Below, piece by piece: positions 1 through 64,000 of a stretch of DNA of 64,000 nt; positions within the stretch are counted from its first letter, which is position 1; the number at the start of each line of letters is the position of its first letter. The notes beneath the pieces are model-generated. The model saw nothing but the letters and a program-made list of their open reading frames with translations. It did no database searches and was not told where the DNA came from. The stretch covers positions 248,001 to 312,000 of the forward strand of contig PERI01000001.1 of the NCBI GenBank assembly GCA_002928515.1, read 5' to 3'. The position numbers and the translations under genes are program-made. The stretch comes from Hyphomicrobium sp. (GTDB lineage Bacteria; Pseudomonadota; Alphaproteobacteria; Rhizobiales; Hyphomicrobiaceae).

Positions 1-1
1 C

Positions 2-658
2 GGTTGCCGACTTGGTATCAAGTTTCCTGAAGTGACAGCGATGCAGGCTCGGGCGATTTTCGAGGCGGCTATCAATGCCGGTCGTAAAACTGGCAGTCCT
101 GCAATCCCGGAAATCATGATTCCGTTCGTCGCATATCGCCAAGAGTTCAATATTTTGCGTGCTGTGATTTCAGATGTCGCAAAAGCAGTTGAAGCGGAAA
201 TGGGCGTGAGCCTTGAATACGATATTGGAACAATGATCGAGCTTCCACGTGCAGCGTTGCGAGCAGGCGATATTGCTATGGGCGATGACGGTGCTGATTT
301 CTTTTCATTCGGCACCAACGATTTGACGCAAACGGCGCTGGGTTTATCGCGCGACGATGCGGCGCCGATCCTATCGAACTATCTCGAACATGATGTCATC
401 GTGATCGACCCGTTTGTTTCGATCGATCAGGCCGGTGTCGGCGAGCTGGTAAAAATTGGTGTCGATCGTGGACGCGCAGCGAAGCCAGGATTAAAGACTG
501 GTATTTGCGGTGAACACGGTGGGGATCCGAAATCCATCACGTTCTTTGAAAGCGTTGGCCTCGATTATATTTCGTGTTCACCCTATCGCGTGCCGATTGC
601 GCGGCTTTCGGCAGCGCAAGCTACCATTCGCAAGCAGATGGCATCGGTAAAAAGTTAA
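2..658 (+). CDS. ppdK: Pyruvate, phosphate dikinase, C-terminal part (5' end outside window)
   Basis: This is the C-terminal, PEP-binding TIM-barrel part of pyruvate phosphate dikinase, which interconverts pyruvate + ATP + Pi and PEP + AMP + PPi. The reading frame is open from base 2 (GCRLGI, typical of the family), so the gene starts before the window. Visible family motifs are EIMIPFVA, GTMIELPRAAL, SFGTNDLTQTALG and GICGEHGGDP; the last carries the catalytic Cys that protonates enolpyruvate. About 218 codons are present of a family length near 880. The stop overlaps the end of the convergent small gene by 4 bases. Identification is firm. Confidence 0.96.
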   Translation, partial: GCRLGIKFPEVTAMQARAIFEAAINAGRKTGSPAIPEIMIPFVAYRQEFNILRAVISDVAKAVEAEMGVSLEYDIGTMIELPRAALRAGDIAMGDDGADFFSFGTNDLTQTALGLSRDDAAPILSNYLEHDVIVIDPFVSIDQAGVGELVKIGVDRGRAAKPGLKTGICGEHGGDPKSITFFESVGLDYISCSPYRVPIARLSAAQATIRKQMASVKS

Positions 659-885
659 AACGGATTACCGTTATCGCGATCAAGTTCATCAAGACGCGGA
701 GGGCGTGGACGCGGCCCGTTGTTCTTTGGCATCAAAAGCAGCACGAGAATGAGTGGCGGGAATAGAAAGCACCACGCCATCCAGGATGAATACTCACGGT
801 TTTTCAATCCGGCGATGAGGGCAGCCAATGCTGAGGCCGCTATTGCGGTTCCTCCCCAGATGACAATCCACTGCATCGTTTCCAC
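655..885 (-). CDS. Small two-helix membrane protein, unknown function
   Basis: A 76-residue protein with two hydrophobic stretches (about residues 6-27 and 35-53) and a charged, proline/arginine-rich C-terminal tail. That is the pattern of a small inner-membrane protein. The GTG start at 885 has GGAG about 11 bases upstream; an ATG at 876 is an alternative. It stands alone between ppdK (convergent, 4-base overlap) and nadC. I recognise no family. The hydrophobicity pattern is the main reason to believe it is real. Confidence 0.55.
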   Translation of the reverse strand: METMQWIVIWGGTAIAASALAALIAGLKNREYSSWMAWCFLFPPLILVLLLMPKNNGPRPRPPRLDELDRDNGNPF

Positions 886-999
886 GTGGCTTACTCCAAG
901 TTGAATGGCACATGCCGAGCGCCATTAACATCGCATGATATGTGCGGCAAGTGTGGCTGATTCAAGCTCGCAGTGGATGTTAGGGTGATTAACTTGAAA

Positions 1000-1881
1000 T
1001 TACTGAGCTGATAAATCAGTTGTGAAGTCCAGCCCGAGGTCGAGAACGGGTGCGGAATGCGTCAGCGCGCCGATTGAAATCATGTCCACACCGCTTTCAG
1101 CAATGGCTCGGACAGTTGACAAGGATACACCACCGGACGCTTCGGCTATGGCTCGACCTGCAATCATTTTTACAGCCTGCTTGAGTTGTGCGGGTGTCAT
1201 ATTGTCGAGCAGGATGGCATCGACTTTGTGTTTGAGAACATCATCGAGTTGTTCGAGGGTATCGACTTCAACTTCGATTTTGACCATGTGACCGGCTGCG
1301 GCTTGAGCTGCGCTTATTGCATTCGATAAGCCGCGTGCCGCCACGATGTGATTGTCCTTAATCAGGATAGCGTCGAATAAGCCAGTGCGGTGGTTTTGAC
1401 CGCCTCCGCAGCGCACGGCATACTTTTCAAATGCGCGCAGTCCTGGCGTGGTTTTGCGCGTGTCGACGATTTTGACATGCGTTCCAGCAACAGTGTCAAC
1501 GTAGCGGCGCGTGAGTGTTGCGATGCCTGATAGTCGGCCCATGTAGTTCAATGCGACGCGCTCTGCGGTGAGAATTGCGCGTGCTTGGCCGTTTACTCTG
1601 GCAATGACACTTCCTGCTGTCGCTTTCGTTGCGTCTTGCGTTACGATCTCAAATTGGACGTTCGGATCGAGCGCGCGAAAGGCTGCCTCGGCGAGTTGCA
1701 AGCCAGCGATGACGCCATCGGTGCGTGCTGCAATCACGGCTTCGGCGCGCGCGGTTGCAGAAACGGTGGCATTGGTCGTGATGTCGCCTTGAAGGCCTAA
1801 GTCTTCGGCAAGTGCGGCGCGAACGGCTGCTTCGACCAACGGTTCTGGTAACCCGGCGATGATTTCAGTCACGTGCCGCAT
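1000..1881 (-). CDS. nadC: Nicotinate-nucleotide pyrophosphorylase (quinolinate phosphoribosyltransferase)
   Basis: Converts quinolinate and PRPP to nicotinate mononucleotide, CO2 and PPi, the third step of de novo NAD synthesis from aspartate. The protein is 293 residues, normal for the family. TRKTTPGLR at residues 141-149 and CGGGQNHR at 158-165 are substrate-binding signatures, and IEVEVDT and ILLDNM follow in the C-terminal barrel. The start overlaps the nadB stop by 13 bases, so nadB and nadC are very probably translated from one mRNA as the last genes of nadABC. Confidence 0.97.
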   Translation of the reverse strand: MRHVTEIIAGLPEPLVEAAVRAALAEDLGLQGDITTNATVSATARAEAVIAARTDGVIAGLQLAEAAFRALDPNVQFEIVTQDATKATAGSVIARVNGQARAILTAERVALNYMGRLSGIATLTRRYVDTVAGTHVKIVDTRKTTPGLRAFEKYAVRCGGGQNHRTGLFDAILIKDNHIVAARGLSNAISAAQAAAGHMVKIEVEVDTLEQLDDVLKHKVDAILLDNMTPAQLKQAVKMIAGRAIAEASGGVSLSTVRAIAESGVDMISIGALTHSAPVLDLGLDFTTDLSAQ

Positions 1882-3569
1882 CCGGCCGCTAAGATTGTTG
1901 GCGGGGTGAGCAACGTTCGGGGTGCTTTGTTATTCAGATCATCGATGGTCATAAATGTGCGGGACGCGAGTTTTGCGTTTGGATAGGGATAGTCGGACCG
2001 AAAATGTCCGCCACGGCTCTCTTTGCGATTCAAAGCAGCGGCCGTGATCAGTCTTGCAGCTAGTATCATATTTGACAGAACGGAATCGGCCTCTGCTTCA
2101 TGAGCCATTGCATCCAACTCGGATGCGGCTTTGCGCAATCCTTTTGCGTCACGGACGACGCCAACGTAGTTCGTCATGATATTGCGCAGGCGTTCCACGG
2201 CAACTGCGCGACGTTCAGGATCGGCAGGGCTTGTCCCGCGGACGCGACGTGGCTCTACGAAATGGCCAACGCGGTCCTTCGGCAAAACAGATTTGATATC
2301 GCGTGCCACGCGTGCACCAAAAACGGCCGCTTCAAGGAGAGAGTTCGAGGCAAGTCGGTTGGCACCATGTAAACCGGTGGATGCAACTTCGCCGACGGCC
2401 CACAGACCTGCGAGGCTGGTTCTGCCGCGATCATCGGTGGCGATGCCGCCCATATGATAGTGCTCGGCTGGTGCAACGGGGATCAATTCTCGCGCTGGAT
2501 CGATGCCTGCACGACGGCAATGGGCGTAGACGGTTGGATAGGCTTCTGCAAAGCGTTCTCCGAGTGCGGTTCTGCAATCGAGAAATGCGCCGCGTCCGGC
2601 CATAATTTCAGCGAACACGCCTCGTGCCACGATGTCTCGTGCAGCTAAGTCTCCGTTTGGATCGAGGCTTAACATAAAGCGCTCGCCGTTGGCATTTACG
2701 AGTGTTGCGCCATCGCCTCGTAGCGCTTCGGAAGCAAGCGGAGCCGGATCAATGTTGGCTGCGATCGCGGTTGGATGAAATTGAACAAATTCAGCATCGG
2801 CGATTACGGCACCAGCGCGGGCTGCCATCGCTATCGCTTCACCTTTGGCATAGGTCGGGTTCGTTGTGAGCGCATAGAGTGCGCCGACGCCACCGGTTGC
2901 GAAGACAACGGCAGAAGCGGGCACGAATTCGTAGGTTCCATTTCCGAGTGCGGCTGGTCGGACAAGACGCACGCCCTCAACACCGTGCTCGTCTGTGATG
3001 AGATCGTCAGCTTCGTAGCCTTCAAGGACCCGGATCGATGGCGATGCTCGAACGGCTGTTATGAGAGCCTGCATGATCGCAGCGCCAGCACGGTCTCCCG
3101 AAACACGAACGACGCGTTTTTCAGAGTGGGCTGCTTCTTGGGACAGGACGTAATGGCCTTCCAGATCGCGGTCGAAAGGGACGCCGTAGGTGAGTAGTTC
3201 ACGGATGCAGTCTGGCGCTTCATCTGCAACCATATGAGCAATTGCTTCATCGACGATGCCGGCGCCCGCGGCAATGGTATCTGACGCGTGTTTGTGCGTG
3301 CTATCGCCATCACCGACTGCGGCTGCGATTCCGCCTTGCGCCCACATGCTGGATGCGCCTTCGCCAAGTGGTGCGGCAGCAATGACGGTAACCGGTAATG
3401 GTGCAAGTTTCAGCGCAGTGAAGAGGCCAGCAAGCCCTGCGCCAATAATTACTACGTCGCCCGCGCGTGGATGTGCTTGTGCGGGTTTAAAATTCGACAA
3501 CATTGGGCGGCGACGCTTGACAGTCATAGCAGTCATGCCTCTTGCAGCGCACAGCGCGGGGTTGCTCAA
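1869..3569 (-). CDS. nadB: L-aspartate oxidase
   Basis: FAD enzyme oxidising L-aspartate to iminoaspartate, the first step of de novo NAD synthesis. The dinucleotide-binding motif GAGLAGL lies at about residues 43-49, followed by [16 protein letters not shown] and the [12 protein letters not shown] region, both typical of the fumarate reductase/aspartate oxidase flavoprotein family, lie further on. Length is 566 residues from the ATG that overlaps the nadA stop (ATGA). Starts at Met12, Met15 or Met23 are possible, because the first ~30 residues are poorly conserved in kind. It is the middle gene of nadABC. Confidence 0.97.
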
Positions 3570-4630
3570 TTTGTCAAGTTGACCATGCGTTCGACGGCGC
3601 GACGTGCGCGGTCTGCCACCTCGGGATCGACCGTCACCTCGTGCTGAAGATGCACGAGGCTATCGTAGATATTTTCCAAGCTGATGCGTTTCATGTGCGG
3701 GCATAGATTGCATGGACGCACGAATTCAACATCAGGCACTTCGACGGCGACGTTGCTGGCCATCGAACATTCGGTCACGAGCACGACCTTTTTGGGTCGC
3801 TTGTCTTTGACCCAATTGATCATAGCAGACGTTGATCCGGTGAAATCTGATGCTGCGATGACATCGGGCGGGCATTCAGGATGCGCGATAATTTTCAAGC
3901 CTGGATCATCTTCGCGCAACTTATCGAGTTCAGCGCCGGTGAAGCGTTCGTGCACTTCGCAAGAACCTTTCCACGTCAGAACTTCGACTGTGGTTTGTGA
4001 CTGTACCCATTTGGCGAGGTACTGATCGGGAATGCACAGCACGCGTGGCGCGCCTAGGCTCTCGACAACTTTGACGGCGTTCGAAGAGGTGCAAGTGATA
4101 TCGCATTCGGCTTTCACGGCAGCCGATGTATTGACATAGGTAACGATGGGAACGCCCGGATAGGCTTCGCGCAACATACGCACGTCTTCGGCCGTGATGG
4201 ATGCGGCCAGAGAACACCCAGCACGCATGTCAGGGATGAGGACTGTTTTATCTGGCGACAGAAGCTTTGATGTTTCGGCCATAAAGTGGACGCCGGCCTG
4301 AACAATGACTTTTGCGTCCGTGCGTGCCGCTTCTTTCGCAAGCTGCAAACTGTCGCCTCGAAAATCAGCCACGCAGTGGAAAATTTCCGGCGTCATATAA
4401 TTGTGGGCCAGTATGACCGCGTTGCGCTCAACTTTGAGTTCGTTGATGGCTTTGATCAGCGGGGCGTAGTGCGGCCACTCCATCGGCGTGATGACATGTT
4501 TCACACGTTGATAGAGGGGTTCCATTTCCGCCTTGAGAGCCGGCGACCAAGAATATGGAACGACCGTCTTCGCGGCTGGATGAGCTGTGCGCTGCGTTGG
4601 TCGAGAGACGTCCATCAGTACTGAGCTCAT
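3566..4630 (-). CDS. nadA: Quinolinate synthase
   Basis: Condenses iminoaspartate with dihydroxyacetone phosphate to quinolinate using a [4Fe-4S] cluster. The protein has 354 residues. Candidate cluster cysteines are in MRAGCSLA, in ITCTSSNA and in the C-terminal CNLCPH motif. VILAHNYM and [11 protein letters not shown] are family signatures. The ATG at 4630 has AGGAG about 8-12 bases upstream. It is the first gene of nadABC, and the two related palindromes at 4653-4673 and 4712-4750 lie directly in front of it, the nearer one 23 bases from the start codon. Repression by NadQ when NAD is plentiful is the likely control. Confidence 0.97.
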
Positions 4631-4652
4631 CAGTGCAATCTCCTATGCCTAT

Positions 4653-4673
4653 ATATACTCTATTCGAGCATAT
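4653..4673. promoter_or_regulatory. Probable NadQ operator, proximal site
   Basis: A 21-bp inverted repeat, ATATACTC-TATTC-GAGCATAT, with a single mismatched pair. It shares the core ATRCTC-N5-GAGCAT with the second site 50-60 bp upstream. It lies 23-43 bp before the nadA start and overlaps an AT-rich stretch that could be the -10 region, as expected of a repressor site. The link to NadQ is inference from gene context. Confidence 0.65.
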
Positions 4674-4711
4674 GTGAGGCAGACGACTTGCCGGCCATCA
4701 TGCCGGAGAGT

Positions 4712-4750
4712 TGTGTTCAGAAATGCTCTATCTGAGCATTCCTGAACACA
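4712..4750. promoter_or_regulatory. Probable NadQ operator, distal extended palindrome (39 bp)
   Basis: Left arm TGTGTTCAGAAATGCTC, 5-base spacer TATCT, right arm GAGCATTCCTGAACACA: 16 of 17 positions pair. The inner core AATGCTC-N5-GAGCATT repeats the core of the site at 4653-4673, with the same spacing. It follows the nadQ stop by 58 bases but has no T-run after it on the minus strand, so it does not look like an intrinsic terminator. Confidence 0.65.
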
Positions 4751-4807
4751 TGTAATCTAATGTAACGATGAGCGCTTTTCCAGTGTCCGCGCAAAAAATA
4801 AGCAAGC

Positions 4808-5863
4808 TTAGCTACGGCTTGGCGGTGCGGATACGCGGACACCTGGTGCTGGTCGTTCGAGCAAAACTTCGCGACGAAAACGGAACAGCTTTGCAGGACG
4901 CCCACCGGTTCGCGTTTTGACATCACCCGTCGGCTCGACCAATCCAGCGCCTTCAACCAATCTGCGGAAATTCTGTTTGTGCAAATGCGGTCCTAAGATT
5001 GCTTCGACGGTTTTTTGCAATTCATACAGCGTGAACTCATCAGGCATCAGTTCGAAGATGACTGGCCGATATTTGATTTTCGCGCGCGTGCGACCGATAG
5101 CTGTCGCAAGAATGCGGCGATGGTCCGTTTGCATCGGTAATCCAAGACGCACGCGGTCTGGCCAATTCTGAGCAGCGCTACGACCATCGCGTAAGGCTTC
5201 ATCGACGAGGCCTGCTTCGTACAAGAGTTCGAAACGCTCAAGAACTTTTTCTTCGTCCCAAGCTGCACCGTCCAAACCAAAACAAATGCGCGCGCGATCG
5301 GCACGTGCGATTGGGCGTTGAGGCGTCGTTGCGGCTTGCGGTTGCTCGGCCCATGCCTTCAGTCGAGGTTCGATCTCGCGAACGATAATCTCTGGGCGTC
5401 CACGTCGCCAATCTTCCCATGGGAAGTACTGATACCAACTGCGCCACACGCCATTGGTCAAGCCGTGTTGTCCGCTGGCTTGGGTCAGTGCTAGGTAGCC
5501 AATAGAAACGACATGCGGGCTGGAATCGCCAGGCTCAATGTGGCGTCCGCGATCAGCAAACGTGTAGAGCTGTTCAGCGTAGCCTAGATCGAGGCCTGTC
5601 TGATCGCGCACCCATGCACGCAAGCCACCTTCCAGCGTTCGATGTTCGCGTGGATTGAAAGGGCCGAATGGAAGAGCATCGGTAGCACCTCCACTGTCGG
5701 CATCACCACGCACAGCAAGTGCGACAGGCTCGTCTTCGAGCACAGCGATGATAGCTGCGTTCAGTCCGATGCCTACCGCTGTCGCGTCGGGCACTTCATC
5801 GCCAGACTCGCGGAGTAATTTCTCAGAGGACGGTTTTCTACGTCCAGAAAGTTCCATGTTCAT
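4808..5863 (-). CDS. nadQ: NAD biosynthesis transcriptional regulator NadQ (COG4111 family)
   Basis: A 351-residue protein of the COG4111 type, which comparative genomics proposed as the alphaproteobacterial repressor of de novo NAD synthesis. The N-terminal half is Nudix-like (AVLEDEPVALAVRG; FGPFNPREHRTLEGGLRAWVRDQTG). The C-terminal part (about 265-340) looks like a winged helix, with TLYELQKTVEAILG and the basic stretch RTGGRPAKLFRFRREVL. It lies directly upstream of nadABC in the same direction, with two matching palindromes in the gap. The protein family and location are what I see; regulation by an NAD-related ligand is inference. Confidence 0.85.
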   Translation of the reverse strand: MNMELSGRRKPSSEKLLRESGDEVPDATAVGIGLNAAIIAVLEDEPVALAVRGDADSGGATDALPFGPFNPREHRTLEGGLRAWVRDQTGLDLGYAEQLYTFADRGRHIEPGDSSPHVVSIGYLALTQASGQHGLTNGVWRSWYQYFPWEDWRRGRPEIIVREIEPRLKAWAEQPQAATTPQRPIARADRARICFGLDGAAWDEEKVLERFELLYEAGLVDEALRDGRSAAQNWPDRVRLGLPMQTDHRRILATAIGRTRAKIKYRPVIFELMPDEFTLYELQKTVEAILGPHLHKQNFRRLVEGAGLVEPTGDVKTRTGGRPAKLFRFRREVLLERPAPGVRVSAPPSRS

Positions 5864-5972
5864 TACGTGTCATCCCCGTGCTCCCCATATGTTGAGCTAG
5901 AGGTCGATCATGGCGATTTTCAGAGTAACTGTTGCAATAAAAGCCCGTTTATTGCCGCATTATCGTCCCAAT

Positions 5973-6578
5973 TTAAGCGGCCGCCAATGTTCGAAAACGC
6001 TCAATAAAAAGGCTTTGGGCTTGGTGAGATGGCCATGGTGTCAACGTATCGAGTTTCGCGCTGAGGTCATTTGGGATGCTGTGGTGTGCGAAATAAATTT
6101 CGGCTTCGGATACCTCAAAACCAGCCAAGCGTGTGGCCTCATAGTATGCGGCCACACGGTCAGCATTCTTGATCGCAGCAGTTATGTTTTCGGATAGCGC
6201 ACTTATTTCGAAGCGCTGATGGATGGCTTCCAGAAGTTTAATTTCGAATGCCTTGTAGTCGATGCCGAGCGCCGATTTGAATGGGCTGATGAGATCGCCG
6301 ACCACATATTCTGGTGCGTCATGGAGCAGTGCGGCCCGCAGTTCCATGTTGGAGAACGTGGGATTTAAGTGCGCAGCAATGTCGGTCACGAGTAGTGAGT
6401 GCTGAGCAACGGAGAACGCGTGTTGCCCAAGTGTTTGGCCGTTCCAGCGCGCAACGCGGGCGAGGCCATGCGCGATGTCTTCGATTTCAATATCGATGGG
6501 CGATGGGTTGAGTAGGTCGAGGCGTCGGCCAGAAAGCATGCGTTGCCACGCGCGAGGCGGATTTTGTCCAGCCATCAT
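5973..6578 (-). CDS. HD-domain phosphohydrolase (YfbR-like)
   Basis: A 201-residue metal-dependent phosphohydrolase of the HD superfamily, similar to the 5'-deoxynucleotidase YfbR group. It shows QHAFSVAQHSLLV (first His), LLHDAPEYVVGD (the HD pair) and a downstream Asp in KNADRVAAYYEA. RLDLLNPSP near the N-terminus is common in these enzymes. The chosen ATG at 6578 overlaps the tag stop at 6575; the longer open frame to 6635 would extend into tag. It is the last of three overlapping genes, ygfZ-tag-HD. Confidence 0.85.
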   Translation of the reverse strand: MMAGQNPPRAWQRMLSGRRLDLLNPSPIDIEIEDIAHGLARVARWNGQTLGQHAFSVAQHSLLVTDIAAHLNPTFSNMELRAALLHDAPEYVVGDLISPFKSALGIDYKAFEIKLLEAIHQRFEISALSENITAAIKNADRVAAYYEATRLAGFEVSEAEIYFAHHSIPNDLSAKLDTLTPWPSHQAQSLFIERFRTLAAA

Positions 6579-7186
6579 CGACCCGGAATTTTCAGTTCTG
6601 TTTGTAACTTTTTGCATTGCTTGTAGCGTGAACACGTCATCACATGATCGTTGACCATGCCTGACGATTGCATGAAGGCATAGACGGTGGTCGGTCCGAC
6701 GAAGCGGAAGCCCTCTGACTTGAGTGCTTTGCTGAGAATTTTAGATTGATCTGTAGATGCAGGTGCTAACGATCCTGCTTTAATTTTGTTTTGGCGGGGC
6801 TTGTTATCGATAAAGCTCCAGATGAAATGAGCAAAAGGCATGCGCTTTTCAAGCTCAAGATAGGCCTTCGCATTATCAATTGTCGCTTCGATTTTTAAGC
6901 GATTGCGTACGATGCCGGCATCGTTCATCAGCCGCTTGATATCTTTGTCATTGTAACGGGCAATAAGCTTGGCATCGAATTGATGAAAGGCGTTGCGGAA
7001 ATTCTCACGCTTTTTGAGGATGATTAGCCAGGACAACCCAGCCTGAAAACCCTCGAGCACCAGTTTTTCAAAAAGTTTACGGCTATCCGTCAGCGGGACG
7101 CCCCATTCTTCGTCATGATATTTGCGGTAGGTGGGATCTTCGATACCCGGCCAAGGGCAGCGCTTAATTTTAGATGTCGATGTCAT
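6575..7186 (-). CDS. tag: DNA-3-methyladenine glycosylase I
   Basis: Base-excision repair enzyme that removes 3-methyladenine from alkylated DNA. The 203-residue protein begins with RCPWP, then YHDEEWGVP, FEKLVLEGFQAGLSW and GFRFVGPTTVYAFMQSSGMVNDH, the Tag signatures including the catalytic Glu and the zinc ligands (Cys and His near each end). It overlaps ygfZ by 4 bases (ATGA) and the HD hydrolase at its other end, so the three genes are probably translationally coupled. Confidence 0.95.
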   Translation of the reverse strand: MTSTSKIKRCPWPGIEDPTYRKYHDEEWGVPLTDSRKLFEKLVLEGFQAGLSWLIILKKRENFRNAFHQFDAKLIARYNDKDIKRLMNDAGIVRNRLKIEATIDNAKAYLELEKRMPFAHFIWSFIDNKPRQNKIKAGSLAPASTDQSKILSKALKSEGFRFVGPTTVYAFMQSSGMVNDHVMTCSRYKQCKKLQTELKIPGR

Positions 7187-8094
7187 CTGGGCAGATCTGA
7201 GTGTGCGCTGCGCGCGACCGCTGCTGCGCGGTAGCTCTCCAATGCATTCTGTTCTATCGTCAAAGGGCTATCCCCGGCGGTGATTTGGAGACCCTTCTCT
7301 GCGGCCTCAAGTGCGCGATCTAATCTCAGTAAGGCAAGGGCAGTGTTGCCATCAACGGTACCGATTTTTCCGATCACTGCTTCGCCAAGTAAGATATCGC
7401 TTCCGCTTGTTAGCGATGAAGTTGCGATCACTTGCACAATGCGTTTGCGAATGACCGTCTTGTTGTGCATGCGGGCGACAACTTCCTGTCCCACATAGCA
7501 GCCTTTTGTAAACGATACGCCGTTGAGCAGATCGAAGTTGGCTTCGTGCGGTGTGATATCTGCGAAGGCGTAGTCATAGCCGCCCTGCGGAACAATGAGA
7601 GCGACACGCAGTGCATCGTAATCACTTGCGGGGACCGTCGTGATTGTCGATGTTTCGATGTCTTGTGAGGCATCCGCCAAAATGCGAAAACCAAGAGCCG
7701 GGCGACGTGGGTCGGCGAATGACACCGCGCCTTGTATCATTGATCTGGGGACTGAATCGTGTCCCCAATATGCAAACGTTTTGCAGTGCTGGCTTTGGTC
7801 GGAAATTTCGACGTCTGCCCGTAATTTATACATCGTCAGTCGCTTGACGAGATCTGGCGCGCGTTCACGCGCGACATCCAGAATAAAGCCGGTAGGGGTC
7901 GGCAAGATGAAGAATTCAAATAGGATTTTTCCTTGCGGCGACAGGAGTGCCGCGAACAATGCCGGATTTTTCTTCAGGTCATCCATATCTTGGGTGATGA
8001 GCCCCTGGAGCAATTTGGCAGAATCCGGTCCGCTGATCGAAACGGTGCCGCGATCTGGCAGCCGAGCAAGCTTTCCGCCGGTCATATCTCTCAC
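7183..8094 (-). CDS. ygfZ: Folate-binding YgfZ/GcvT-like protein
   Basis: A 303-residue GcvT-fold protein of the YgfZ type, which acts with tetrahydrofolate in maintaining certain Fe-S enzymes and in tRNA modification. The hallmark KGCYVGQEVVARMHNK, with the conserved Cys, is at about residues 198-213. The N-terminus (SISGPDSAKLLQGLITQD) is also typical. It is the first gene of an operon with tag and an HD hydrolase and is divergent from pyrC, 74 bases away. Confidence 0.93.
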   Translation of the reverse strand: MRDMTGGKLARLPDRGTVSISGPDSAKLLQGLITQDMDDLKKNPALFAALLSPQGKILFEFFILPTPTGFILDVARERAPDLVKRLTMYKLRADVEISDQSQHCKTFAYWGHDSVPRSMIQGAVSFADPRRPALGFRILADASQDIETSTITTVPASDYDALRVALIVPQGGYDYAFADITPHEANFDLLNGVSFTKGCYVGQEVVARMHNKTVIRKRIVQVIATSSLTSGSDILLGEAVIGKIGTVDGNTALALLRLDRALEAAEKGLQITAGDSPLTIEQNALESYRAAAVARSAHSDLPR

Positions 8095-8168
8095 TTGGAT
8101 TGCAAAGGTCTAAGGAGTTACGTATGCGGGTCGATAGCTGAACGCAAGCTGCTAGGATTATCGCGCAT

Positions 8169-9503
8169 ATGGAACAAGCTTTCGACCTTTTGATTTCAGG
8201 CGGTGTGGTCGTCAATCACGAAGGAGAGGGCGTTCGCGATATAGGAATTAAGAGCGGTCGGATTGCGGCCATCGGGGCGCTTGGATCAACCCGCAGCAAG
8301 CAAAGTATCGATGCCAAAGGTTTGCACATCCTGCCAGGATTCATCGACACCCAAGTGCACTTCCGGGAACCAGGCCTCGATCATAAAGAGGATCTGGAAA
8401 CGGGCAGTCGAGCAGCGGTTGCTGGTGGCGTGACCGCCGTTTTTGAAATGCCCAACACTAAGCCGCTTACGACAACTGCTGAGACATTGGCAGACAAAGT
8501 GCGTCGTGCACGCAAGCGTATGTTTTGCGATTTTGCTTTTTTTGTCGGCGGCACGCGCGACAATGTCAGCGACATTCCTACATTAGAGCGACTTGAAGCA
8601 TCCGCTGGCATCAAAGTGTTTATGGGGTCGTCAACGGGTGATCTCCTGGTCGACGACGAGGCAACGCTAGATCGTATTCTCTCAAGTATTTCTCGACGTG
8701 CATCCTTTCACGCCGAAGACGAAGCACGCCTAAAATCTCGCATGGGTTTGAGGCGTGCGGGGGATCCGTCATCGCATCCGGAGTGGCGTGATCCTGAAGC
8801 GGCGCTGATCGCAACGAGGCGACTTGTCGGTCTTGCTGAAAGACACAAGAAGCGCGTTCACGTTTTGCATGTTTCAACCGCTGAGGAGATGGCGTTTTTA
8901 TCAGACCATAAGGATTATGCTTCGGTCGAAGTGACGCCGCATCATCTCACGCTCGAAGCGCCGGAGTGCTACGAGCGGCTTGGCACCTATGCGCAAATGA
9001 ATCCGCCCGTTCGGGATGCACGTCACAAGGCGGCAATCTGGGCGGCGCTTTCATCGGGGATCGTGGACGTCCTCGGATCGGATCATGCACCACACCTTCG
9101 CAGCGAGAAGGATCATGAATATCCCGATACACATTCCGGTATGACCGGTGTGCAGACGCTGCTGCCGATCATGCTTGATCATGTCAATGCGGGACGGTTG
9201 TCATTGCAGCGGCTTGTGGACTTGACCAGCCACGGCCCTCAGCGGTTATTCGGCGTAATCGGCAAAGGTCGTATTGCTGTCGGTTACGATGCGGATTTGT
9301 CGATTGTCGATTTGAAACGTCGTGTGACGATTACCAATGATTGGATCGAAAGCCGGTGCGGATGGACGCCTTACGATGGTGTGTCCGTGATGGGATGGCC
9401 GGTGGGTACGATCGTGCGCGGACATCGTGTGATGTGGGATGGCGAAATATTCGATGGCGCTTGTGGCGAACCTGTACGCTTTCTCGAAGCAAGTGCTCGG
9501 TAA
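8169..9503 (+). CDS. pyrC: Dihydroorotase
   Basis: Zinc amidohydrolase that cyclises carbamoyl aspartate to dihydroorotate in pyrimidine synthesis. The 444 residues fit the class I (RNA/DNA-hydantoinase-like) dihydroorotases. FIDTQVHFREPG at about residues 58-69 holds a metal-ligand HxH-like pair in which the usual DxHxH reads TQVHF, followed by MPNTKP, a His-rich HVLHVST and GSDHAPH with the catalytic Asp. Only one metal-binding His is obvious in the first motif, so a catalytically reduced paralogue (PyrX-like) cannot be excluded. A strong terminator follows the stop codon. Confidence 0.88.
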   Translation: MEQAFDLLISGGVVVNHEGEGVRDIGIKSGRIAAIGALGSTRSKQSIDAKGLHILPGFIDTQVHFREPGLDHKEDLETGSRAAVAGGVTAVFEMPNTKPLTTTAETLADKVRRARKRMFCDFAFFVGGTRDNVSDIPTLERLEASAGIKVFMGSSTGDLLVDDEATLDRILSSISRRASFHAEDEARLKSRMGLRRAGDPSSHPEWRDPEAALIATRRLVGLAERHKKRVHVLHVSTAEEMAFLSDHKDYASVEVTPHHLTLEAPECYERLGTYAQMNPPVRDARHKAAIWAALSSGIVDVLGSDHAPHLRSEKDHEYPDTHSGMTGVQTLLPIMLDHVNAGRLSLQRLVDLTSHGPQRLFGVIGKGRIAVGYDADLSIVDLKRRVTITNDWIESRCGWTPYDGVSVMGWPVGTIVRGHRVMWDGEIFDGACGEPVRFLEASAR

Positions 9504-9506
9504 TAT

Positions 9507-9541
9507 AAAAACCCCGACCCAAAAAATGGATCGGGGTTTTT
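9507..9541 (+). terminator. Intrinsic terminator after pyrC
   Basis: Arms AAAAACCCCGA and TCGGGGTTTTT (11 bp) with a 13-base loop, starting 4 bases after the pyrC stop. The A-run on one side and T-run on the other would let it act in both directions, so it may also serve the convergent L,D-transpeptidase gene. Confidence 0.9.
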
Positions 9542-9560
9542 CACTATCATCAGATCGATT

Positions 9561-10316
9561 TTAGCCGTCGTACCCTGCTTTAGCAGAGCGTGCGATGTTC
9601 GATGGCAACCGATTCAAAACGCGAACTGTGGTTCCGACACCTGCGATTTGAGCCAGGTGCATGACATGTCCGTTTGTCATGCGGAAACACCCTGATGATG
9701 CGGCTTGGCCAATCGTTTTAACGTCGTTGGTGCCATGAATGCGATACAGCGAACTTCCGAGGTACAGAGCGGCTGCACCCATCGGATTGCGAACACCGCC
9801 GGTCATGAATTCTGGCAAGTCTGGACGCCGTTGCAACATTTCTGCCGGTGGTCGCCAATCTGGCCACGACACTTTGCGCGTGATCGACTTGGTGCCGGTC
9901 CATGTGAAGCCCTGACGGCCGACTGAGATAGGATAGCTGTAGGCGGATGAAGACGAGAGCACGTAATAGAGGCGACGCGATGCTGTATCGATGACGATTG
10001 TACCCGAACCGTAACTGTTAGGGAATGAAACCGTTTTTGGTTTAACTGGCGAAATGTAGGGCTTGCCGCCGCCATCCATTTTGGCTGGACCGCGGGCTGT
10101 TTTTTTCGATTTCTTTTTGCGGCTCAGTGGTTCTAACGCGGATGGCTCTGAGCTGCTGAACCAACTCTCAGTTGCTGTCGGCTCGACCTTCTGGCCGCGC
10201 TTGAATTTTTTTGGTGCGACGTAGCCGTATGTGTCTTCCATGGGATGGAAGGCTTGGACTGGAGTTGCTAGTCCAATCGCCATAACGGCGAAGGCTGCAA
10301 CGGAAAGTATCTTCAT
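9561..10316 (-). CDS. L,D-transpeptidase (YkuD/ErfK family), exported
   Basis: A 251-residue periplasmic enzyme that makes or edits 3-3 peptidoglycan cross-links or attaches proteins to peptidoglycan. A Sec signal peptide (MKILSVAAFAVMAIGLATPVQA) is followed by a basic linker (about residues 35-85). The YkuD domain has HGTND and the catalytic SGCFRM motif near residue 215. The start is preceded by GAGG, which directly abuts the hairpin at 10329-10355. It is convergent with pyrC and shares its terminator. Confidence 0.92.
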   Translation of the reverse strand: MKILSVAAFAVMAIGLATPVQAFHPMEDTYGYVAPKKFKRGQKVEPTATESWFSSSEPSALEPLSRKKKSKKTARGPAKMDGGGKPYISPVKPKTVSFPNSYGSGTIVIDTASRRLYYVLSSSSAYSYPISVGRQGFTWTGTKSITRKVSWPDWRPPAEMLQRRPDLPEFMTGGVRNPMGAAALYLGSSLYRIHGTNDVKTIGQAASSGCFRMTNGHVMHLAQIAGVGTTVRVLNRLPSNIARSAKAGYDG

Positions 10317-10328
10317 GACGCTAAACCT

Positions 10329-10355
10329 CGGTGTTCAACTGAAATATCAACACCG
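10329..10355 (-). promoter_or_regulatory. Hairpin next to the ribosome-binding site of the L,D-transpeptidase gene
   Basis: Perfect 7-base arms CGGTGTT and AACACCG with a 13-base loop, 13 bases upstream of the start codon. On the minus strand the 3' arm runs directly into the GAGG Shine-Dalgarno. It may be an operator or an RNA hairpin affecting translation. Confidence 0.4.
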
Positions 10356-10929
10356 TTTAATCAGAAAATGCGTCGATCACCAACCCCTATGCCTGCGATT
10401 TGGTAGGTTTGTCACATCACAAAGCCTTGCACTATTTTCGTGCGCGGGGCCTGTTTCTGATCGGACATTGCCAGAGGGTTCGATTTTGAAGGGGCAACTA
10501 TTTTTTCATGTTTTCTGAGTGTTGTGTGGATCGATGGGATCAGGCAATTCTATTCACCCTGTCGGCATTCTAGTTGCGCTCAGAATTTTGCACCACGAGC
10601 AGTGTGCTTATAGCCGGTTTGAATTTGATAGCGTGGCAACTTAGCGCGGCTCGATTTCATCGACGCTCTCACTGCCGAAGTACACTTGAAATCACCTAAG
10701 TGGCCAGATTTTCTTTGATAGTCACTGATGCGACGGCTTCAGATATCGACATCGCTAACAATCCAACTTACAAGTCGGAACAGTTGATCAACTTCCTCAT
10801 CCGTTCAATGCGTAGCACCTGCAATTTTTGCATTTCGTGCGTGCGCATCAATAATATTGAGGACTGTGCGTTACGCATAGACCATATCAGGACCATGACG
10901 AGCCAACGGTTCGCAAACACAGAGAACTG
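10356..10929. other. Long intergenic region without a convincing gene
   Basis: About 570 bases between two divergent genes. The only open frame of note (GTG at 10700 to 10930, 76 codons) has unremarkable composition and no recognisable domain. Its stop does overlap the ATG of the next gene as TGATG. I see no clear terminator, repeat or RNA here. Confidence 0.4.
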
Positions 10930-11592
10930 ATGGACTATATTCCTAATCCACTCATCATCCCTATCGGTTTGATTATCGGCATTTTGGTTGCGGCACCTGT
11001 TGGCCCCGTCAATGTGCTGTGCATCCAGCGTGCTATCGAACGCGGTTTTTGGGGAGGAATGGCTGCTGGTATCGGGTCTGTGATGGGCGATGGCTTGATT
11101 GCACTTTTTGCTGGCCTAGGTGTGGGTGCCGTGTCTGGTGCTTTCCAATCGCATCGCATGATTATCGAAATCATTGGCGGCTTGGCGTTTGTCGCGTTTG
11201 GTTTGAAGCTTTATTACACGATGCCGCGTGTGAGCGTTGAGGTTGGGCATGATCAATCCGCTGCTACTTTAAAAGACTATGCTTGGGATATTCCGCAGAC
11301 GTTCTTTCTCACCATTACCAATCCCGGCGCGGTGCTTGGTCTTTTCGCTATTTTTGGCGGTGTTAGTACGTTTGTCGAAGTGAATTCGACGATCGACGTG
11401 CTTTTGATGGTGGCCGCGATCATGGCGGGCAGTTTGTGTTGGTGGTTTGCGCTTTCAAACCTGATTTCGCGCTATCGGCATTTAATTGACGCCGAACGAC
11501 TGCACACCGTGAATCGCGTCGCAGGTGTTTTATTGGTAGGTTTTGGGGCCATTTTGATTGTCGAAGGTGTATTCAAATCAGGCTGGGTGTGA
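10930..11592 (+). CDS. LysE/RhtB-family amino-acid exporter
   Basis: A 220-residue integral membrane protein with about six transmembrane helices. The N-terminal motif AAPVGPVNVLCIQRAIERGFW and the following GxxxGDG-type sequence (GSVMGDGLIA) are characteristic of the LysE superfamily, which exports amino acids or related metabolites. The substrate cannot be read from the sequence. The Shine-Dalgarno is weak, and the ATG overlaps the stop of a doubtful upstream frame. It is a single-gene unit. Confidence 0.9.
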   Translation: MDYIPNPLIIPIGLIIGILVAAPVGPVNVLCIQRAIERGFWGGMAAGIGSVMGDGLIALFAGLGVGAVSGAFQSHRMIIEIIGGLAFVAFGLKLYYTMPRVSVEVGHDQSAATLKDYAWDIPQTFFLTITNPGAVLGLFAIFGGVSTFVEVNSTIDVLLMVAAIMAGSLCWWFALSNLISRYRHLIDAERLHTVNRVAGVLLVGFGAILIVEGVFKSGWV

Positions 11593-11666
11593 GCTGCACG
11601 AGCCAGAGAAAATTATCACGAGTTAAAAAATATTTTGCCTAGCAATCGTGCGTTTTGATGAATGGA

Positions 11667-12086
11667 CTAGTTTGGAAATGCTTTGACCAAACCTTCTGAC
11701 AGCTCAGCGCCTTCGCCAAGAAACCGTGTGATCGCCGTTTGAGCTGATGGGCTGCACGTATTGTAGGTTCGGCTGTAGCTGCGATACCCTTGATTGAATG
11801 CGCGTGTCAGCCGTGCGCGGCGCAAGGCTGTAGCCGATTCTGCGTCGATCAGATCACGCATGCGGTCGCGCCAATATTGCCCTTCATTGGCCCCGCAAAG
11901 TTCACGTAGATAATGAACCGCGCCAAGAATTTCGGACAGACGCATGAGTTTTTCGTCGTAGGGTTTTGTATCCGGTGCGGCCTGTACGGGCAGGACAGCA
12001 AGCCAAGATATTGTGATCGCGATGATGCTGCAAAACGCCTGACGTTTTGCATCTTTTCGAGACGTCATTTTCTGACATTGATTCAT
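11667..12086 (-). CDS. TIGR02301-family exported protein
   Basis: A 139-residue protein of a family found in alphaproteobacteria and of unknown function. An N-terminal hydrophobic segment ending ...VLPVQA looks like a Sec signal. The conserved core is ILGAVHYLRELCG...WRDRMRDLIDAE and RAFNQGYRSYSRTYNTC, with two cysteines likely to form a disulfide. Met7 (12068) is an alternative start. A perfect 15-bp palindrome lies 21 bases upstream. Family naming is from memory of the motif pattern. Confidence 0.8.
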   Translation of the reverse strand: MNQCQKMTSRKDAKRQAFCSIIAITISWLAVLPVQAAPDTKPYDEKLMRLSEILGAVHYLRELCGANEGQYWRDRMRDLIDAESATALRRARLTRAFNQGYRSYSRTYNTCSPSAQTAITRFLGEGAELSEGLVKAFPN

Positions 12087-12106
12087 GAAAAGACTTTAGC
12101 ACCGAA

Positions 12107-12121
12107 TTCCAACTGTTGGAA
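12107..12121. promoter_or_regulatory. Palindrome upstream of the TIGR02301 gene
   Basis: TTCCAAC-t-GTTGGAA, a perfect odd palindrome, 21-35 bases upstream of the start codon at 12086. It is in a position where a repressor would overlap the promoter. It differs from the CTGTTCC-N4-GGAACAG motif seen at 32-36.6 kb. Confidence 0.35.
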
Positions 12122-12359
12122 CGAGGCGGAGCTCAGACTGCGGAAATTCTATACGAGTAAGGTCGCGCCATTCGTCATTGGAATGTAGGTCGATATTTTG
12201 TTTGCGGGTTTCAAATCGTCAATTTACAGGCGCGATTGTGCAGCCGTTGCCCACGAGGCTGCTCGCAGGGTGAGGGCGCGCAATCATGTCATCTGCGGGT
12301 CCCGTTAACTCAAATGGCACGGATGGTGCGTGTGTGGGTCACCAAGCAACTATTCGGCG

Positions 12360-13481
12360 ATGAAAATGCTTAACTTTCTTAATTTGAGACTCAATGAAGC
12401 TCCGCGTCTGGGCGCGATTATGACGCCCGATCACAATAGCTTTGGCTTGGTCCGCTTGGTGCTGGCACTTCTCGTGCTGGTATCGCACAGCTATCAGTAT
12501 CTCGGCGGCTCTATGGCGGCTGAACCGTTGAATGACCTGACTGGACGCTCACTGGGTGAGTATGCCGTACAAGTGTTTTTTGTTTTGAGCGGTCTGCTGG
12601 TTGCAAAAAGTTTCCAAGACAGTTCATCGGTTTTGGATTTTTCTGCCGCTCGCGTTTTGCGCATTTTTCCAGCACTGATCGTGTGCGTTGCGCTCACAGC
12701 ATTGGTCCTAGGACCCGCCATGACCAGTTTATCTGTCAATGGCTATTTTTTAGATGCTGGATTGTTCGCTTATCTGGCTAAAACATTGTCGCTATCGACA
12801 GGCGCTGCGACATTGCCTGGGGTATTTGAGAGCACGCCCTTATCAGGTCGCGTCAACACATCATTGTGGACATTGAAATACGAGGTGTTGTGTTACGCCG
12901 TTTTGGCGCTGGCTGGCTGCTTTGGCCTTTTTGATCCGCGTCGGCGCGCCTTGGTCGCATTAGGATTGGCGCTGTTTTTGTTGGTCATTTTTTGCAATCC
13001 GCCAGCGCTCAAGCAGAGTTATGCCTTCACGGATTCCCTGAGATATTTTTCAGTGTTTTTCGGCACGGGCGTGCTCGCTTACCTTCTGAGACATCGTTTG
13101 ATCTTGAGTGGTTGGCTCGTCGTGCCGATGTGCGCATTATTCATTTGTTCGCGCGGTACCAACATGGCTGAACTGGGATCAGCGCTGTCGCTTGGATATT
13201 TGGCGTTTTATGGAGCGACGAAAACTTTCGGGCCATTACGCGCCTTCGCCAATCGTATGGACCTATCCTATGGCGTTTATATTTATGCGGGGCCATTACA
13301 GCAAACGATGATTAGCCAGATGCCAGGCATCGCTCCGATTGTGCTGAGCTCGCTGACCATGTTGCTGGTTATGCCGATTGCGCTCATGTCGTGGCTATGG
13401 GTTGAGAAACCAGCGCTTCGTATGAGGCATAGTTTGAGATCGACCCGGTGGTTTCCGCTCTCAGCGACGCCCATTCGATAA
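12360..13481 (+). CDS. Acyltransferase 3 family membrane protein (OafA/YrhL-like)
   Basis: A ~373-residue integral membrane acyltransferase with about ten hydrophobic segments. These enzymes O-acylate surface polysaccharides or related molecules. The N-terminal part (FGLVRLVLALLVLVSHSYQYLGG) carries the R...H arrangement typical of the family, followed by AVQVFFVLSGLLVAKSF. The ATG at 12360 is chosen because the upstream GTG (12330) adds unconserved-looking residues; 12369 is also possible. The acceptor substrate cannot be told from this locus. Confidence 0.88.
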   Translation: MKMLNFLNLRLNEAPRLGAIMTPDHNSFGLVRLVLALLVLVSHSYQYLGGSMAAEPLNDLTGRSLGEYAVQVFFVLSGLLVAKSFQDSSSVLDFSAARVLRIFPALIVCVALTALVLGPAMTSLSVNGYFLDAGLFAYLAKTLSLSTGAATLPGVFESTPLSGRVNTSLWTLKYEVLCYAVLALAGCFGLFDPRRRALVALGLALFLLVIFCNPPALKQSYAFTDSLRYFSVFFGTGVLAYLLRHRLILSGWLVVPMCALFICSRGTNMAELGSALSLGYLAFYGATKTFGPLRAFANRMDLSYGVYIYAGPLQQTMISQMPGIAPIVLSSLTMLLVMPIALMSWLWVEKPALRMRHSLRSTRWFPLSATPIR

Positions 13482-13606
13482 GCGCCTGATCAGGCTATTC
13501 TCCGCCTTCACCACTTCGATAGTTTGTGGCTTGCGAGCCTTGAGCTGCCCGACGTCCTGTGCTTTGATTAAAAAAGCGTAAATAGGTGTCTCACGGGGCT
13601 TGGTAG

Positions 13607-13792
13607 ATGTTGCGTCGGTATGTGATCGTTAACGGTGTCACGACTTTGCTGATGTACGCTGCGGTTTGGGCCTACGCGCCGCATCTGTCATCGCTGACCC
13701 AGAGTTTGCGCGAAGACTTCGATATCTATGCGATGGATAATCCTATGCTGGGTCCCATCGTGCATAGAATTATCAGTGTTTCCGGCGGCTGA
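13607..13792 (+). CDS. Possible small membrane-anchored protein
   Basis: A 61-codon frame with one hydrophobic segment (about residues 5-27, VIVNGVTTLLMYAAVWAYAPHL) and a polar C-terminal half. A GGGG stretch lies about 9 bases before the ATG. It sits alone between the acyltransferase and the convergent sua5 gene. I know no family. Composition makes it plausible as a gene, but it could be chance. Confidence 0.4.
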   Translation: MLRRYVIVNGVTTLLMYAAVWAYAPHLSSLTQSLREDFDIYAMDNPMLGPIVHRIISVSGG

Positions 13793-13815
13793 CTTTATCG
13801 TCTTTGACGAGCAAT

Positions 13816-14832
13816 TCATCGTGGCGCAGCGGCGCGCTGCAGCCTGTCGTTAATCGCCGCGCCAAGACCTGTGTCGGGGATAGTCATCACTGCAATAGTG
13901 ACTACGCCCGTGGTGTCCAAGCTGCGCAAGGCTGCGAACAACGCAGCCGCAGCTTCAATCATGTTTCCTGACGGGCTGAGGTTGATGGTTGGTCCAGAGC
14001 AATCCGGCGGCTGAGGACCAAAAGCCAACAATGCTTCACCGGCGTTGGCGCTCGATGCGTTGAGTCGCAATTGCGCGCGCGTTGCATAGTGACTGGCGAG
14101 CTGGCCCGATGAGGTCGGAGCCTCTCCAGATTTCAATTTAGCTTTTGGGATTGTTCGCCCTGCAATAGCTTCGAGCGTTTCGATGGGGACAGCCCCTGGT
14201 CGCAACAGAACGATGTCATCGTTGGTGACTGCAAGTATGGTTGACTCCAGCCCATGAGCTGTCGGACCGCCGTCTAAAATCATGCCCACTCGATTGCCCA
14301 AGTCGCTCGCGACATGTGCGGCGCGCGTCGCGCTGACATGTCCGGAGCGATTTGCCGATGGTGCAGCGAGTGGTCGACCGGTTGCTTTGAGGAGCGCCTG
14401 TGCAATCGGGTGGTCAGGGATACGGATTGCAAGTGTTGGCAAGCCTGCAGACACGAGGTCCGATATGGGCTCTGAATCCGTAGAAAAATTCTCGCTACGA
14501 GGCATGACAAGCGTCAACGGGCCGGGCCAGAATGATTTTGCTAATTGCAGCGCAATTGGTGACATCTGTGCGATCTTTTGAGCGGCTGCAATGTCTGGTA
14601 CGTGAACAATCAAAGGATTGAAGTGCGGTCTGCCTTTGGCTTCAAAAATTCGAGCCACAGCTTCGCCGTTAGTGGCGTCCGCTCCTAGCCCGTAGACAGT
14701 TTCGGTGGGGAAAGCGACGAGTGCACCCGAACGCAGCAGTACTGCTGCCTCGTCAACGGCTTTCATATCGGCTTGCCGTGGATTTGCATGGCAAGCTTCA
14801 TCAAATAGTTTGCTTGGGTCCGTGTTCGGCAT
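13816..14832 (-). CDS. sua5: L-threonylcarbamoyladenylate synthase (Sua5/YrdC/YwlC)
   Basis: Makes threonylcarbamoyl-AMP from threonine, bicarbonate and ATP, the precursor of t6A37 in tRNAs reading ANN codons. The 338 residues contain the YrdC domain (LVAFPTETVYGLGADA, KGRPHFNPLIVHV, APSANRSGHVSAT) and the C-terminal Sua5 domain (SSGQLASHYATRA). The ATG at 14832 has AGGTGAG upstream and gives the usual Sua5 length; the open frame extends to 14910 but would then meet the divergent acyl-CoA dehydrogenase start. Confidence 0.93.
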   Translation of the reverse strand: MPNTDPSKLFDEACHANPRQADMKAVDEAAVLLRSGALVAFPTETVYGLGADATNGEAVARIFEAKGRPHFNPLIVHVPDIAAAQKIAQMSPIALQLAKSFWPGPLTLVMPRSENFSTDSEPISDLVSAGLPTLAIRIPDHPIAQALLKATGRPLAAPSANRSGHVSATRAAHVASDLGNRVGMILDGGPTAHGLESTILAVTNDDIVLLRPGAVPIETLEAIAGRTIPKAKLKSGEAPTSSGQLASHYATRAQLRLNASSANAGEALLAFGPQPPDCSGPTINLSPSGNMIEAAAALFAALRSLDTTGVVTIAVMTIPDTGLGAAINDRLQRAAAPR

Positions 14833-14909
14833 AGTCTTCACGCTCACCTGGCGGACCGTTGATTGTAAAAGCAGTGACGTCGCTTGGTCGGGGAAACGCA
14901 GAGACAGCA

Positions 14910-16676
14910 ATGACCTATCAAGCTCCTTTAGACGACATCATGTCTGCCCTCAAGGTCGCCGGGCAACTCCAACAGAGTATGGCAAACGGTCTCTATCCAG
15001 GTCTCGAAATAGAAACGATCGAAGCAGTTCTTGCGGAAGCGGGTGCGTTCAGTAGCGACGTGCTGGCGCCCTTGAATTGGCCTGGAGACCGCGCTGGGTC
15101 TAAATTGATAGGAGAGGACGTCAGAACGCCGGACGGTTTTCCAGATGCCTATCGCAAATTCTCTGATGCAGGGTGGGCGGCTTTGCCATGTCCCGAAGCG
15201 TATGGTGGGCAGGGCTTGCCGCAAGTTGTTGCCTCTGCTGTTGGAGAAATCTGGAACTCGGCCAACACTGCCTTTGGCATATGCCTATTGTTGACGCAGG
15301 GTGCCATTCACGCACTTGAGGCGGGCGGCAGCGAGGAACTCAAAAGCAAATACTTGCCAAATATGGTTTCGGGAAAATGGACGGGGACCATGAATTTGAC
15401 GGAGCCCCATGCGGGTTCCGATCTGTCAACTTTGACCACTAAGGCTATACCGCAGGGCGATGGCACGTATGCCATTTCGGGCACGAAGATTTTTATTAGT
15501 TTTGGCGAGCATGACCTGACTGAAAATATTATTCATCTCGTCCTGGCGCGGTTGCCTAACGCGCCTGAGGGTACGCGCGGAATTTCATTATTTTTGGTGC
15601 CAAAGTTTCTCGTCAATGAGGATGGGTCGCTCGGTGCGCGCAATGATGTGATTTGCGCAGGTGTCGAACACAAGCTCGGTATCATGGCGAGCCCGACATG
15701 CGTCATGAAGTTTGGCGAGAAAGGCGGAGCGACGGGATATCTGGTCGGTCAAGAGAACCGTGGCCTAGCAACTATGTTTGTCATGATGAATGCAGCGCGG
15801 CTTGCGGTCGGTATGCAAGGCGTGGCGCTTGCCGAGGCTGCAACGCAGCGTGCGCTGATTTACGCCAAAGAGCGTCGGCAAGGTCGCAGCCTTTCTGATT
15901 CACATGCCCGTTCAAGTGCTATCATCGAACATGCGGATGTGCGGCGTATGCTGCTGACGATGAAGTCCTTCACCCATGCGGCACGCATGATTTGCTTTGC
16001 CACCGCCTATGCCCAAGACGTTGCGCACTTGAGTCGAGAGGAGGCGGAAAGGCAGTCGGCGGGTCATCGCGCGGCTTTGTTGACGCCGGTGGCTAAAGCG
16101 TTTTCAACGGACGTTGCGGTTGAGATGGCTTCGCTTGGCATTCAAGTGCATGGCGGCATGGGATATGTCGAAGAGACCGGTGCTGCGCAGTTGTACCGTG
16201 ATGCGCGCATATTGCCGATTTATGAAGGCACAAATGGTATCCAGGCTATCGACCTCGTAACGCGTAAGTTGCCACTCGATCATGGTGCCGTAGTCAATTC
16301 TTACATTCTCGAATTGGCTGGTATTGCTGGCGATGTGCGTGCGTCCAATCGCTTAGAGTTGGGGCGTACGGCAGAGCGGCTCGCTGAGGCCATTCGAGCT
16401 TTGCAAAGTGCCACGGAATGGCTTTTGCGAACGCTAGAAACTTCGCCAGAGTCCGCATTGGCTGGTGCAACCCCTTATGCACGACTGTTCGGTTTGACCG
16501 CAGGCGCTGCGTATTTGGCGAAGGCTGCAATCTCAGAGGATGCATCCGTGTCGTCGGGAACGCTTGCAAGATTTTTCGCCGAACAATGTCTGCCAGCTTG
16601 CCATGGGCTTGCGGAGAGCGTTGTCAGTGGTGCAGACGCCGTGCTCGTTGCTCCAAGTCACGAGGTATTTCAATGA
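14910..16676 (+). CDS. Acyl-CoA dehydrogenase, long form with C-terminal extension
   Basis: FAD enzyme oxidising an acyl-CoA to the 2,3-enoyl-CoA. At 588 residues it belongs to the long acyl-CoA dehydrogenases that include the methylmercaptopropionyl-CoA dehydrogenase DmdC, but substrate cannot be assigned. Visible motifs are MNLTEPHAGSDLS (FAD/substrate loop), GTKIFIS, QVHGGMGYVEETGAAQLYRDARI and PIYEGTNGIQA with the likely catalytic Glu. The ATG at 14910 matches the family N-terminus (YQAPLDDIMSAL). It overlaps the following crotonase gene by 4 bases (ATGA), so the pair are consecutive beta-oxidation steps. Confidence 0.93.
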   Translation: MTYQAPLDDIMSALKVAGQLQQSMANGLYPGLEIETIEAVLAEAGAFSSDVLAPLNWPGDRAGSKLIGEDVRTPDGFPDAYRKFSDAGWAALPCPEAYGGQGLPQVVASAVGEIWNSANTAFGICLLLTQGAIHALEAGGSEELKSKYLPNMVSGKWTGTMNLTEPHAGSDLSTLTTKAIPQGDGTYAISGTKIFISFGEHDLTENIIHLVLARLPNAPEGTRGISLFLVPKFLVNEDGSLGARNDVICAGVEHKLGIMASPTCVMKFGEKGGATGYLVGQENRGLATMFVMMNAARLAVGMQGVALAEAATQRALIYAKERRQGRSLSDSHARSSAIIEHADVRRMLLTMKSFTHAARMICFATAYAQDVAHLSREEAERQSAGHRAALLTPVAKAFSTDVAVEMASLGIQVHGGMGYVEETGAAQLYRDARILPIYEGTNGIQAIDLVTRKLPLDHGAVVNSYILELAGIAGDVRASNRLELGRTAERLAEAIRALQSATEWLLRTLETSPESALAGATPYARLFGLTAGAAYLAKAAISEDASVSSGTLARFFAEQCLPACHGLAESVVSGADAVLVAPSHEVFQ

Positions 16677-17461
16677 GTGCAGATGTAGACATTCGTCAAC
16701 ATGGCGCTATCCAAGTTTTGCGTCTCACGCGGCCAGACAAGAAGAATGCACTCACTGGTGAGATGTACGCGTTGCTCACGGATGCGTTGGAGGCGGGGGA
16801 TGCAAACGAGGACGTTGCTGCACATGTGATTCTTGGATCAGGCGGAGTGTTTTCTGCGGGGAACGATATCTCAGATTTTTTGCAAACTTCAAAAAATGAA
16901 AATGGACTTGGACGTGATGTTCTGCGCTTTATTTCGCTCCTGCCTTTAATCCAGAAGCCACTACTTGCGGGCGTTGATGGTAAGGCCATCGGTATTGGCA
17001 CGACTCTCTTGTTTCATTGCGATCTTGTATTCGCGACGCCTGCTGCGGAATTCTCAACGCCGTTCCTCGATTTAGGTTTGGTGCCAGAAGCTGGTTCTAG
17101 TCTGCTCATGCCGAGAGTTATGGGGTATCAGCGCGCCTTCGAGATGCTTGTGCTCGGTGCAACGTTCTCTGCCGAACGCGCGCGCGAGTGCGGTTTTGTC
17201 AATCAGATATTAGAAGCGGACAAAATAGAATCCGCCGTGATGGCTGCAGCAAGCCGACTCGCGTCGAAGCCGCCTAAAGCGTTGGCGTTAGCTCGACAGC
17301 TTCTTAAGGGCGACGCAAAAGAGATATCGGCCTGCATCAAGCGTGAGGCAGATATTTTTCGTAACCGACTTGCGTCGCCAGAAGCTATGGAGACGTTTCA
17401 GGCTTTTATCGAAAAGCGTCCGCCCCGCTTCAGCCATGCACCGACGCAGAAAAATATATAG
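16673..17461 (+). CDS. Enoyl-CoA hydratase/isomerase (crotonase family)
   Basis: A 262-residue crotonase-fold enzyme acting on enoyl-CoA made by the preceding dehydrogenase. The oxyanion-hole motifs are FSAGNDISDF (about residues 62-71) and DGKAIGIGTTLLFHCDL. At the hydratase catalytic Glu positions it reads FLDLGLVPEAGSS, so it retains the second Glu of the isomerase/hydratase pair. The start overlaps the acyl-CoA dehydrogenase stop. The open frame runs much further upstream in the dehydrogenase, but that part is not coding. Confidence 0.92.
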   Translation: MSADVDIRQHGAIQVLRLTRPDKKNALTGEMYALLTDALEAGDANEDVAAHVILGSGGVFSAGNDISDFLQTSKNENGLGRDVLRFISLLPLIQKPLLAGVDGKAIGIGTTLLFHCDLVFATPAAEFSTPFLDLGLVPEAGSSLLMPRVMGYQRAFEMLVLGATFSAERARECGFVNQILEADKIESAVMAAASRLASKPPKALALARQLLKGDAKEISACIKREADIFRNRLASPEAMETFQAFIEKRPPRFSHAPTQKNI

Positions 17462-17588
17462 CGCTCAGCCCGCATATTTGACCCAAATTTATGGGCTCGT
17501 TACTCCAGTTTGCTTGAACACCCCTCTCGCGTTTCCCTCGCATCTGATTAAAATATAATTGTTTAATACCGCACAGAAGGACCCGAAG

Positions 17589-18500
17589 ATGGCCGCGGAT
17601 ACCAAGCAAACTCTCAAAGGAAAAACGCTCTTTATTACAGGTGCGAGCCGAGGGATCGGACTGGCAATTGCAAAACGAGCTGCGCGTGATGGTGCACGGG
17701 TAGCCATTGCCGCAAAGACTTCCGATCCAAACCCAAAATTGGAAGGCACAATTCATTCAGCCGCTGCTGAGATACAAGATGCAGGCGGGATTGCTCTGCC
17801 GATTGTTTGCGACATTCGCCACGAAGATCAAGTGCAGCGCGCTGTAGATTTAACGGTGGCTACATTCGGAGGTATCGATATTTGCGTGAACAATGCAAGT
17901 GCAATTTCTTTGACCGCGACCGAGCAAACGGATCTCAAGCGTTTCGACTTGATGTCTGCCATTAACACACGGGGCACATTTTTGGTTTCAAAAACGTGCT
18001 TGCCACATCTGCGACGTTCGAAAAATCCACATATTCTAATGTTGTCGCCGCCGCTCGATTTACATCCGAAATGGTTCGCGGGTCACGTCGCGTATTCCAT
18101 AGCGAAGTATGGCATGAGCTTGTGCGTACTTGGCCTTGCTGAAGAACTGAAACGCGATGGCATTGCAGTCAATGCATTGTGGCCGAGAACGACCATTGCC
18201 ACTGCCGCAATTCGAAACGTGCTCGGTGGCGACAAGCTTATGCGGATGAGCCGAACGCCTGAGATTATGGCGGATGCAGCGCATCTTATATTTTCCCAGC
18301 CATCGCGGACTTTCACGGGACAGTTTTTGATCGACGATACATTTCTCTATGAAGTCGGTGGTATCAAGGATTTCGAGAATTATCGCATCGATAGCTCGAT
18401 GCCACTCGCGCCTGATTTTTTTGTACCGGCCGATAGTAAGCCGCCTCCAGGTGTGAGAATCGCGCGTGTGTCGGAATTGGCGAGTGGTGCGCGAAATTAG
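17589..18500 (+). CDS. Short-chain dehydrogenase (HSDL2-like)
   Basis: A 303-residue NAD(P)-dependent oxidoreductase resembling the catalytic part of hydroxysteroid dehydrogenase-like 2 proteins. TGASRGIG binds the cofactor (about residues 18-25), NNAS follows, and the active site is the YSIAKYGM region (Y...K). AAKTSDPNPKL after the second strand is typical of HSDL2. The ATG at 17589 has AAGGA about 8 bases upstream. It follows the dehydrogenase/crotonase pair by 127 bases, which suggests a common role in acyl-CoA or lipid metabolism, though it may have its own promoter. Confidence 0.88.
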   Translation: MAADTKQTLKGKTLFITGASRGIGLAIAKRAARDGARVAIAAKTSDPNPKLEGTIHSAAAEIQDAGGIALPIVCDIRHEDQVQRAVDLTVATFGGIDICVNNASAISLTATEQTDLKRFDLMSAINTRGTFLVSKTCLPHLRRSKNPHILMLSPPLDLHPKWFAGHVAYSIAKYGMSLCVLGLAEELKRDGIAVNALWPRTTIATAAIRNVLGGDKLMRMSRTPEIMADAAHLIFSQPSRTFTGQFLIDDTFLYEVGGIKDFENYRIDSSMPLAPDFFVPADSKPPPGVRIARVSELASGARN

Positions 18501-18550
18501 TGACTTGAAAATGCTCTCGAGAGCCTCACTCTAGGCAAGACAATTTTTTC

Positions 18551-19495
18551 ATGACAACTTTGCTGCTTACTCACCCTTCTTTCATCGCTCACGATACGGG
18601 GCCGGGACACCCGGAGCGTCCCGATCGCATGCGCGTCATCGATAAGATTTTGGCGCATGACGCATACAAAGACCTCGTGCGTCGCGATGCACCTTTGCGT
18701 GAGGATGATGCGACATACATCGTCATGGCGCATCGTGGGGCGCATTTGGAGGCCATGCGATCCGTCGCTTTCGGTCATACTCAGGGTTTGGAGCGGATCG
18801 ATGGCGATACCGTTGTTTCGCCGGGTACATGGGAAGCCGCCCGCCGCGCGGTCGGTGCCGGGCTAGACGCGGTTGATGCTGTGTTTTCTGGTCAAGCGGA
18901 TAATGCGTTTTGTCAGGTGCGGCCTCCTGGTCATCACGCTGAGAGCGACAAAGCTATGGGATTTTGTCTGTTCAATAATGTGGCGGTTGCTGCGCACTAT
19001 GCACGCGCGAAGCATGGTGCTGAGCGCGTAGCCGTTGTCGATTTCGATGTCCATCACGGCAATGGCACTCAAGAGATCTTTTGGAGTGATAAAAATCTCT
19101 TTTATGGTTCTACGCATCAAATGCCCTTGTTTCCTGGTACAGGTGCCAAAGGTGAAGTTGGCGTTGGTAATATATTCAACGCGCCTTTAAGTGCGGGTGA
19201 TGGGCGCGACAATTTCGAACTGGCATTTCGAGAGCGTATCATTGGGCCACTCAAAAATTTTGCTCCGGATTTGGTGATTATTTCGGCGGGCTTCGATGCG
19301 CATGAGCGCGACCCTTTGGGCGGATTAAAGCTTGTTGAGGCCGATTTTCTTTGGGCGACCGAGCAACTGTGCGAAGTGTCCCGTCAACACGGTCGTGGCC
19401 GCGTCGTATCGATGTTGGAGGGTGGATATGATCTGACGGGACTTGCAAGGTCAGTTGCGGTTCACGTTAAAACGCTTATGGAGATGGGAACATAG
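18551..19495 (+). CDS. Histone deacetylase family hydrolase (acetoin utilisation/acetylpolyamine type)
   Basis: A 314-residue zinc hydrolase of the class II HDAC-like family, whose bacterial members deacetylate acetylpolyamines or proteins. Motifs in order: HPERPDRM, RPPGHHAE (catalytic His pair), GFCLFNNVAVAA, VDFDVHHGNGTQ (metal ligands), SAGFDAHERDPLGG (metal ligand Asp) and LEGGYDLTGL. It is followed after 53 bases by xseB in the same direction. This arrangement is one I associate with many alphaproteobacterial genomes. The true substrate is not evident. Confidence 0.9.
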   Translation: MTTLLLTHPSFIAHDTGPGHPERPDRMRVIDKILAHDAYKDLVRRDAPLREDDATYIVMAHRGAHLEAMRSVAFGHTQGLERIDGDTVVSPGTWEAARRAVGAGLDAVDAVFSGQADNAFCQVRPPGHHAESDKAMGFCLFNNVAVAAHYARAKHGAERVAVVDFDVHHGNGTQEIFWSDKNLFYGSTHQMPLFPGTGAKGEVGVGNIFNAPLSAGDGRDNFELAFRERIIGPLKNFAPDLVIISAGFDAHERDPLGGLKLVEADFLWATEQLCEVSRQHGRGRVVSMLEGGYDLTGLARSVAVHVKTLMEMGT

Positions 19496-19548
19496 CCAAC
19501 GTATGTAGGCGATGTTCACTTCAATAGCGCCGAGAAGGTTCAGTACGG

Positions 19549-19815
19549 ATGACAACGCCGAAGCCAGTTTCTAAAGCGCATGCCGATATTAAAGATATGA
19601 CCTTTGAGCGCGCCTTGAAGGAGCTTGAAGCAATTGTCGGTCGGCTTGAGCGCGGCGATGTTGAGCTGGAGGAAAGCATTTCGATTTATGAGCGCGGTGA
19701 AGCGCTTCGTGACCACTGCGATCGGTTGTTAAAGCAGGCCGAAGCGAAGGTCGAGAAACTGACGATCGGTTCTGACAGTCGGCCCAAGAGTGCAGGTCCA
19801 TTCGATCCAGAATAG
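19549..19815 (+). CDS. xseB: Exodeoxyribonuclease VII small subunit
   Basis: An 88-residue small subunit of exonuclease VII, which degrades single-stranded DNA with the XseA subunits. The family pattern TFERALKELEAIVGRLERGDVELEESISIYERGEALRDHC is nearly textbook, with heptad-like helices. No xseA is in the window. It lies between the HDAC-like gene and doxX. Confidence 0.95.
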   Translation: MTTPKPVSKAHADIKDMTFERALKELEAIVGRLERGDVELEESISIYERGEALRDHCDRLLKQAEAKVEKLTIGSDSRPKSAGPFDPE

Positions 19816-19858
19816 ATGATGCGGCTATAGTTACTAGAATTTGTTTAGGAGACCACTC

Positions 19859-20227
19859 ATGAACGCATTCGCAAGTCTTGTCGGGCGCATATTACTTTCC
19901 ATTATTTTCATCATGGCAGGCTACGGTAAAATTTCAGGATATGACGGCACAGTTGGCTATATGGAACAGTTTGGGATTCCTGGTGCATTGCTGCCTGCAG
20001 TCATTGCGCTTGAACTCGGTGGCGGGCTTTTGATCCTGGCCGGATTCATGTCTAGGTGGACAGCTTTAGCACTAGCAGGGTTTACGCTGGTCGCAGCGGG
20101 CGTGTTCCACAGTAACTTCGGCGATCAAATGCAGACCGTGATGTTTATGAAAAATCTCGCGATAGCCGGCGGTCTTGTGTTGCTATTTGCGAATGGTCCA
20201 GGACGATATGCGATCAACGATGCTTGA
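19859..20227 (+). CDS. DoxX-family membrane protein
   Basis: A 122-residue membrane protein with four predicted helices. The family is linked to redox and sulfur stress in some bacteria, but its biochemical activity is mostly unknown. LVGRILLSIIFIMAGYGKISG at the N-terminus and ALELGGGLLILAGF are family marks. The ATG at 19859 has TAGGAG at good distance, so the upstream start at 19841 is rejected. A perfect 31-bp hairpin separates it from the convergent sod gene. Confidence 0.9.
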   Translation: MNAFASLVGRILLSIIFIMAGYGKISGYDGTVGYMEQFGIPGALLPAVIALELGGGLLILAGFMSRWTALALAGFTLVAAGVFHSNFGDQMQTVMFMKNLAIAGGLVLLFANGPGRYAINDA

Positions 20228-20237
20228 AGTGAGATAT

Positions 20238-20268
20238 CATCAACGGCGCGATGATCGCGCCGTTGATG
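20238..20268. terminator. Perfect hairpin between doxX and sod
   Basis: CATCAACGGCGCGAT-g-ATCGCGCCGTTGATG: 15-bp perfect arms around one base, 10 bases after the doxX stop and 12 bases before the sod stop. It probably ends transcription from both sides. There is no strong T-run, so it may act mainly as an mRNA-protecting hairpin. Confidence 0.65.
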
Positions 20269-20280
20269 CCGAGTGGTTTA

Positions 20281-20994
20281 TCAAGTCGATGCCGTTTTGA
20301 AATTTTCTGCAGCTTTGTCCCAATTGACTGTGTTCCACCACGCTTTGAGATAGTCGGCTCGCTTGTTCATGTGTTTCAGGTAGTAGGCGTGTTCCCAGAC
20401 ATCGATACCGATGACCGGTTTTGCCGCCATGTCCATGTGCGGCGTGTCTTGATTTGCGGTGCTGAAGACAACCAGCTTTTTGTTTTCGTCGACGGCGAGC
20501 CAAGCCCAGCCTGATCCAAAGCGCGTTGAAGCGGCTTTGTTGACGTCTTCGATCATTTTTTCTTGCGAACCGAACGTGGCGTCAATCGCGCTTTTGAGAT
20601 CGGCTGACGGTCCCTTTGCGCCGCCCGGCGTCATGAGGTCCCAAAAGAACGTATGATTGAAGTGACCGCCGAGATTGTTGCGGACGGCGGTGCGGCTATC
20701 TTCTGGAACAATAGACAGGTCAGATAAGATTTCTGTGATTTTTTTAGTTTTAAGATCGGGCACTTTTTCGACAAGGCCATTGAGATTTTTCACAAAGGCT
20801 GCGTGATGGCCAGAGTGATGCACTTTCATCGTCGCTGTATCGATGTGCGGTTCAAGCGCGTCATAGCCGTAGCCAAGCGGCGGCAAGGTGAAGGTCGCAG
20901 CTGTTTCATCTGCAAACGCCAAAGCTGAAAACTTGGCTGTGCTTGCTACTGCGGCTGTCGCGGCGATGGTTTTCACAACGTCTCTGCGGTTCAT
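20281..20994 (-). CDS. Tat-exported Fe/Mn superoxide dismutase
   Basis: A 237-residue superoxide dismutase with a twin-arginine leader (MNRRDVVKTIAATAAVASTA...), so it probably works outside the cytoplasm. The Fe/Mn family motifs are present: the helical HHSGHHAAFVKNLN, GGHFNHTFFW, and DVWEHAYYL, supplying metal ligands His, His, Asp and His. Iron or manganese preference cannot be decided. The leader is unusual for this family, which is generally cytoplasmic. It is convergent with doxX, with a hairpin between. Confidence 0.9.
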   Translation of the reverse strand: MNRRDVVKTIAATAAVASTAKFSALAFADETAATFTLPPLGYGYDALEPHIDTATMKVHHSGHHAAFVKNLNGLVEKVPDLKTKKITEILSDLSIVPEDSRTAVRNNLGGHFNHTFFWDLMTPGGAKGPSADLKSAIDATFGSQEKMIEDVNKAASTRFGSGWAWLAVDENKKLVVFSTANQDTPHMDMAAKPVIGIDVWEHAYYLKHMNKRADYLKAWWNTVNWDKAAENFKTAST

Positions 20995-21101
20995 GCGTAG
21001 GCTCCTGACTTTATGGTTTAGGGGTGGGTGTGAGAGTTAGAATTCATCTTCATGTTGCAAATGGTGCGGTGAACCCATCATAACGACGCCATACGCTGGT
21101 A

Positions 21102-21866
21102 ATGAGGTCAGTTCTAGCTTTTGATATGGGACATTCACGCTTAGACACAAGGCTAGTGGCGCTTGGACTAGCGCAGACGCGATCCAAGGCGCGGGACCTT
21201 ATCTTGCGAGGTTTTGTTACCGTTAACGGCGTTCCTTGCGTGAAGCCAGGTCAAGAGTTTTGTTGCAGTTCAATCGTATCTTTGGCTGATGATGCTCCAA
21301 AGTATGTGTCACGTGGTGCAGAGAAGCTGATTGCTGGGCTCAACCATTTTGGCTTCGATCCATGCCAAAGCGTGGCACTTGATATTGGCGCATCGACGGG
21401 TGGATTTACGCAAGTTCTGTTGGAGCGTGGTGCCCAGCGTGTTTATGCCGTCGATGTTGGTCACCAGCAATTGCATACATCTCTACTTCATGATGTCCGT
21501 GTGGTGTCTTTAGAGAAGCAGGATGCCCGATTGCTCGATGAAAAACTTGTTCCAGATCGTATCGACGCCATTGTCGCCGATGTCAGTTTCATCTCATTGA
21601 CGAAAGTACTCGTTGCACCTTTGGCTCTGACATCGCCGGGTTCATGGTTGCTCGCGCTCGTAAAGCCACAATTTGAAGTTGGGAGAGACGGTGTCGGTGG
21701 CGGGGGGATCGTTCGCGATGAGGCTAGGCGCGATGCATCGGTTGCATATGTTGCAAATTGGATTTGCTCCATGCCTGGGTGGCGGACGTTAGGCACTGTA
21801 CCATCCCCCATTCTTGGTGGTTCAGGAAATAAGGAGTTTCTAATCGGTGCCCAACGCGATGAATGA
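21102..21866 (+). CDS. tlyA: TlyA-family rRNA 2'-O-methyltransferase
   Basis: A 254-residue protein with an N-terminal S4 RNA-binding domain (RLDTRLVALGLAQTRSKARDLI, FVTVNG) and an FtsJ-like methyltransferase domain (VALDIGASTGGFTQVLLERGA, AVDVGHQQL, ALVKPQFEVGR). Relatives methylate ribosomal RNA and are sometimes labelled haemolysin A. The start is uncertain (21102 or ATG at 21126); neither has a good Shine-Dalgarno. Its 3' end overlaps the next gene by 20 bases. It is not related to pore-forming toxins. Confidence 0.92.
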   Translation: MRSVLAFDMGHSRLDTRLVALGLAQTRSKARDLILRGFVTVNGVPCVKPGQEFCCSSIVSLADDAPKYVSRGAEKLIAGLNHFGFDPCQSVALDIGASTGGFTQVLLERGAQRVYAVDVGHQQLHTSLLHDVRVVSLEKQDARLLDEKLVPDRIDAIVADVSFISLTKVLVAPLALTSPGSWLLALVKPQFEVGRDGVGGGGIVRDEARRDASVAYVANWICSMPGWRTLGTVPSPILGGSGNKEFLIGAQRDE

Positions 21867-23100
21867 ATTTCGCGAATTTGATATTGTGCGTGTTGGTGCG
21901 CAGGGCGATGGCCTTGCAGAAGGCGATGGGGCTCCGGTTTTCGTGCCGTTCACGCTTCCAGGTGAGCGCGTTCGTACTCACGTCGTTGGTACGCGCATGC
22001 AATTGCATGAAATTCTGAAGGCAAGTCCTTCGCGCGTAACGCCCATCTGCAGCCATTTTGGCGTTTGCGGTGGCTGCGCTCTCCAACATATGTCGAGCGA
22101 CAATTATGGTGATTGGAAGCGCGATCAGGTGATTGCTGCGTTTGGTGCACGCGGGATTGATGCGCCGGTTCGAGATCTAGTGCGGCCTAGAGGGCTACGT
22201 CGGCGCGCAGTCTTTACGGCACGTAAAAATACTGAGTTGGTCGAAATTGGTTTTCACCAAGCAGGAACGCACGATCTCGTCGACTTGTTAGAATGTCCAG
22301 TTCTCGATTCTCATATCGTTGCAGTACTTCCTGGGTTGCGCACATTTATAGCCCCGTTAATGCCCAAGAGCGATGATGTACGAGTTGGCGTGACGATGAC
22401 GGGCGCAGGGCTCGATGTCACTTTGGACGGTGTTCGGCGCACGCTCAGTCCTGATGTCAGAACGCGAATTGCGCGCGCTGCGGCGCTGCTTCGATTAGCT
22501 CGCGTGAGTATTGCGCAGGAAACGATTTTTGAGTCGCTGCCGCCATTTCTTAGATTTGGAACTGTTGACGTTATTCTTCCGGCCGGAATTTTTATTCAAG
22601 CGATGGCCGAGGCCGAACACGTCATGACCGAACATATCATGATGGCGCTCGGGAAGGTGAAGTCGGTCGTCGATCTGTTCTCAGGTATTGGGGCATTTAG
22701 CTTTCCCATCGCTACGCTGGCTAAGGTTCAAGCTTTCGACAGTGACGCGCGCGCGATCGATGCGCTCAATGCTGCGGTTAAGAAAGCAACCGGTATCAAG
22801 CCCGTGACGGCGCGGGTGCGGGATCTCTTCCGCGAGCCGCTCTCGGCACTGGAATTGAACGACTTCGATGCTGTGGTGTTTGATCCGCCTCGTGCTGGAG
22901 CAGAAGCGCAGGCGCGGATGGTTGCAAAATCGAAAGTCAAAACCGTTGTGGCGGTATCGTGCAATCCAGCGACGCTGGCGCGCGATGCACGCGTTTTAAT
23001 TGATGGCGGCTATACGCTCGAAGCCGTGACGCCCATCGACCAATTTCAATATTCTCCGCATATTGAATGCGTGGCCATTTTTAAACGCGTGAAGAGCTAA
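21847..23100 (+). CDS. RumA/TrmA-type RNA (uracil-5-)methyltransferase
   Basis: A 417-residue SAM-dependent RNA methyltransferase of the RlmD/TrmA class. The iron-sulfur cysteines are CSHFGVCGGC (about residues 71-80) and a fourth Cys near residue 160 (LLECPVLD). The Rossmann motif is VVDLFSGIGAFSFPIA, then VVFDPPRAGA, and the catalytic Cys is in VAVSCNPATLARD. GTG at 21847 or ATG at 21859 is the start; both overlap tlyA. Which RNA is modified cannot be said. Its stop overlaps the convergent sirtuin gene by 4 bases. Confidence 0.92.
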   Translation: MPNAMNEFREFDIVRVGAQGDGLAEGDGAPVFVPFTLPGERVRTHVVGTRMQLHEILKASPSRVTPICSHFGVCGGCALQHMSSDNYGDWKRDQVIAAFGARGIDAPVRDLVRPRGLRRRAVFTARKNTELVEIGFHQAGTHDLVDLLECPVLDSHIVAVLPGLRTFIAPLMPKSDDVRVGVTMTGAGLDVTLDGVRRTLSPDVRTRIARAAALLRLARVSIAQETIFESLPPFLRFGTVDVILPAGIFIQAMAEAEHVMTEHIMMALGKVKSVVDLFSGIGAFSFPIATLAKVQAFDSDARAIDALNAAVKKATGIKPVTARVRDLFREPLSALELNDFDAVVFDPPRAGAEAQARMVAKSKVKTVVAVSCNPATLARDARVLIDGGYTLEAVTPIDQFQYSPHIECVAIFKRVKS

Positions 23101-23807
23101 TAGTTATTATGTGCGGACAGTATTTTTTCGACGTATGCGGGGACGACTTGGGTGGCTGGACCGTAGATCGCTTCTTGAAAAAGTGAGGCGCCCTCAGAAG
23201 GTTCAAGATTGAGTTCAACTGTGTGGGCACCGCTAGCGCGGGCTTCGGCGACAAAGCCTGCTGCGGGATAGACGTTGCCACTCGTCCCTATCGAAATAAA
23301 AAGATCGCAGTTTCGGAGCACACCGGAGATACGCTCCATATGATAAGGTATTTCCCCAAACCACACGACGTCGGGACGCATAGCTCCGACCACCTTGCAC
23401 GATGGACAGGCAGTCTCGATTGAAAGGTCGTCACGCCAGGGATGGCGGTGTTGACACTTCGCACACAGAGCTTGCAACGCTTGCCCGTGCATATGGATCA
23501 GCGACGTCGATCCAGCAGCTTCATGCAATGCATCGACGTTCTGAGTTATGATGGTCACGCCACCGTGATTGGCTTCTAGGTGCGCGAGTGCAAGATGCGC
23601 GGCGTTTGGTTTTACCTCGGCATGCGAGCGGCGTCGCATGTTGTAGAATTCATGCACGGCTTGAGGATTTTTGGCGAACCCTTCGGGTGTTGCAACATCG
23701 CGCCAATCGTATTTCGCCCATATGCCGTTGGGATCGCGAAACGTCGAAACGCCGGATTCGGCGGATAGCCCGGCTCCCGTGAGAATGACGATGCGATCGT
23801 AAGATGC
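23097..23807 (-). CDS. cobB: NAD-dependent protein deacylase (sirtuin, SIRT5-like)
   Basis: A 236-residue sirtuin that removes acyl groups from lysines using NAD. GAGLSAESGVSTFRD, TQNVDALHEAAG and HMHGQ are the catalytic motifs. The zinc site is CAKC...CPSC. FYNMRRR contains the YxxR pair that marks class III enzymes able to remove succinyl or malonyl groups. The ATG at 23807 is chosen because the frame upstream overlaps the next gene. It is the last gene after the PQQ-type dehydrogenase. Confidence 0.9.
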   Translation of the reverse strand, partial: ASYDRIVILTGAGLSAESGVSTFRDPNGIWAKYDWRDVATPEGFAKNPQAVHEFYNMRRRSHAEVKPNAAHLALAHLEANHGGVTIITQNVDALHEAAGSTSLIHMHGQALQALCAKCQHRHPWRDDLSIETACPSCKVVGAMRPDVVWFGEIPYHMERISGVLRNCDLFISIGTSGNVYPAAGFVAEARASGAHTVELNLEPSEGASLFQEAIYGPATQVVPAYVEKILSAHNNY

Positions 23808-23817
23808 CATTGTAAAA

Positions 23818-25623
23818 CTAGTCATTTAAGCCGAATACGATGACCGCGCCGCCTTGACGGAAGCCCCAGATTTGGCTGCCGCCTGCTGCGACTGCGACGT
23901 ATTGCTTGCCATCTATGGCGTAGCTGATGGGTGGGGCGTTGACGCCAGCACCGCAATTGAAATGCCAGAGTTTGGTTCCCGTTTGTGCATCGTAGGCTGC
24001 AAAATCGCCGTTTCCTTCGCCATTGAAAACGAGGCCGCCTGCCGTTGCAAGGACTCCGCCGACAAGAGGATCGGGGGTTTTGACTTGCCACAAGAGCTTG
24101 CCGTTCGATGACAAATCGAGTGCGCTCAAGGTTCCCCATTTTTCTTTGGCTTCAGTGTCCATAACAATATACGGCACTGCCGGTTTTCCGTCAGCGGCAG
24201 GCAGTTCTGCCGAGCGGTACGTGGTCGGCATATGCATGCCAGCAACAAAAATTGTTCCGTTTGTTGGGTTGAAGGAGACCGGCGACCAGTTCGCGCCACC
24301 GCCGACGCCAGGTGCGATGCGTATGCCTTGAGGTGTTGGCAAAGCAAACATGTTTTCTTGCGGTACGTAGGCGTCGGATTTGAATAACAGCTTTCCATTG
24401 CGCCGGTCGTGGACATAGACCCAACCGAGTTTCGAGGCCTGAGCGATGGCTTGCACTGTTTCATCGCCGGATTTGTGATCGAACAACACGGGTGGGCTGG
24501 CAACGTCATAACCCCAGATATCGTGCGGGATTTGCTGCGCGTGCCAGAGGACTTTTCCGGTTTTCAGTTCGAGCGCGACGAGCGATGAGGTGTAAAGGTT
24601 GTCGCCCGGTCGGCTGTCTCCGGCTGCTTGCGGTGATGGATTGCCGATACCGAAATAAATCACGCCGCGTTCGACATCCAGTGCGGGCGTATGCCAGATG
24701 GATCCACCACCGAAGCGCCATGAGTCTTTATTTTTTTCCACATTGGCTTTCTCGGTCGCGATATCGCGCTGCATCGGCATGCCATCGAGTGTCGTGTTGC
24801 GGAATTCGCCTTCCCAGTTTTCAATGGTGGTGTCGAACTGCCAGACTTTTTTGCCCGTCGTCGCGTCATAGGCAGCTAGGAATCCGGGGCGTCCAAAGCG
24901 ACCTGAGATGCCGACGACCGCGCCGAGCGGCGCGCCTGGGCGATCACTATCGATATGCAGTCCGTAACCGACGCCAGTGATACCCGCGATCACAAGGCCG
25001 TCAGTCACGAGAGGTGCAGACGCTGCGCCTACGCCCGTTGAGCCCCCGACTGTTTGACCTTTCAATGCATCGCCAACCAGTACGGTATTGTCTTCAGTTG
25101 GTGCTGCGGATTTATCGACAAGGGGGATGTCCCATACCGGTTGTCCGGTTTTGAGGTCGAGTGCAATCAAGCGCGCATCGACTGTTGCGACATAGACTTT
25201 GCCGTAAGCCAACGCGACGCCACGATTGGCTGGGCCGCAGCAGAGTTTCTTGGCTGAATTCTTATGCTCGTAGCGCCAGATTTCTCGTCCCGTGCGAGCG
25301 TCAACGGCCATGACGTGTGAAAATGGTGCAGACAGTACCATCGTGCCATCGGCAACGAGTGGTGTGGTTTGGAATGTCGAGGAAGTGCCGGTTTGATAAA
25401 TCCACTTTGGCACGAGGCGCTTAACGGTCTTGGTATCGATCTGATCGAGCGGAGAGAAGCGTTGGTTTGAATAGTCGCGACCGTGTAGCAACCAATTGTT
25501 GTTCTCAGTACCTGCCGCTTTGAGGCGCGCATCTGTGATGTCGTTGGCGGCGATGGGCGTGGAGGACAGCGCGCTGATGGCAACACAGAACACAGCGCTC
25601 AGCGATAGGATGCGTTTGGACAC
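23818..25623 (-). CDS. PQQ-type eight-bladed propeller dehydrogenase, divergent active site
   Basis: A 601-residue exported protein of the quinoprotein alcohol-dehydrogenase family with a Sec leader (MSKRILSLSAVFCVAISALSS...). The adjacent cysteines at 128-129 (KLCCGPANRG) and the tryptophan-docking blades (AYDATTGKKVWQF, ALELKTGKVLWHA, AYDAQTGTKLWHF) are clear. By spacing from Asn328 (GIGNPSP), the usual catalytic Asp falls on Gly371 (HDIWGYD), while Asp373 two positions on is kept. The Glu metal ligand seems replaced in GISGRFGRPG (about 238-247). It may therefore use another base, or not be a dehydrogenase. No cytochrome gene is beside it. Confidence 0.85.
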   Translation of the reverse strand: MSKRILSLSAVFCVAISALSSTPIAANDITDARLKAAGTENNNWLLHGRDYSNQRFSPLDQIDTKTVKRLVPKWIYQTGTSSTFQTTPLVADGTMVLSAPFSHVMAVDARTGREIWRYEHKNSAKKLCCGPANRGVALAYGKVYVATVDARLIALDLKTGQPVWDIPLVDKSAAPTEDNTVLVGDALKGQTVGGSTGVGAASAPLVTDGLVIAGITGVGYGLHIDSDRPGAPLGAVVGISGRFGRPGFLAAYDATTGKKVWQFDTTIENWEGEFRNTTLDGMPMQRDIATEKANVEKNKDSWRFGGGSIWHTPALDVERGVIYFGIGNPSPQAAGDSRPGDNLYTSSLVALELKTGKVLWHAQQIPHDIWGYDVASPPVLFDHKSGDETVQAIAQASKLGWVYVHDRRNGKLLFKSDAYVPQENMFALPTPQGIRIAPGVGGGANWSPVSFNPTNGTIFVAGMHMPTTYRSAELPAADGKPAVPYIVMDTEAKEKWGTLSALDLSSNGKLLWQVKTPDPLVGGVLATAGGLVFNGEGNGDFAAYDAQTGTKLWHFNCGAGVNAPPISYAIDGKQYVAVAAGGSQIWGFRQGGAVIVFGLND

Positions 25624-25661
25624 TTCTTACCTCATGATGAAAGCGAGAGGCCTTGCGGTGG

Positions 25662-26750
25662 TCAACTGCCGCATTGGCCCCGGTGGCGCAAGAATTGGTC
25701 GGCAAGCACGATCGCCATCATGGCTTCGCCGACCGGCACTGCGCGGATGCCGACGCAAGGATCATGACGGCCCTTTGTGACAATTTCGGTTTCCTGGCCG
25801 TGGCTGTCTATGGTCCGACGCGGTGAAAGAATGGAAGATGTGGGTTTGACAGCAAAACGACAGACAATGGATTGGCCGGTCGAGATGCCGCCGAGAATTC
25901 CACCTGCGTGATTTGTTAGGAACTCCGGCGCACCATCTGCGCCTATGCGCATCTCGTCGGCGTTTTGCTCGCCGGTTAAGTTTGCTGCTGCCATGCCCGC
26001 GCCGATTTCAACGCCTTTGACGGCGTTAATAGACATCATGGCAGAGGCAAGTTCTTGATCGAGTTTGCCATAGAGAGGCGCACCCCAGCCTGCTGGAACG
26101 CCTTCGGCGACGACCTCGATGATGGCGCCTATGGACGATCCACTTTTGCGAATATCGTCAAGATAGGTTTCCCAATCTTGGGCCGCTTCAGAATCTGGAC
26201 AGAAGAATGGATTGTTGTCGACTTGGCTCCAGTCCCATTTGCTGCGATCGATCGCGTGCGGTCCCATTTGCACCAGGGCTCCACGAATGGTGACGCCTTC
26301 TATGATCTTTCGCGCTATAGCACCTGCTGCGACGCGGGCGGCTGTTTCGCGCGCGGACGAGCGGCCGCCCCCGCGATAGTCGCGAATGCCGTATTTGGCG
26401 TCATAGGTATAGTCGGCGTGGCCAGGTCGATATTTGTCTTTGATGTCGCCGTAGTCTTTCGAGCGCTGATCGGTATTTTGAATTTCGAGCGCGATGGGTG
26501 CGCCGGTGGTGATCAGCGGCCCGTCGCCGTCGGAGAATACGCCGGAAAGGATGCGCACTTCGTCGGCTTCGCGGCGTTGGGTCGTGAAGCGCGATTGGCC
26601 GGGCTTGCGCTTATCCATGAACTTTTGGATTTCAGCCGCATTCAACGCGATGCCTGGCGGACAGCCATCGACGATGGCACCAATGGCAGGCCCGTGGCTT
26701 TCGCCCCAGGTCGTCACGCGGAAGAGATGGCCGAAAGTATTGTGGGACAT
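25662..26750 (-). CDS. aroC: Chorismate synthase
   Basis: Makes chorismate from EPSP using reduced FMN, the last shared step of aromatic amino-acid synthesis. The 362 residues contain the family signatures: [46 protein letters not shown] and GGISTGQ. The start ATG is at 26750, with a 0.4 kb structured leader region before it. It points away from that region and is followed by the PQQ-type dehydrogenase after 38 bases. Confidence 0.97.
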
Positions 26751-27147
26751 GCGTGCTGATGACCTGCGAATCGAAAAACATCACGACGCATCAACCCCAA
26801 GACGTGCGTGTGTGGCCGTCGTGCGTCACCCCTCTCTTTAGGAGCGCTGCCAGGTGCCTGCAAGCCCACTTGGTCGGCAAAGGGGGTGACAACAGTCAGC
26901 GACGCAGATTAACTGGTTATTAGTACTGCGTTCGCCGTAGGTTCCGCCACGCTTGCGATCAATCGATCGGCGATAGACTTCACGACCCACGAGAGTTCGC
27001 ATCGCACACGCAACTCGACCGAGCACGCATTTGCTGCCCGCACGCAGCCCGCGTCGCATCGCGAGATCGCAGATTGTGAGAGGTGATGCGCTTATTGGGC
27101 CCGGCTCCCAAGCCACATGGGCCGCGTTGTTGTGTTCAAAATTTTGC
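26751..27147. other. Unassigned interval upstream of aroC
   Basis: About 400 bases with no convincing gene. A minus-strand frame (26838-27116, 92 codons) is rich in Arg and Cys and resembles no family I know. The segment at 26825-26890 can fold. It may be the 5' leader of aroC (minus strand) or the 5' part of a plus-strand RNA ending at 27297; the orientation is not settled. Confidence 0.4.
26825..26890. other. Potential stem-loop structure
   Basis: Outer arms GTCACCCC (26825-26832) and GGGGTGAC (26883-26890) are perfect. Inside, CCAGGTG (26850-26856) pairs with CACTTGG (26867-26873). The one imperfect inner pair is a G-T wobble when read on the plus strand but would be C-A on the minus strand, so the plus strand folds better. 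Whether it is transcribed is unknown. Confidence 0.4.
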
Positions 27148-27297
27148 GTAATGCACAGACAGTCTTATGGCTGTCTGGTGCGAAGAAAAGGCAACTCCTC
27201 GCGGGATTGAGCATCTCGTGTCGAGTAGCCTTTCAGTGCGCATTCGATATGAATGCGAAGAAGAGCCGGAGAGCCGCTTCTCCGGCTCTTTTTATTT
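27148..27297 (+). ncRNA. Candidate structured RNA or attenuated leader
   Basis: A run of four hairpins on the plus strand ends in a strong intrinsic terminator, yet no plus-strand gene lies for 3.6 kb upstream. Hairpin 1 is at 27153-27181, hairpin 2 pairs 27187-27197 with 27223-27233 (AAAGGC-a-ACTC with GAGT-a-GCCTTT), hairpin 3 is CGCATTC/GAATGCG at 27239-27257, and the terminator is at 27261-27297. The segment 27236-27244 could instead pair with 27150-27156, closing hairpins 1 and 2 into a three-way junction. It is therefore a small RNA, or a leader for the small gene starting at 27314. No match to a known RNA family is evident. Confidence 0.55.
27261..27297 (+). terminator. Strong intrinsic terminator
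   Basis: A perfect 12-bp stem, AAGAGCCGGAGA paired with TCTCCGGCTCTT, with a 6-base loop and the tail TTTTTATTT. It sits 17 bases before the start of the small exported gene and ends the candidate RNA. Confidence 0.92.
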
Positions 27298-27313
27298 GTG
27301 TATTTTGTCGGCT

Positions 27314-27604
27314 ATGCGCGATCTTGATGGGCGAATGTTATGGGTGGGTTTGACGTTGACAGCATATGTCGCGTTATCTTCGCATGATGGCGTGGCCACG
27401 AGTTTTTCACAGCCACTTTTGATCTGGGTCCAGAATTCTGACGCTGATCGCTCCAACGTAGTTCCTGACGATCCGATCGTTGCGCCTGTCAAACGCATGG
27501 CTCCGCAAATGCCAGCCAATGTTGCCAAGCCTTCCGAAACCCAGTCTGAAAATAATAAAAATGAAAAGCGACCCGCTCCTGCGAAGCAAAAGCAAGCTCA
27601 GTAA
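27314..27604 (+). CDS. Small exported or membrane-anchored protein, unknown
   Basis: A 96-residue frame whose N-terminus (MLWVGLTLTAYVALSS from a second Met at 27335) could be a signal or anchor segment. The rest is polar, rich in Pro, Lys, Gln and Asn, and looks disordered. No Shine-Dalgarno is obvious for either start. It directly follows the strong terminator at 27261-27297, so its expression would depend on read-through or on a promoter in the few bases between. I recognise no family, and it may not be expressed. Confidence 0.45.
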   Translation: MRDLDGRMLWVGLTLTAYVALSSHDGVATSFSQPLLIWVQNSDADRSNVVPDDPIVAPVKRMAPQMPANVAKPSETQSENNKNEKRPAPAKQKQAQ

Positions 27605-27607
27605 GTT

Positions 27608-28222
27608 TCAAAGCCAGCTAACTTCGCGGCTTTCCAGCACTAAGATTTTATCTTGCGGCACGGAGAGAAACGGAACGTCTTTCGTATCCAGATTGAGGAT
27701 GAGGCCGCGCGCGACACGGCTGACGCCTCCGTGCGAGACGGCTACGGTATCGCGATTGAGCGATGAGAGCCATATTTGGATTCTGGACTGAAGGTCGGCA
27801 TAACTTTCGCCGCCAATGGGTCGCCAATGATAAGGATCTTGAGACTTTTGTTTGAAGCCATCCGGGTCCGTGATGGGGATATCGCGCGCAAGCCTGCCTT
27901 CCCAGTGGCCGTAATTCAATTCGAGCAATTGATCGTCGATGCGAAAGTCGTTTGGCGGTAAGTCGAGTTCCGTTCTTATCAATGTCATCGTTTCAAGGGC
28001 GCGTGCCAATGGGCTTGAAACGAAATCAGCGGTGGCGATCCGATCCATGACTGCGCGGAGCGCGTGTCCGTTTTGACGCGCTTGCGCGCGGCCTGTTTCG
28101 TTCATGGGAATGTCTTGCTGACCTTGGTAGCGCGCGTCGCGGTTCCAGTCGGTTTGACCGTGGCGCACGAAATACAAGGTGATGCCGGGCTTCAAGACGG
28201 GTGTCTTGCTGCCCGCGCGCAT
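27608..28222 (-). CDS. Histidine phosphatase (phosphoglycerate-mutase-like)
   Basis: A 204-residue member of the histidine phosphatase superfamily. The catalytic His is in YFVRHGQTDWN (about residues 18-28), with the RYQGQQDIPMNETG loop, SPLARALETM and a second conserved His in VSHGGVSR. Members hydrolyse phosphomonoesters or transfer phosphate, and the sequence does not show which. The start overlaps the fabI stop by one base, so the two are probably co-transcribed. Confidence 0.9.
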   Translation of the reverse strand: MRAGSKTPVLKPGITLYFVRHGQTDWNRDARYQGQQDIPMNETGRAQARQNGHALRAVMDRIATADFVSSPLARALETMTLIRTELDLPPNDFRIDDQLLELNYGHWEGRLARDIPITDPDGFKQKSQDPYHWRPIGGESYADLQSRIQIWLSSLNRDTVAVSHGGVSRVARGLILNLDTKDVPFLSVPQDKILVLESREVSWL

Positions 28223-29073
28223 CAGGTACCATCGTTCTTGACGACCGAGATGTCGGGGGCATCTTCGTTTTTCATGCCCTGGACATGATAGCCGCTATCG
28301 ACGTGATGGATCTCGCCGGTCACGCCGCGTGACAAGTCAGACAAAAGATAGAGGCCCGATGCGCCGACGTCTTCGATAGTGACGGTTCGACGTAATGGTG
28401 AGTTGTATTCGTTCCATTTCAGAATGTAGCGGAAATCGGAAATACCGGATGCGGCGAGCGTTTTGATGGGGCCGGCAGAGATCGCATTGACGCGGATATT
28501 ATTACGGCCGAGATCTGACGCTAGGTAGCGGACGCTGGCTTCCAACGCGGCCTTGGCAACACCCATCACATTGTAATGTGGCATGACTTTTTCGGCACCG
28601 TAGTATGTCAGCGTGACCATGGAGCCGCCGTTGGTCATGAGTTTTTCTGCGCGCTGAGCCAATGCTGTGAAAGAATAACAAGAGATCAAAAGGCTCTGGG
28701 TAAAATTCTTTTCAGAGGTATCGACGTAGCGTCCGTCGAGTTCGTTCTTGTCGGCAAACGCGATGGCGTGAACGAGAAAGTCGAGACGACCCCAGGTTTT
28801 GGCCAAGGTTTCAAAAACGGCATCCATGGACGCAGCGTCGGTCACGTCACACGGCAGGACAACGTTAGAGCCCAGTTCTGCAGCCAGTGGTTCGACGCGC
28901 TTCTTTAATGCGTCGCCCTGATAGGTGAGTGCAATCTCGGCACCTTGCGCGGCGGCTGCTTTGGCGATGCCCCAAGCAATCGATCGGTTATTCGCGACGC
29001 CCATAATGAGGCCGCGCTTGCCCGCCATCAGATTGCCAGTTGCCACGGCGCCGTTCGCCTCTGAACCCGTCAT
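28222..29073 (-). CDS. fabI: Enoyl-[acyl-carrier-protein] reductase (NADH)
   Basis: Reduces the enoyl-ACP in the last step of each fatty-acid elongation cycle. The 283 residues contain the modified SDR nucleotide-binding motif GVANNRSIAWGIA (about residues 25-37), the catalytic pair in YYGAEKVMPHYNVMGVAKAALE and RVNAISAGPIKTLAASGI. The N-terminal ~15 residues look unconserved, and Met16 is a possible alternative start. This is the target of triclosan-like inhibitors in other bacteria. The region 29074-29302 upstream holds no gene. Confidence 0.96.
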   Translation of the reverse strand: MTGSEANGAVATGNLMAGKRGLIMGVANNRSIAWGIAKAAAAQGAEIALTYQGDALKKRVEPLAAELGSNVVLPCDVTDAASMDAVFETLAKTWGRLDFLVHAIAFADKNELDGRYVDTSEKNFTQSLLISCYSFTALAQRAEKLMTNGGSMVTLTYYGAEKVMPHYNVMGVAKAALEASVRYLASDLGRNNIRVNAISAGPIKTLAASGISDFRYILKWNEYNSPLRRTVTIEDVGASGLYLLSDLSRGVTGEIHHVDSGYHVQGMKNEDAPDISVVKNDGT

Positions 29074-29302
29074 CGGCCTTCATTCCTCGATTTGTTGAGA
29101 GTGTGTAAGCTGAAATTTGTCGGCATCCTACACAAAAGGTTTTGTCGGTCCAGATGGCCAAACGCGCACTGTGCGCGACGCATTGGCTGCCGTTGAAAAT
29201 AGCAAAGTCTTTGATGTAGTTAGAATATTTTGACCGAACCATAAGCAAAGGATGTAACAAATCGCATACTACGCACGATCGTGACCAAGCCAGCCACTGA
29301 TC

Positions 29303-30049
29303 TCAATGCGCTGGCATTTCGATGGGCTTGGCGCCGGGAAGTTTGGGACGCTCGGAGCCAGCTATCCGACCATCATCGATGCGAATGATGCGATCGGCAA
29401 ATTGCAACGTGCGATGGTCATGCGTAACGGCCAAGACTGCACGATTGGTGTCCTGCGCAACTTTGGCCAGCAGCTCCATGACGGCCATGCCGTTTTGCGC
29501 ATCGAGTGCTGCTGTCGGTTCGTCGGCTAGGATGACGGAAGGTGAGCCAGCGAGTGCGCGAGCGATGGCGACGCGTTGTTTTTCGCCGCCCGACATTTTC
29601 GATGGACTGGCTTCGATGCGATGGCCGAGGCCAACAGCTTCGAGCGCCTCAGCGGCATTGTCGTAGGCGTCGGGTCCGCTTTGATCGCGCAAGTCGAGCG
29701 CCAACATCACGTTTTCGACGGCGGTGAGCGTGGGCACAAGATTGTAGCCCTGGAAAATGAAGCCCACGTGCTTGCGGCGCAAGTTTGCCAAGCCTTCGGC
29801 GTTGAGGTTTTTGGTTGGATGACCAGCGACGGTCAGACGTCCTTCGGTCGGTGTGAGGATACAGCCGAGGATGGACAGCAGGGTGGTTTTGCCGGAGCCT
29901 GACGGACCCATCATCAGCGTGAGTTCACCAGTGTGGAGTTGGAGGTCAATATTCTTGAGCACGCGCACCTCATTGGGTGCAGAGCCCAAAACTTTGACGA
30001 TCCCCTGGGCTTCCAGGATGACTTTGCTGTTGGCTGGCTGCGACATCAC
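29303..30049 (-). CDS. devA: ABC exporter ATPase (DevA/LolD-like)
   Basis: A 248-residue ATP-binding subunit. Walker A GPSGSGKTT (about residues 49-57), Q-loop FIFQGYNLVP, signature MSGGEKQRVAIARAL and Walker B VILADEPTAALD are intact. It is the second gene after the permease (30119-31333) on the minus strand. The MFS-type adaptor at 34855-35958 completes a DevBCA-like exporter. Such systems move glycolipids or lipophilic compounds across the envelope. The DevA name is given by set composition, since many MacB-type systems look alike. Confidence 0.85.
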   Translation of the reverse strand: MMSQPANSKVILEAQGIVKVLGSAPNEVRVLKNIDLQLHTGELTLMMGPSGSGKTTLLSILGCILTPTEGRLTVAGHPTKNLNAEGLANLRRKHVGFIFQGYNLVPTLTAVENVMLALDLRDQSGPDAYDNAAEALEAVGLGHRIEASPSKMSGGEKQRVAIARALAGSPSVILADEPTAALDAQNGMAVMELLAKVAQDTNRAVLAVTHDHRTLQFADRIIRIDDGRIAGSERPKLPGAKPIEMPAH

Positions 30050-30118
30050 TTAATTCCTTAGACGAGGAGTACCCTGCTTCTCATTGGGAAAACCGCAGAG
30101 CGCTTTTCCGCAAGTATT

Positions 30119-31333
30119 CTAGCGACTGAACACGACAGCCGGATCGATGCGTACCACTTTGACGATGGCGCTGATGGCCGCAAAAATACACATGCCAATT
30201 GTGATCGCGAATAGCGATACGGCGAGTTCAGGCGTCATCACGATGGTCAACTTCGTATCTTGCGCAGCGGAGATGACGCCGAGGCTGAGGAGAAATCCGA
30301 GGCCAAAGCCGATCAATCCCGATAGAACTGCTTGCAATAAAATGACCTTCACGATGTAGCCAGCGCCCGCTCCGAGCGCGCGCAAGGTTGCGAATTCGTT
30401 TATGTGGTCTTTGGTACTCGAATAGAGCGTTTGCGCAACAATGACGATGCCAACGATGAGGCCGAGCACCGCACCGGCGATGAGGGCTGCGCCTGCACCA
30501 GTTTGGAATAGCCAGTAGCCTTGGCTGCGCTTGCGGAATTCGTTCTGAGTTAGAACTTCGGCGTCGGGCAAGCGTTTCGTAATCTCGGCGCGCACGGTTT
30601 CGAGGTCGGCGCCGGGCGCCAGTTTGATGCGCTCGTAGGTCGCTTGATTTTGCAATGTACCTGTCAGCCTGCGCGCTTCCTCGATGTTTGTGAATACAAA
30701 CGGCAGCGTTGTGAATGAGCGGATGCGTTTGGTCGTGGCTGCGATTTCTACATTCACACCATTGATTTCAGCATTATCGTTCACAGCCGTGATGCCGAGG
30801 TCTGGAAAGTAGCTCTTGTCGATGGCGACTGTGTTGGGTGCCTCTAGCGCTTTGCGGCTACCCTCTTCGATGTTCCAAGGCAGCGGCGCGTCGCTGATCG
30901 GTTCAGACCCAATCAGGAGAACAGTTGTTGTGCCGCCTTCGGGTTTGCGCCAGCGGGCAAACGACACAACCATATCTTCGGCTGAAGCAACGCCTGGCAC
31001 CGACAGCGCCATGTGTCGTTCGCGGCCTGAGAGCGGCGATGGGTCGTCATAGCTTTTCGTGCCAAGTGGCACGATCCACAGATCGGCCGGGGCTTGATCT
31101 AGGATCGCCGCGATTTTCTTTTCGGATCCAAGGTAGATGCCGCACTGAATGGCAACCAAGACAACCGAGAACACGATGCCGACAATCGTGACCATGAAGC
31201 TCAAGCGGTCATGGAACAAATTGCGGTACGCCAGTTTGACCACCATTGGGACGCGACGCTTAGGTGCCCGAGGACGCTGCGCTGGTCGCGATGCTGCTTT
31301 GGCTTGAACGGGGCTGTTGAGAGCGATGTCCAT
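30119..31333 (-). CDS. devC: ABC exporter permease, FtsX/DevC-like
   Basis: A 404-residue permease with an N-terminal transmembrane helix (about residues 45-68), a large periplasmic domain and three more helices in the C-terminal third (LIAGAVLGLIVGIVIVAQT and beyond). This is the FtsX/MacB-type topology. It is followed by the ATPase gene after 69 bases, so the two form one operon. The C-terminal motif EFATLRALGA is family-typical. Confidence 0.87.
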   Translation of the reverse strand: MDIALNSPVQAKAASRPAQRPRAPKRRVPMVVKLAYRNLFHDRLSFMVTIVGIVFSVVLVAIQCGIYLGSEKKIAAILDQAPADLWIVPLGTKSYDDPSPLSGRERHMALSVPGVASAEDMVVSFARWRKPEGGTTTVLLIGSEPISDAPLPWNIEEGSRKALEAPNTVAIDKSYFPDLGITAVNDNAEINGVNVEIAATTKRIRSFTTLPFVFTNIEEARRLTGTLQNQATYERIKLAPGADLETVRAEITKRLPDAEVLTQNEFRKRSQGYWLFQTGAGAALIAGAVLGLIVGIVIVAQTLYSSTKDHINEFATLRALGAGAGYIVKVILLQAVLSGLIGFGLGFLLSLGVISAAQDTKLTIVMTPELAVSLFAITIGMCIFAAISAIVKVVRIDPAVVFSR

Positions 31334-31393
31334 GACCGTTCGTGCTCCTTAAGGCAATGATCGTGCTGGCGAATGGATATTACTAGTCAAACT

Positions 31394-31437
31394 TCTCCCC
31401 GGAGCACACCTTAGAATAGGTGTGTGGGCCGGGGAGA
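31394..31437. repeat. Imperfect long hairpin between exporter permease and secreted protein gene
   Basis: Arms TCTCCCCGG and CCGGGGAGA enclose an inner stem ACACCT/AGGTGT. It lies after the stop of the 31455-32078 gene and before the permease start. It may terminate the upstream gene on the minus strand, though the T-run is short. The CTCTCCCC/GGGGAGAG core recalls the repeat at 61018-61129. Confidence 0.5.
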
Positions 31438-31454
31438 GGGCTTTATTTCGAACT

Positions 31455-32078
31455 TCACTCGCAAGGTACGTCGATCAATCCAGCGATGGCAGCCGAGAAC
31501 TTGCGGCAGACGCGCTTTGCGGTTTCTTTGGTCGAGGCCTTTGTTTCAACTTTTTCAACTTCAACCGCTTTTTCGACCTTCGGAGCATCGACGGCAGCCG
31601 TGTTGTTGAGGGCTGGATCAGGCTCGGTGGCGATGGCGACTTTGCGCACCGTATCTGTTTCCGTTTGTGTCGTTTCAACAACCTGGGTCACTGGCGTTGC
31701 CGGAACCGTAATTGCGGGCACGACATCTGACTTGATCGATTTGCTTTCGACTTTGGCCGTCTTGATGGTGGCCTGCTTAGCGGCGGCTTGTTTCGCTGCA
31801 GCCTGCTGCTTTGCGGCTTTACGAGCACGCTGTTGAGCTTCGGCATATTCAGCCTTGGCGGCTGCGCGTTTGGCCTGGCGGGCCGCAGCGGCGGCTTCAT
31901 TGTGGTGGCGTCTGGCTTTGTAGCTCGGTGCTGCATCGTAAGACTGATGCGGACGCGCGACGAATGAGCCGAGTGGGAAACCAAAGCCAACACGGATGCC
32001 ACCGGCATCTGCCGTCGTGGTGAATGTTGAGCCGGCGATCAGAGCGGCGGCGGCGATGGTGAGAGCTGTCTTGGTCAT
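31455..32078 (-). CDS. Secreted Lys/Ala-rich protein, unknown
   Basis: A 207-residue exported protein with a Sec signal (MTKTALTIAAAALIAGSTFTTTADA). The middle (about residues 60-115) is an Ala/Lys/Gln-rich, probably helical, stretch, followed by a Val/Thr/Pro-rich part. It ends CRKFSAAIAGLIDVPCE, a Cys-bracketed C-terminal motif that I associate with secreted proteins of Hyphomicrobiales. AAGGAGG lies about 8 bases before the start. One of the four 18-bp palindromes is about 110 bases upstream. Function unknown; low-complexity composition means homology searches may mislead. Confidence 0.8.
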   Translation of the reverse strand: MTKTALTIAAAALIAGSTFTTTADAGGIRVGFGFPLGSFVARPHQSYDAAPSYKARRHHNEAAAAARQAKRAAAKAEYAEAQQRARKAAKQQAAAKQAAAKQATIKTAKVESKSIKSDVVPAITVPATPVTQVVETTQTETDTVRKVAIATEPDPALNNTAAVDAPKVEKAVEVEKVETKASTKETAKRVCRKFSAAIAGLIDVPCE

Positions 32079-32187
32079 GGGAGCCTCCTTGAGGGCTGGG
32101 TTTCAGAGCGGGTTTCGTTTGAGCCTAGATTTCAGCGCCGGCCTAACCGGCTATGAAGAGGAGAATGCCTGACACTTGGTTGGGTCG

Positions 32188-32205
32188 CTGTTCCAACCGG
32201 AACAG
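32188..32205. promoter_or_regulatory. Palindromic operator candidate, copy 1
   Basis: CTGTTCC-AACC-GGAACAG, perfect 7-bp arms with a 4-base spacer. It is about 110 bases upstream of the start of the secreted protein gene (32078, minus strand). The same motif occurs at 33967, 36047 and 36575. Confidence 0.65.
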
Positions 32206-32263
32206 TTCAAACGGCGGGCCTAGTTTTTTAATTTTTCCCATAATTATCAATTGACTAACGATG

Positions 32264-33127
32264 TTAGGCCGCTACTGCACGGCGCTTGCTGATCTCTTGG
32301 ACAGCGTTCCTGCCAAGCTGAGCGCTCAAATTTTCTGCAAACTTGGCGATGGCTTCCACCACGAGGTGCCGCTGCCGGTCGACGGTGATGATGTGATAGC
32401 AATCGTCCAGTACCACGAGGTCAACGGGGCCTTTGAGCTCGTCGCGGAGGTAGGTGGCATTGCTGATTGCTGCGTAGTCGTCCTCCAACGGGTGAACGAT
32501 GAGACTTGGCTGGGTGACGTTGGGCATCAGTTTGCGAACTGCTTTGACCAATTTTCCATGCTCATACACGGCACCGCCTGGCGTGACGGGGTGGCCTGTC
32601 TCGGAAGCTCCGCGCGAACTGCGGGCTTTCTGAATGAAATCCCGAATGCGGCTGTCTTTGATGCCGTGGGGGTCGTGGTGGGGAAACGAGAACAGGTTGG
32701 CAATCGACTTCTGGCCCACGAAGCGGAACAGTTTTGCGTACCACGGGATCATCCAGCCGTTGAGCCATAGCGTTGGCGCCAGCAGCGCCGTGGCTTGAAC
32801 TTTATCTGGGTTTTTGGCTGCCAGCATGACGGCAAGGACTGCGCCGGTCGACAGACCGCCTGCGATAACGACGTCGCAATCTTGTCGCAAATCTGCGAGT
32901 GCTTGTTCTGCGCTGCGATACCAGTCGGCCCATGATGATGCTGTGATGTCCTGTGTGCTACCGCAATGTCCGGCGAGCTGCGGGCACGAAACTGTGTAGC
33001 CGAGCTTGGCAAGTCCATTAGCAACGAAGCGCATTTCAACCGGTGTGCCGCACAAGCGATGCAGCAGCAGTATGCCGATTTTTCCGCCCTTGATTGTGAA
33101 GCCTGCGTTCGCAGTGGACTTTGACAT
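32264..33127 (-). CDS. Alpha/beta-hydrolase (carboxylesterase-like)
   Basis: A 287-residue hydrolase resembling the Est30/monoacylglycerol-lipase type esterases. The nucleophile Ser is in GGLSTGA (about residues 94-100), with LLLHRLCGTP at the oxyanion strand, Asp in HPLEDDY and His in DCYHIITVD. HRLCGT replaces the more common HGFTGT, so the oxyanion region is slightly unusual. The ATG at 33127 has GAGGG upstream; the longer frame to 33214 is less likely. Substrate unknown. Confidence 0.87.
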   Translation of the reverse strand: MSKSTANAGFTIKGGKIGILLLHRLCGTPVEMRFVANGLAKLGYTVSCPQLAGHCGSTQDITASSWADWYRSAEQALADLRQDCDVVIAGGLSTGAVLAVMLAAKNPDKVQATALLAPTLWLNGWMIPWYAKLFRFVGQKSIANLFSFPHHDPHGIKDSRIRDFIQKARSSRGASETGHPVTPGGAVYEHGKLVKAVRKLMPNVTQPSLIVHPLEDDYAAISNATYLRDELKGPVDLVVLDDCYHIITVDRQRHLVVEAIAKFAENLSAQLGRNAVQEISKRRAVAA

Positions 33128-33220
33128 GACGCCCTCGGGTGTTGAATTGCGTATGGTTGACAGGCTTAAGTTTGAAAGCGGTGTTGTGCAGTTCCGCGCG
33201 ATACAGGCGCGCATCCGTGA

Positions 33221-33643
33221 TTAAGCTGCGAGCGGGAGTTGTGTGTCATACGTGTTGCGCGCGATACCCCTGGCTGGAGCTATATCGAGTGCAGCAACGA
33301 AGCGTTGGGCGCTAAATCCGTAGTTGGTATTCAAGCGCTGGGTTGCGGCGTGAGCGATCGCCATTGCGATCAATTTGAAGCCGCGACGCAGGAGGAGATT
33401 TTTCAAGCGGCGCGCGCCGAACACGTGGAGCAATGCTCGAAAGCGCAGAGAGACTGCGAGACGAAGCTCAGGTTGATCTGCGAAACCGGCCCAAATTTCG
33501 CTGTCGAGATCGCGTAGATCGTGGTCACTTAGGCCGTTAAGCAGTGCGAGGCCACGCCCTTGCGCGATCAGGTGGCGCATCGGCATGTAAAGATGCTCGG
33601 GCCGTACGGATGGCACGTCGGTAATGTTGAGCGCGGCGGTCAT
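33221..33643 (-). CDS. Hypothetical protein
   Basis: A 140-residue, mostly helical protein with no signal peptide and no motif I recognise. It is rich in Arg, Leu and Ala (ELRLAVSLRFRALLHVFGARRLKNLLLRRGFKLIAMAIAHAA). It lies 26 bases after the small cold-shock-like gene on the same strand, so the pair are likely one operon controlled by the palindrome at 33967. The start at 33643 gives no overlap with that gene; a longer frame to 33700 is possible. Confidence 0.65.
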   Translation of the reverse strand: MTAALNITDVPSVRPEHLYMPMRHLIAQGRGLALLNGLSDHDLRDLDSEIWAGFADQPELRLAVSLRFRALLHVFGARRLKNLLLRRGFKLIAMAIAHAATQRLNTNYGFSAQRFVAALDIAPARGIARNTYDTQLPLAA

Positions 33644-33669
33644 GGCAGCGGTCTCCGGTATTTTGAGGG

Positions 33670-33888
33670 TTAAAGACCAATGCCGCCGAAGGCTGCCCAA
33701 GGCGAACCGGCAAGCACAATGACTTCGCGCGCTTTCAAAGCGGCTGGATCGAAATAGACTTCCAAGCCTTCGAGATCGTCGCGGCGATTGAGGATGGCGG
33801 TGCGTTCGAAGCGATACTTGCGACCGTCTTCGGCTTTGATGACGCCGACACCGAGGTCGCGCCGGAACTTGGTAATTTCACCGTACAT
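33670..33888 (-). CDS. Small cold-shock-like (OB-fold) protein
   Basis: A 72-residue protein beginning MYGEITKFRRDLGVGVIKAEDGRKYRF. This resembles the opening of cold-shock domains (GxIKxFxxxxGxGxIxxxDGxxxxF), but the RNP motifs are weak and the second half diverges. It may bind nucleic acid. AGGAG lies about 6 bases before the start. It is the first of a two-gene unit, with palindrome copy 2 some 80 bases upstream. Confidence 0.75.
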   Translation of the reverse strand: MYGEITKFRRDLGVGVIKAEDGRKYRFERTAILNRRDDLEGLEVYFDPAALKAREVIVLAGSPWAAFGGIGL

Positions 33889-33966
33889 GGGGCTCTCCTG
33901 TGCAAGACTGATTTAGGGACGTTCTACCGTCCGTCGCTGCACCATGGAGGAAGGTTCAAATGCCCG

Positions 33967-33984
33967 CTGTTCCGAGTGAAACAG
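33967..33984. promoter_or_regulatory. Palindromic operator candidate, copy 2
   Basis: CTGTTCC-GAGT-GAAACAG: one mismatch from the consensus. It is in front of the cold-shock-like gene (start 33888) and also between it and the divergent creA gene (34132). A T-run after it on the plus strand could instead mimic a terminator, but no plus-strand gene is upstream. Confidence 0.6.
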
Positions 33985-34131
33985 GCCTTTTTTAATGGGA
34001 TTTCGATGAGAAATTATTTTTGCGCGATTCACCAAATTGGATTGCGCACCCGTTGCGATATCCCATATGCAGCGCAGGCTCGATGGAGCTTCAGCTAAGC
34101 GATTTCACATCAAACGACAGGAAGACATGAG

Positions 34132-34653
34132 ATGACGATCAACTGGCGTCGGGGACTGCTTGGAATGGGTGCGGCGCTTCTATCGGTGCTTCCGACGGTC
34201 GCCAATGCCGACAATCCAGATTTGATTTTCAAGAAAACGACGGTGTGGAAATTCTTATCGCCCGACAGCAAAATCGGTACTTACGGTCTCGATGATCCGG
34301 AAGTCGAGGGCGTTGCTTGCCACTTCAGCGTTCCGGAAGTCGGGGGATGGAAAGGCTGGCTTGGTCTAGCTGAAGAGCTTTCGCAAGCCTCGCTGTCGTG
34401 TCGCCAATATGGGCCCATCAAGTTCAAGCGCAAACTTGAGCAGGGCGAAGAAATGTTCAGCCAGCGTAGGTCGTTTTTCTTCAAGCGCATGCAGATCGTT
34501 CGTGGCTGTGATGCCAAGCGCAACATGCTTGTTTATCTCGTTTACACTGACAAGTTGATTGAAGGCAGTCCTGAAAATTCGACGTCGAATGTGTCGATTG
34601 CGCCTTGGGGAAATGATGTTCCCGTCAAATGTTCCGAGTGGATTACCGATTAA
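34132..34653 (+). CDS. creA: CreA family protein, exported
   Basis: A 173-residue protein of the CreA family, which is periplasmic in related bacteria and has no known activity. A Sec signal (LLGMGAALLSVLPTVANA) is followed by the conserved VACHFS and ASLSCRQYGPI with Cys pairs, then QRRSFFFKRMQIVRGCD. AGGA lies about 13 bases before the ATG. It is single and followed by a strong hairpin. Confidence 0.92.
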   Translation: MTINWRRGLLGMGAALLSVLPTVANADNPDLIFKKTTVWKFLSPDSKIGTYGLDDPEVEGVACHFSVPEVGGWKGWLGLAEELSQASLSCRQYGPIKFKRKLEQGEEMFSQRRSFFFKRMQIVRGCDAKRNMLVYLVYTDKLIEGSPENSTSNVSIAPWGNDVPVKCSEWITD

Positions 34654-34693
34654 TCGCGTGAGAATCCTCACAGTCATTGTTTTTGAAAGAATT

Positions 34694-34722
34694 AAACCGC
34701 GCGGGAATTGCCCGCGCGGTTT
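34694..34722. terminator. Hairpin after creA
   Basis: AAACCGCGCGGG-aattg-CCCGCGCGGTTT, perfect 12-bp arms. It lies 41 bases after the creA stop and before the convergent adaptor gene. The A-run on one side and T-run on the other suggest a bidirectional terminator. Confidence 0.85.
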
Positions 34723-34854
34723 CAAGTTTTGATGACGTGAATTAGATGTCGTTGGCTGTTATTCGATCTTTAAGACGGTCGCCGCACGCCTATGGTGCAA
34801 CACTACCGCGAGCATCTTGATGACTTGTCCTCGCGTATGCGGTGGACGGTGCAT

Positions 34855-35958
34855 TCAGTCGGTCTTCTCGAAGAATGCATCGGCGCGCATGCCAGGCAGT
34901 AATGGAACGCTTCCATCGAGATCGATGGTCACTTCCAACACTTCTACGTCGGTCGGGCGACGCGCGCCACGCAGTGCAAACTTCGGTGAGCCAAGGCTTG
35001 GCGCAAGTTCTGTCACTTTGCCGGAAAATTCGCGGTCTGGATAAGCATTGCTTTTGACTTTGACTTTGCCGCCGACTTTGATTTTCGAGACGTCATGCTC
35101 ATCGACTTCGGCTTTGAGCCGGACCACAGACATATCACCGATGACGACCATGGCCTGCTCGGGAGATGGCGCAACCATCTCGCCGACTTTAGCGGGCAGT
35201 TGCAAAATGGTGCCGGCAACTGGCGCCCGAATGCGGGTTTTTTCTAGCACGGCTTCTGCCACAGCGACGTCGGAACGGGCAGCTTGTAGTGCCGACTCCA
35301 ATCGGCTTGGCGCTGGCACGTCCGATTTAGCTTGTGCGATTGCGTAAGCGGCACGCTCCTTTTGAAGCTTTTCTTTGGCGATAGTGGCACCTTTGCGTGC
35401 CTCGGACACGCGCTCATCGGAGCCTGAGCCATTGCGTTTTGCTTGCAGTTCGTATTCCAGCTCAAATCTGGCGTTGGTCAAAGCGCGTTCGGCGCTGAAC
35501 ACGTTGTCTTCTGCCTTGCGTAAATCTTCGCGTCCGCGTTCTGCAGATTGCGCATCGCGTTCGCGTTTGCGCGAGGCTGCTTCGGTTTCGGCTGCTTGCA
35601 AGCGCGCGCGTGCTTCTTCGTCATCGAGACGAATGAGAAGCTCGCCTTCCTCGACTAGGTCGTTCAGTTTTACCGTGACTTCGGCGATGCGTCCCAGGAG
35701 TTGCGCGCCCACACGAACCAGGCCTGTGCGCGGTTCGATGCGACCGGGCGCGGCAGCCAGCCAATCAATTTTTTCGGTTTCTGTGACGGCGTCCGCTTTA
35801 GCGGTTTCTTCTGCCACAACTGTGGACGTTGAAATTTCATCACCGTTCATGACCATGCTGCCCAGTGCTCCGAGAGCTACGGCCATGACCACCAGCAGTC
35901 CCGTTCTCAAATCCAGCCAGCTAGATTTTCCGCTACCATTCGAACTTTCCGTGCTCAT
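34855..35958 (-). CDS. devB: ABC-exporter membrane-fusion protein (HlyD/DevB-like)
   Basis: A 367-residue periplasmic adaptor with an N-terminal membrane anchor (LRTGLLVVMAVALGALGS). A biotinyl-lipoyl half-site (RIEPRTGLVRVGAQLLGRIAEVTVKLNDLVEEGELLIRLD), a long coiled-coil (about residues 100-215) and the second lipoyl half (APVAGTILQLPAKVGEMV) follow in HlyD order. The ATG at 35958 has AGGAGA 6 bases upstream. Palindrome copy 3 lies about 90 bases upstream and touches the -35 region of a promoter with a perfect TATAAT. The ATPase and permease genes are 3.5 kb downstream. Confidence 0.88.
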   Translation of the reverse strand: MSTESSNGSGKSSWLDLRTGLLVVMAVALGALGSMVMNGDEISTSTVVAEETAKADAVTETEKIDWLAAAPGRIEPRTGLVRVGAQLLGRIAEVTVKLNDLVEEGELLIRLDDEEARARLQAAETEAASRKRERDAQSAERGREDLRKAEDNVFSAERALTNARFELEYELQAKRNGSGSDERVSEARKGATIAKEKLQKERAAYAIAQAKSDVPAPSRLESALQAARSDVAVAEAVLEKTRIRAPVAGTILQLPAKVGEMVAPSPEQAMVVIGDMSVVRLKAEVDEHDVSKIKVGGKVKVKSNAYPDREFSGKVTELAPSLGSPKFALRGARRPTDVEVLEVTIDLDGSVPLLPGMRADAFFEKTD

Positions 35959-36029
35959 TGTGATTCTCCTAAATGTGCTGCGCTGAAAGAAACTACAAAG
36001 CTCTCTCAGCATCACGAGCATCGCTAGCC

Positions 36030-36035
36030 ATTATA
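36030..36035 (-). promoter_or_regulatory. -10 box of the devB promoter
   Basis: On the minus strand this reads TATAAT, the perfect sigma-70-type -10 box. It is 11 bases downstream of the palindrome at 36047-36064, which would put that palindrome over the -35 region, near position -32. The arrangement suggests the palindrome is a repressor site, or an activator site replacing the -35 box. Confidence 0.6.
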
Positions 36036-36046
36036 TTCGGAATTTT

Positions 36047-36064
36047 CTGTTTCAAGCGGAACAG
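36047..36064. promoter_or_regulatory. Palindromic operator candidate, copy 3
   Basis: CTGTTTC-AAGC-GGAACAG, one mismatch from a perfect inverted repeat. It is about 90 bases upstream of the devB start, next to a TATAAT box on the minus strand. Confidence 0.65.
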
Positions 36065-36145
36065 GCCGGACTGTACTTTACTTTGTTAGATTACGTTTTT
36101 TGTTTTTGATAGCAGGTATTTGTGACGTGCAGCTCAGCAACGAGA

Positions 36146-36170
36146 AAGGCCCCGGTTGGTCCGGAGCCTT
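36146..36170 (-). terminator. Hairpin after the small Cys-rich gene
   Basis: AAGGC-c-CCGG / CCGG-a-GCCTT with a 5-base loop, 56 bases after the stop at 36226 on the minus strand and followed there by a short T-run (TTTCTC). It is a plausible terminator. Confidence 0.55.
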
Positions 36171-36225
36171 CATGTGTCGTCGGAGTGGGGTCGTCGGTTC
36201 AAACGGCTTTGGATGCTTGTAGCGC

Positions 36226-36498
36226 CTAGTGGCACATTTCTCGGAGTGTCCATCCGACGATTTTGCACTTCTCGCCGCGGCTGGTCATGACGCACTTGCG
36301 CTCTGGCAGACGCTGGTAATCACAATAATAGTTGCCTGCGTGTCCGGAGTAGCCATGCATGGGCTTCTTGAAGCGATAGTCTTGAACGAAAACTTCTTTG
36401 CCATCGCCTGCGAATGCCGAGGCGGTCGAGATGGCGGTTGCTCCAGCAACGGCTGCAAATGCTGCGATCAATGCGAACATTTTGGATGTCGTGGTCAT
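36226..36498 (-). CDS. Small secreted Cys-rich protein, unknown
   Basis: A 90-residue exported protein with a Sec leader (MFALIAAFAAVAGATAISTASAFA) and a short mature part with at least four Cys residues (YYCDYQRLPERKC...GEKCKIVGWTLREMC), probably disulfide-bonded. AAGGAGG lies just before the ATG at 36498, deciding the start against the longer frame to 36594. Palindrome copy 4 is 77-94 bases upstream. I know no characterised homologue. Confidence 0.8.
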   Translation of the reverse strand: MTTTSKMFALIAAFAAVAGATAISTASAFAGDGKEVFVQDYRFKKPMHGYSGHAGNYYCDYQRLPERKCVMTSRGEKCKIVGWTLREMCH

Positions 36499-36574
36499 TG
36501 GTGGTCCTCCTTGAGAAGGCTGCACTTGTGAGCCTTGGTTATGGAGACACTTTAGCGACGTTAGCAACTTGGCT

Positions 36575-36592
36575 CTGTTCCAAATGGAACAC
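36575..36592. promoter_or_regulatory. Palindromic operator candidate, copy 4
   Basis: CTGTTCC-AAAT-GGAACAC, one mismatch at the outer base. It is in front of the small Cys-rich gene (start 36498). With copies at 32188, 33967 and 36047 it forms the CTGTTYC-N4-GRAACAG set. Confidence 0.65.
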
Positions 36593-36809
36593 AAGTTCGG
36601 GGCTAGCTTGCATCAGGGAAAGCAAATGCAAAACACTTTAAGCGATTGAATTACTTGTGTTTAACAGGTTGATCTGGATGCTGGCATAGAGTTCGTCCGA
36701 GTACTTATAAATCATGTCAAAATTCTTGTTGTGCACCATTGATCTAACGGTCCTTCTACGGGAGTATCAGGTCCAATAAATAAAAAATACACCGGGGTGG
36801 TAGGATCGC

Positions 36810-37403
36810 ATGAGGAAGATGATCGCGACGGCGGCGGGGCTCGTAGCCTTATGGACCGCCGTTCCGAGCTCAGCGCCTGTGAGTGCAAGCAGTGGCTCGG
36901 CTTATGACTTCGAATTTCAATCTATCGACGGTCAGCCTCTGAAGCTCGGTGCATGGCGCGGCAAGGCTCTATTGGTGGTCAACACCGCCTCGTTTTGTGG
37001 TTTCACGAAGCAGTATGCGGGCCTGCAGGACATCTGGTCGAAATACGAAGCTGCCGGTCTCGTTGTGGTTGGAGTGCCGTCCAACGACTTTGGCGAGCAA
37101 GAGCCCAAATCGGAAGGCGATATCAAAGCATTTTGCGAAGGTGCTTTTGGAGTGACGTTCCCGCTAACGGCGAAGCAGACAGTTATTGGGCCAAATGCGC
37201 ACCCGTTCTATCAGTGGGCGTCAGCGCAAGCGGGCCCAGAAGGCCGACTGAATTGGAACTTTCATAAGTATCTGATCGGCCGAGATGGTCGTTTGGTGCG
37301 TTCATTTTCGACCCAGCTTTCACCCAATTCCGTTGAGGTTACGGATTGGATTGAAAAGGTTCTTGCAGAGTCACAATCATCTAGCAATGCAGTACAAAAC
37401 TGA
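36810..37403 (+). CDS. Glutathione peroxidase, exported form
   Basis: A 197-residue thiol peroxidase with an N-terminal signal (MRKMIATAAGLVALWTAVPSSAPVSA) and the family motifs VNTASFCGFTKQYAGL, where Cys replaces the selenocysteine of animal enzymes, GVPSNDFGEQEP and WNFHKYLIGRDG. The ASFCGF Cys is the peroxidatic residue. A periplasmic location is implied by the leader. It overlaps the following photolyase-like gene by 17 bases, so they are likely co-transcribed. Confidence 0.9.
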   Translation: MRKMIATAAGLVALWTAVPSSAPVSASSGSAYDFEFQSIDGQPLKLGAWRGKALLVVNTASFCGFTKQYAGLQDIWSKYEAAGLVVVGVPSNDFGEQEPKSEGDIKAFCEGAFGVTFPLTAKQTVIGPNAHPFYQWASAQAGPEGRLNWNFHKYLIGRDGRLVRSFSTQLSPNSVEVTDWIEKVLAESQSSSNAVQN

Positions 37404-38634
37404 TCCTCCACGGCTGCAAGCCGCTACGGATTGGCCTGCAACGCGTGAAGAAGGCTTGCAGCGCCTCTCCGATTTTGTTGATCGCGCCGGGTCGCATTAT
37501 GCGGCCGAGCGCAACTATGATTTTGGGCCTGAGCAGCGAACGAATGTCTCCGTGCTGTCGCCCTATATTCGTCATCGGCTGATTTCCGAAGCTGAAGTTG
37601 CAGCCGAAGTGATCGCCGCGCATGGATTATCGGCGAGCGAGAAATTTATTCAGGAGGTCTGCTGGCGCACGTATTGGAAGGGATGGCTGGAATCACGACC
37701 TGCCATATGGGATCGATATGTCCAAGACGTGGTGCACCTGAAAAACGCAGATGCACAAAATGATCTCATGCAACAGGTCAGGGTCGCGTGCGCAGGCGAG
37801 ACCGGCATTGCCTGCTTCGACGCGTGGGCGCGCGAATTGGTCGAAACGGGCTATCTGCACAACCACGCGCGGATGTGGTTTGCCAGCATATGGATTTTTA
37901 CACTCAAATTGCCATGGCAACTGGGCGCTGATTTCTTCATGACGCATTTGCTGGATGGCGATCCGGCGTCGAACACTCTGTCGTGGCGGTGGATGTGCGG
38001 ATTGCATACGCGTGGTAAAACGTATCTCGCGCGGTCTTCGAACATCAGTGAGTTTACGCGCGGGAGATTTCCGCAGACCGAGCGTCTTGCGCCATTTGCT
38101 GAAGCCTTGACCGATGATGGACAGCTGGAAAATGCCCAGCCCGTCAAACCGCGCAAAAAGTTGCCGAGTGGCGATGTCGTCCTGCTTGTGACTGATGAAG
38201 ATTTGAATCCGGAAACGTTGACCTTCGATGATGCCAGAGTGCGCTCAGTGGTCATGCTGAGTGGGCTCGAACATGGTGTGACTTACGCGCCGCGCGTTAC
38301 GCGATTTAAATCTGCTGCGCGACTGGATGCGCGCGCGCGCGGGGCTCGTCAATTCTGGTGCACGTTTGAAAACTTAGACTGTTCAGATCGGCATGCTGCC
38401 GAGCGTTTGGTGCAACTCGCTAACGGGCTGCCGTTCGTGTGCGCGGAAATCCCTGTAGGTCCGACGCGTGCTGCATTCGAACCCATGCTCGATGTACTCA
38501 ACGCTCAGGGGCTTGCGGTTCATTTTGTGCGTCGCGATTGGGATGATGCGTTCTGGCCGCACGCGTCAAACGGGTTCTTTCAATTGAAAAGCAAAATACC
38601 AAGTGTTTTGCAGCGGCTGGGAATTTCGGGTTAG
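37387..38634 (+). CDS. Photolyase/cryptochrome-like protein with FAD domain first
   Basis: A 415-residue protein. The FAD-binding helical domain of DNA photolyases is at the N-terminus: TNVSVLSPYIRHRLI (about residues 52-66), KFIQEVCWRTYWKGWL (86-101) and GYLHNHARMWFASI...HLLDGDPASNTLSWRWMCGLH (155-207). Normal photolyases carry an alpha/beta antenna domain before this domain. Here the region after it (about 262-412) has beta-alpha-like patterns (DVVLLVTDEDL, RSVVMLSGLE, LAVHFVRRDWDDAFWPHA) that may be that domain placed last. The ATG at 37387 overlaps gpx. A light-driven repair role is likely but unproven. Confidence 0.83.
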   Translation: MQYKTDPPRLQAATDWPATREEGLQRLSDFVDRAGSHYAAERNYDFGPEQRTNVSVLSPYIRHRLISEAEVAAEVIAAHGLSASEKFIQEVCWRTYWKGWLESRPAIWDRYVQDVVHLKNADAQNDLMQQVRVACAGETGIACFDAWARELVETGYLHNHARMWFASIWIFTLKLPWQLGADFFMTHLLDGDPASNTLSWRWMCGLHTRGKTYLARSSNISEFTRGRFPQTERLAPFAEALTDDGQLENAQPVKPRKKLPSGDVVLLVTDEDLNPETLTFDDARVRSVVMLSGLEHGVTYAPRVTRFKSAARLDARARGARQFWCTFENLDCSDRHAAERLVQLANGLPFVCAEIPVGPTRAAFEPMLDVLNAQGLAVHFVRRDWDDAFWPHASNGFFQLKSKIPSVLQRLGISG

Positions 38635-38654
38635 CAGGCCATGCGTTCGTTTCG

Positions 38655-39251
38655 TTATGGGGCTAGCCACGTCGATTTCAGGTTGCCATCGCTCCAAGTG
38701 TAACGCGCACGGCGATGGCCGGCGGCTGCGAGATACAACCACTCAAGCTCATCGATTTGGACAACAACTGCCGTGAAGTTTTGTTCGCCATCGTGCTCTG
38801 CTGGATCAGTCAGGGTTGTCGGTTCCGAGCCGAGGCTTCCGGGTGATGCTGATTGTCGATAGCACAGTTGGCTTTGTGGTTGTGATCTGGTGAATGCTTG
38901 GTGTGCAACATCGTCGGCATGATGCACACGGGCGCGGCCTAGTAATCGTAGTTGTATTTTACTGCTTGGATCGTAGCACAGCACTTGCACGGCAGGGTTG
39001 CGTTCGATCTCGGCAATTTTATTCGCACGCTTATCGGTGTGAAATCTCAAAGTGCGTGCTGTTGGATCAATATGGCGTAGAACGACGATACGCACGCGCG
39101 GGGTGCCGTCGAGGGCAACGGTTGCGATTGCTGGCGTATGGATGGGTGAGCGGCGGTCAACGGCGCCTCGCGACAGTAGTTGCCAGGCTTCCTGCAAGCT
39201 ACCTGCGAGGTCGTTGTAGTAGGTTGGGATCGGGGCTTGGGGGAGGCGCAT
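38655..39251 (-). CDS. Pyridoxamine 5'-phosphate oxidase-like flavoprotein
   Basis: A 198-residue FMN-type split-barrel protein. The N-terminal part (PAIATVALDGTPRVRIVVLRHIDPTARTLRFHTDKRANKIAEIERNPAVQVLCYDP) is typical of PNPOx-like general-stress/flavin proteins and lacks the C-terminal region of true PdxH. The C-terminal motif LEWLYLAAAGHRRARYTW is seen in this uncharacterised subgroup. Substrate unknown. It is convergent with the photolyase-like gene and divergent from opgG/D. Confidence 0.85.
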   Translation of the reverse strand: MRLPQAPIPTYYNDLAGSLQEAWQLLSRGAVDRRSPIHTPAIATVALDGTPRVRIVVLRHIDPTARTLRFHTDKRANKIAEIERNPAVQVLCYDPSSKIQLRLLGRARVHHADDVAHQAFTRSQPQSQLCYRQSASPGSLGSEPTTLTDPAEHDGEQNFTAVVVQIDELEWLYLAAAGHRRARYTWSDGNLKSTWLAP

Positions 39252-39427
39252 GATCGTTCCGTTTTAAATTGCTTACTATTATTTGCACTTGCATGGCACA
39301 GGATTAACCCATGCACATTTTGCCGCTTTGGGGTGTCGCGGCCGATAGTCATGTGGGGACGTGTTATCTAGATCATGCCTCGAAACTGCGCTAGCAGATG
39401 CGCATACGTGGCGATGCGCATGGAGCG

Positions 39428-41029
39428 ATGATGGTTTCAAAAATTGACCGCCGCCTGCTTTTGCAAAGCACGGCATCCGCGACCTTGCTCAGCGGCATGG
39501 TAGGTTGGCCAGAATTTGCGCATGCCCTGTCTGGTGTTGGTAGTTCTGAGCTTGGTTCGCCTGAGCCGTTTTCTTTCGAAGCACTCAATGTGCGTGCGCG
39601 TGCGTTATCAGAAAAACCCTTCGCAAAGCCGGTTGTGCCATCCCCCGATATTTTGGACGCGATTGATTACGATCAGTATCAGAAAATTCGCTATCGCCCC
39701 GATAAGAGCATCAAGCTCGATGGCGAAGGTCGCATGCCGTTGCAGTTTTTCCATTTAGGCAAATACGCCAAAGAACCAGTGCGTATGCATGTTGTCGAAG
39801 GCGGCAAAGCGCGGGAAGTTTTATATAGCGATGCGCTGTTCGATATGCCGGCCAATCATCCGGCAAAGAAACTGAAAGACGGTGCCGGCTTTGCTGGTTT
39901 CCGCGTCATGGCGCCCGATCTCAAAACCGATTGGTTAGCTGCGATGGGCGCATCGTATTTTCGCACATCGGGTCCGTTCAATCAGTACGGTTTGTCTGCG
40001 CGTGGCATCGCGATCGATACGGCGATGCCGCGTCCAGAAGAATTTCCGCGCTTCAGCCATTATTGGTTGGAAGAAGTTGCAGGTGATGCGCAGTCGCCAT
40101 TGATTATTTATGCGCTGCTCGACGGGCCAAGCGTGACGGGTGCTTATCGGATAAAAACCGAACGGTTGACCGATAGTCGTGACGTGCATCGCATCGTGAT
40201 GGAGATCGATGCGCATCTGTATGCGCGCAAAGATATCGAGCGACTGGGAATTGCGCCGTTTTCCAGCATGTTTTGGTACGGTGAGGCGGATCGCAAGCAA
40301 TCATCGGATTGGCGGCCGGAAATACATGACAGCGATGGGCTTGCCATCCTGACTGGATCAGGCGAACGCATTTGGCGACCCATCGTCAATCCGCCGCGCG
40401 TCATGACCAGCACGTTCATCGATCGCGACGTGAAAGGGTTTGGTCTGCTGCAACGCGATCGCGACTTCGTCCACTATCTCGATGATGGCGTGTTCTATGA
40501 GCGTCGTGCATCGGTTTGGGTCGAGCCTTTGGATGGGTGGGGCGAAGGTGCGGTACATCTGGTTGAAATTCCAACCAACGATGAGACGGACGACAACATC
40601 GTCGCGTATTGGGCGCCGAAGAATTCTTTGAAAGCGGGCGAAGACGCAGCTTGGCGCTATCGATTGACATGGCTTGACGACATTCCATTTCCCGAAGCCT
40701 TAGCGCGAACGACTGGTACGTGGACCGGGATCGGGGGCCGCCCCGGACACAAGCGTCCAGACGGCGTGCGTAAGTTCGTCATCGACTTCCAAGGCAAAGT
40801 TTTTGCCGGCATGGGTCGCAACGATGGCATTGAGCTGGTTGTGACTGCCTCACGGGGTGAGGTGTCGAATTCGTATAATCATCCCGTCGTCGATCAACGC
40901 GAGCGCTGGCGTGCGTTTTTCGACATCAAGGCTTCCGGGACAGAACCGGTCGATTTGCGCGCGTTTTTACGCAAAGGCGAAAAGGCGTTGTCGGAAACCT
41001 GGATTTATCAGTTTTTTCCAGAAGCGTGA
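39428..41029 (+). CDS. opgG: Periplasmic glucan biosynthesis protein (OpgG/OpgD)
   Basis: A 533-residue protein of the MdoG/OpgG family needed for osmoregulated periplasmic glucan synthesis or trimming. A twin-arginine leader (KIDRRLLLQSTASATLLSGM) exports it. The family body is clear: FEALNVRARALSEKPF, RYRPDKSIKL, PLQFFHLGKYAKEPVRMH, YFRTSGPFNQYGLSARGIAID and PTNDETDDNIVAYW. OpgD rather than OpgG is suggested by the Tat leader. The ATG at 39428 (or 39431) has GGAG 2-5 bases upstream, a short spacing. No opgH is near. Confidence 0.92.
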   Translation: MMVSKIDRRLLLQSTASATLLSGMVGWPEFAHALSGVGSSELGSPEPFSFEALNVRARALSEKPFAKPVVPSPDILDAIDYDQYQKIRYRPDKSIKLDGEGRMPLQFFHLGKYAKEPVRMHVVEGGKAREVLYSDALFDMPANHPAKKLKDGAGFAGFRVMAPDLKTDWLAAMGASYFRTSGPFNQYGLSARGIAIDTAMPRPEEFPRFSHYWLEEVAGDAQSPLIIYALLDGPSVTGAYRIKTERLTDSRDVHRIVMEIDAHLYARKDIERLGIAPFSSMFWYGEADRKQSSDWRPEIHDSDGLAILTGSGERIWRPIVNPPRVMTSTFIDRDVKGFGLLQRDRDFVHYLDDGVFYERRASVWVEPLDGWGEGAVHLVEIPTNDETDDNIVAYWAPKNSLKAGEDAAWRYRLTWLDDIPFPEALARTTGTWTGIGGRPGHKRPDGVRKFVIDFQGKVFAGMGRNDGIELVVTASRGEVSNSYNHPVVDQRERWRAFFDIKASGTEPVDLRAFLRKGEKALSETWIYQFFPEA

Positions 41030-41043
41030 TCTGTGGTTTGAGA

Positions 41044-41715
41044 TCAGCGATCCAACGTGCGCGTGGTGCGTGGCGTACGCGGCTGCCAGCCATGACGTTC
41101 CAGTTCGGGGTCGAGGTGGTGTTCTTGCGCATAGCCAATGAGAAGGTAGGCGATCAGGTGCCAGTTTTCGGGTACCGATAAAAGCGATTTGGCAGCGTTG
41201 GGATCGAGAATGGAGACCCATCCCATGCCGAGCCCTTGAGCGCGCGCGGCGTACCACAATGTCGTTACAAAAGAGACGCACGAGTAATCCAACATCTCGG
41301 GCATGGTTTGGCGGCCAAGGCCCTGGCCTTGATCGCTGTCATGATCTGACAGAATAGCGATGTGTTCGGGGGCCGCGTCGAAGCCAGCAAGTTTCAACGC
41401 GAGATAATCGCTGCGCTGCTGCGGGTCGGTGTAAATGTTCGATGCAGCGGCGTTGGCCGTTTCGAAGTTCTTGCGGATTGCGGCGCGAGCATCTGCTGAC
41501 TTTACTCGTACGACACGCCAGGGCTGACTATTGCCAACAGAAGGCGAGAGATCGGCGAGTGCGAGCAACTGGTCTATTGTGGTTTCTGGTACTGCGTCTG
41601 TTTTGAAGCGGCGCACATCGCGCCGCCAACGTACAAGGTCGGCGAAGCACTCCGCATGGCTTTCAGTTGGACGGATGGGGTCATTGACCTTCGGGTTGTG
41701 GCCGTCCCGCGTCAC
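41044..41715 (-). CDS. bluB: 5,6-dimethylbenzimidazole synthase
   Basis: Flavin-destroying enzyme that makes the lower ligand of cobalamin from FMNH2 and O2. The 223 residues match BluB: RWRRDVRRF, SPSVGNSQPWRVVRV, GLGRQTMPEMLDYSCV, ARAQGLGMGWVSILDP and YLLIGYAQEHHLDPELERHGWQPR. The start is taken as GTG at 41715, which overlaps the sseA stop as GTGA; the open frame to 41853 would run deep into sseA. Presence implies that the cell makes or remodels vitamin B12. Confidence 0.88.
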   Translation of the reverse strand: MTRDGHNPKVNDPIRPTESHAECFADLVRWRRDVRRFKTDAVPETTIDQLLALADLSPSVGNSQPWRVVRVKSADARAAIRKNFETANAAASNIYTDPQQRSDYLALKLAGFDAAPEHIAILSDHDSDQGQGLGRQTMPEMLDYSCVSFVTTLWYAARAQGLGMGWVSILDPNAAKSLLSVPENWHLIAYLLIGYAQEHHLDPELERHGWQPRTPRTTRTLDR

Positions 41716-42575
41716 GTCGCCGGGCCAGTGGCAATCGGCAGGCCATTGTCCTGGCCCCATTCCGCCCAGCTTCCATCGTAAACCGCAGCGTTCGTTTGGC
41801 CGACGACAGCCAAAGCCAGTGCCAGCATCGAGGCCGTGACGCCCGATCCGCATGTTGTAACCACGTGCCGCTTTACGTCGATGCCTACGGCTTTGAACAA
41901 GGCCGCCAATTCATCAGGTGACTTAAACGTGCCGTCGGGATTGAGCAGCGACTGCGAAGGAATACTTTTGGAGCCGGGAATATGGCCGCTTCTCAGACCT
42001 GGGCGCGGCTCGGGATCGCGACCTTCGAAACGACCAGCCGGTCGCGCATCGACGATTTGCGCGCCTGATTTTTTTATTAAGGCTTTCATCTCGTCGAGGT
42101 CGCGGATGATTTCTGTGTTTTGCAGAGGTGAATAGTGACGTTCAGAACGCTTTGGAGGTGGTCCGTCATCGAGTGGACGGCCTTCGGCTTTCCATTTTCT
42201 AAGGCCACCATTGAGGACGGCGACGTCCTGGTGTCCCATGGCGCGGAACGTCCACCAAACGCGGGCTGCCGAGAAAATGCCGGTCGTGTCGTAAACGACG
42301 ATGCGCGCGCCGTCGCCGATGCCCATTTTCTTCATGCGCGAGGCAAATTTCACCGTGGAAGGCAGCATATGGGGGAGCGAGGATTTTTCGTCGGAGAATT
42401 CGTCGATGTCGAAAAACAATGCGCCTGGAATGTGCTCTGCCAAATATTCGGCTTTGGCGTCGCGCTTTTCGGTGGGCAGATGCCAACTGCCATCGAGCAC
42501 GATGAGGTCCGGTGACGACAAATGGTCGGCGAGCCATTCAGTTTCGACGACCCAATTGTTGGCAGACTTCGGCAC
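41712..42575 (-). CDS. sseA: 3-mercaptopyruvate sulfurtransferase
   Basis: A 287-residue tandem rhodanese that transfers sulfur from mercaptopyruvate to thiols or cyanide. The C-terminal domain has the active-site Cys in TTCGSGVTAS, the MST-type loop. The N-terminal domain is inactive, as usual (DTTGIFSAARVWWTFRAMGH). SWHLPTEKRDAKAEYLAEHIPGALFFDID is a classical MST N-terminus. It overlaps bluB by 4 bases, so the two are probably translated together. Confidence 0.94.
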   Translation of the reverse strand: MPKSANNWVVETEWLADHLSSPDLIVLDGSWHLPTEKRDAKAEYLAEHIPGALFFDIDEFSDEKSSLPHMLPSTVKFASRMKKMGIGDGARIVVYDTTGIFSAARVWWTFRAMGHQDVAVLNGGLRKWKAEGRPLDDGPPPKRSERHYSPLQNTEIIRDLDEMKALIKKSGAQIVDARPAGRFEGRDPEPRPGLRSGHIPGSKSIPSQSLLNPDGTFKSPDELAALFKAVGIDVKRHVVTTCGSGVTASMLALALAVVGQTNAAVYDGSWAEWGQDNGLPIATGPAT

Positions 42576-42850
42576 AGATGCCCCCTTCCGGACGAACCGC
42601 CGTCATCATGATGATGGTCGGCGTCGCCCATGCACATAGGCAAATCTTAACGGCCTCGCAAGATTTGGCCACGCTCTTCAAGCGCAAATGCAGCAGCGGC
42701 AGTGCCGCAGCGAAGGTTCGCGACACAAAGGTATCAAAATGCGACGCGGCTTTACCTTGGATTAACCCAATAGCCTCAGATTGAGAGTGTGAACGAGGAA
42801 TTCGGCAGGTGGCCATCACACGCGCCTGCTTTCAATGAGGGTCTACGCCA

Positions 42851-43771
42851 ATGTCATCCATGCTTAAAGCCGGCATCGCCCTGGCAGCGCTTACCGGTGC
42901 TGTAACAGTGGCTGGCCATTCTGCGATTGCTGCCGATCTCGGTGGTTCTGTGAAAGACGGCTATCTTGCGCCGATGCCGCAGATTTCGCGGGGTGTATCT
43001 GGTCCGTGCTACGTGCGCGCCGATGTGGGCTATGCGGTTTCAGCCGATCCGGATGTGAAGTGGCCGGTTACGAATAGTATTTTTACAGATAATGATGGTG
43101 GCACCGACACAGTAGTTACTGATGATGAGCTTTCCTATGAATATCAAGGCGACAGCGTTTCCAACGTTTCGCTGGATAATACGTGGTTCGGTGCGGTCGG
43201 TGCCGGTTGCGGATCGGGTTCGCGCGGCATTCGAGGCGAAGTCATGCTGGGCTATCACGGCAAGCGCAAATTAGATGGCGAACCACTCTTGTTTGAGCGT
43301 GGACCTGAGGTTGGCGATCCAGAGCCAACGCCTGGCACACCAATTGAAGATCCGCTTCATACCGACATCACGTCCTATTCGTTGATGGTCAACGCTTACA
43401 AAGATTTCGGAACGTTCCGTGGTTTCACGCCCTATGTCGGCGCGGGTATCGGTGTTGCCTACAACATCACGGATGAGGTCTATTTCACGCAAAATCCAGA
43501 CCTTAGCAACCGTATCCGTGGCGATCGCGATATTTCGTTCGCATGGGCTTTGATGGCGGGTGTTGGCTACAACCTGTCAGAGCGCACTATTCTGGACATC
43601 GGCTATCGTTATCTCGACCTTGGTGAAGCTGGCTCGGAAAACATCGACTCCGCGCTCAACTACAATCCGCGGGTTCGCATCGACGATCTGGCATCGCACG
43701 AGATCAAGGTCGGTTTGCGCTATCACTTCGGCCAAACGGACTGCTGCGGCGAGTTTGTCCCGGTTAAATAA
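42851..43771 (+). CDS. Omp25-like outer-membrane beta-barrel protein
   Basis: A 306-residue outer-membrane protein with a Sec leader (LKAGIALAALTGAVTVAGHSAIAA). The barrel part shows alternating aromatic/hydrophobic strands, ...TPYVGAGIGVAYNI, ALMAGVGYNLSERTILDIGYRYLDL and SHEIKVGLRYHFG at the C-terminal end, as in alphaproteobacterial Omp25/RopB-type proteins. An Asp/Glu-rich loop and a Cys pair near the end (TDCCGEF) are distinctive. A strong terminator follows. Confidence 0.9.
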   Translation: MSSMLKAGIALAALTGAVTVAGHSAIAADLGGSVKDGYLAPMPQISRGVSGPCYVRADVGYAVSADPDVKWPVTNSIFTDNDGGTDTVVTDDELSYEYQGDSVSNVSLDNTWFGAVGAGCGSGSRGIRGEVMLGYHGKRKLDGEPLLFERGPEVGDPEPTPGTPIEDPLHTDITSYSLMVNAYKDFGTFRGFTPYVGAGIGVAYNITDEVYFTQNPDLSNRIRGDRDISFAWALMAGVGYNLSERTILDIGYRYLDLGEAGSENIDSALNYNPRVRIDDLASHEIKVGLRYHFGQTDCCGEFVPVK

Positions 43772-43803
43772 TTCACTGGCGCACCAAGACTTGTGAAAAT
43801 CAG

Positions 43804-43833
43804 AAAGCCGGACCTCCACAGGTCCGGCTTTTT
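43804..43833 (+). terminator. Intrinsic terminator after the outer-membrane protein gene
   Basis: AAAGCCGGACCT-ccac-AGGTCCGGCTTT, a perfect 12-bp stem with a T tail, 33 bases after the stop. Confidence 0.92.
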
Positions 43834-44088
43834 GTTCATTTTTTGCTATTTCATGAGGTTTTTGGCTTCGATTGAGACAAGTCAGCACTTCGCGATTGAT
43901 CTTTCGGGCGCAGAGCGCGTATGACGTGGGCTTCTCCGCCGAGCACTCGCCCGCCGGTACGGCCAAGCCAGAAGCCTTTCAGCGGGCTTTGGGTGGCGTC
44001 CGGTTTGTGCAAAGGCTCAATTGGGTACCCAGGGTGTAGTGTGCCTTAGGGCATCGATTGAGTGGCGGCGAAACACAGAATTTGAATT
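43834..44088. other. Intergenic region before tRNA-Leu
   Basis: About 255 bases between the terminator and tRNA-Leu. I see no gene, repeat or clear promoter. Open frames here run antisense to the outer-membrane protein gene and are not convincing. Confidence 0.5.
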
Positions 44089-44173
44089 GCGGGCGTGGCG
44101 GAATTGGTAGACGCACTGGATTTAGGTTCCAGCGGCGCAAGTCGTGGGGGTTCAAATCCCTCCGCCCGCACCA
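44089..44173 (+). tRNA. tRNA-Leu (anticodon UAG)
   Basis: An 85-nt gene with GCGGGCG/CGCCCGC acceptor arms, a long type II variable arm (GCGGCGCAAGTCGT), the T loop GTTCAAATC and encoded CCA. The anticodon loop reads TTTAGGT, so the anticodon is TAG (leucine, CUA codons). Confidence 0.97.
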
Positions 44174-44335
44174 CTCATGATGCTGCGATGTTTGCAGCGC
44201 CGTGGTGTAGAATTTAGGCAGCTTTGAAGCCTTGAGCTGGGCTTCCTACATATTCAGCGTTGCGCGCAACGCGGTTGAGTTCAAGAGGCGCATGCGGGCA
44301 TAAGCCCCACGCCATGGCAGGCAGGAAACGAGACG

Positions 44336-45694
44336 ATGCAGGTTACGGAAACGGCACGGGACGGACTGAAGCGCACGCTGACAGTAACCGTCGATCAAGC
44401 TGAACTCGGTGAGCGCTTTTCAGTGCGCCTTGATGAGCTGAAAGATCGCGTCCAGCTAAAGGGCTTTCGTAAGGGCAAAGTGCCGGTGCCACATCTCAAG
44501 AAGATGTATGGCAAGTCCGTGATGCAGGAAGTGCTGGAACAAGCCGTTACCGAAACCAGCCAGAAAGCTATCAAAGAGCGCAACGAGCGCCCGGCACAAC
44601 AGCCCAAGATCGAGCTTGTCGGTGGTGCTGACGGCGTGTTCGAGAAGATCGTCAACGGTGAAGCCGATCTGTCTTATTCGATGTCGTTCGAAGTGCTGCC
44701 GCCGATCCCGGTGATGGATTTGACGACACTGAAGCTTGAGCGTTTGAGCGCAGAAGTCGAACCTGATGCGATCGAAAAAGCGCTGGCAGATTTGGCCGAG
44801 CGCAATACGACCTTCGAGCCCGATGAAAGCCGTGAGGCGGCAGAAGGCGATATGGTTTCGATGGATTTCGTCGGTCGTATTGATGGCGAAGTGTTTGACG
44901 GTGGTTCTGGCGAAGGTGCGAGCCTCGTCATTGGCAAAAAGCAGTTCATTCCTGGTTTTGAAGAAGCACTGATTGGCGTCAAAGCTGGCGAAGAGCGCGT
45001 CGTCACAGCGACGTTCCCAGACGATTATCAGATGAAGACGCTTGCTGGAAAGGAAGCGAAGTTCGATGTCAAAGTGAAAGCGGTCGCCAAGCCTTTGACG
45101 CCGACGATCGATGATGATTTTGCCGCCGGTATCGGCGCTGAGAACCTGGAAAAATTAAAATCGCTCGTTTCTGAGCAGATCAAGCGCGACTACGATCAAG
45201 CCTCACGCATGAAGTTGAAGCGCGAGATTCTCGATGCGCTCGACAAGGAACATTCGTTCGATTTGCCAGCTTCGCTGGTCGATTTCGAATTCGACAATAT
45301 TTGGAAGCAATACGAGAACAATCTGAAGGCCACCAATAAAACCTTTGCCGACGAGGGCAAGACCGAAGAGGAAGCTCGCGCTGAATATCGCGGAATTGCG
45401 GAGCGACGGGTGCGTCTCGGTCTCGTGATTGGCGAGATCGGCGAAAAGAACAAGCTTGTTGTCAGTCAGGACGAATTGCGCCGTGCGCTCGTCGAACAGG
45501 CGCGTCGTTTCCAGGGCCAAGAAAAGATGGTCTATGAATATTATGAAAAGACGCCAGGTGCGCTCGCTGAACTGCGGGCACCGATTTTCGAAGATAAAGT
45601 CGTGGATTTTGTCATCGAGCAGGCCAAGCCGGTTGAAAAGTCAGTGTCGCGTGACGAGTTGATCAAGCAAATGGAAGATGTGACAGAGCGTTGA
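44336..45694 (+). CDS. tig: Trigger factor
   Basis: Ribosome-bound peptidyl-prolyl isomerase and chaperone for nascent chains. The 452 residues include the ribosome-binding GFRKGKVP (about residues 43-50), the PPIase domain (about 155-245, MDFVGRIDGEVFDGG) and the long C-terminal helical arm. It heads the group tig-clpP-clpX-lon-hupB, an order commonly conserved in bacteria. Confidence 0.97.
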   Translation: MQVTETARDGLKRTLTVTVDQAELGERFSVRLDELKDRVQLKGFRKGKVPVPHLKKMYGKSVMQEVLEQAVTETSQKAIKERNERPAQQPKIELVGGADGVFEKIVNGEADLSYSMSFEVLPPIPVMDLTTLKLERLSAEVEPDAIEKALADLAERNTTFEPDESREAAEGDMVSMDFVGRIDGEVFDGGSGEGASLVIGKKQFIPGFEEALIGVKAGEERVVTATFPDDYQMKTLAGKEAKFDVKVKAVAKPLTPTIDDDFAAGIGAENLEKLKSLVSEQIKRDYDQASRMKLKREILDALDKEHSFDLPASLVDFEFDNIWKQYENNLKATNKTFADEGKTEEEARAEYRGIAERRVRLGLVIGEIGEKNKLVVSQDELRRALVEQARRFQGQEKMVYEYYEKTPGALAELRAPIFEDKVVDFVIEQAKPVEKSVSRDELIKQMEDVTER

Positions 45695-45813
45695 TGCGGC
45701 AACCTGATGCGTTGGCCTTTGTGCTGACGCGATCTGGCCCTTCAGTATGATGGCTTAGAGCTAGCGCGCTCGCTTATTGAGTGCTGCTACAGCGAACAGG
45801 AAAGACGAAACGC

Positions 45814-46461
45814 ATGCGCGATCCGGTGAACACCACGACAAACACCTTCTGGCCCATGGTTGTCGAACAGACGACTCGCGGCGAGCGGGGTTATGACTTG
45901 CCGTCGCGGTTGTTGAAGGAGCGCATCATTTTTGTGACCGGTCCGGTCGAAGACCACATGGCCGCATCGATCTGCATGCAGTTGCTTTTTCTTGAAGCTG
46001 AGAATCCGAAAAAAGAAATTTCGATGTACATCAACTCGCCCGGCGGCGTCGTGACGAGCGGCATGGCGATCTACGATACGATGCAGTTTATCAAGCCTCA
46101 GGTGGCGACGTTGTGCATCGGGCAAGCGGCTTCCATGGGATCGTTGTTATTGTGTGCTGGCGCAAAAGATATGCGTTTTGCATTACCGAATGCGCGCATC
46201 ATGGTGCATCAGCCGTCGGGTGGGTTCTCTGGTCAAGCGTCGGATATCGAACGTCACGCGGAAGACATCGTGAAGATGAAGCGGCGATTGAACGAAACGT
46301 ATGTAAAGCACACCGGGCAGAGCTATGAGAAGATTGAGCACACGCTCGATCGCGATTACTTCATGACGGCCGATCAGGCCAGGGATTTTGGCTTGATCGA
46401 TAAAGTGCTTAACACGCGCGATGAAGTGGATGGCGGATTGTTCGAAAGCAAGCCGTCCTAA
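45814..46461 (+). CDS. clpP: ATP-dependent Clp protease proteolytic subunit
   Basis: The 215-residue serine protease of the ClpXP/ClpAP complexes. The catalytic Ser is in [15 protein letters not shown] (about residues 104-118) and the His in [13 protein letters not shown]; the Asp is in [17 protein letters not shown]. The ATG at 45814 is chosen over the in-frame GTG at 45781 because [19 protein letters not shown] is the normal family N-terminus shortly after it. It lies 119 bases after tig. Confidence 0.97.
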
Positions 46462-46825
46462 CGCTGCAATTTAAGAATTGTCAGCTTGATTTCTAATCCA
46501 AGGCTATCTGATAGGTCATTTCCGGTCATGCGGACGTGAACAAAGGCCGCACGCGCGTTGGTGACTTGTAAAGCTTAGCTGTTAACGCCATTTTGAGCTT
46601 GTCCCCAAACGAACCGTCTAAAATGACGATACTGTGGCAATAGCGCCGCTTGCCCCCTAGGGTGGGGTGGGGTCCATTAATCCAAACTTGATCTCAGCAA
46701 GCCTAGCATGCTCAGATCGACAAAGAGATTCATGGACCTTGTCTGTCAGACCGGACAAACTGTCTAGAATATGGGGCCAAAGCAAGAACATCGGGCTGGA
46801 TGTCTTGCAACTGAGGTAAGAACGA
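46462..46825. other. Intergenic region upstream of clpX
   Basis: 364 bases with no gene. A CTTGTCCCC and a CTTGCCCCCTAGGG motif occur, but I cannot assign a heat-shock promoter with confidence. An imperfect GC-rich inverted repeat (CCCCCTAGGGTGGGG, near 46654) is the only obvious structure. Confidence 0.4.
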
Positions 46826-48076
46826 ATGGCTCAAGAGAAGAACACTCTCTACTGCTCCTTCTGCGGCAAGAGCCAGCACGAGGTCCGCAAACTCATCGCA
46901 GGTCCAACGGTATTCATCTGCGATGAATGCGTTGAGCTGTGCATGGATATCATTCGGGAAGAGAACAAGAACACGCTGGTCAAGTCGCGTGACGGTGTGC
47001 CGAGCCCGCAAGAAATTTGCGGCGTGCTCGATAGCTACGTCATCGGTCAGTACCACGCCAAGCGCGTTCTCTCGGTTGCTGTCCACAATCACTACAAGCG
47101 CTTGAACCACGCGTCTAAGAACAACGATGTCGAGTTGGCGAAGTCCAACATCCTTTTGGTTGGACCGACGGGTTCGGGCAAAACGTTGCTCGCGCAGACA
47201 TTGGCGCGCATTCTCGATGTGCCGTTCACGATGGCGGATGCGACGACGCTCACTGAGGCCGGTTATGTCGGTGAAGATGTTGAAAACATCATTTTGAAAT
47301 TGTTGCAGTCGGCCGACTACAATGTCGAACGGGCGCAGCGTGGCATCGTCTATATCGACGAGGTCGATAAGATTTCGCGCAAGTCCGATAACCCGTCGAT
47401 TACACGCGATGTGTCGGGCGAGGGCGTGCAGCAGGCGCTGTTGAAAATCATGGAAGGCACTGTTGCTAGTGTTCCGCCGCAGGGCGGTCGCAAACATCCG
47501 CAGCAGGAGTTCTTGCAGGTCGATACGACCAACATCCTATTCATTTGCGGTGGTGCGTTCGCCGGTCTCGAAAAGATAATCTCTCGCCGTGGCAAAGGCT
47601 CGTCGATTGGCTTCTCGGCTAAGGTGACAGGCCCAGACGAGCGGCGCATGGGCGAAGTGTTGCGCGGCGTTGAACCGGAAGATTTGTTGAAGTTCGGCTT
47701 GATTCCGGAGTTCATCGGTCGCTTGCCGGTCATCGCGACGCTGGAAGATCTCGATGAAACTGCGTTGGTGCAAATTCTGACCGATCCGAAGAATGCTTTG
47801 GTGAAGCAGTATCAGCGTCTGTTCGAGATGGAAGACGTGAAGCTGACGATCACGCTCGAAGCGCTGAAGGCGATTGCTCGTAAAGCGATTGAGCGCAAGA
47901 CCGGTGCTCGCGGGTTGCGTTCCATCATGGAAGGCATTCTGCTCGATACGATGTACGACTTGCCGCAACTCAAAGGCGTGGAAGAAGTCGTGATCGGTCC
48001 GGAAGTGGTCGAAGGTTCGGCGCGTCCGCTGCGCATCTATTCCGATCGTGCCGAAGAAAAAGGCTCGACGGCCTAA
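46826..48076 (+). CDS. clpX: ATP-dependent Clp protease ATP-binding subunit
   Basis: A 416-residue AAA+ unfoldase that feeds substrates to ClpP. An N-terminal zinc-binding domain ([16 protein letters not shown]...[10 protein letters not shown]) is followed by Walker [16 protein letters not shown] (about residues 112-126), Walker [11 protein letters not shown], sensor 1 in FICGGAF and the C-terminal GARGLRS. These are unambiguous. It is separated from clpP by a 364-base gap, so it likely has its own promoter. Confidence 0.98.
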
Positions 48077-48340
48077 TTGAAAAACATAAGCGACGCATGG
48101 ATGCGCCGTGATCTTGTTTAAAAGGGCGCGAACCCTATTTGTTCGGAGGGTGATGGACTGAATGTCGGTATGACTCTCCGAACGGGAACATGCAGGCAAC
48201 CAAACATCCTCCGCGCCTCGCGCTCACGAGCGTTTCTGCGTTGCCACAAAAGGGACAGCAGTTGCGGCTCATAGGTGGAACGAAGCGTGCAATGCGCTGG
48301 TGGCCGGGGTATCGGGCCAGTGCGAAGAGCAGGTAAAGCA

Positions 48341-50767
48341 ATGAGCGAAGAGAAAAAGACCCCAGCAAAATCCACGGGCAAGGAGCTGTTTCCAGTCCTG
48401 CCACTGCGTGACATCGTGGTCTTCCCCTACATGATCGTGCCGCTGTTCGTTGGGCGCGAAAAATCAATCGCCGCTCTCGAAGAAGTCATGAACGCTGACA
48501 AGCAAATCTTGCTTGTTGCTCAGAAGAACGCTGGCGATGACGATCCGGCGACCGATGCGATTTACGAAATCGGTACGCTGGCTTCTGTTTTGCAGCTTTT
48601 GAAATTGCCGGACGGCACCGTAAAGGTGCTGGTCGAAGGCAGCGCGCGTGCGCGTGTCGTTCGCTACACTGCCAACGAAAGCTATTTCGAGGCTGAAGTC
48701 GAGCGCGTCTCGGAGCATCCAGGCACGAAGGACGAATTGGAAGCGCTATCGCGCTCTGTCGTCACCCAATTCGAAAGCTATGTGAAGCTCAATAAGAAGG
48801 TCTCGCCTGAGGTGCTCGGCACCGTCAGCCAGATCGAAGATTATGCGAAGCTTGCCGATACGATTGCATCGCATCTCGCTGTGAAAATATCCGACAAACA
48901 GGACGTGCTGGAGACGGCATCCGTTTCGGAGCGGCTTGAGCGCGTCTATACGCTGATGGAAAGCGAAATCTCGGTTCTGCAAGTCGAGAAGAAAATTCGC
49001 TCGCGCGTCAAACGCCAAATGGAGAAGACACAACGCGAGTACTATTTGAATGAGCAGATGAAGGCCATTCAGAAAGAGCTCGGCGATACCGACGAGCGCG
49101 ATGATATTTCCGAGTTCGAAGAGAAGATCGAAAATACCAAGCTGTCGAAGGAAGCCAAAGACAAGGCGATGGCTGAGCTGAAAAAGCTTAAGCAGATGAG
49201 CCCGATGTCTGCTGAAGCGACGGTGGTGCGCAATTATCTCGATTGGCTGCTGTCGATCCCGTGGGGCATCAAAGGCAAGATCAAGAAGGATATCGCTGAA
49301 GCGCAGCAGATCCTCGATCTGGAGCACTATGGGCTTGAAAAGGTCAAAGAGCGCATCCTTGAGTATCTCGCGGTGCAAGCGCGTACCAACAAGCTCAAAG
49401 GCCCGATTTTGTGCCTCGTCGGTCCGCCCGGCGTTGGTAAAACTTCGCTTGGCAAATCGATAGCAAATGCGACCGGTCGCGAGTTCGTGCGTATGTCCCT
49501 GGGTGGTGTGCGCGACGAAGCGGAAATCCGCGGCCATCGTCGGACCTACATCGGCTCTATGCCGGGTAAAGTCATTCAGTCGATGAAGAAGGCGAAGCGG
49601 GTCAATCCGCTGTTCCTGCTCGACGAGATCGACAAGATGGGACAGGACTTCCGCGGCGATCCTGCGGCAGCGCTGCTCGAAGTTTTGGATCCGGAACAGA
49701 ATTCGTCGTTCAACGATCATTACCTCGAAGTCGATTATGACTTGTCGAATGTGATGTTCGTGACGACGGCGAATACTTTGAATATTCCGCCTGCCTTGAT
49801 GGACCGTATGGAGATCATTCGTCTGGCCGGTTACACGGAAGACGAAAAGCTTCAGATTGCGAAGCGGCATTTGATTGCCGAGCAGACGGCTGCGCACGGT
49901 CTAGAGCCGGGCGAATGGACGGTTGAAGATGCGGCGATGAAGGAGCTTATTCGTCGCTACACGCGGGAAGCTGGTGTGCGTTCGTTGGAGCGCGAAATCG
50001 CCAAGCTTGCGCGTAAAGCGGTGAAGGAAATCCTGACGTCGTCCAAGACGCAAATCACGGTCACGACGGAAAATCTTGCAGACTTCCTCGGCGTGCCGAA
50101 ATACCGTTATGGCGAGGCTGAACTTGAAGATCAGGTTGGCATCGTCACCGGGTTGGCATGGACAGAAGTCGGCGGAGAATTGCTGACCATCGAAGGCGTC
50201 ATGATGCCGGGTAAAGGCCGCATGACGGTGACCGGCAACCTGCGTGATGTGATGAAGGAATCGATCCAGGCTGCGAACGCTTACGTGCGATCGCATGCGA
50301 TTGATTTCGGCATTCATCCCAAGCTGTTTGAAAAGCGCGACATCCACGTACACGTGCCGGAAGGTGCGACGCCGAAAGACGGTCCGTCGGCTGGCATCGG
50401 CATGACGACGGCGATCATCTCGGTTTTGACGGGCATTCCTGTTCGCAAGGACGTGGCGATGACCGGCGAGATCACGCTACGCGGTCGAGTTTTGCCGATT
50501 GGCGGCTTGAAGGAAAAGTTGCTGGCAGCTCTACGCGGCGGCATCAAGACGGTGATTATCCCCGAGGAGAATGCAAAAGACCTCGTGGAAATTCCCGATG
50601 AGGTGAAAGCCAAAATCGAGATCATTCCAGTCGCGCGTTTGGAAGATGTGTTGCGGCACGCTTTGGTGCGTCAACCAGAGGCCATAACGTGGGACGAAGC
50701 GGCCGAAGAGCAGGCGCTCGAAGCCAAAAACAAAGAAGCGACGGCTGCGCGCATTACTGCGCACTGA
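48341..50767 (+). CDS. lon: ATP-dependent protease La
   Basis: The 808-residue Lon protease degrading unstable or misfolded proteins. It has the N-terminal LON domain ([22 protein letters not shown]), AAA+ domain with Walker [11 protein letters not shown] and [18 protein letters not shown], and the protease domain with catalytic Ser in [12 protein letters not shown] and Lys in [10 protein letters not shown]. The ATG at 48341 gives the family N-terminus; the longer frame to 48275 adds an unrelated Arg/Gly stretch. A strong terminator follows. Confidence 0.98.
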
Positions 50768-50797
50768 CGTTTTTAACGTCTCATTAACACTAAATTG

Positions 50798-50834
50798 AAA
50801 GGCCTTCGTTCAAAACGTGAACGAAGGCCTTTTT
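50798..50834 (+). terminator. Intrinsic terminator after lon
   Basis: AAAGGCCTTCGTTC-aaaacgt-GAACGAAGGCCTTT, a perfect 14-bp stem with a T tail, 31 bases after the lon stop. Confidence 0.95.
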
Positions 50835-51017
50835 GTTCGTGCTCTGATTGAGCATTAGGGCGTGAATTTGACCCGTAAAATGGGCGATTTGTGCTTGACG
50901 AGGCCCGTGTTTGGGCGCTTTTAGGCCCCTTATTGGCGGTTTCGGTCAATTGAGATCATCCGCTGCGGGCGATTTGGCCCACACAAATTCGTTCCCCCCA
51001 AATGACAGGATAGACCC

Positions 51018-51290
51018 ATGAGCAAAAAAGATTTGATCGACGCTGTTGCTAAGGAATGCGAGCTGACGAAGGAAAAGGCTGGCGTTGCAGTTGACGCGGT
51101 GCTGGCCCACATCCGCGCCGCTATGAAGAGCGGTCATGAAGTTCGTATCCCGGATTTCGGTACCTTCAAAGTCGCGGCTCGCAAGGCACGCGAAGGCCGT
51201 AACCCCGCGACCGGTATGACGATCCAGATTCCGGCTTCGAATGTGCCGAAGTTCACGCCGGCCAAGGGCCTGAAGGAAGCTTTGAACTAA
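51018..51290 (+). CDS. hupB: DNA-binding protein HU
   Basis: The 90-residue nucleoid protein HU. It shows SKKDLIDAVAKECELTKEKAGVAVDAVLAHI, GHEVRIPDFGTFKVAARKAREGRNPATG with the DNA-bending Pro, and the basic C-terminal end. GGATAG lies about 8 bases before the ATG. It is a separate unit after the lon terminator and is followed by its own terminator. Confidence 0.97.
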   Translation: MSKKDLIDAVAKECELTKEKAGVAVDAVLAHIRAAMKSGHEVRIPDFGTFKVAARKAREGRNPATGMTIQIPASNVPKFTPAKGLKEALN

Positions 51291-51344
51291 GCGTTTTCGT
51301 TCACGTTCGCTAATCAGCGAAGGCAATATTTGGCAAGTTACCAG

Positions 51345-51375
51345 ACGCGTCGAGCTTCGCTCGGCGCGTTTTTTT
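51345..51375 (+). terminator. Intrinsic terminator after hupB
   Basis: ACGCGTCGAG-cttcg-CTCGGCGCGT (10 bp with one wobble) followed by seven T, 54 bases after the hupB stop. Confidence 0.92.
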
Positions 51376-51399
51376 GGCTCAAATGGCAGATGTTATGAA

Positions 51400-51474
51400 T
51401 GGTGGGAGGTGAGGGGATCGAACCCCCGACATTCTCGGTGTAAACGAGACGCTCTACCGCTGAGCTAACCTCCC
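51400..51474 (-). tRNA. tRNA-Val (anticodon UAC)
   Basis: On the minus strand: GGGAGGTTAGCTCAGCGGTA..., anticodon stem CTCGT... with loop TTTACAC, so anticodon TAC, T loop GTTCGATCC, and encoded CCA. It faces hupB and the next gene. Confidence 0.97.
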
Positions 51475-51691
51475 TGGTCGGTGCCACCTTTTAGGCGTGA
51501 CCTGCTCTGTCTGCAAGTGATCGTCGCAAAACAGTCAGACAATACGCAATGGGGGTCAGGGCATGCCAATCCGTCACATCACAGCGATCTCCATGACATT
51601 TTTGAAAGTTGGCGCGTGCAGCGATTACGCGTAAGGGTGCCCAGAATGCGTGGCGGGCGATGAACGCCCGACAGCCAAATAGGAAAACACC

Positions 51692-52201
51692 ATGCCCGTC
51701 TCGCTTTATGATGTTGCCGTGCCGTCGTTCAAAAAGCATCTGCATGCTCTCGATGGCATCCTGGACAAGGCTATTGGCTATGCTGAGGCCAAAAAGATCA
51801 AGCCTGAGACCCTCCTCAATGCGCGGCTCTATCCGGATATGTTCGAGCTGACGAAGCAAATCCAGGGGTGCAGCGATTTTGCCAAGGCGTCCGTGGCGCG
51901 GTTGGCTAATGTGCCGGTGCCAAGCATGCCAGACACTGAGACGACGTTTGGCGAATTGAAAGAGCGCATCGCCAAGACGCTGGCTTTCCTCGAAACGATC
52001 AAGCCCGAGCAGATGGAAGGTGCTGAGCAGCGCACGATCAGCATCAAAGTTGGTCCCAATGACATGACGTTCACAGGGCAGGACTATCTGCTGCACTTCG
52101 CGTTGCCGAATTTCTATTTTCACGCGGCGACGGCCTACGGCATCTTGCGTCATAACGGTCTTGAAATCGGCAAGCGCGATTTTATGCGACGCATGGGCTA
52201 A
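51692..52201 (+). CDS. DUF1993-family protein
   Basis: A 169-residue protein of the DUF1993 family, a DinB-like helical bundle of unknown function. Typical features are SLYDVAVPSFKKHLHALDGILDKA, ARLYPDMFELTKQIQ and DYLLHFALPNFYFHAATAYGILRHNG. AGGAAAA lies about 9 bases before the ATG. The VOC-family gene follows after 5 bases, so the pair form an operon. Confidence 0.88.
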   Translation: MPVSLYDVAVPSFKKHLHALDGILDKAIGYAEAKKIKPETLLNARLYPDMFELTKQIQGCSDFAKASVARLANVPVPSMPDTETTFGELKERIAKTLAFLETIKPEQMEGAEQRTISIKVGPNDMTFTGQDYLLHFALPNFYFHAATAYGILRHNGLEIGKRDFMRRMG

Positions 52202-52206
52202 GCGCG

Positions 52207-52584
52207 ATGCAGGCAAAGGGACTAGCCATCGTCCCGTTTGTGCCGTCGGGGCGTGATTTCGATCTCGCGCTTTTGTTTTTTTCCGCGCTCGGTTTTTCGA
52301 CTGTTTGGCAGACCGGAGATATGGCTGGCCTTCGCTTTGGGTCGGCCTATTTCATGCTGCAAAACGTCGATATACCGATATGGCAGGAAAACCAGATGCT
52401 GACGCTCGAAGTCGATGATCTCGATGTTTATTGGTGCGAGATCGACGCTTTGGATTTGCCATCGAGCTATTCTGGTGTGCGCACGCGCGCCCCGCACGAA
52501 TATCCCTGGGGACGTGAATTGCACATCATCGATCCGGCCGGGGTTTGCTGGCACGTTCGGCAGAGTGCGCAGGCTGGAAAATAG
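52207..52584 (+). CDS. VOC superfamily protein (glyoxalase/bleomycin-resistance fold)
   Basis: A 125-residue single-module VOC protein. FDLALLFFSALGFSTVWQTGDMAGLRFGSAYFMLQNV and the C-terminal ELHIIDPAGVCWHV match the fold, with a Glu and His that could bind a metal. Members range from glyoxalase to antibiotic-binding proteins, so a resistance role should not be assumed. It follows DUF1993 after 5 bases. Confidence 0.85.
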   Translation: MQAKGLAIVPFVPSGRDFDLALLFFSALGFSTVWQTGDMAGLRFGSAYFMLQNVDIPIWQENQMLTLEVDDLDVYWCEIDALDLPSSYSGVRTRAPHEYPWGRELHIIDPAGVCWHVRQSAQAGK

Positions 52585-52693
52585 CCACGGCGTAGTGCCC
52601 AGGCATGTGCGGCGGTGTCGCTTGACTTCACAATCCCAACCACGTATTCCGACCGCTCGCGCGACACGCACCCTTGGTCGCTTTAAAGGGATT

Positions 52694-52770
52694 GCGGGAG
52701 TAGCTCAGTTGGTTAGAGCGCCGCCCTGTCACGGCGGAGGCCGCGGGTTCAAGTCCCGTCTCTCGCGCCA
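52694..52770 (+). tRNA. tRNA-Asp (anticodon GUC)
   Basis: A 77-nt gene with GCGGGAG/CTCTCGC acceptor arms (one G-T pair), anticodon stem CCGCC/GGCGG with loop CTGTCAC (anticodon GTC), T loop GTTCAAGTC and encoded CCA. It ends just before the tandem repeats. Confidence 0.97.
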
Positions 52771-52784
52771 TTATTTCGCTCACG

Positions 52785-52874
52785 GTGTCTGATCCTCGCT
52801 CCGCTCGGGACACCTCCGCGTGGGCGCGGCTCGCCGCGGCGCCCCTTGGGCGCGCGGGCCTATGGCCCGAAGTG
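52785..52874. repeat. Four-stem-loop repeat, copy 1
   Basis: A 90-bp unit with four stem-loops. SL1 pairs GTGTC with GACAC (52785-52813). SL2 is CGCGGC-tc-GCCGCG (52825-52838). SL3 is GCGCCC-ctt-GGGCGC (52839-52853). SL4 is CGGGCC-tat-GGCCCG (52855-52869). It ends GAAGTG. It differs from copy 2 at 2 of 90 positions. Confidence 0.85.
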
Positions 52875-52885
52875 TTTTTAGAACC

Positions 52886-52975
52886 GTGTCTGATCCTCGC
52901 TCCGCTCGGGACACCCCCGCGTGGGCGCGGCTTGCCGCGGCGCCCCTTGGGCGCGCGGGCCTATGGCCCGAAGTG
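52886..52975. repeat. Four-stem-loop repeat, copy 2
   Basis: A second copy, 101 bases after copy 1. The two changes lie in the stretch after SL1 (T to C) and in the SL2 loop (tc to tt), so every stem is intact. Confidence 0.85.
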
Positions 52976-52989
52976 GTTTTCGCAAACAC

Positions 52990-53080
52990 GCGGCTGATCC
53001 TACGCTTCGCTTCGGGCCGCTCCGATGGGGCGGCGCTTGCGCCGGGCGCCCTTGGCGCCGCGGACCGACGGTCCGAAGTG
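52990..53080. repeat. Four-stem-loop repeat, diverged copy 3
   Basis: A 91-bp diverged copy in which each stem has changed on both sides. SL1 is GCGGC/GCCGC, SL2 CGGCGC-tt-GCGCCG, SL3 GGCGCC-ctt-GGCGCC, and SL4 CGGACC-gac-GGTCCG. Pairing and loop positions are kept and the sequence ends GAAGTG. This is compensatory change. Confidence 0.85.
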
Positions 53081-53098
53081 GGTTTTATAGATTTGACA

Positions 53099-53186
53099 TC
53101 CCGGATCGCGACGCACGGCGCCGCGATCCGGGACCCATTGTGTGTCTCTGGGTCCCGGCTCTCGCTGCTATGCAGCTCGGCTGGGA
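53099..53186. repeat. Further palindromic intergenic element before nuoA
   Basis: TCCCGGATCGCG (53099-53110) pairs perfectly with CGCGATCCGGGA (53122-53133). A second imperfect hairpin spans 53153-53186 (TCCCGGC with GCTGGGA, and inner GCTGC-tat-GCAGC). Similar palindromes of the 'GGGTCCCGG' type are common between genes of Hyphomicrobiales. It is unlike the four-stem-loop repeats in sequence. Confidence 0.7.
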
Positions 53187-53351
53187 TGACAGTAGGTAGA
53201 TACGGCGAACAGACGCTTTGCAGTTGGCTGACAAAGTTGCGCTGCACATGGCGGTGGGTTAACACAACGAGATGCCGTAGCGGCTGGTCGATGTTTCAAA
53301 CTTCGACATGCGCAGGCGCGGCGGGTGCGTGTGTCATTGCAGCGAGACGAC

Positions 53352-53720
53352 ATGACCGATCTTCTTTTTACGCAGTATCTGCCGATCGTAATTTTTCTCG
53401 GCGTGGCGCTGTTCATTGGCGCAGCTCTGATGCTCGCGCCGTTTTTGATTGCGGTGAACAATCCCGATCCTGAGAAGGTCTCGGCGTACGAATGCGGCTT
53501 CAACGCCTTCGACGACGCGCGCATGAAATTCGACGTGCGGTTCTATCTCGTCTCTATTCTTTTCATTATTTTCGATCTGGAAATCGCATTCCTGTTTCCG
53601 TGGGCGGTAGCATTCAAGGAAATTGGCGCGTTTGGATTCTGGTCCATGATGGTGTTCCTGGGCGTACTCACAGTTGGGTTCATCTATGAGTGGCGGAAGG
53701 GTGCGCTCGAATGGGAGTGA
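53352..53720 (+). CDS. nuoA: NADH-quinone oxidoreductase subunit A
   Basis: A 122-residue membrane subunit of complex I. The family motif [44 protein letters not shown] contains the conserved Cys and acidic residues. The ATG at 53352 overlaps no other gene, and the frame before it is inside the repeat region. It overlaps nuoB by 10 bases. No clear promoter is visible in the repeat-filled upstream region. Confidence 0.97.
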
Positions 53721-54316
53721 CGCGCGTGGCAGCTTTCGATAGCGACGGTTTGATCCGCCCTGAATTCGTGTTCGACAAGGCGCGCGAAGGTGCTGGCGCG
53801 GGTGGGGGACTGATCCGGCCCAACGATCCGTTTTTCAACGAGGTCTCCAACGAACTCGCCGACAAAGGCTTTCTCGTCACGACGACCGACGATCTGATCA
53901 ACTGGGCGCGCACGGGCTCGTTGATGTGGATGACGTTCGGGTTGGCCTGCTGCGCGGTCGAGATGATGCAGGCATCGATGCCGCGTTACGATCTCGAACG
54001 TTTCGGGTTTGCGCCGCGGGCTTCGCCGCGTCAGTCGGACGTGATGATCGTTGCCGGCACGCTCACCAACAAGATGGCGCCTGCCTTGCGCAAAGTTTAC
54101 GATCAGATGCCGGAGCCGCGCTACGTGATTTCGATGGGGTCATGCGCGAACGGCGGTGGGTATTATCACTACTCGTATGCGGTGGTGCGCGGGTGCGACC
54201 GCATCGTGCCTGTCGATGTTTATGTGCCGGGTTGCCCGCCGACAGCGGAAGCGCTGCTCTATGGCGTGCTGTTGTTGCAGCGTAAGATCCGTCGCACGGG
54301 TACGATTGAACGATAA
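53711..54316 (+). CDS. nuoB: NADH-quinone oxidoreductase subunit B
   Basis: A 201-residue subunit that binds cluster N2, the [4Fe-4S] cluster that reduces quinone. The ligand cysteines are the tandem pair in [10 protein letters not shown], and those in [12 protein letters not shown] and [10 protein letters not shown]. It overlaps nuoA by 10 bases. The ATG at 53711 is chosen; ORFs start further upstream inside nuoA. Confidence 0.97.
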
Positions 54317-54348
54317 CGAGCGCTCGCTCTAGCCATCGGATGACTGGT

Positions 54349-54972
54349 ATGTCTGACAAACTGAGCGAACTGGGTACCGCTATCGCGCAAGCACACGCGA
54401 CGTTTGGCGTGACTTCGCACATCAGTCGCGGCGAGCTGACGTTGACGGTCGATGCAGCACATATCGTTCCATTGCTCACGTATCTGCGCGATGACGCGAA
54501 GTGCCAGTTCGAAATTTTGATTGATATTTGTGGCGTCGATTATCCAGAGCGCGAAAAGCGTTTTGATGTTGTTTATCATTTGCTGTCGCCGCGTCTCAAT
54601 CAGCGCATCCGCTTGAAGATCATGGCCGATGAGACGACGCCGGTGGCGAGCGTCAACGATGTGTTTCCGGCGGCGAATTGGTATGAGCGCGAAGCCTACG
54701 ACATGTATGGCATTCGGTTTTCAGGCCATCCCGATTTGCGCCGCCTGCTGACCGACTATGGATTTCAGGGTTATCCGCTACGCAAAGATTTCCCGCTGAC
54801 GGGTTATGTCGAGGTTCGCTACGACGACGACCAGAAGCGCGTCGTTTATGAGCCGGTCAAACTCAATCAAGATTTCCGCAATTTCGATTTCGAAAGCCCA
54901 TGGGAAGGGCCGAACTACATTTTGCCCGGGGATGAGAAGGCACAAGGCGGGTCAGCATCAGGAAAGGCCTGA
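54349..54972 (+). CDS. nuoC: NADH-quinone oxidoreductase subunit C
   Basis: A ~207-residue 30-kDa subunit. The signature [44 protein letters not shown] (about residues 110-153) is diagnostic. The start is 54349, with an alternative at 54340; neither has a convincing Shine-Dalgarno. A hot-dog thioesterase gene follows after 5 bases, so the nuo operon is broken at this point by genes with no complex I role. Confidence 0.95.
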
Positions 54973-54977
54973 GCACC

Positions 54978-55427
54978 ATGAAGCCCACTTTGCAGCCAGG
55001 CTGCAAAACAGAGTTTGCTTACCGCGTGCCGGCGACGAAGACAGTGCCGCATTTATTTCCAGAAGCGCATGACTTTCAGTTGATGCCCACAGTGTTCGCA
55101 ACCGGTTTCATGATCGGGTTGATGGAATGGACCTGTCTGCATGTGATTGCACCGCATTTGGATGAGGGTGAAGGATCGCTCGGCGTGCACGTCGATGTTT
55201 CGCATTTGGCCGCGACCGTGCCGGGCCAAACCGTGACAGTCGAAGCCGTGCTGACAAAAGTCGATGGGCGGCATTTGACGTTCGATGTCAAAGCGCACGA
55301 TGGCTTGGACGCGATCAGTTCCGGTACGCACGAGCGCATGATTGTCGATTGGGAAAAATTCGAAGCGCGGGTGAATGACAAAGCCAAGCGCGCGAGGCTC
55401 GATCCCATCTCGCGAAAGGCTCTGTAA
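54978..55427 (+). CDS. Hot-dog thioesterase (FlK-like)
   Basis: A 149-residue single-domain thioesterase resembling fluoroacetyl-CoA thioesterase FlK. Typical positions are TVPHLFPEAHDFQLMPTVFATGFMIGLMEWTCLHVIAPHL, then GSLGVHVDVSHLAATVPGQTVTVEAVL, and GTHERMIVDWEKF. It starts 5 bases after nuoC and could be translated from the nuo mRNA. Any role in respiration is unknown; a housekeeping CoA-thioester clearance is as likely. Confidence 0.85.
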   Translation: MKPTLQPGCKTEFAYRVPATKTVPHLFPEAHDFQLMPTVFATGFMIGLMEWTCLHVIAPHLDEGEGSLGVHVDVSHLAATVPGQTVTVEAVLTKVDGRHLTFDVKAHDGLDAISSGTHERMIVDWEKFEARVNDKAKRARLDPISRKAL

Positions 55428-55537
55428 TTGCGCTCTGTGCGTCGAGACTGTCATAATCGGTGTAATTTTATTGTCGCTCCCAGCGAATGAGGCAGGCGGT
55501 CGAGATCGCCGCAGTCTCAACACGGGAGCGACGGGAT

Positions 55538-55705
55538 ATGAATGGGATTATTCGCGGTGCATGGTCGGGCGCATTCTTGATAATTGTCTTGGGTGTTGCC
55601 TTTGGGCAGATATTGGCCTCGTGTGCCACACCAAACGGAGGAAATGACGGCGGTGACGTTTCAACCGTTGAAGATCGCAGTGGTGGTCCTCGCGGTAGTC
55701 ATTGA
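55538..55705 (+). CDS. Possible small lipoprotein
   Basis: A 55-codon frame. After a basic/hydrophobic leader (IIRGAWSGAFLIIVLGVAFGQ) comes ILASC, which fits a lipobox; the mature part would be about 27 residues and polar. GGGAGCGACGGGAT lies before the ATG. It is followed by the GFA gene 8 bases later. It is only plausible because of the lipobox. Confidence 0.45.
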   Translation: MNGIIRGAWSGAFLIIVLGVAFGQILASCATPNGGNDGGDVSTVEDRSGGPRGSH

Positions 55706-55713
55706 ATGGGGTT

Positions 55714-56184
55714 ATGGCTGACCTCGTCGCCGAAAGTTGGAGGTCGTCAGTGGCAGACGGACACGAGATCAAGGGTCAATGCCTGTGTGGGGCGGTTACG
55801 TATTCTGCGCAGGTTGAATCCCTTCATGTTGATGCCTGCCATTGTTCGATGTGCCGGCGATGGACAGGTGGGCCTTTGCATTGCCTTGAAAGCAAGGATG
55901 GCAAGCTTTCGATTACGGGCGAAGATCATGTGACGTTTTATGGCTCGTCCGAATGGGGCGAACGCGGATTTTGCAACATCTGCGGGTCGACGCTGTTCTG
56001 GCGAACTAAAGATCGCGCTTATGCAGCCATTGCGGCTGGGTCTCTGATTGACGAGGCAGGTTTGGTTTTCACAAAGCAAATCTTTGTCGATGAGAAGCCT
56101 GCCTATTATTCTTTTGCGAATGCCACCGAAATGTTGACCGGCCCAGAATTCTTAGCCCTGATGAAGGGCGACAAGCCCCAATGA
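55714..56184 (+). CDS. GFA-family zinc protein
   Basis: A 156-residue protein of the glutathione-dependent formaldehyde-activating enzyme (GFA) family. Zinc-binding motifs are GQCLCGAVTY, DACHCSMCRRW and GFCNICGSTLFW. GFA accelerates glutathione adduct formation in some methylotrophs, but many family members have other roles. The location between nuoC and nuoD is odd and does not imply a complex I function. nuoD follows after 9 bases. Confidence 0.87.
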   Translation: MADLVAESWRSSVADGHEIKGQCLCGAVTYSAQVESLHVDACHCSMCRRWTGGPLHCLESKDGKLSITGEDHVTFYGSSEWGERGFCNICGSTLFWRTKDRAYAAIAAGSLIDEAGLVFTKQIFVDEKPAYYSFANATEMLTGPEFLALMKGDKPQ

Positions 56185-56193
56185 GCACCCTCC

Positions 56194-57384
56194 ATGCAAG
56201 AAACTGAAATTCGGAATTTCAATATCAACTTCGGACCGCAGCATCCGGCAGCGCACGGTGTGTTGCGCTTGGTTTTGGAGTTGGATGGCGAAGTGGTCGA
56301 GCGGGTCGATCCGCATATCGGACTTTTGCATCGTGGCACGGAAAAGCTGATCGAGCACAAAACGTATTTGCAGGCGATCGGATATTTCGATCGGCTCGAT
56401 TACGTGGCGCCGATGAACCAGGAGCACGCATTCTGTCTGGCGGCGGAAAAGTTGCTCGATATGAAGGTGCCATATCGGGCGCAGTTGATCCGCGTGCTGT
56501 ATTCGGAGATCGGTCGCATTCTCTCTCATCTGTTGAACGTGACAACCCAGGCGATGGACGTTGGTGCTTTAACGCCGCCGTTGTGGGGCTTTGAAGAGCG
56601 CGAAAAGCTAATGGTATTTTATGAGCGCGCATCAGGTTCGCGCATGCACGCGAAGTATTTCCGCATGGGCGGCGTGCATCAGGATTTGCCAGAAAAGTTG
56701 GTCGATGACATTCACGCGTGGTGCGATCCGTTTTTAAAAGTTTGTGATGACATCGATTCATTGCTGACGGAGAACCGCATTTTCAAGCAGCGCAACGTCG
56801 ATATTGGCGTCGTATCGTTGGAGGAATGTTTTGCGCTAGGCTTCTCTGGTGTGATGGTGCGCGGCTCGGGTGCGGCTTGGGATTTGCGCAAGAGCCAGCC
56901 TTATGAGTGCTATGACGAGTTCGATTTCGATATTCCGATTGGAAAGAACGGCGATTGCTACGATCGCTATCTCATTCGCATGCAGGAAATGCGCGAAAGC
57001 GTGAAGATCATGAAGGCGGCGTGCGAGAAATTGAAGTCGCCAGCCGGGCGTGGGCCGCATGTTGCTGAAAATCAGAAAGTCGTGCCGCCGACGCGGGGTG
57101 AGATGAAGCGCTCTATGGAAGCGCTGATCCATCATTTCAAACTTTACACGGAAGGCTTTCATGTGCCGGCGGGTGAAGTGTATGCGTCGGTCGAAGCACC
57201 GAAGGGTGAGTTCGGCGTGTATCTCGTTTCGGACGGATCGAACAAGCCGTACCGCTGCAAAATTCGCGCGCCGGGATTCCCGCATCTGGCCGCCATGGAT
57301 CACATGAACCGTGGGCACATGCTTGCCGACGTGAGCGCGATTTTAGGGAGCATCGATATCGTGTTCGGCGAGATTGACCGGTAG
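56194..57384 (+). CDS. nuoD: NADH-quinone oxidoreductase subunit D
   Basis: A 396-residue 49-kDa subunit that forms the quinone-binding site with Nuo[51 protein letters not shown] and IVFGEIDR at the C-terminus are conserved throughout. It is separated from nuoC by three small genes. Confidence 0.98.
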
Positions 57385-57400
57385 GGAATTGCCAGAGCCG

Positions 57401-57676
57401 TCAGCCTCGCTTGAACATCGTTATGGAAGCGCTTCTGTGCTCGGTCAGAAAAGCGATTGCGGCGTCAATGTGCATAACATAGTCGGCAGCTTCGAGCGGT
57501 TCGGGTTCGAGCCTTAGGCTTTTCCAATCGCCGTCAACGACCCCATCCAGCATTCCAATCCAGCGATTGTAGGCGCTGGGTTCAGTTTCATAGTCACCGT
57601 CCAACTGCTCGACATGCTCGCGCACTTTTTCTAGTGCGGCGACGACTGCGTTCAGTCGGTTGGTCGGGTCGGCCAT
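57401..57676 (-). CDS. Hypothetical protein, antisense within the nuo cluster
   Basis: A 91-residue soluble protein with two helices likely (DPTNRLNAVVAALEKVREHVEQLDG and EAADYVMHIDAAIAFLTEHRSA). GGGAG lies before the ATG at 57676. It runs against the nuo genes and could be an independently transcribed gene or a remnant. Unknown family. Its presence breaks the nuoD-nuoE spacing. Confidence 0.6.
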   Translation of the reverse strand: MADPTNRLNAVVAALEKVREHVEQLDGDYETEPSAYNRWIGMLDGVVDGDWKSLRLEPEPLEAADYVMHIDAAIAFLTEHRSASITMFKRG

Positions 57677-57726
57677 GATCGAACTCCCAGGCGCGGTCAA
57701 TTGAATAAGCAATTATAGTCGAATAA

Positions 57727-58167
57727 TTGATTCCCGTTCCAGATTGTGTAGCAAAGCATCGGGGCAAGTGGAGGTCGGCTATAGAGATCCAGAGATTTAA
57801 GCCGGCTTTGCGTGTTGTAGCCATACTGGCCGGGCTGTTGCTTGCAGTGATCGGTGTTCGGTTTCTGGTGGTGCCAGATCAGGCGGCGCGGACGTTTGGT
57901 TTGGCCAAGGTGATCGCTGGGTCGGAGCTACAATTCATTATAGGCTTGCGGGATTTGTGGCTCGGTGGGCTCGCGGTTGCGTTTGCGCTGCTGAAGGAGT
58001 GGCGCGCCCTTGCGCTGTGGTTTGGGCTTGGTACCCTCGTTTGCTTTTCAGATGCTGCGATTGCTGCGACGTCGAGCGGGCGCACGGGGCCGGTCGTGTT
58101 TCACTTGGTGTGCGGCGTGGCTTGCGCTGTGATCGGCGCTTTAAGTTGGCGTGTCGGGCGCGTTTAG
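57727..58167 (+). CDS. DUF4267-like membrane protein
   Basis: A ~146-residue protein with four hydrophobic segments (LRVVAILAGLLLAVIGVRFLVV, LGGLAVAFALL, ALALWFGLGTLVCF, VVFHLVCGVACAVIGAL). This resembles the DUF4267 family. The true start is unclear: the frame begins at TTG 57727, and no ATG or GTG is in frame before the first helix. It is not a complex I subunit. Confidence 0.6.
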   Translation: MIPVPDCVAKHRGKWRSAIEIQRFKPALRVVAILAGLLLAVIGVRFLVVPDQAARTFGLAKVIAGSELQFIIGLRDLWLGGLAVAFALLKEWRALALWFGLGTLVCFSDAAIAATSSGRTGPVVFHLVCGVACAVIGALSWRVGRV

Positions 58168-58433
58168 GTTGAAGGTAAGTTTTGTTCATCGCTCAGGCAC
58201 CGCGACCCGCGTCCATTTCGTCGCACCCCCGTCTGAAAGTCGGACATCTGCCGGTGCGTACAAAAGCTGTCATGCGCTTGCGTTGAAAGCCTGATCCTCG
58301 TACTGGACCGAGTGATCGTCGCAGGGTTAATGTCACGTAGAGTGTTGGTCAGCCGTCTGCCAAAAAAAGTAATCCCCGCGGTTTCGGGCGGCATTACAAT
58401 TCGGCGAACGAACCGTGATTGAAGGAGCCGCCG

Positions 58434-59669
58434 ATGGCCGTCCGCCGTCTTCATCCTGAACAGCCGCCGCATTTCAGCTTTTCGGCTGAGAATGCTGCGT
58501 GGGCGGATGCACAGATCGCGAAGTATCCGCCGGGCAAGCAAGCATCTGCCATCATCCCGATGTTGTGGCGGGCACAGGAGCAGAATGGCGGTTGGCTGAC
58601 GGAGCCTGCTATTCGGGCGGTGTGCGATAAACTCGGTATGGCGTACATCCGCGGTCTCGAAATCGCGACGTTCTATACGATGTTTCAGTTGTCGCCTGTC
58701 GGCCGTAAAGCGCATGTGCAGGTGTGTGGCACGACGCCGTGTATGTTGAATGGTGCGCGCGCGCTGGTTGATGTTTGTAAGCGGCGCATTGCCGAACATC
58801 AGCATGAGTTGTCGCCCGATGGTTCGTTGTCGTGGGAAGAGGTCGAGTGCCTCGGCAATTGCGCGAACGCACCGATGGTGCAGATCGATAAAGATACCTT
58901 CGAGGATTTGACGCCTGCGTTGCTGGAGGCGGTGATCGACGGGTTTGTGTTGGGCAATCCGCCTAAGCCCGGTTCGCAGATCGGACGCACGGCGTCGTGT
59001 CCGGCGGGTGGGCCGACGACGCTGAAAGATCCATCGCTCTACGATGGCTCGACAATTGGGTCGTGGAAGAAGCGGTTTGACGACATGGCTGCTGAGGCTG
59101 CCGCTGCGGCTGTGGAAAAAACGCCGCCGTCGGCGTTGGCGTCGCCAGCACATAAAGCGGCTGTCGAGGCCGGCGTATCGCCATCCTCGCCGGGCGGAGC
59201 TGGGTCGGGCGGACCTGGAGCCGTCGCGCCTATCAATCCGGCGGCGCTGGCGGCCATGGCCAATGCCGGGCTCGTCAAGGAATTGCAAGCGCGTGGCGAT
59301 GGCAAGCCGCTGCCGCCTGGCGAACTCGACCGTTTGAAAATTGATGCTGCAAAATCGCATCCTGGTTTTGGGGTCAGCTCGTCTGCGCCAGCGATGCCTG
59401 ACCTATTAAAAGAGCCTCGCAATGGCGAACCCGATGAACTCGGTTTGATTTGGGGCGTAGGCGATAAGCTCGCCGACAAGCTCAATGCCATGGGCATTTG
59501 GCATTTCGATCAAATCGCTCGATGGACGCCTGCGCACATCGCGTGGTTCGAAGCCGAGATGGATGGTTTCAAAGGGCGCGTGGTGCGCGACAAGTGGGTT
59601 GAGCAATGCGAGAAGCTCGCGACAGGTTGGCGTCCCGACAGCGATGTCGGCGAACGGCCGAAGGAGTGA
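58434..59669 (+). CDS. nuoE: NADH-quinone oxidoreductase subunit E with C-terminal extension
   Basis: A 411-residue protein; the usual [2Fe-2S] 24-kDa subunit is about 160-240. The N-terminal part has the ligand cysteines in [12 protein letters not shown] and [14 protein letters not shown]. After about residue 185 comes a linker rich in Ala, Gly, Ser and Pro, then a C-terminal domain (about 315-405, [38 protein letters not shown]) resembling helix-hairpin-helix modules. The [11 protein letters not shown] motif is the clearest. AAGGAG decides the start at 58434. Confidence 0.95.
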
Positions 59670-59675
59670 CCGCAG

Positions 59676-60962
59676 ATGCTGCATGATCGCGACCGGATTT
59701 TTCGCAATCTCTATGGGTTTCACGACGCTGGTCTGAAGGCTGCGATTTCGCGCGGTGCTTGGGATGGCACGAAGGCGTTCATCGATAAGGGCCATGACTG
59801 GATTATCGATGAGGTTAAGAAGTCAGGCTTGCGTGGGCGCGGCGGGGCTGGTTTTCCGACCGGGCTGAAGTGGTCGTTCATGCCGAAGGCTGATCCGCGT
59901 CCGAGCTATCTCGTCATCAACGCAGACGAGAGCGAGCCGGGGTCGTGCAAAGATCGCGAGATTTTGCGGCACGATCCGCATTTGCTGATCGAAGGTGCGT
60001 TGCTGGCATCGTTCGCGATGCGGGCGCATACGAGCTATATCTACGTGCGCGGCGAATATATTCGCGAGCGCGAGGCGTTGCAGCGGGCGATCGACGAAGC
60101 CTATGCGGCGCGATTGATTGGCAAGGGCAACGTGCACGGATGGGATTTCGATCTTTATGTGCATCACGGTGCTGGCGCTTACATTTGCGGTGAAGAAACC
60201 GCGATGCTGGAGAGCCTCGAAGGCAAAAAAGGGCAGCCGCGCTTGAAGCCTCCGTTCCCCGCGAACGTCGGTTTGTATGGCGCGCCGACGACGGTGAACA
60301 ACGTCGAAAGTATTGCGGTTGCCGGTGACATCCTACGGCGTGGTGCGACTTGGTTTGCCGACCTCGGTTTGCCGAACAATACCGGCACCAAGCTGTTCCA
60401 GATTTCCGGCCACGTCGAGCGGCCGTGCGTGGTCGAAGAAGAAATGGGCATCCCGATGCGGGAGCTGATCGAAAAACATTGCGGCGGTGTGACGGGTGGA
60501 TGGGATAATCTGCTGGCTGTCATTCCGGGTGGGTCATCGGTGCGATGTATCACAGCAGAGCAGGCGACCGACGTGACGATGGATTTCGATGCGCTGGGCA
60601 AACTCGGTTCCGGTCTTGGCACTGCGGCCGTGATCGTGATGGACAAATCGACCGACATCATCGCTGCGATCCGGCGCATCGCGTATTTCTATAAGCATGA
60701 GAGTTGCGGCCAGTGTACGCCGTGCCGTGAGGGTACGGGTTGGATGTGGCGCGTGCTGGAGCGCATGGAGCGTGGTGAAGCAGAAAAGCGCGAGATCGAT
60801 TTGCTGTTTGAAGTGACCAAGCAGGTCGAAGGTCACACGATTTGCGCTTTAGGAGATGCGGCGGCGTGGCCGGTGCAGGGCTTGATCAAGAATTTCCGAC
60901 CGGTGATCGAAGCGCGGATCGATCAGTATCAGAAATCGCATGCGCGTGAGGCGGCGGAGTGA
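59676..60962 (+). CDS. nuoF: NADH-quinone oxidoreductase subunit F
   Basis: A 428-residue NADH- and FMN-binding 51-kDa subunit. [16 protein letters not shown] is the NADH motif, then [34 protein letters not shown] for FMN and the [4Fe-4S] ligands in [19 protein letters not shown] precedes the ATG, 6 bases after the nuoE stop. Confidence 0.98.
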
Positions 60963-61017
60963 TGGAGATATTGAGCGAGTATCATCAGCCCGCCCCCTCA
61001 CCGTCGCTTCGCGACCG

Positions 61018-61129
61018 CCTCTCCCCAAGGGGAGAGGCTAACCAGCGGACGCAGATCGCCTCTTCATCGGGCGCTCCTAAAATTGGCGTTGTTGCGCCGG
61101 AGCGCCGACCTCTCCCCATGGGGAGAGGT
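61018..61129. repeat. Palindromic intergenic repeat between nuoF and nuoG
   Basis: The perfect palindromes CCTCTCCCCAAGGGGAGAGG (61018-61037) and ACCTCTCCCC/GGGGAGAGGT (61108-61129) flank a third hairpin, GGCGCTCC/GGAGCGCC (near 61070-61107). It occupies the 187-base nuoF-nuoG gap inside the operon. Related CTCTCCCC elements are common in this group of bacteria. Confidence 0.85.
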
Positions 61130-61149
61130 GAAATTGGGGAGACTTGATC

Positions 61150-63243
61150 ATGGTAAAGCAACTCATCATTGACGGGCATCCGATCGAGGTCGAGGACGGC
61201 ACGACGCTGATGCATGCGTGCGAGGCGGTCGGTTCGGAAATTCCGCGCTTTTGTTATCACGAGCGGCTTTCGATTGCTGGCAATTGCCGCATGTGCCTCG
61301 TCGAAGTTCAGGGATCGCCCAAGCCGATCGCGAGCTGTGCGATGCTGGTCAATGATTTGCCGCCCAACAAAGATGGATCGCCAAAGATCGTCAGCACGAA
61401 TACGCCACTCGTCAAAAAGGCGCGTGAAGGCGTGATGGAATTTCTGCTGATCAATCATCCGCTCGATTGCCCGATTTGCGATCAGGGCGGTGAGTGCGAT
61501 TTGCAAGATCAGGCGATGGCGTTCGGCATCGGCGGGTCACGGTATCAAGAGAATAAGCGGGCAGTCGAAGAAAAAAATATCGGCCCGCTGATCAAGACGA
61601 TGATGACGCGCTGCATTCATTGCACGCGCTGTGTGCGTTACATGACGGAAGTTGCGGGCGTTGAAGAATTGGGTTTGATTTCGCGCGGTGAAGATGCCGA
61701 GATCACGACGTATCTCGAAAATGGCATTCTTTCGGAAATGAGCGCCAACGTTGTCGATCTGTGTCCGGTCGGCGCGCTGACACATCGGCCGTGGGCGTTC
61801 AACGCGCGGCCGTGGGAAATGACGACGACGGAAAGCGTCGATGTCATGGATGCGGTGGGATCTGCCATCCAAATCGATACGCGCGGCGGCGCTGTGATGC
61901 GCATTCTGCCGCGCAACAACGATGCTGTGAACGAGGAATGGATTTCCGACAAGACACGCCACGTAGCCGATGGTTTGAAAACGCAGCGGCTCGATCAGCC
62001 TTACATTCGCAAAAACGGACGTTTGGAACCAGCGACGTGGGATGCGGCCTTGGCGAAGGTTGCGGAGAAATTGAAGTCGGCGAAACCTGAGGGCATCGGC
62101 GCGATTGCGGGTGATCTTGCAGGTGCGGAAGAGATGTTCGCGCTGAAAGATTTGCTGGCGCGGTTTGGCGCGTCGTCGTTTGACTGTCGGCAAGCAGGCG
62201 ACAAGCTCGATCCGAAGCTCGGGCGCGGGAGCTATCTTTTTAATGCGTCGATTGAAGGTATCGAGCAGGCCGATGCGATTTTGATTATCGGTTCCAATCC
62301 GCGCATCGAAGCACCAATTTTGAATGCGCGAATTCGCAAACGCTGGCGCGCGGGCGGATTGAAAGTTGCAACGATCGGCGTGAAGTCTGATTTGACGTAT
62401 CCGGCAGACTATTTAGGCGCGGGGCCTGAGACGCTTTTACAAGTCGTCAATGGTCAGCATCCGTTTGCGCAGGTTTTGAAGGCTGCGCAGCATCCTATGG
62501 TAATTATCGGGCAGGGCGCGTTTGCGCGTGCCGATGGGTTGTCTGTTTTGTCGGCGGCCGCCAAGATTGCATTGGATGTGAGCGTTGGAAAAGACCCGGC
62601 ATGGAATGGGTTCAACGTTCTACACACGGCGGCGGCGCGCGTGGCAGGGCTTGATCTTGGTTTCGTTCCCGGCAAGGGCGGCAAGGATGTGTCGGCGATG
62701 CTCGGCGGAGATATGGAGTTTGTGTATTTGCTCGGTGCGGATGAGTGCGATCTGGCAAAGCTCGGCTCGGCGTTCGTTGTCTATCAGGGCAGCCACGGGG
62801 ATGTTGGCGCGCAGCGGGCGGATGTGATTTTTCCAGGTGCGGCTTATACCGAGAAATCTGCGACCTACGTGAACACGGAAGGACGTGCACAGCAGTCCTT
62901 GAAAGCCGCGTTTGCGCCGGGAGAAGCAAAGGAAGATTGGACGATTTTGCGGGCTCTGTCGCAGCGGGCGGGTGCGACGCTGCCTTACGACACGCTGCAA
63001 GAATTGCGCGCTGCGATGTATCGGGCCGCCCCGCAGTTGGCGATGCTCGATCATGTCGAAACGCGTGCGGTTTCGGGATTGGAAACGTTGGCGAAGCTGT
63101 CTGGCATCATGTCGTCGGAGCCATTTACCCCAGCGATCAAGGATTTTTATCTGACGAACGCAATTGCGCGTGCCTCCGCTGTGATGGCGGGAATGAGTGC
63201 GTTGCGGTCATCGCACGATCAGAAACTGAGCGCGGCGGAGTGA
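61150..63243 (+). CDS. nuoG: NADH-quinone oxidoreductase subunit G
   Basis: The 697-residue 75-kDa subunit. It carries the [2Fe-2S] motif [19 protein letters not shown], the His-Cys [4Fe-4S] motif [21 protein letters not shown] and [10 protein letters not shown] with CPVGAL, then a molybdopterin-type C-terminal domain (from about residue 275, [14 protein letters not shown]). GGGGAG lies about 10 bases before the ATG. The start at 61150 is preferred to TTG 61144. It follows the palindromic repeat. Confidence 0.97.
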
Positions 63244-63250
63244 GACACAG

Positions 63251-64000
63251 ATGATCGACGCGCTCGCAACTTTCATGACCGACTATGGATGGACCCTGCT
63301 GACGCTCGTCGGCTTTTCGCTGCTGATGCTGCTCGGGCTGTTGTTCATCATCGCTTATCTGCTGTTGATGGATCGCAAGGTGTGGGCGGCGGTGCAGATG
63401 CGTCGTGGGCCCAACGTCGTCGGGCCGTTCGGATTGTTGCAGTCGTTCGCCGATCTCTTGAAGTTCGCGTTCAAAGAGCCGTTGATTCCAGCGGGTGCCG
63501 ACAAAGCTGTATTTCTGCTGGCACCGTTGGCGACGGCGACGTGTGCGCTGGCCGCGTGGGCTGTTATTCCTGTCAACGAGAACGGCCTCGGCAAGTGGGT
63601 AATCTCGGATTTGAACGTCGGGATTTTGTATATTCTCGCGATCTCGTCGCTGGGTGTTTATGGCGTGATCATGGGCGGGTGGGCTTCGAACTCGAAGTAC
63701 CCGTTCATGGGTTCGCTGCGCTCGGCGGCGCAGATGGTGTCGTATGAAGTGTCGATCGGACTTGTGATCATCTGCGTGCTGCTGTGTGTCGGGTCGCTCA
63801 ACATGACGGCGATTGTGAATTCACAGAAGGATGGGATCGGGACGGGCTTGGGTTTAGCGCCGTCTTTGATCGACTGGCACTGGCTGGCGTTATTTCCGAT
63901 GTTCGTCGTGTTCTTTATCTCGGCGCTGGCCGAAACCAACCGACCGCCGTTCGATTTGCCGGAGGCTGAATCGGAACTCGTGGCAGGCTTCATGGTGGAA
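63251..64000 (+). CDS. nuoH: NADH-quinone oxidoreductase subunit H, 5' part (runs off window)
   Basis: The frame from ATG 63251 is open to the window end, giving 250 codons of a family length near 350. It begins [19 protein letters not shown], with [37 protein letters not shown], the conserved loop, and later [24 protein letters not shown], which is diagnostic of NuoH/Nqo8. It links the quinone site to the membrane proton pumps. It starts 7 bases after nuoG. Confidence 0.97.

Follow-up and report, generated by a model that had tools for sequence, protein, structure and literature searches.

The characterised member of the regulator type considered here is Clr (SMc02175) of the plant symbiont S. 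meliloti, a cluster G CRP that is activated by cAMP or cGMP and recognizes a box with the core GTNNCNNNNGNNAC and the consensus HGTYHCNNNNGRWACA (PMC10127613, PMC5498481). In the Clr-DNA crystal structure, DNA contacts were reported for Q184, S194, R195, K197 and N199 (also L152) and R200 makes no DNA contact; the cNMP is contacted by G85, E86, R95 and S96. The clr gene lies near a class III cyclase gene, and many of the targets are hypothetical or exported proteins (PMC10127613, PMC5498481). The known functions of Clr are confined to early symbiosis, and whether cluster G proteins in general respond to cGMP, cAMP or both was raised as a question (PMC10127613). CgrA of Rhodospirillum centenum, which responds to cGMP, belongs to the same Crp cluster and is likewise cyclase-linked, but it uses the E. 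coli-like TGTGA-N6-TCACA (PMC4681086). Nothing relevant on Clr/CRP sites in Hyphomicrobium or on MASE7 cyclases was found in the open-licence literature.

The stretch of 64 kb from Hyphomicrobium sp. that was analysed here (the window) carries palindromes of the form CTGTTYC-N4-GRAACAG, which match both the core and the consensus of the S. meliloti box and do not correspond to the CgrA-type palindrome. Judged from sequence, they are very probably the sites of a Clr-type cAMP-sensing activator that drives an exporter and small envelope proteins from promoters of fixed layout in Hyphomicrobium-like bacteria. The likeness to S. meliloti Clr concerns the site core, the DNA- and cNMP-contact residues, the cyclase gene near clr and the hypothetical or exported targets. 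The two differ in that Clr of S. meliloti has symbiosis and succinoglycan genes among its targets, whereas the main targets here would be a DevBCA-like exporter and small secreted proteins.

Palindromes in the window and the genes behind them

It had been proposed in the original prediction that the palindrome occurs at 32188, 33967, 36047 and 36575 and nowhere else in the window. All four copies are present, the first three without mismatch and that at 36575 with one, and no further copy with 0-1 mismatch was found. With a scoring model built from other genomes only, the own genome being left out, they are the four top-scoring sites of the window. However, the count was incomplete, as the same model revealed a fifth, degenerate and conserved site at 33189-33206 before an alpha/beta-hydrolase gene. 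This site has 2 mismatches to the 18-mer and matches the Clr core exactly; the core is matched by all five sites.

32188..32205, minus strand: predicted Clr-type site 1, exact 18-mer, 33.2 bits; before the Lys/Ala-rich secreted protein gene, devC and devA
33189..33206, minus strand: predicted fifth Clr-type site (hydrolase site), 13.9 bits, core GTNNCNNNNGNNAC exact; before the alpha/beta-hydrolase gene
33967..33984, minus strand: predicted Clr-type site 3, exact, 31.8 bits; before the cold-shock-like gene and orf141
36047..36064, minus strand: predicted Clr-type site 4, exact, 20.2 bits; before devB
36575..36592, minus strand: predicted Clr-type site 5, one mismatch, 24.8 bits; before the small Cys-rich secreted protein gene

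With up to 2 mismatches the window holds 5 matches, compared with a mean of 0.68 in dinucleotide shuffles, and 0 of 100 shuffles reached 5. Exact copies number only 5 in the 2.92-Mb genome, 3 of them in the window, and the reversed control pattern occurs once. Neither of the outcomes named beforehand as refuting, a frequency equal to chance or absence before the orthologues of close relatives, was observed. The distance from site to gene had been put at 80-130 bases; measured to the start codon it is 73-109 bp (Lys/Ala-rich protein 109, cold-shock-like protein 78, devB 85 and Cys-rich protein 73), close to that estimate.

36226..36501, minus strand: small Cys-containing secreted protein, 91 aa; no family
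34855..35961, minus strand: devB-like membrane-fusion (adaptor) subunit, HlyD family; TIGR02971 DevB 5.4e-25, below cut-off
33670..33888, minus strand: cold-shock-like protein, 72 aa; likeness seen by eye in the original prediction, no family match
33221..33646, minus strand: orf141, second gene of the cold-shock-like unit, without its own site
32264..33127, minus strand: alpha/beta hydrolase, PF12146 4.7e-16; start at 33127 set by orthologue comparison
31455..32078, minus strand: Lys/Ala-rich secreted protein; no family
30119..31333, minus strand: devC-like FtsX/MacB permease, TIGR01185 1.1e-44, below cut-off
29303..30049, minus strand: devA-like ABC ATPase, TIGR02982 1.7e-70, below cut-off

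The adaptor, the permease and the ATPase each match the DevB, DevC and DevA models of the heterocyst glycolipid exporter family, but all three score under the curated cut-offs (DevA 237.1 against 295.8 bits, DevB 88.5 against 129, DevC 153 against 290.35), and devB is separate from devCA here. A scan with DevB across a collection of genome contigs gave only 9 loci. An exporter and small secreted proteins behind the sites bear out the view that most of the targets are envelope-related.

Promoter layout and conservation of the sites

At class II promoters of E. coli CRP the site is centred at about -41.5, in place of the -35 element, and is followed by the -10 hexamer. A comparable arrangement of site centre and -10 hexamer is predicted here. 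In 82 of 103 promoters a hexamer YANNNT begins 21 bp past the site, and an A is found at offset 22 in 96% of the sites. Because the hexamer begins at this distance, the dyad centre would lie at about -41.5. This suggests class II CRP-type activation, an assignment that concerns spacing and was derived from the very sites described, in four promoter groups of related genomes. The layout is a single rigid one, whereas CBS-TSS distances in S. meliloti range from -42 to -76. E. coli CRP differs in its recognition helix, RE(T/M)VGR as against SRPKVN here, and in its half-site, TGTGA as against CTGTTCC.

32162..32167, minus strand: predicted -10 hexamer CATTCT of site 1, class II spacing
33163..33168, minus strand: predicted -10 hexamer TAAGCC of the fifth site, hydrolase promoter
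33941..33946, minus strand: predicted -10 hexamer CATGGT of site 3
36021..36026, minus strand: predicted -10 hexamer TAGCGA of site 4 (devB), class II spacing
36549..36554, minus strand: predicted -10 hexamer TAAAGT of site 5

There is indeed a TATAAT beside the devB site, as noticed earlier (36030-36035), but the -10 whose conserved position agrees with the spacing of the other promoters is the hexamer 9 bp further down, at 36021-36026; both positions recur among devB orthologues. Genome-wide, site and spacing combined (up to 1 mismatch) gave 16 matches and the reversed control 0.

Conservation before the same genes in several genera, named beforehand as support, was observed: sites recur throughout this genus and in part of the genera outside it. 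The relatives of the genome are Hyphomicrobium MAGs. Among 22 same-genus genomes, sites with up to 2 mismatches precede the devB orthologue in 21/22 cases, the Cys-rich one in 20/22, the cold-shock-like one in 18/21 and LysAla-devC in 22/22; permuted patterns before the same orthologues gave about 0. The core GTNNCNNNNGNNAC is kept in 104 of the 115 best sites of orthologous upstream regions, that of site 3 in 27/27 cold-shock-like orthologues and that of site 5 in 26/28 Cys-rich orthologues. The hydrolase site was present 53-66 bp from the start at all 14 loci compared, of which three are duplicate entries for identical or almost identical loci. No site was found upstream of orf141, which served as an internal negative control, and most devB orthologues from outside the genus have none either. 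Among 298 genomes of the order, the promoter pattern accompanies Clr: in counts that ignore phylogenetic relatedness, the pattern occurs in 28/34 genomes with Clr and 37/264 without, and outside the family in 16/20 and 37/263, respectively.

The Clr-type regulator and the neighbouring cyclase gene

The comparison of the palindrome with Crp/Fnr-type sites is supported, the specific kind of Crp protein being Clr. Three Crp-type genes were found in the genome, and among proteins of solved structure the product of one of them is closest to S. meliloti Clr (7pza, E 7.2e-49, against 5.9e-30 for the runner-up). This protein carries PF00027 and PF13545, its kinship to Clr spans both domains, and it is the single Clr-type protein of the genome (236 aa, contig C5). 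Residues Q184, S194, R195, K197 and N199 are identical in 32/32 homologues examined, as are G85, E86 and R95. S96 is S in 24, the own genome included, and T in 8; L152 is replaced by Ile and R200 by Ala in most of these homologues.

Just downstream of clr lies a gene for a class III nucleotide cyclase with a MASE7 domain. It gave the genome's only match to PF00211 and is the one class III cyclase found there, whereas 28 such enzymes are annotated in S. meliloti. The cyclase gene lies beside clr in 22/22 same-genus genomes. A regulator linked to the sites had been envisaged; here clr is unlinked, on another contig, but in another genus (G034, locus L284) it lies within the cluster, together with six sites of at least 20 bits in 9.1 kb. 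None of the 30 regions inspected upstream of clr, those of Hyphomicrobium included, holds a good site; there is therefore no sign of autoregulation, which was dropped.

Predicted circuit, rival readings and further sites

In the circuit that we propose, the membrane-anchored cyclase would make cAMP (or cGMP), and the cNMP would enable a Clr dimer to bind sites centred near -41.5, where it would replace the -35 element. Bound Clr would then activate sigma70-type transcription from the YANNNT hexamer 21 bp past the site, as in class II promoters. The cluster in the window would form a five-promoter block (Cys-rich; devB; cold-shock-like and orf141; hydrolase; LysAla, devC and devA), and the remaining members of the regulon, mostly small secreted proteins, would be encoded elsewhere in the genome.

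Several dimeric regulators could use the same half-site spacing, and the genome encodes two additional Crp/Fnr-type proteins. Nevertheless, it is very unlikely that the sites serve another factor with a similar palindrome (another Crp/Fnr protein, TetR, LacI or similar), as by inspection those two lack the SRPKVN helix; moreover, the core of the sites, the contact residues and the distribution among taxa all follow Clr, and clr is inside the cluster in G034. A LexA site and an ECF/EcfG -35 element (GGAAC) were also considered; these readings were set aside since the palindrome is conserved in its two halves and the -10 lies at the distance typical of a CRP class II promoter. It is hardly credible that the sites are chance repeats, or copies that a mobile or duplicated element has spread, devoid of a regulatory role. 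A local duplication could yield four copies in 4.4 kb, and paired C7 sites of the own genome precede tandem paralogues, but the sites of the window differ in flanks and genes and have only the site and the -10 in common. Their position is constant across the genus while the spacer bases vary freely, conservation before orthologues contradicts this reading, and shuffles and reversed controls gave none or few.

Clr might also bind but mainly repress, or at devB toggle two overlapping promoters, one with its -10 hexamer at offset 12 and the other at offset 21. YANNNT stands at offset 12 in 18 sites, by eye those of the devB group, and devB sites mostly keep GAAACAG as against GGAACAG in the others. 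We consider this unlikely, however, since all four promoter groups share the hexamer at offset 21, which fits class II activation, no properly spaced -35 hexamer was recognised by eye, and S. meliloti Clr acts mainly positively on its direct targets (PMC5498481).

With Clr as the predicted activator, a non-rhizobial genus would offer one receptor, one cyclase (in this genome), a defined promoter set with a single layout, and named targets. Since there is one cyclase and one receptor, a non-symbiotic role of Clr could be tested without some 28 redundant cyclases. The sites would also provide a first entry point to the regulation of conserved small secreted proteins and of a DevBCA-like exporter. 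More tentatively, the Hyphomicrobium circuit may be minimal and complete (one MASE7 cyclase, one Clr and about a dozen rigid class II promoters), its core of an envelope exporter and small periplasmic proteins possibly predating the symbiotic use of Clr in rhizobia.

The original prediction spoke of a local regulon; a regulon with Crp/Fnr-type sites is supported, but it is not merely local, as there are more sites genome-wide. The list, which is not exhaustive, comes from pattern searches and selected stretches of the genome. Three of the genome-wide matches, L007 in catalase and L268 and L277 within other reading frames, lie in coding sequence and are probably due to chance. Two more were omitted, L010 because the start follows the site by no more than 19 bp and L009 for want of a clear target. 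For the second devBC paralogue (C4), no site was found in L278. An ECF sigma factor adjoins the site at C7:71709, but as a neighbour of one target only it was set aside. Other copies precede small secreted-protein genes elsewhere in the genome, and the site at G000:C2:45166 precedes a gene whose product resembles the Lys/Ala-rich secreted protein.

Clr-type sites in the cluster

The original prediction placed the 18-bp palindrome CTGTTYC-N4-GRAACAG at four positions, and it was found at all of them, exactly at 32188, 33967 and 36047 and with one mismatch at 36575. Within the window (G000:C1:248001-312000) there were five matches at up to two mismatches, a count that 0/100 dinucleotide shuffles reached. 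The 2.92-Mb genome contains five exact copies, three of which lie in the 4.4-kb stretch of the cluster; the reversed pattern has one. The window was also scanned with a weight model (site, next two bases and -10) that was trained on other genomes only, excluding the own genome. The four palindromes were the top four (33.2, 31.8, 24.8 and 20.2 bits); next came these palindromes read in reverse and a single place not seen before, whereas the reversed window gave nothing above 6 bits:

33189-33206: fifth Clr-type site, 13.9 bits, 61 bp upstream of the alpha/beta-hydrolase gene start

This site was kept at 53-66 bp in 14/14 hydrolase loci compared (a few being duplicate records), and the same comparison showed no site upstream of orf141, a neighbouring internal gene. 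Across the cluster, Cys-rich gene through devA, each minus-strand transcription unit thus carries its own site. On the opposite strand inside the cluster lies a gene for a CreA-family (PF05981) secreted protein (34132-34653, +), which had no site of its own in the weight-model scan.

Conservation and promoter layout

From 30 genomes of the family, orthologues were collected for devB, for the Cys-rich and cold-shock-like genes, and for devC, in front of which lies the LysAla-rich gene. Within the genus, an upstream site differing at no more than two positions was present for devB in 21/22 genomes, for the Cys-rich gene in 20/22, for the cold-shock-like gene in 18/21 and for devC in 22/22; column-permuted control patterns upstream of the same orthologues averaged 0.03-0.13 and never exceeded 2. 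The devC search was extended to 1400 bp upstream, since the LysAla-rich gene intervenes, and for a few genomes the top match lay 55-87 bp before devC itself. Over all genomes, the best sites kept the core GTNNCNNNNGNNAC at devB in 22/30, the Cys-rich gene in 26/28, the cold-shock-like gene in 27/27 and devC in 29/30. Among the family genomes compared, devB orthologues outside the genus mostly lacked an upstream site. The devB relatives that bear names are almost all Hyphomicrobium MAGs.

In 82 of the 103 aligned promoters a YANNNT hexamer starts 21 bp beyond the site, counted from its gene-proximal end; at any other offset it does so in at most 18/103. Its second position is A in 96%, and A is also favoured at offset 33. 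A start about 7 bp downstream of this -10 would centre the dyad on -41.5, as in class II promoters activated by CRP. The second peak, at offset 12, comes by eye from the devB promoters and includes the TATAAT noted originally. There (36021-36035, -) two -10-like hexamers stand 9 bp apart, at offsets 12 and 21, and both recur in orthologues. The devB sites mostly retain a GAAACAG half, whereas the other groups have GGAACAG; together with the double -10 this may indicate an extra layer of control.

The regulator and its cyclase

Three genes of the own genome match the Crp HTH family. The 236-aa product of one of them (L106) has Sinorhizobium meliloti Clr, solved with DNA and cNMP, as its best solved relative (7pza, E 7.2e-49). 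The reported contacts of Clr with DNA (Q184, S194, R195, K197, N199) and nucleotide (G85, E86, R95) (PMC10127613) were identical in 32/32 homologues compared; L152 is Ile. The published consensus HGTYHCNNNNGRWACA with its core GTNNCNNNNGNNAC (PMC10127613, PMC5498481) fits the Hyphomicrobium sites. Next to clr, downstream and on its strand, lies a gene for a MASE7 plus Guanylate_cyc protein (L106:121-1440, -), MASE7 being its sensor domain. It is the sole PF00211 match in the own genome, where no other class III cyclase was found. The pair is present in 22/22 same-genus genomes.

Co-occurrence was scored in 298 genomes of the order with the exact site-plus-spacing pattern and a Clr-like protein at E <= 1e-35. 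The pattern was found in 28/34 genomes with Clr versus 37/264 without (Fisher 7e-16, relatedness not corrected), and outside the family in 16/20 versus 37/263 (Fisher 8e-10, likewise uncorrected). In G034, a genome of another genus, clr lies inside this cluster with six sites of at least 20 bits in 9.1 kb, and in several other families sites occur within about 10 kb of clr.

The DNA itself shows the sites, how they are conserved and spaced, a regulator whose contact residues match, the cyclase gene next to it and the co-occurrence. We propose that the membrane-anchored cyclase would sense a signal and raise cAMP or cGMP; liganded Clr would bind at -41.5 and bring RNA polymerase to the -10, with joint production of the exporter and the small envelope proteins. 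Neither Clr nor class II CRP promoters are new. For Hyphomicrobium, no Clr regulon combining a single cyclase with an exporter/secreted-protein core turned up in the papers searched.

Sites elsewhere in the genome

The predicted regulon has its sites at the cluster but is not only local, as copies with 0-2 mismatches also precede genes for small secreted or membrane proteins in other parts of the genome (gene names by eye).

Genes preceded by further sites
L001: His-rich secreted protein (name by eye)
L008/L266: protein resembling the LysAla-rich one (name by eye)
L011, L012, G000:C7:27864-29408: tandem Cys-rich small secreted protein paralogues, each with its own one-mismatch site
L265: 70-aa membrane protein (name by eye)
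L005, G000:C7:71709: DUF3307-like gene with an ECF sigma factor close by, perfect palindrome CTGTTCCCTAGGGAACAG (names by eye)

The site followed by 20 bp and YANNNT, with at most one mismatch, had 16 genome matches versus 0 for the reversed control; the few within coding sequence were treated as chance. At L005 an ECF-type sigma factor gene and a likely anti-sigma gene come next (by eye). The CTGTTCCCTAGGGAACAG 18-mer or a near copy occurs in many related genomes, upstream of DUF3307-like genes in some and of short-chain dehydrogenases in others. A second devB-devC pair (G000:C4:243934-246858, L278) has no Clr-type site in the own genome; this pair, 47-55% identical, is present there and in most related genomes.

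Follow-up and report, generated by a model that had tools for sequence, protein, structure and literature searches.

A dispersed multi-hairpin element of Hyphomicrobiaceae with covarying stems, arrayed in tandem between tRNA-Asp and nuoA of Hyphomicrobium sp.

In the genome of Hyphomicrobium sp. (contig PERI01000001.1), three related units stand in tandem between the genes for tRNA-Asp and NuoA, and each can be drawn as a row of hairpins whose arms differ between units and nevertheless remain complementary. The locus raises the question of what maintains this pairing, and of what kind of element the units represent. It was studied here within a window of 64,000 nt, by which we mean the whole stretch of DNA that was analyzed (positions 248,001–312,000 of the contig). 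A preliminary description of the window had reported the copies at 52785, 52886 and 52990, with sequences and coordinates that proved to be correct. It had likewise placed them accurately between tRNA-Asp and nuoA, but had treated them as a feature of this locus, which is only one site of a dispersed family. The gene order tRNA-Asp, element(s), nuoA is common to nine other genomes of two genera, among which the number of copies varies. The array begins 8 nt past the 3′ end of tRNA-Asp, a fixed distance from which co-transcription with the tRNA appears plausible. A coding repeat was rejected, as a single reading frame is not maintained across spacings of 101 and 105 between units. Table 1 lists the features of the array. 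Directly 3′ of it, at 53095–53192 of the window, lies a different palindromic repeat (GACATCCCGGATCGCG...CGCGATCCGGGA, then ...CTGGGATGACAG).

Table 1. Parts of the tandem array and its neighboring genes, in window coordinates.
Feature	Position	Strand	Basis
tRNA-Asp (GTC); array adjoins its 3′ end	52694..52770	+	ARAGORN, Rfam RF00005
8-nt spacer ttatttcg, T-rich with CG at its end; usual 5′ junction of the family	52771..52778	+	Flank profile
Copy 1, multi-hairpin element	52779..52874	+	Covariance model R1, 95.3 bits
Copy 1 SL1, GTGTC/GACAC, 4-nt bulge TGAT, upper CC..GC..GC..GG	52785..52813	+	Sequence, alignment pairs
Copy 1 mini-helix TCC/GGG, near-invariant in the family	52815..52824	+	De novo RNAalifold; 99.2% of cells paired
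Copy 1 SL2, CGCGG(CTCG)CCGCG	52825..52838	+	Sequence, alignment
Copy 1 SL3, GCGCCC(CTT)GGGCGC	52839..52853	+	Sequence, alignment
Copy 1 SL4, CGGGCC(TAT)GGCCCG, then AAGTG	52855..52869	+	Sequence, alignment, terminator scan
Copy 2, recent tandem duplicate; 5′ end AGAACCG in place of CTCACG	52880..52975	+	Model R1, 77.2 bits
Copy 3, diverged; every stem replaced two-sidedly	52985..53080	+	Model R1, 92.6 bits
Copy 3 SL1, GCGGC/GCCGC, bulge TGAT	52990..53020	+	Sequence, model R1
Copy 3 SL2, CGGCG(CTTG)CGCCG	53031..53044	+	Sequence, model R1
Copy 3 SL3, GGCGCC(CTT)GGCGCC	53045..53059	+	Sequence, model R1
Copy 3 SL4, CGGACC(GAC)GGTCCG, then AAGTG	53061..53075	+	Sequence, model R1
nuoA, gene downstream of the array	53352..53720	+	NCBIfam

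In the array the unit spans about 96 bases and runs from CTCACG through SL1, a TCC/GGG mini-helix, SL2, SL3 and SL4 to AAGTG; across the family its size ranges from about 75 to 130 bp. SL1 consists of a lower helix, a 4-nt bulge (TGAT) on the 5′ side and an upper helix, the loop of SL2 is of the CTTG type, and short conserved tags (CTCACG, CTCCGnnGGGG and AAGTG) link the abutting hairpins. De novo RNAalifold analysis of 15 copies recovered SL1, the mini-helix and SL2 to SL4. To this result a closing stem was added by hand, in which the outer CAC is able to pair with the final GTG (81% of cells paired). The four stems per copy noted in the preliminary description were therefore present, but its unit lacked the true start at 52779 and the AAGTG end, and it had missed the upper helix of SL1 and the mini-helix. 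A shorter subtype of about 78 nt, with a reduced SL1 and an SL3 of the form GGGTCGCCTTGCTCCC, was observed in copies L058, L071, L080, L243–L247 and G071; it sits after tRNA-Ser and ffs, and a TC/TC internal loop recurs in its SL1 and SL3.

Copies 1 and 2 share 96% identity over 98 nt. They had been described as differing at 2 of 90 bases (52785–52874), neither of them in a stem. The count is right and the C-to-T change at 52933 lies in the SL2 loop, but the T-to-C change at 52916 of copy 2 falls in the TCC/GGG helix, where it turns T-G into C-G. Copy 3 is only 63% identical to copy 1, yet it scored 92.6 bits with model R1. The sequence of copy 3 contains all four of the reported two-sided stem changes, except that its SL1 is one pair shorter, so that part of that change is an indel.

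Folding energy did not distinguish the single copies from shuffled sequences (z of −0.8 to −1.4 as RNA and −1.1 to −1.3 as DNA), and copy 3 has a minimum-energy fold other than the four-hairpin form; the case for the fold consequently rests on covariation. In the 15-copy alignment, 19 of the 27 pairs found de novo showed two-sided changes. A covariance model built from these copies gathered 138 copies, 126 of them distinct, in which 91.4% of pair cells were paired (68.2% after shuffling), 821 cells carried two-sided changes (268 after shuffling) affecting 30 of 35 pairs, and the covariation score was 0.442, compared with 0.112 in shuffled alignments and no more than 0.054 when the register was slid. 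Since this alignment was fitted to the model, its percentages are biased upwards; a hand-picked set and a model-free hairpin search concur, the latter with 442 of 506 hairpins perfect and 64 with one mismatch, against approximately equal numbers in shuffled copies. Chance, in the sense of accidental palindromes in GC-rich sequence followed by tandem duplication, would agree with the ordinary folding of single copies. It is refuted by a covariation that on every measure lay above each of the 500 shuffles, and above every slid register, together with model E-values in other genomes that reach 1e-11, and we attach practically no weight to it. The conserved fold with compensatory change in every stem, as first proposed, is thus borne out far beyond chance by the covariance model and the count of covarying pairs that had been suggested as a check; copies with most stems broken, which had been named as evidence to the contrary, did not occur in the 126-copy alignment. 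Where the preliminary description went on to a folded RNA or extruded DNA, the fold stands, but covariation alone cannot separate the two. Its interpretation is accordingly supported in part: it was right on the conserved fold and too narrow on what the element is.

The covariance model detected seven copies in the same genome at E ≤ 1.2e-4. They occupy five sites, namely the array with its three copies, the 23S-5S spacer (C6), rpoA-rplQ (C3), a position after tRNA-Ser (C1:661961) and the leader of ffh (C2), the last gene being named by its translated sequence, without a family search. The interval from ffs to dnaX holds a further, weak copy (C4, E of 0.94), and the rpmI leader a degenerate one. 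All of these sites adjoin genes for translation, the signal recognition particle (SRP) or RNA polymerase. Beyond this genome, copies were found in 22 of 22 Hyphomicrobium genomes, with E-values down to 1e-11, in 59 of 103 genomes and 14 of 25 genera of Hyphomicrobiaceae, and in two genomes of the order outside the family; for the candidates scored, no match at E ≤ 1e-4 was obtained in a sample of 248 other genomes of the phylum. At least 1–12 copies were detected per genome; scoring covered a limited number of candidates in each genome, so that all copy counts are lower bounds. Tandem arrays also occur in other genera, for example with a 98-base period in L144. Metagenome-assembled contigs labeled as Gammaproteobacteria and Intestinimonas (L110 and L121) carry the core motif, and are probably mis-binned or chance matches.

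Within one genome, copies at different sites are up to 85–91% identical and the similarity of their flanks is close to background, which indicates dispersal. The copy in the rpmI leader occupies an identical place in 18 Hyphomicrobium species, and was absent from the readable rpmI leaders of other genera. At this orthologous site SL2 occurs as CGGCGC, CGCCGC or CGCGC, SL3 as GGCTGC, GGCCGC, GGGCGCG or GGCCAC, and SL4 as CGGACC, CGGGCC or CGGCTC; in most species the partner arm matches perfectly, so that stems were replaced on both sides in place. Neither the 23S-5S spacer nor the rpmI leader yielded a clean empty site or a target-site duplication, the element-free orthologous spacers being diverged throughout. 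The rpmI leaders of other genera (L183–L206) contain a conserved hairpin, GCCGCCCGGCGGGGCATGCCGTGGCGGCTTT, upstream of rpmI, which is possibly a leader attenuator or terminator.

Selection on a single RNA strand is expected to leave isolated stem mismatches in which G-U far exceeds A-C. In the model alignment, leaving aside the CAC/GTG stem, 28 G-T and 20 A-C mismatches were counted, an excess that was not significant (p=0.31), and the model-free method gave 13 and 10. The tRNA stems at the same loci, used as a control, gave 34 and 0, a somewhat generous comparison because ARAGORN itself favors G-U. As G-T shows no clear excess over A-C, the pairing looks like complementarity at the level of DNA and not like that of a wobble-tolerant RNA. 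Near-equal numbers are what neutral decay of palindromes or correction by template switching would give; they weigh against an RNA role, although a role that needs very stable stems could still fit them.

Template switching between the arms of a palindrome can also yield two-sided changes, and for hairpins multi-base compensatory changes within one event are documented (PMC8794818). The covariation might then be mainly mutational, with switching in or between palindromes during DNA replication rewriting one arm in the absence of any selection for the fold. The perfect Watson-Crick pairing of stems, the small number of intermediates, the lack of a G-U excess, the replacement of whole stems at one site in the rpmI leader, and the presence of duplicate copies that supply templates all agree with this explanation. 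The conservation of loops and tags (the CUUG-type loop of SL2, TCC/GGG and the 5′ bulge) argues for some constraint on form. Inverted loops would be the signature of such switching events. We consider a mainly mutational origin a real possibility, somewhat short of even odds, and one that can hold together with the reading of the element that we prefer.

The placement of the copies is polar. In the flanks of 129 copies, the 5′ side is T-rich at −8 to −3 and then reads CG, and the 3′ side shows nothing comparable. In the sampled set, 31 copies begin 7–12 nt past the 3′ end of a tRNA in the sense orientation (Asp, Ser, Val, Thr, Leu, Tyr, Ala or Gly), and no tRNA 3′ end lies within 20 nt of the other end of the element. 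Another 20 copies begin 1–6 nt past a stop codon, again without a corresponding peak on the opposite side, and further sense sites lie behind ffs (the SRP RNA gene) and in the 23S-5S spacer. The exceptions are the rpmI and ffh leaders, in which the element runs opposite to the gene. Because one early search query contained tRNA-Asp, counts of genomic context are biased wherever queries with a tRNA contributed to them; a sample found through the core motif alone was therefore counted separately, and 9 of its 39 loci lie 7–9 nt after a tRNA. The tRNA-Val at 51400–51474 of the window is inverted in comparison with relatives and has no element beside it; in relatives L043 and L144, tRNA-Val stands in sense and is followed by the element.

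Such placement would suit an RNA function as well, in which the element forms part of the sense transcript of the preceding tRNA, SRP RNA or mRNA and is kept as a boundary at the transcript 3′ end, for instance as an exonuclease barrier, a processing site or an aid to termination. The sense polarity, the flush spacing past tRNAs and stop codons, the translation-linked sites of the genome itself (tRNA-Asp, tRNA-Ser, 23S-5S, rpoA-rplQ, ffs-dnaX and the rpmI and ffh leaders), the conserved loops and bulge, and the terminator-like score of SL4 with its T-run in copies 1 and 2 are consistent with such a role. It is at odds with the mismatch counts, so different from those of tRNA stems, with the antisense copies of rpmI and ffh, with folding energies near those of shuffles and with a family profile devoid of a downstream T-tract; Rfam, moreover, gave no relevant match to the element even at E up to 5. 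On balance we regard an RNA function as rather unlikely. The narrower proposal of an array of terminators was rejected, since terminator-like matches numbered 2 against 1.6 in shuffled sequence and the family has no T-run.

As a whole, the array is best explained, with a probability of roughly 0.6, as copies of a small, dispersed palindromic element of Hyphomicrobiaceae that is old, of a mobile type and partial to gene 3′ ends. Its dispersal to unrelated flanks, its tandem arrays, its polar placement at 3′ ends and in the 23S-5S spacer, and its near-perfect pairing despite stem change are directly observed. We infer that the element spreads, or once spread, as a non-autonomous mobile element recognized as folded single-stranded DNA or as a cruciform. 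It would land in a short AT-rich spot just past the end of a gene, where it may do little harm, and multiply locally by tandem duplication; its stems might later persist through selection for the folded shape, through the correction of imperfect palindromes by template switching, or through both. The rpmI copy, with paired stems across 18 species, is not what would be expected of a purely selfish relic. Further points against this reading are that the site comparisons gave neither a clean empty site nor a target-site duplication, that this genome has no Y1 transposase or reverse transcriptase, and that the sense bias at gene 3′ ends fits an RNA function too. A more specific version, in which a bacterial mobile element recognized by its shape targets transcript 3′ ends in one orientation (8 nt after tRNAs and 1–6 nt after stop codons), with insertion coupled, for example, to an RNA 3′ end or a folded single strand, seems to us unlikely.

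Covariation is normally taken as proof of a functional RNA, and here it is found in a dispersed repeat whose mismatches are indifferent to the strand. The family is thus a test case for separating RNA selection, DNA-hairpin selection and template switching. The constant position of its copies, shortly after tRNA ends and stop codons, suggests a targeting rule that is open to direct testing in Hyphomicrobium strains that grow in culture, such as H. zavarzinii, in which a copy (L123) is present.

Among known systems, the element resembles REP, BIME and REPIN sequences in being short, GC-rich, palindromic, non-coding, intergenic, clustered and near gene ends. REPs are palindromes of 20–40 bp, mostly with a GTAG or CGTC tag (PMC3733652, in which a Rickettsia palindromic element (RPE) inside a gene is also noted), and REPINs, which are associated with RAYT genes, consist of inverted pairs (PMC3116915). 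Mobilization of the present element by a RAYT (Y1) transposase would account for intergenic GC-rich palindromes in tandem clusters near gene ends. Y1_Tnp, however, was absent from 24 of the 26 genomes searched, including the genome of the array, and present in two, so this route does not apply. Moreover, the unit of about 96 bp has 4–5 hairpins, variable stem sequences and direct, not inverted, arrays, with CTCACG and AAGTG in place of the GTAG/CGTC tag, and it was detected in few copies per genome, where REP or REPIN sequences usually exceed 100. A REPIN-type origin is accordingly very improbable. Help from a reverse transcriptase was rejected as well, because the enzyme is missing from the genome of the array and from 17 of 23 genomes searched (present in six). 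Targeting of the kind used by group IIC introns, considered because some sites have a hairpin plus a T-tract, was also rejected: the element falls far short of the size required, no reverse transcriptase is present in the genome, and at many sites there is no terminator.

RPEs are dispersed palindromes of about 100 bp in Alphaproteobacteria that insert inside reading frames and share sequence, whereas the present element lies outside genes, flush with 3′ ends, and its copies share shape more than sequence. Elements of the ERIC, NEMIS and RIME types are imperfect palindromes of about 100 bp between genes in transcribed regions, and it is a conserved sequence that defines them; in the present family the stems are free to vary, and what is retained is the multi-hairpin plan. 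The double-hairpin elements of fungal mitochondria are mobile clusters of hairpins located close to gene ends, and their stems remain paired although they vary; they are mitochondrial and have two hairpins, and no common sequence is expected. No described equivalent was found in a literature search of incomplete coverage, with subscription journals mostly outside it. The element is apparently an undescribed family within a known kind of dispersed palindromic repeats, and we regard its multi-hairpin plan, its conservation of shape over sequence and its sense-oriented position, flush with the 3′ ends of genes, as unusual. A second, REP-like family of the type GCGCTGGCGGCCGGCTCc...GGAGTCGCCAGCGC lies beside elements in L043, L004, L005, L034 and L049, and in L043, at about 1310–1370, it is apparently inserted in SL1 of a copy.
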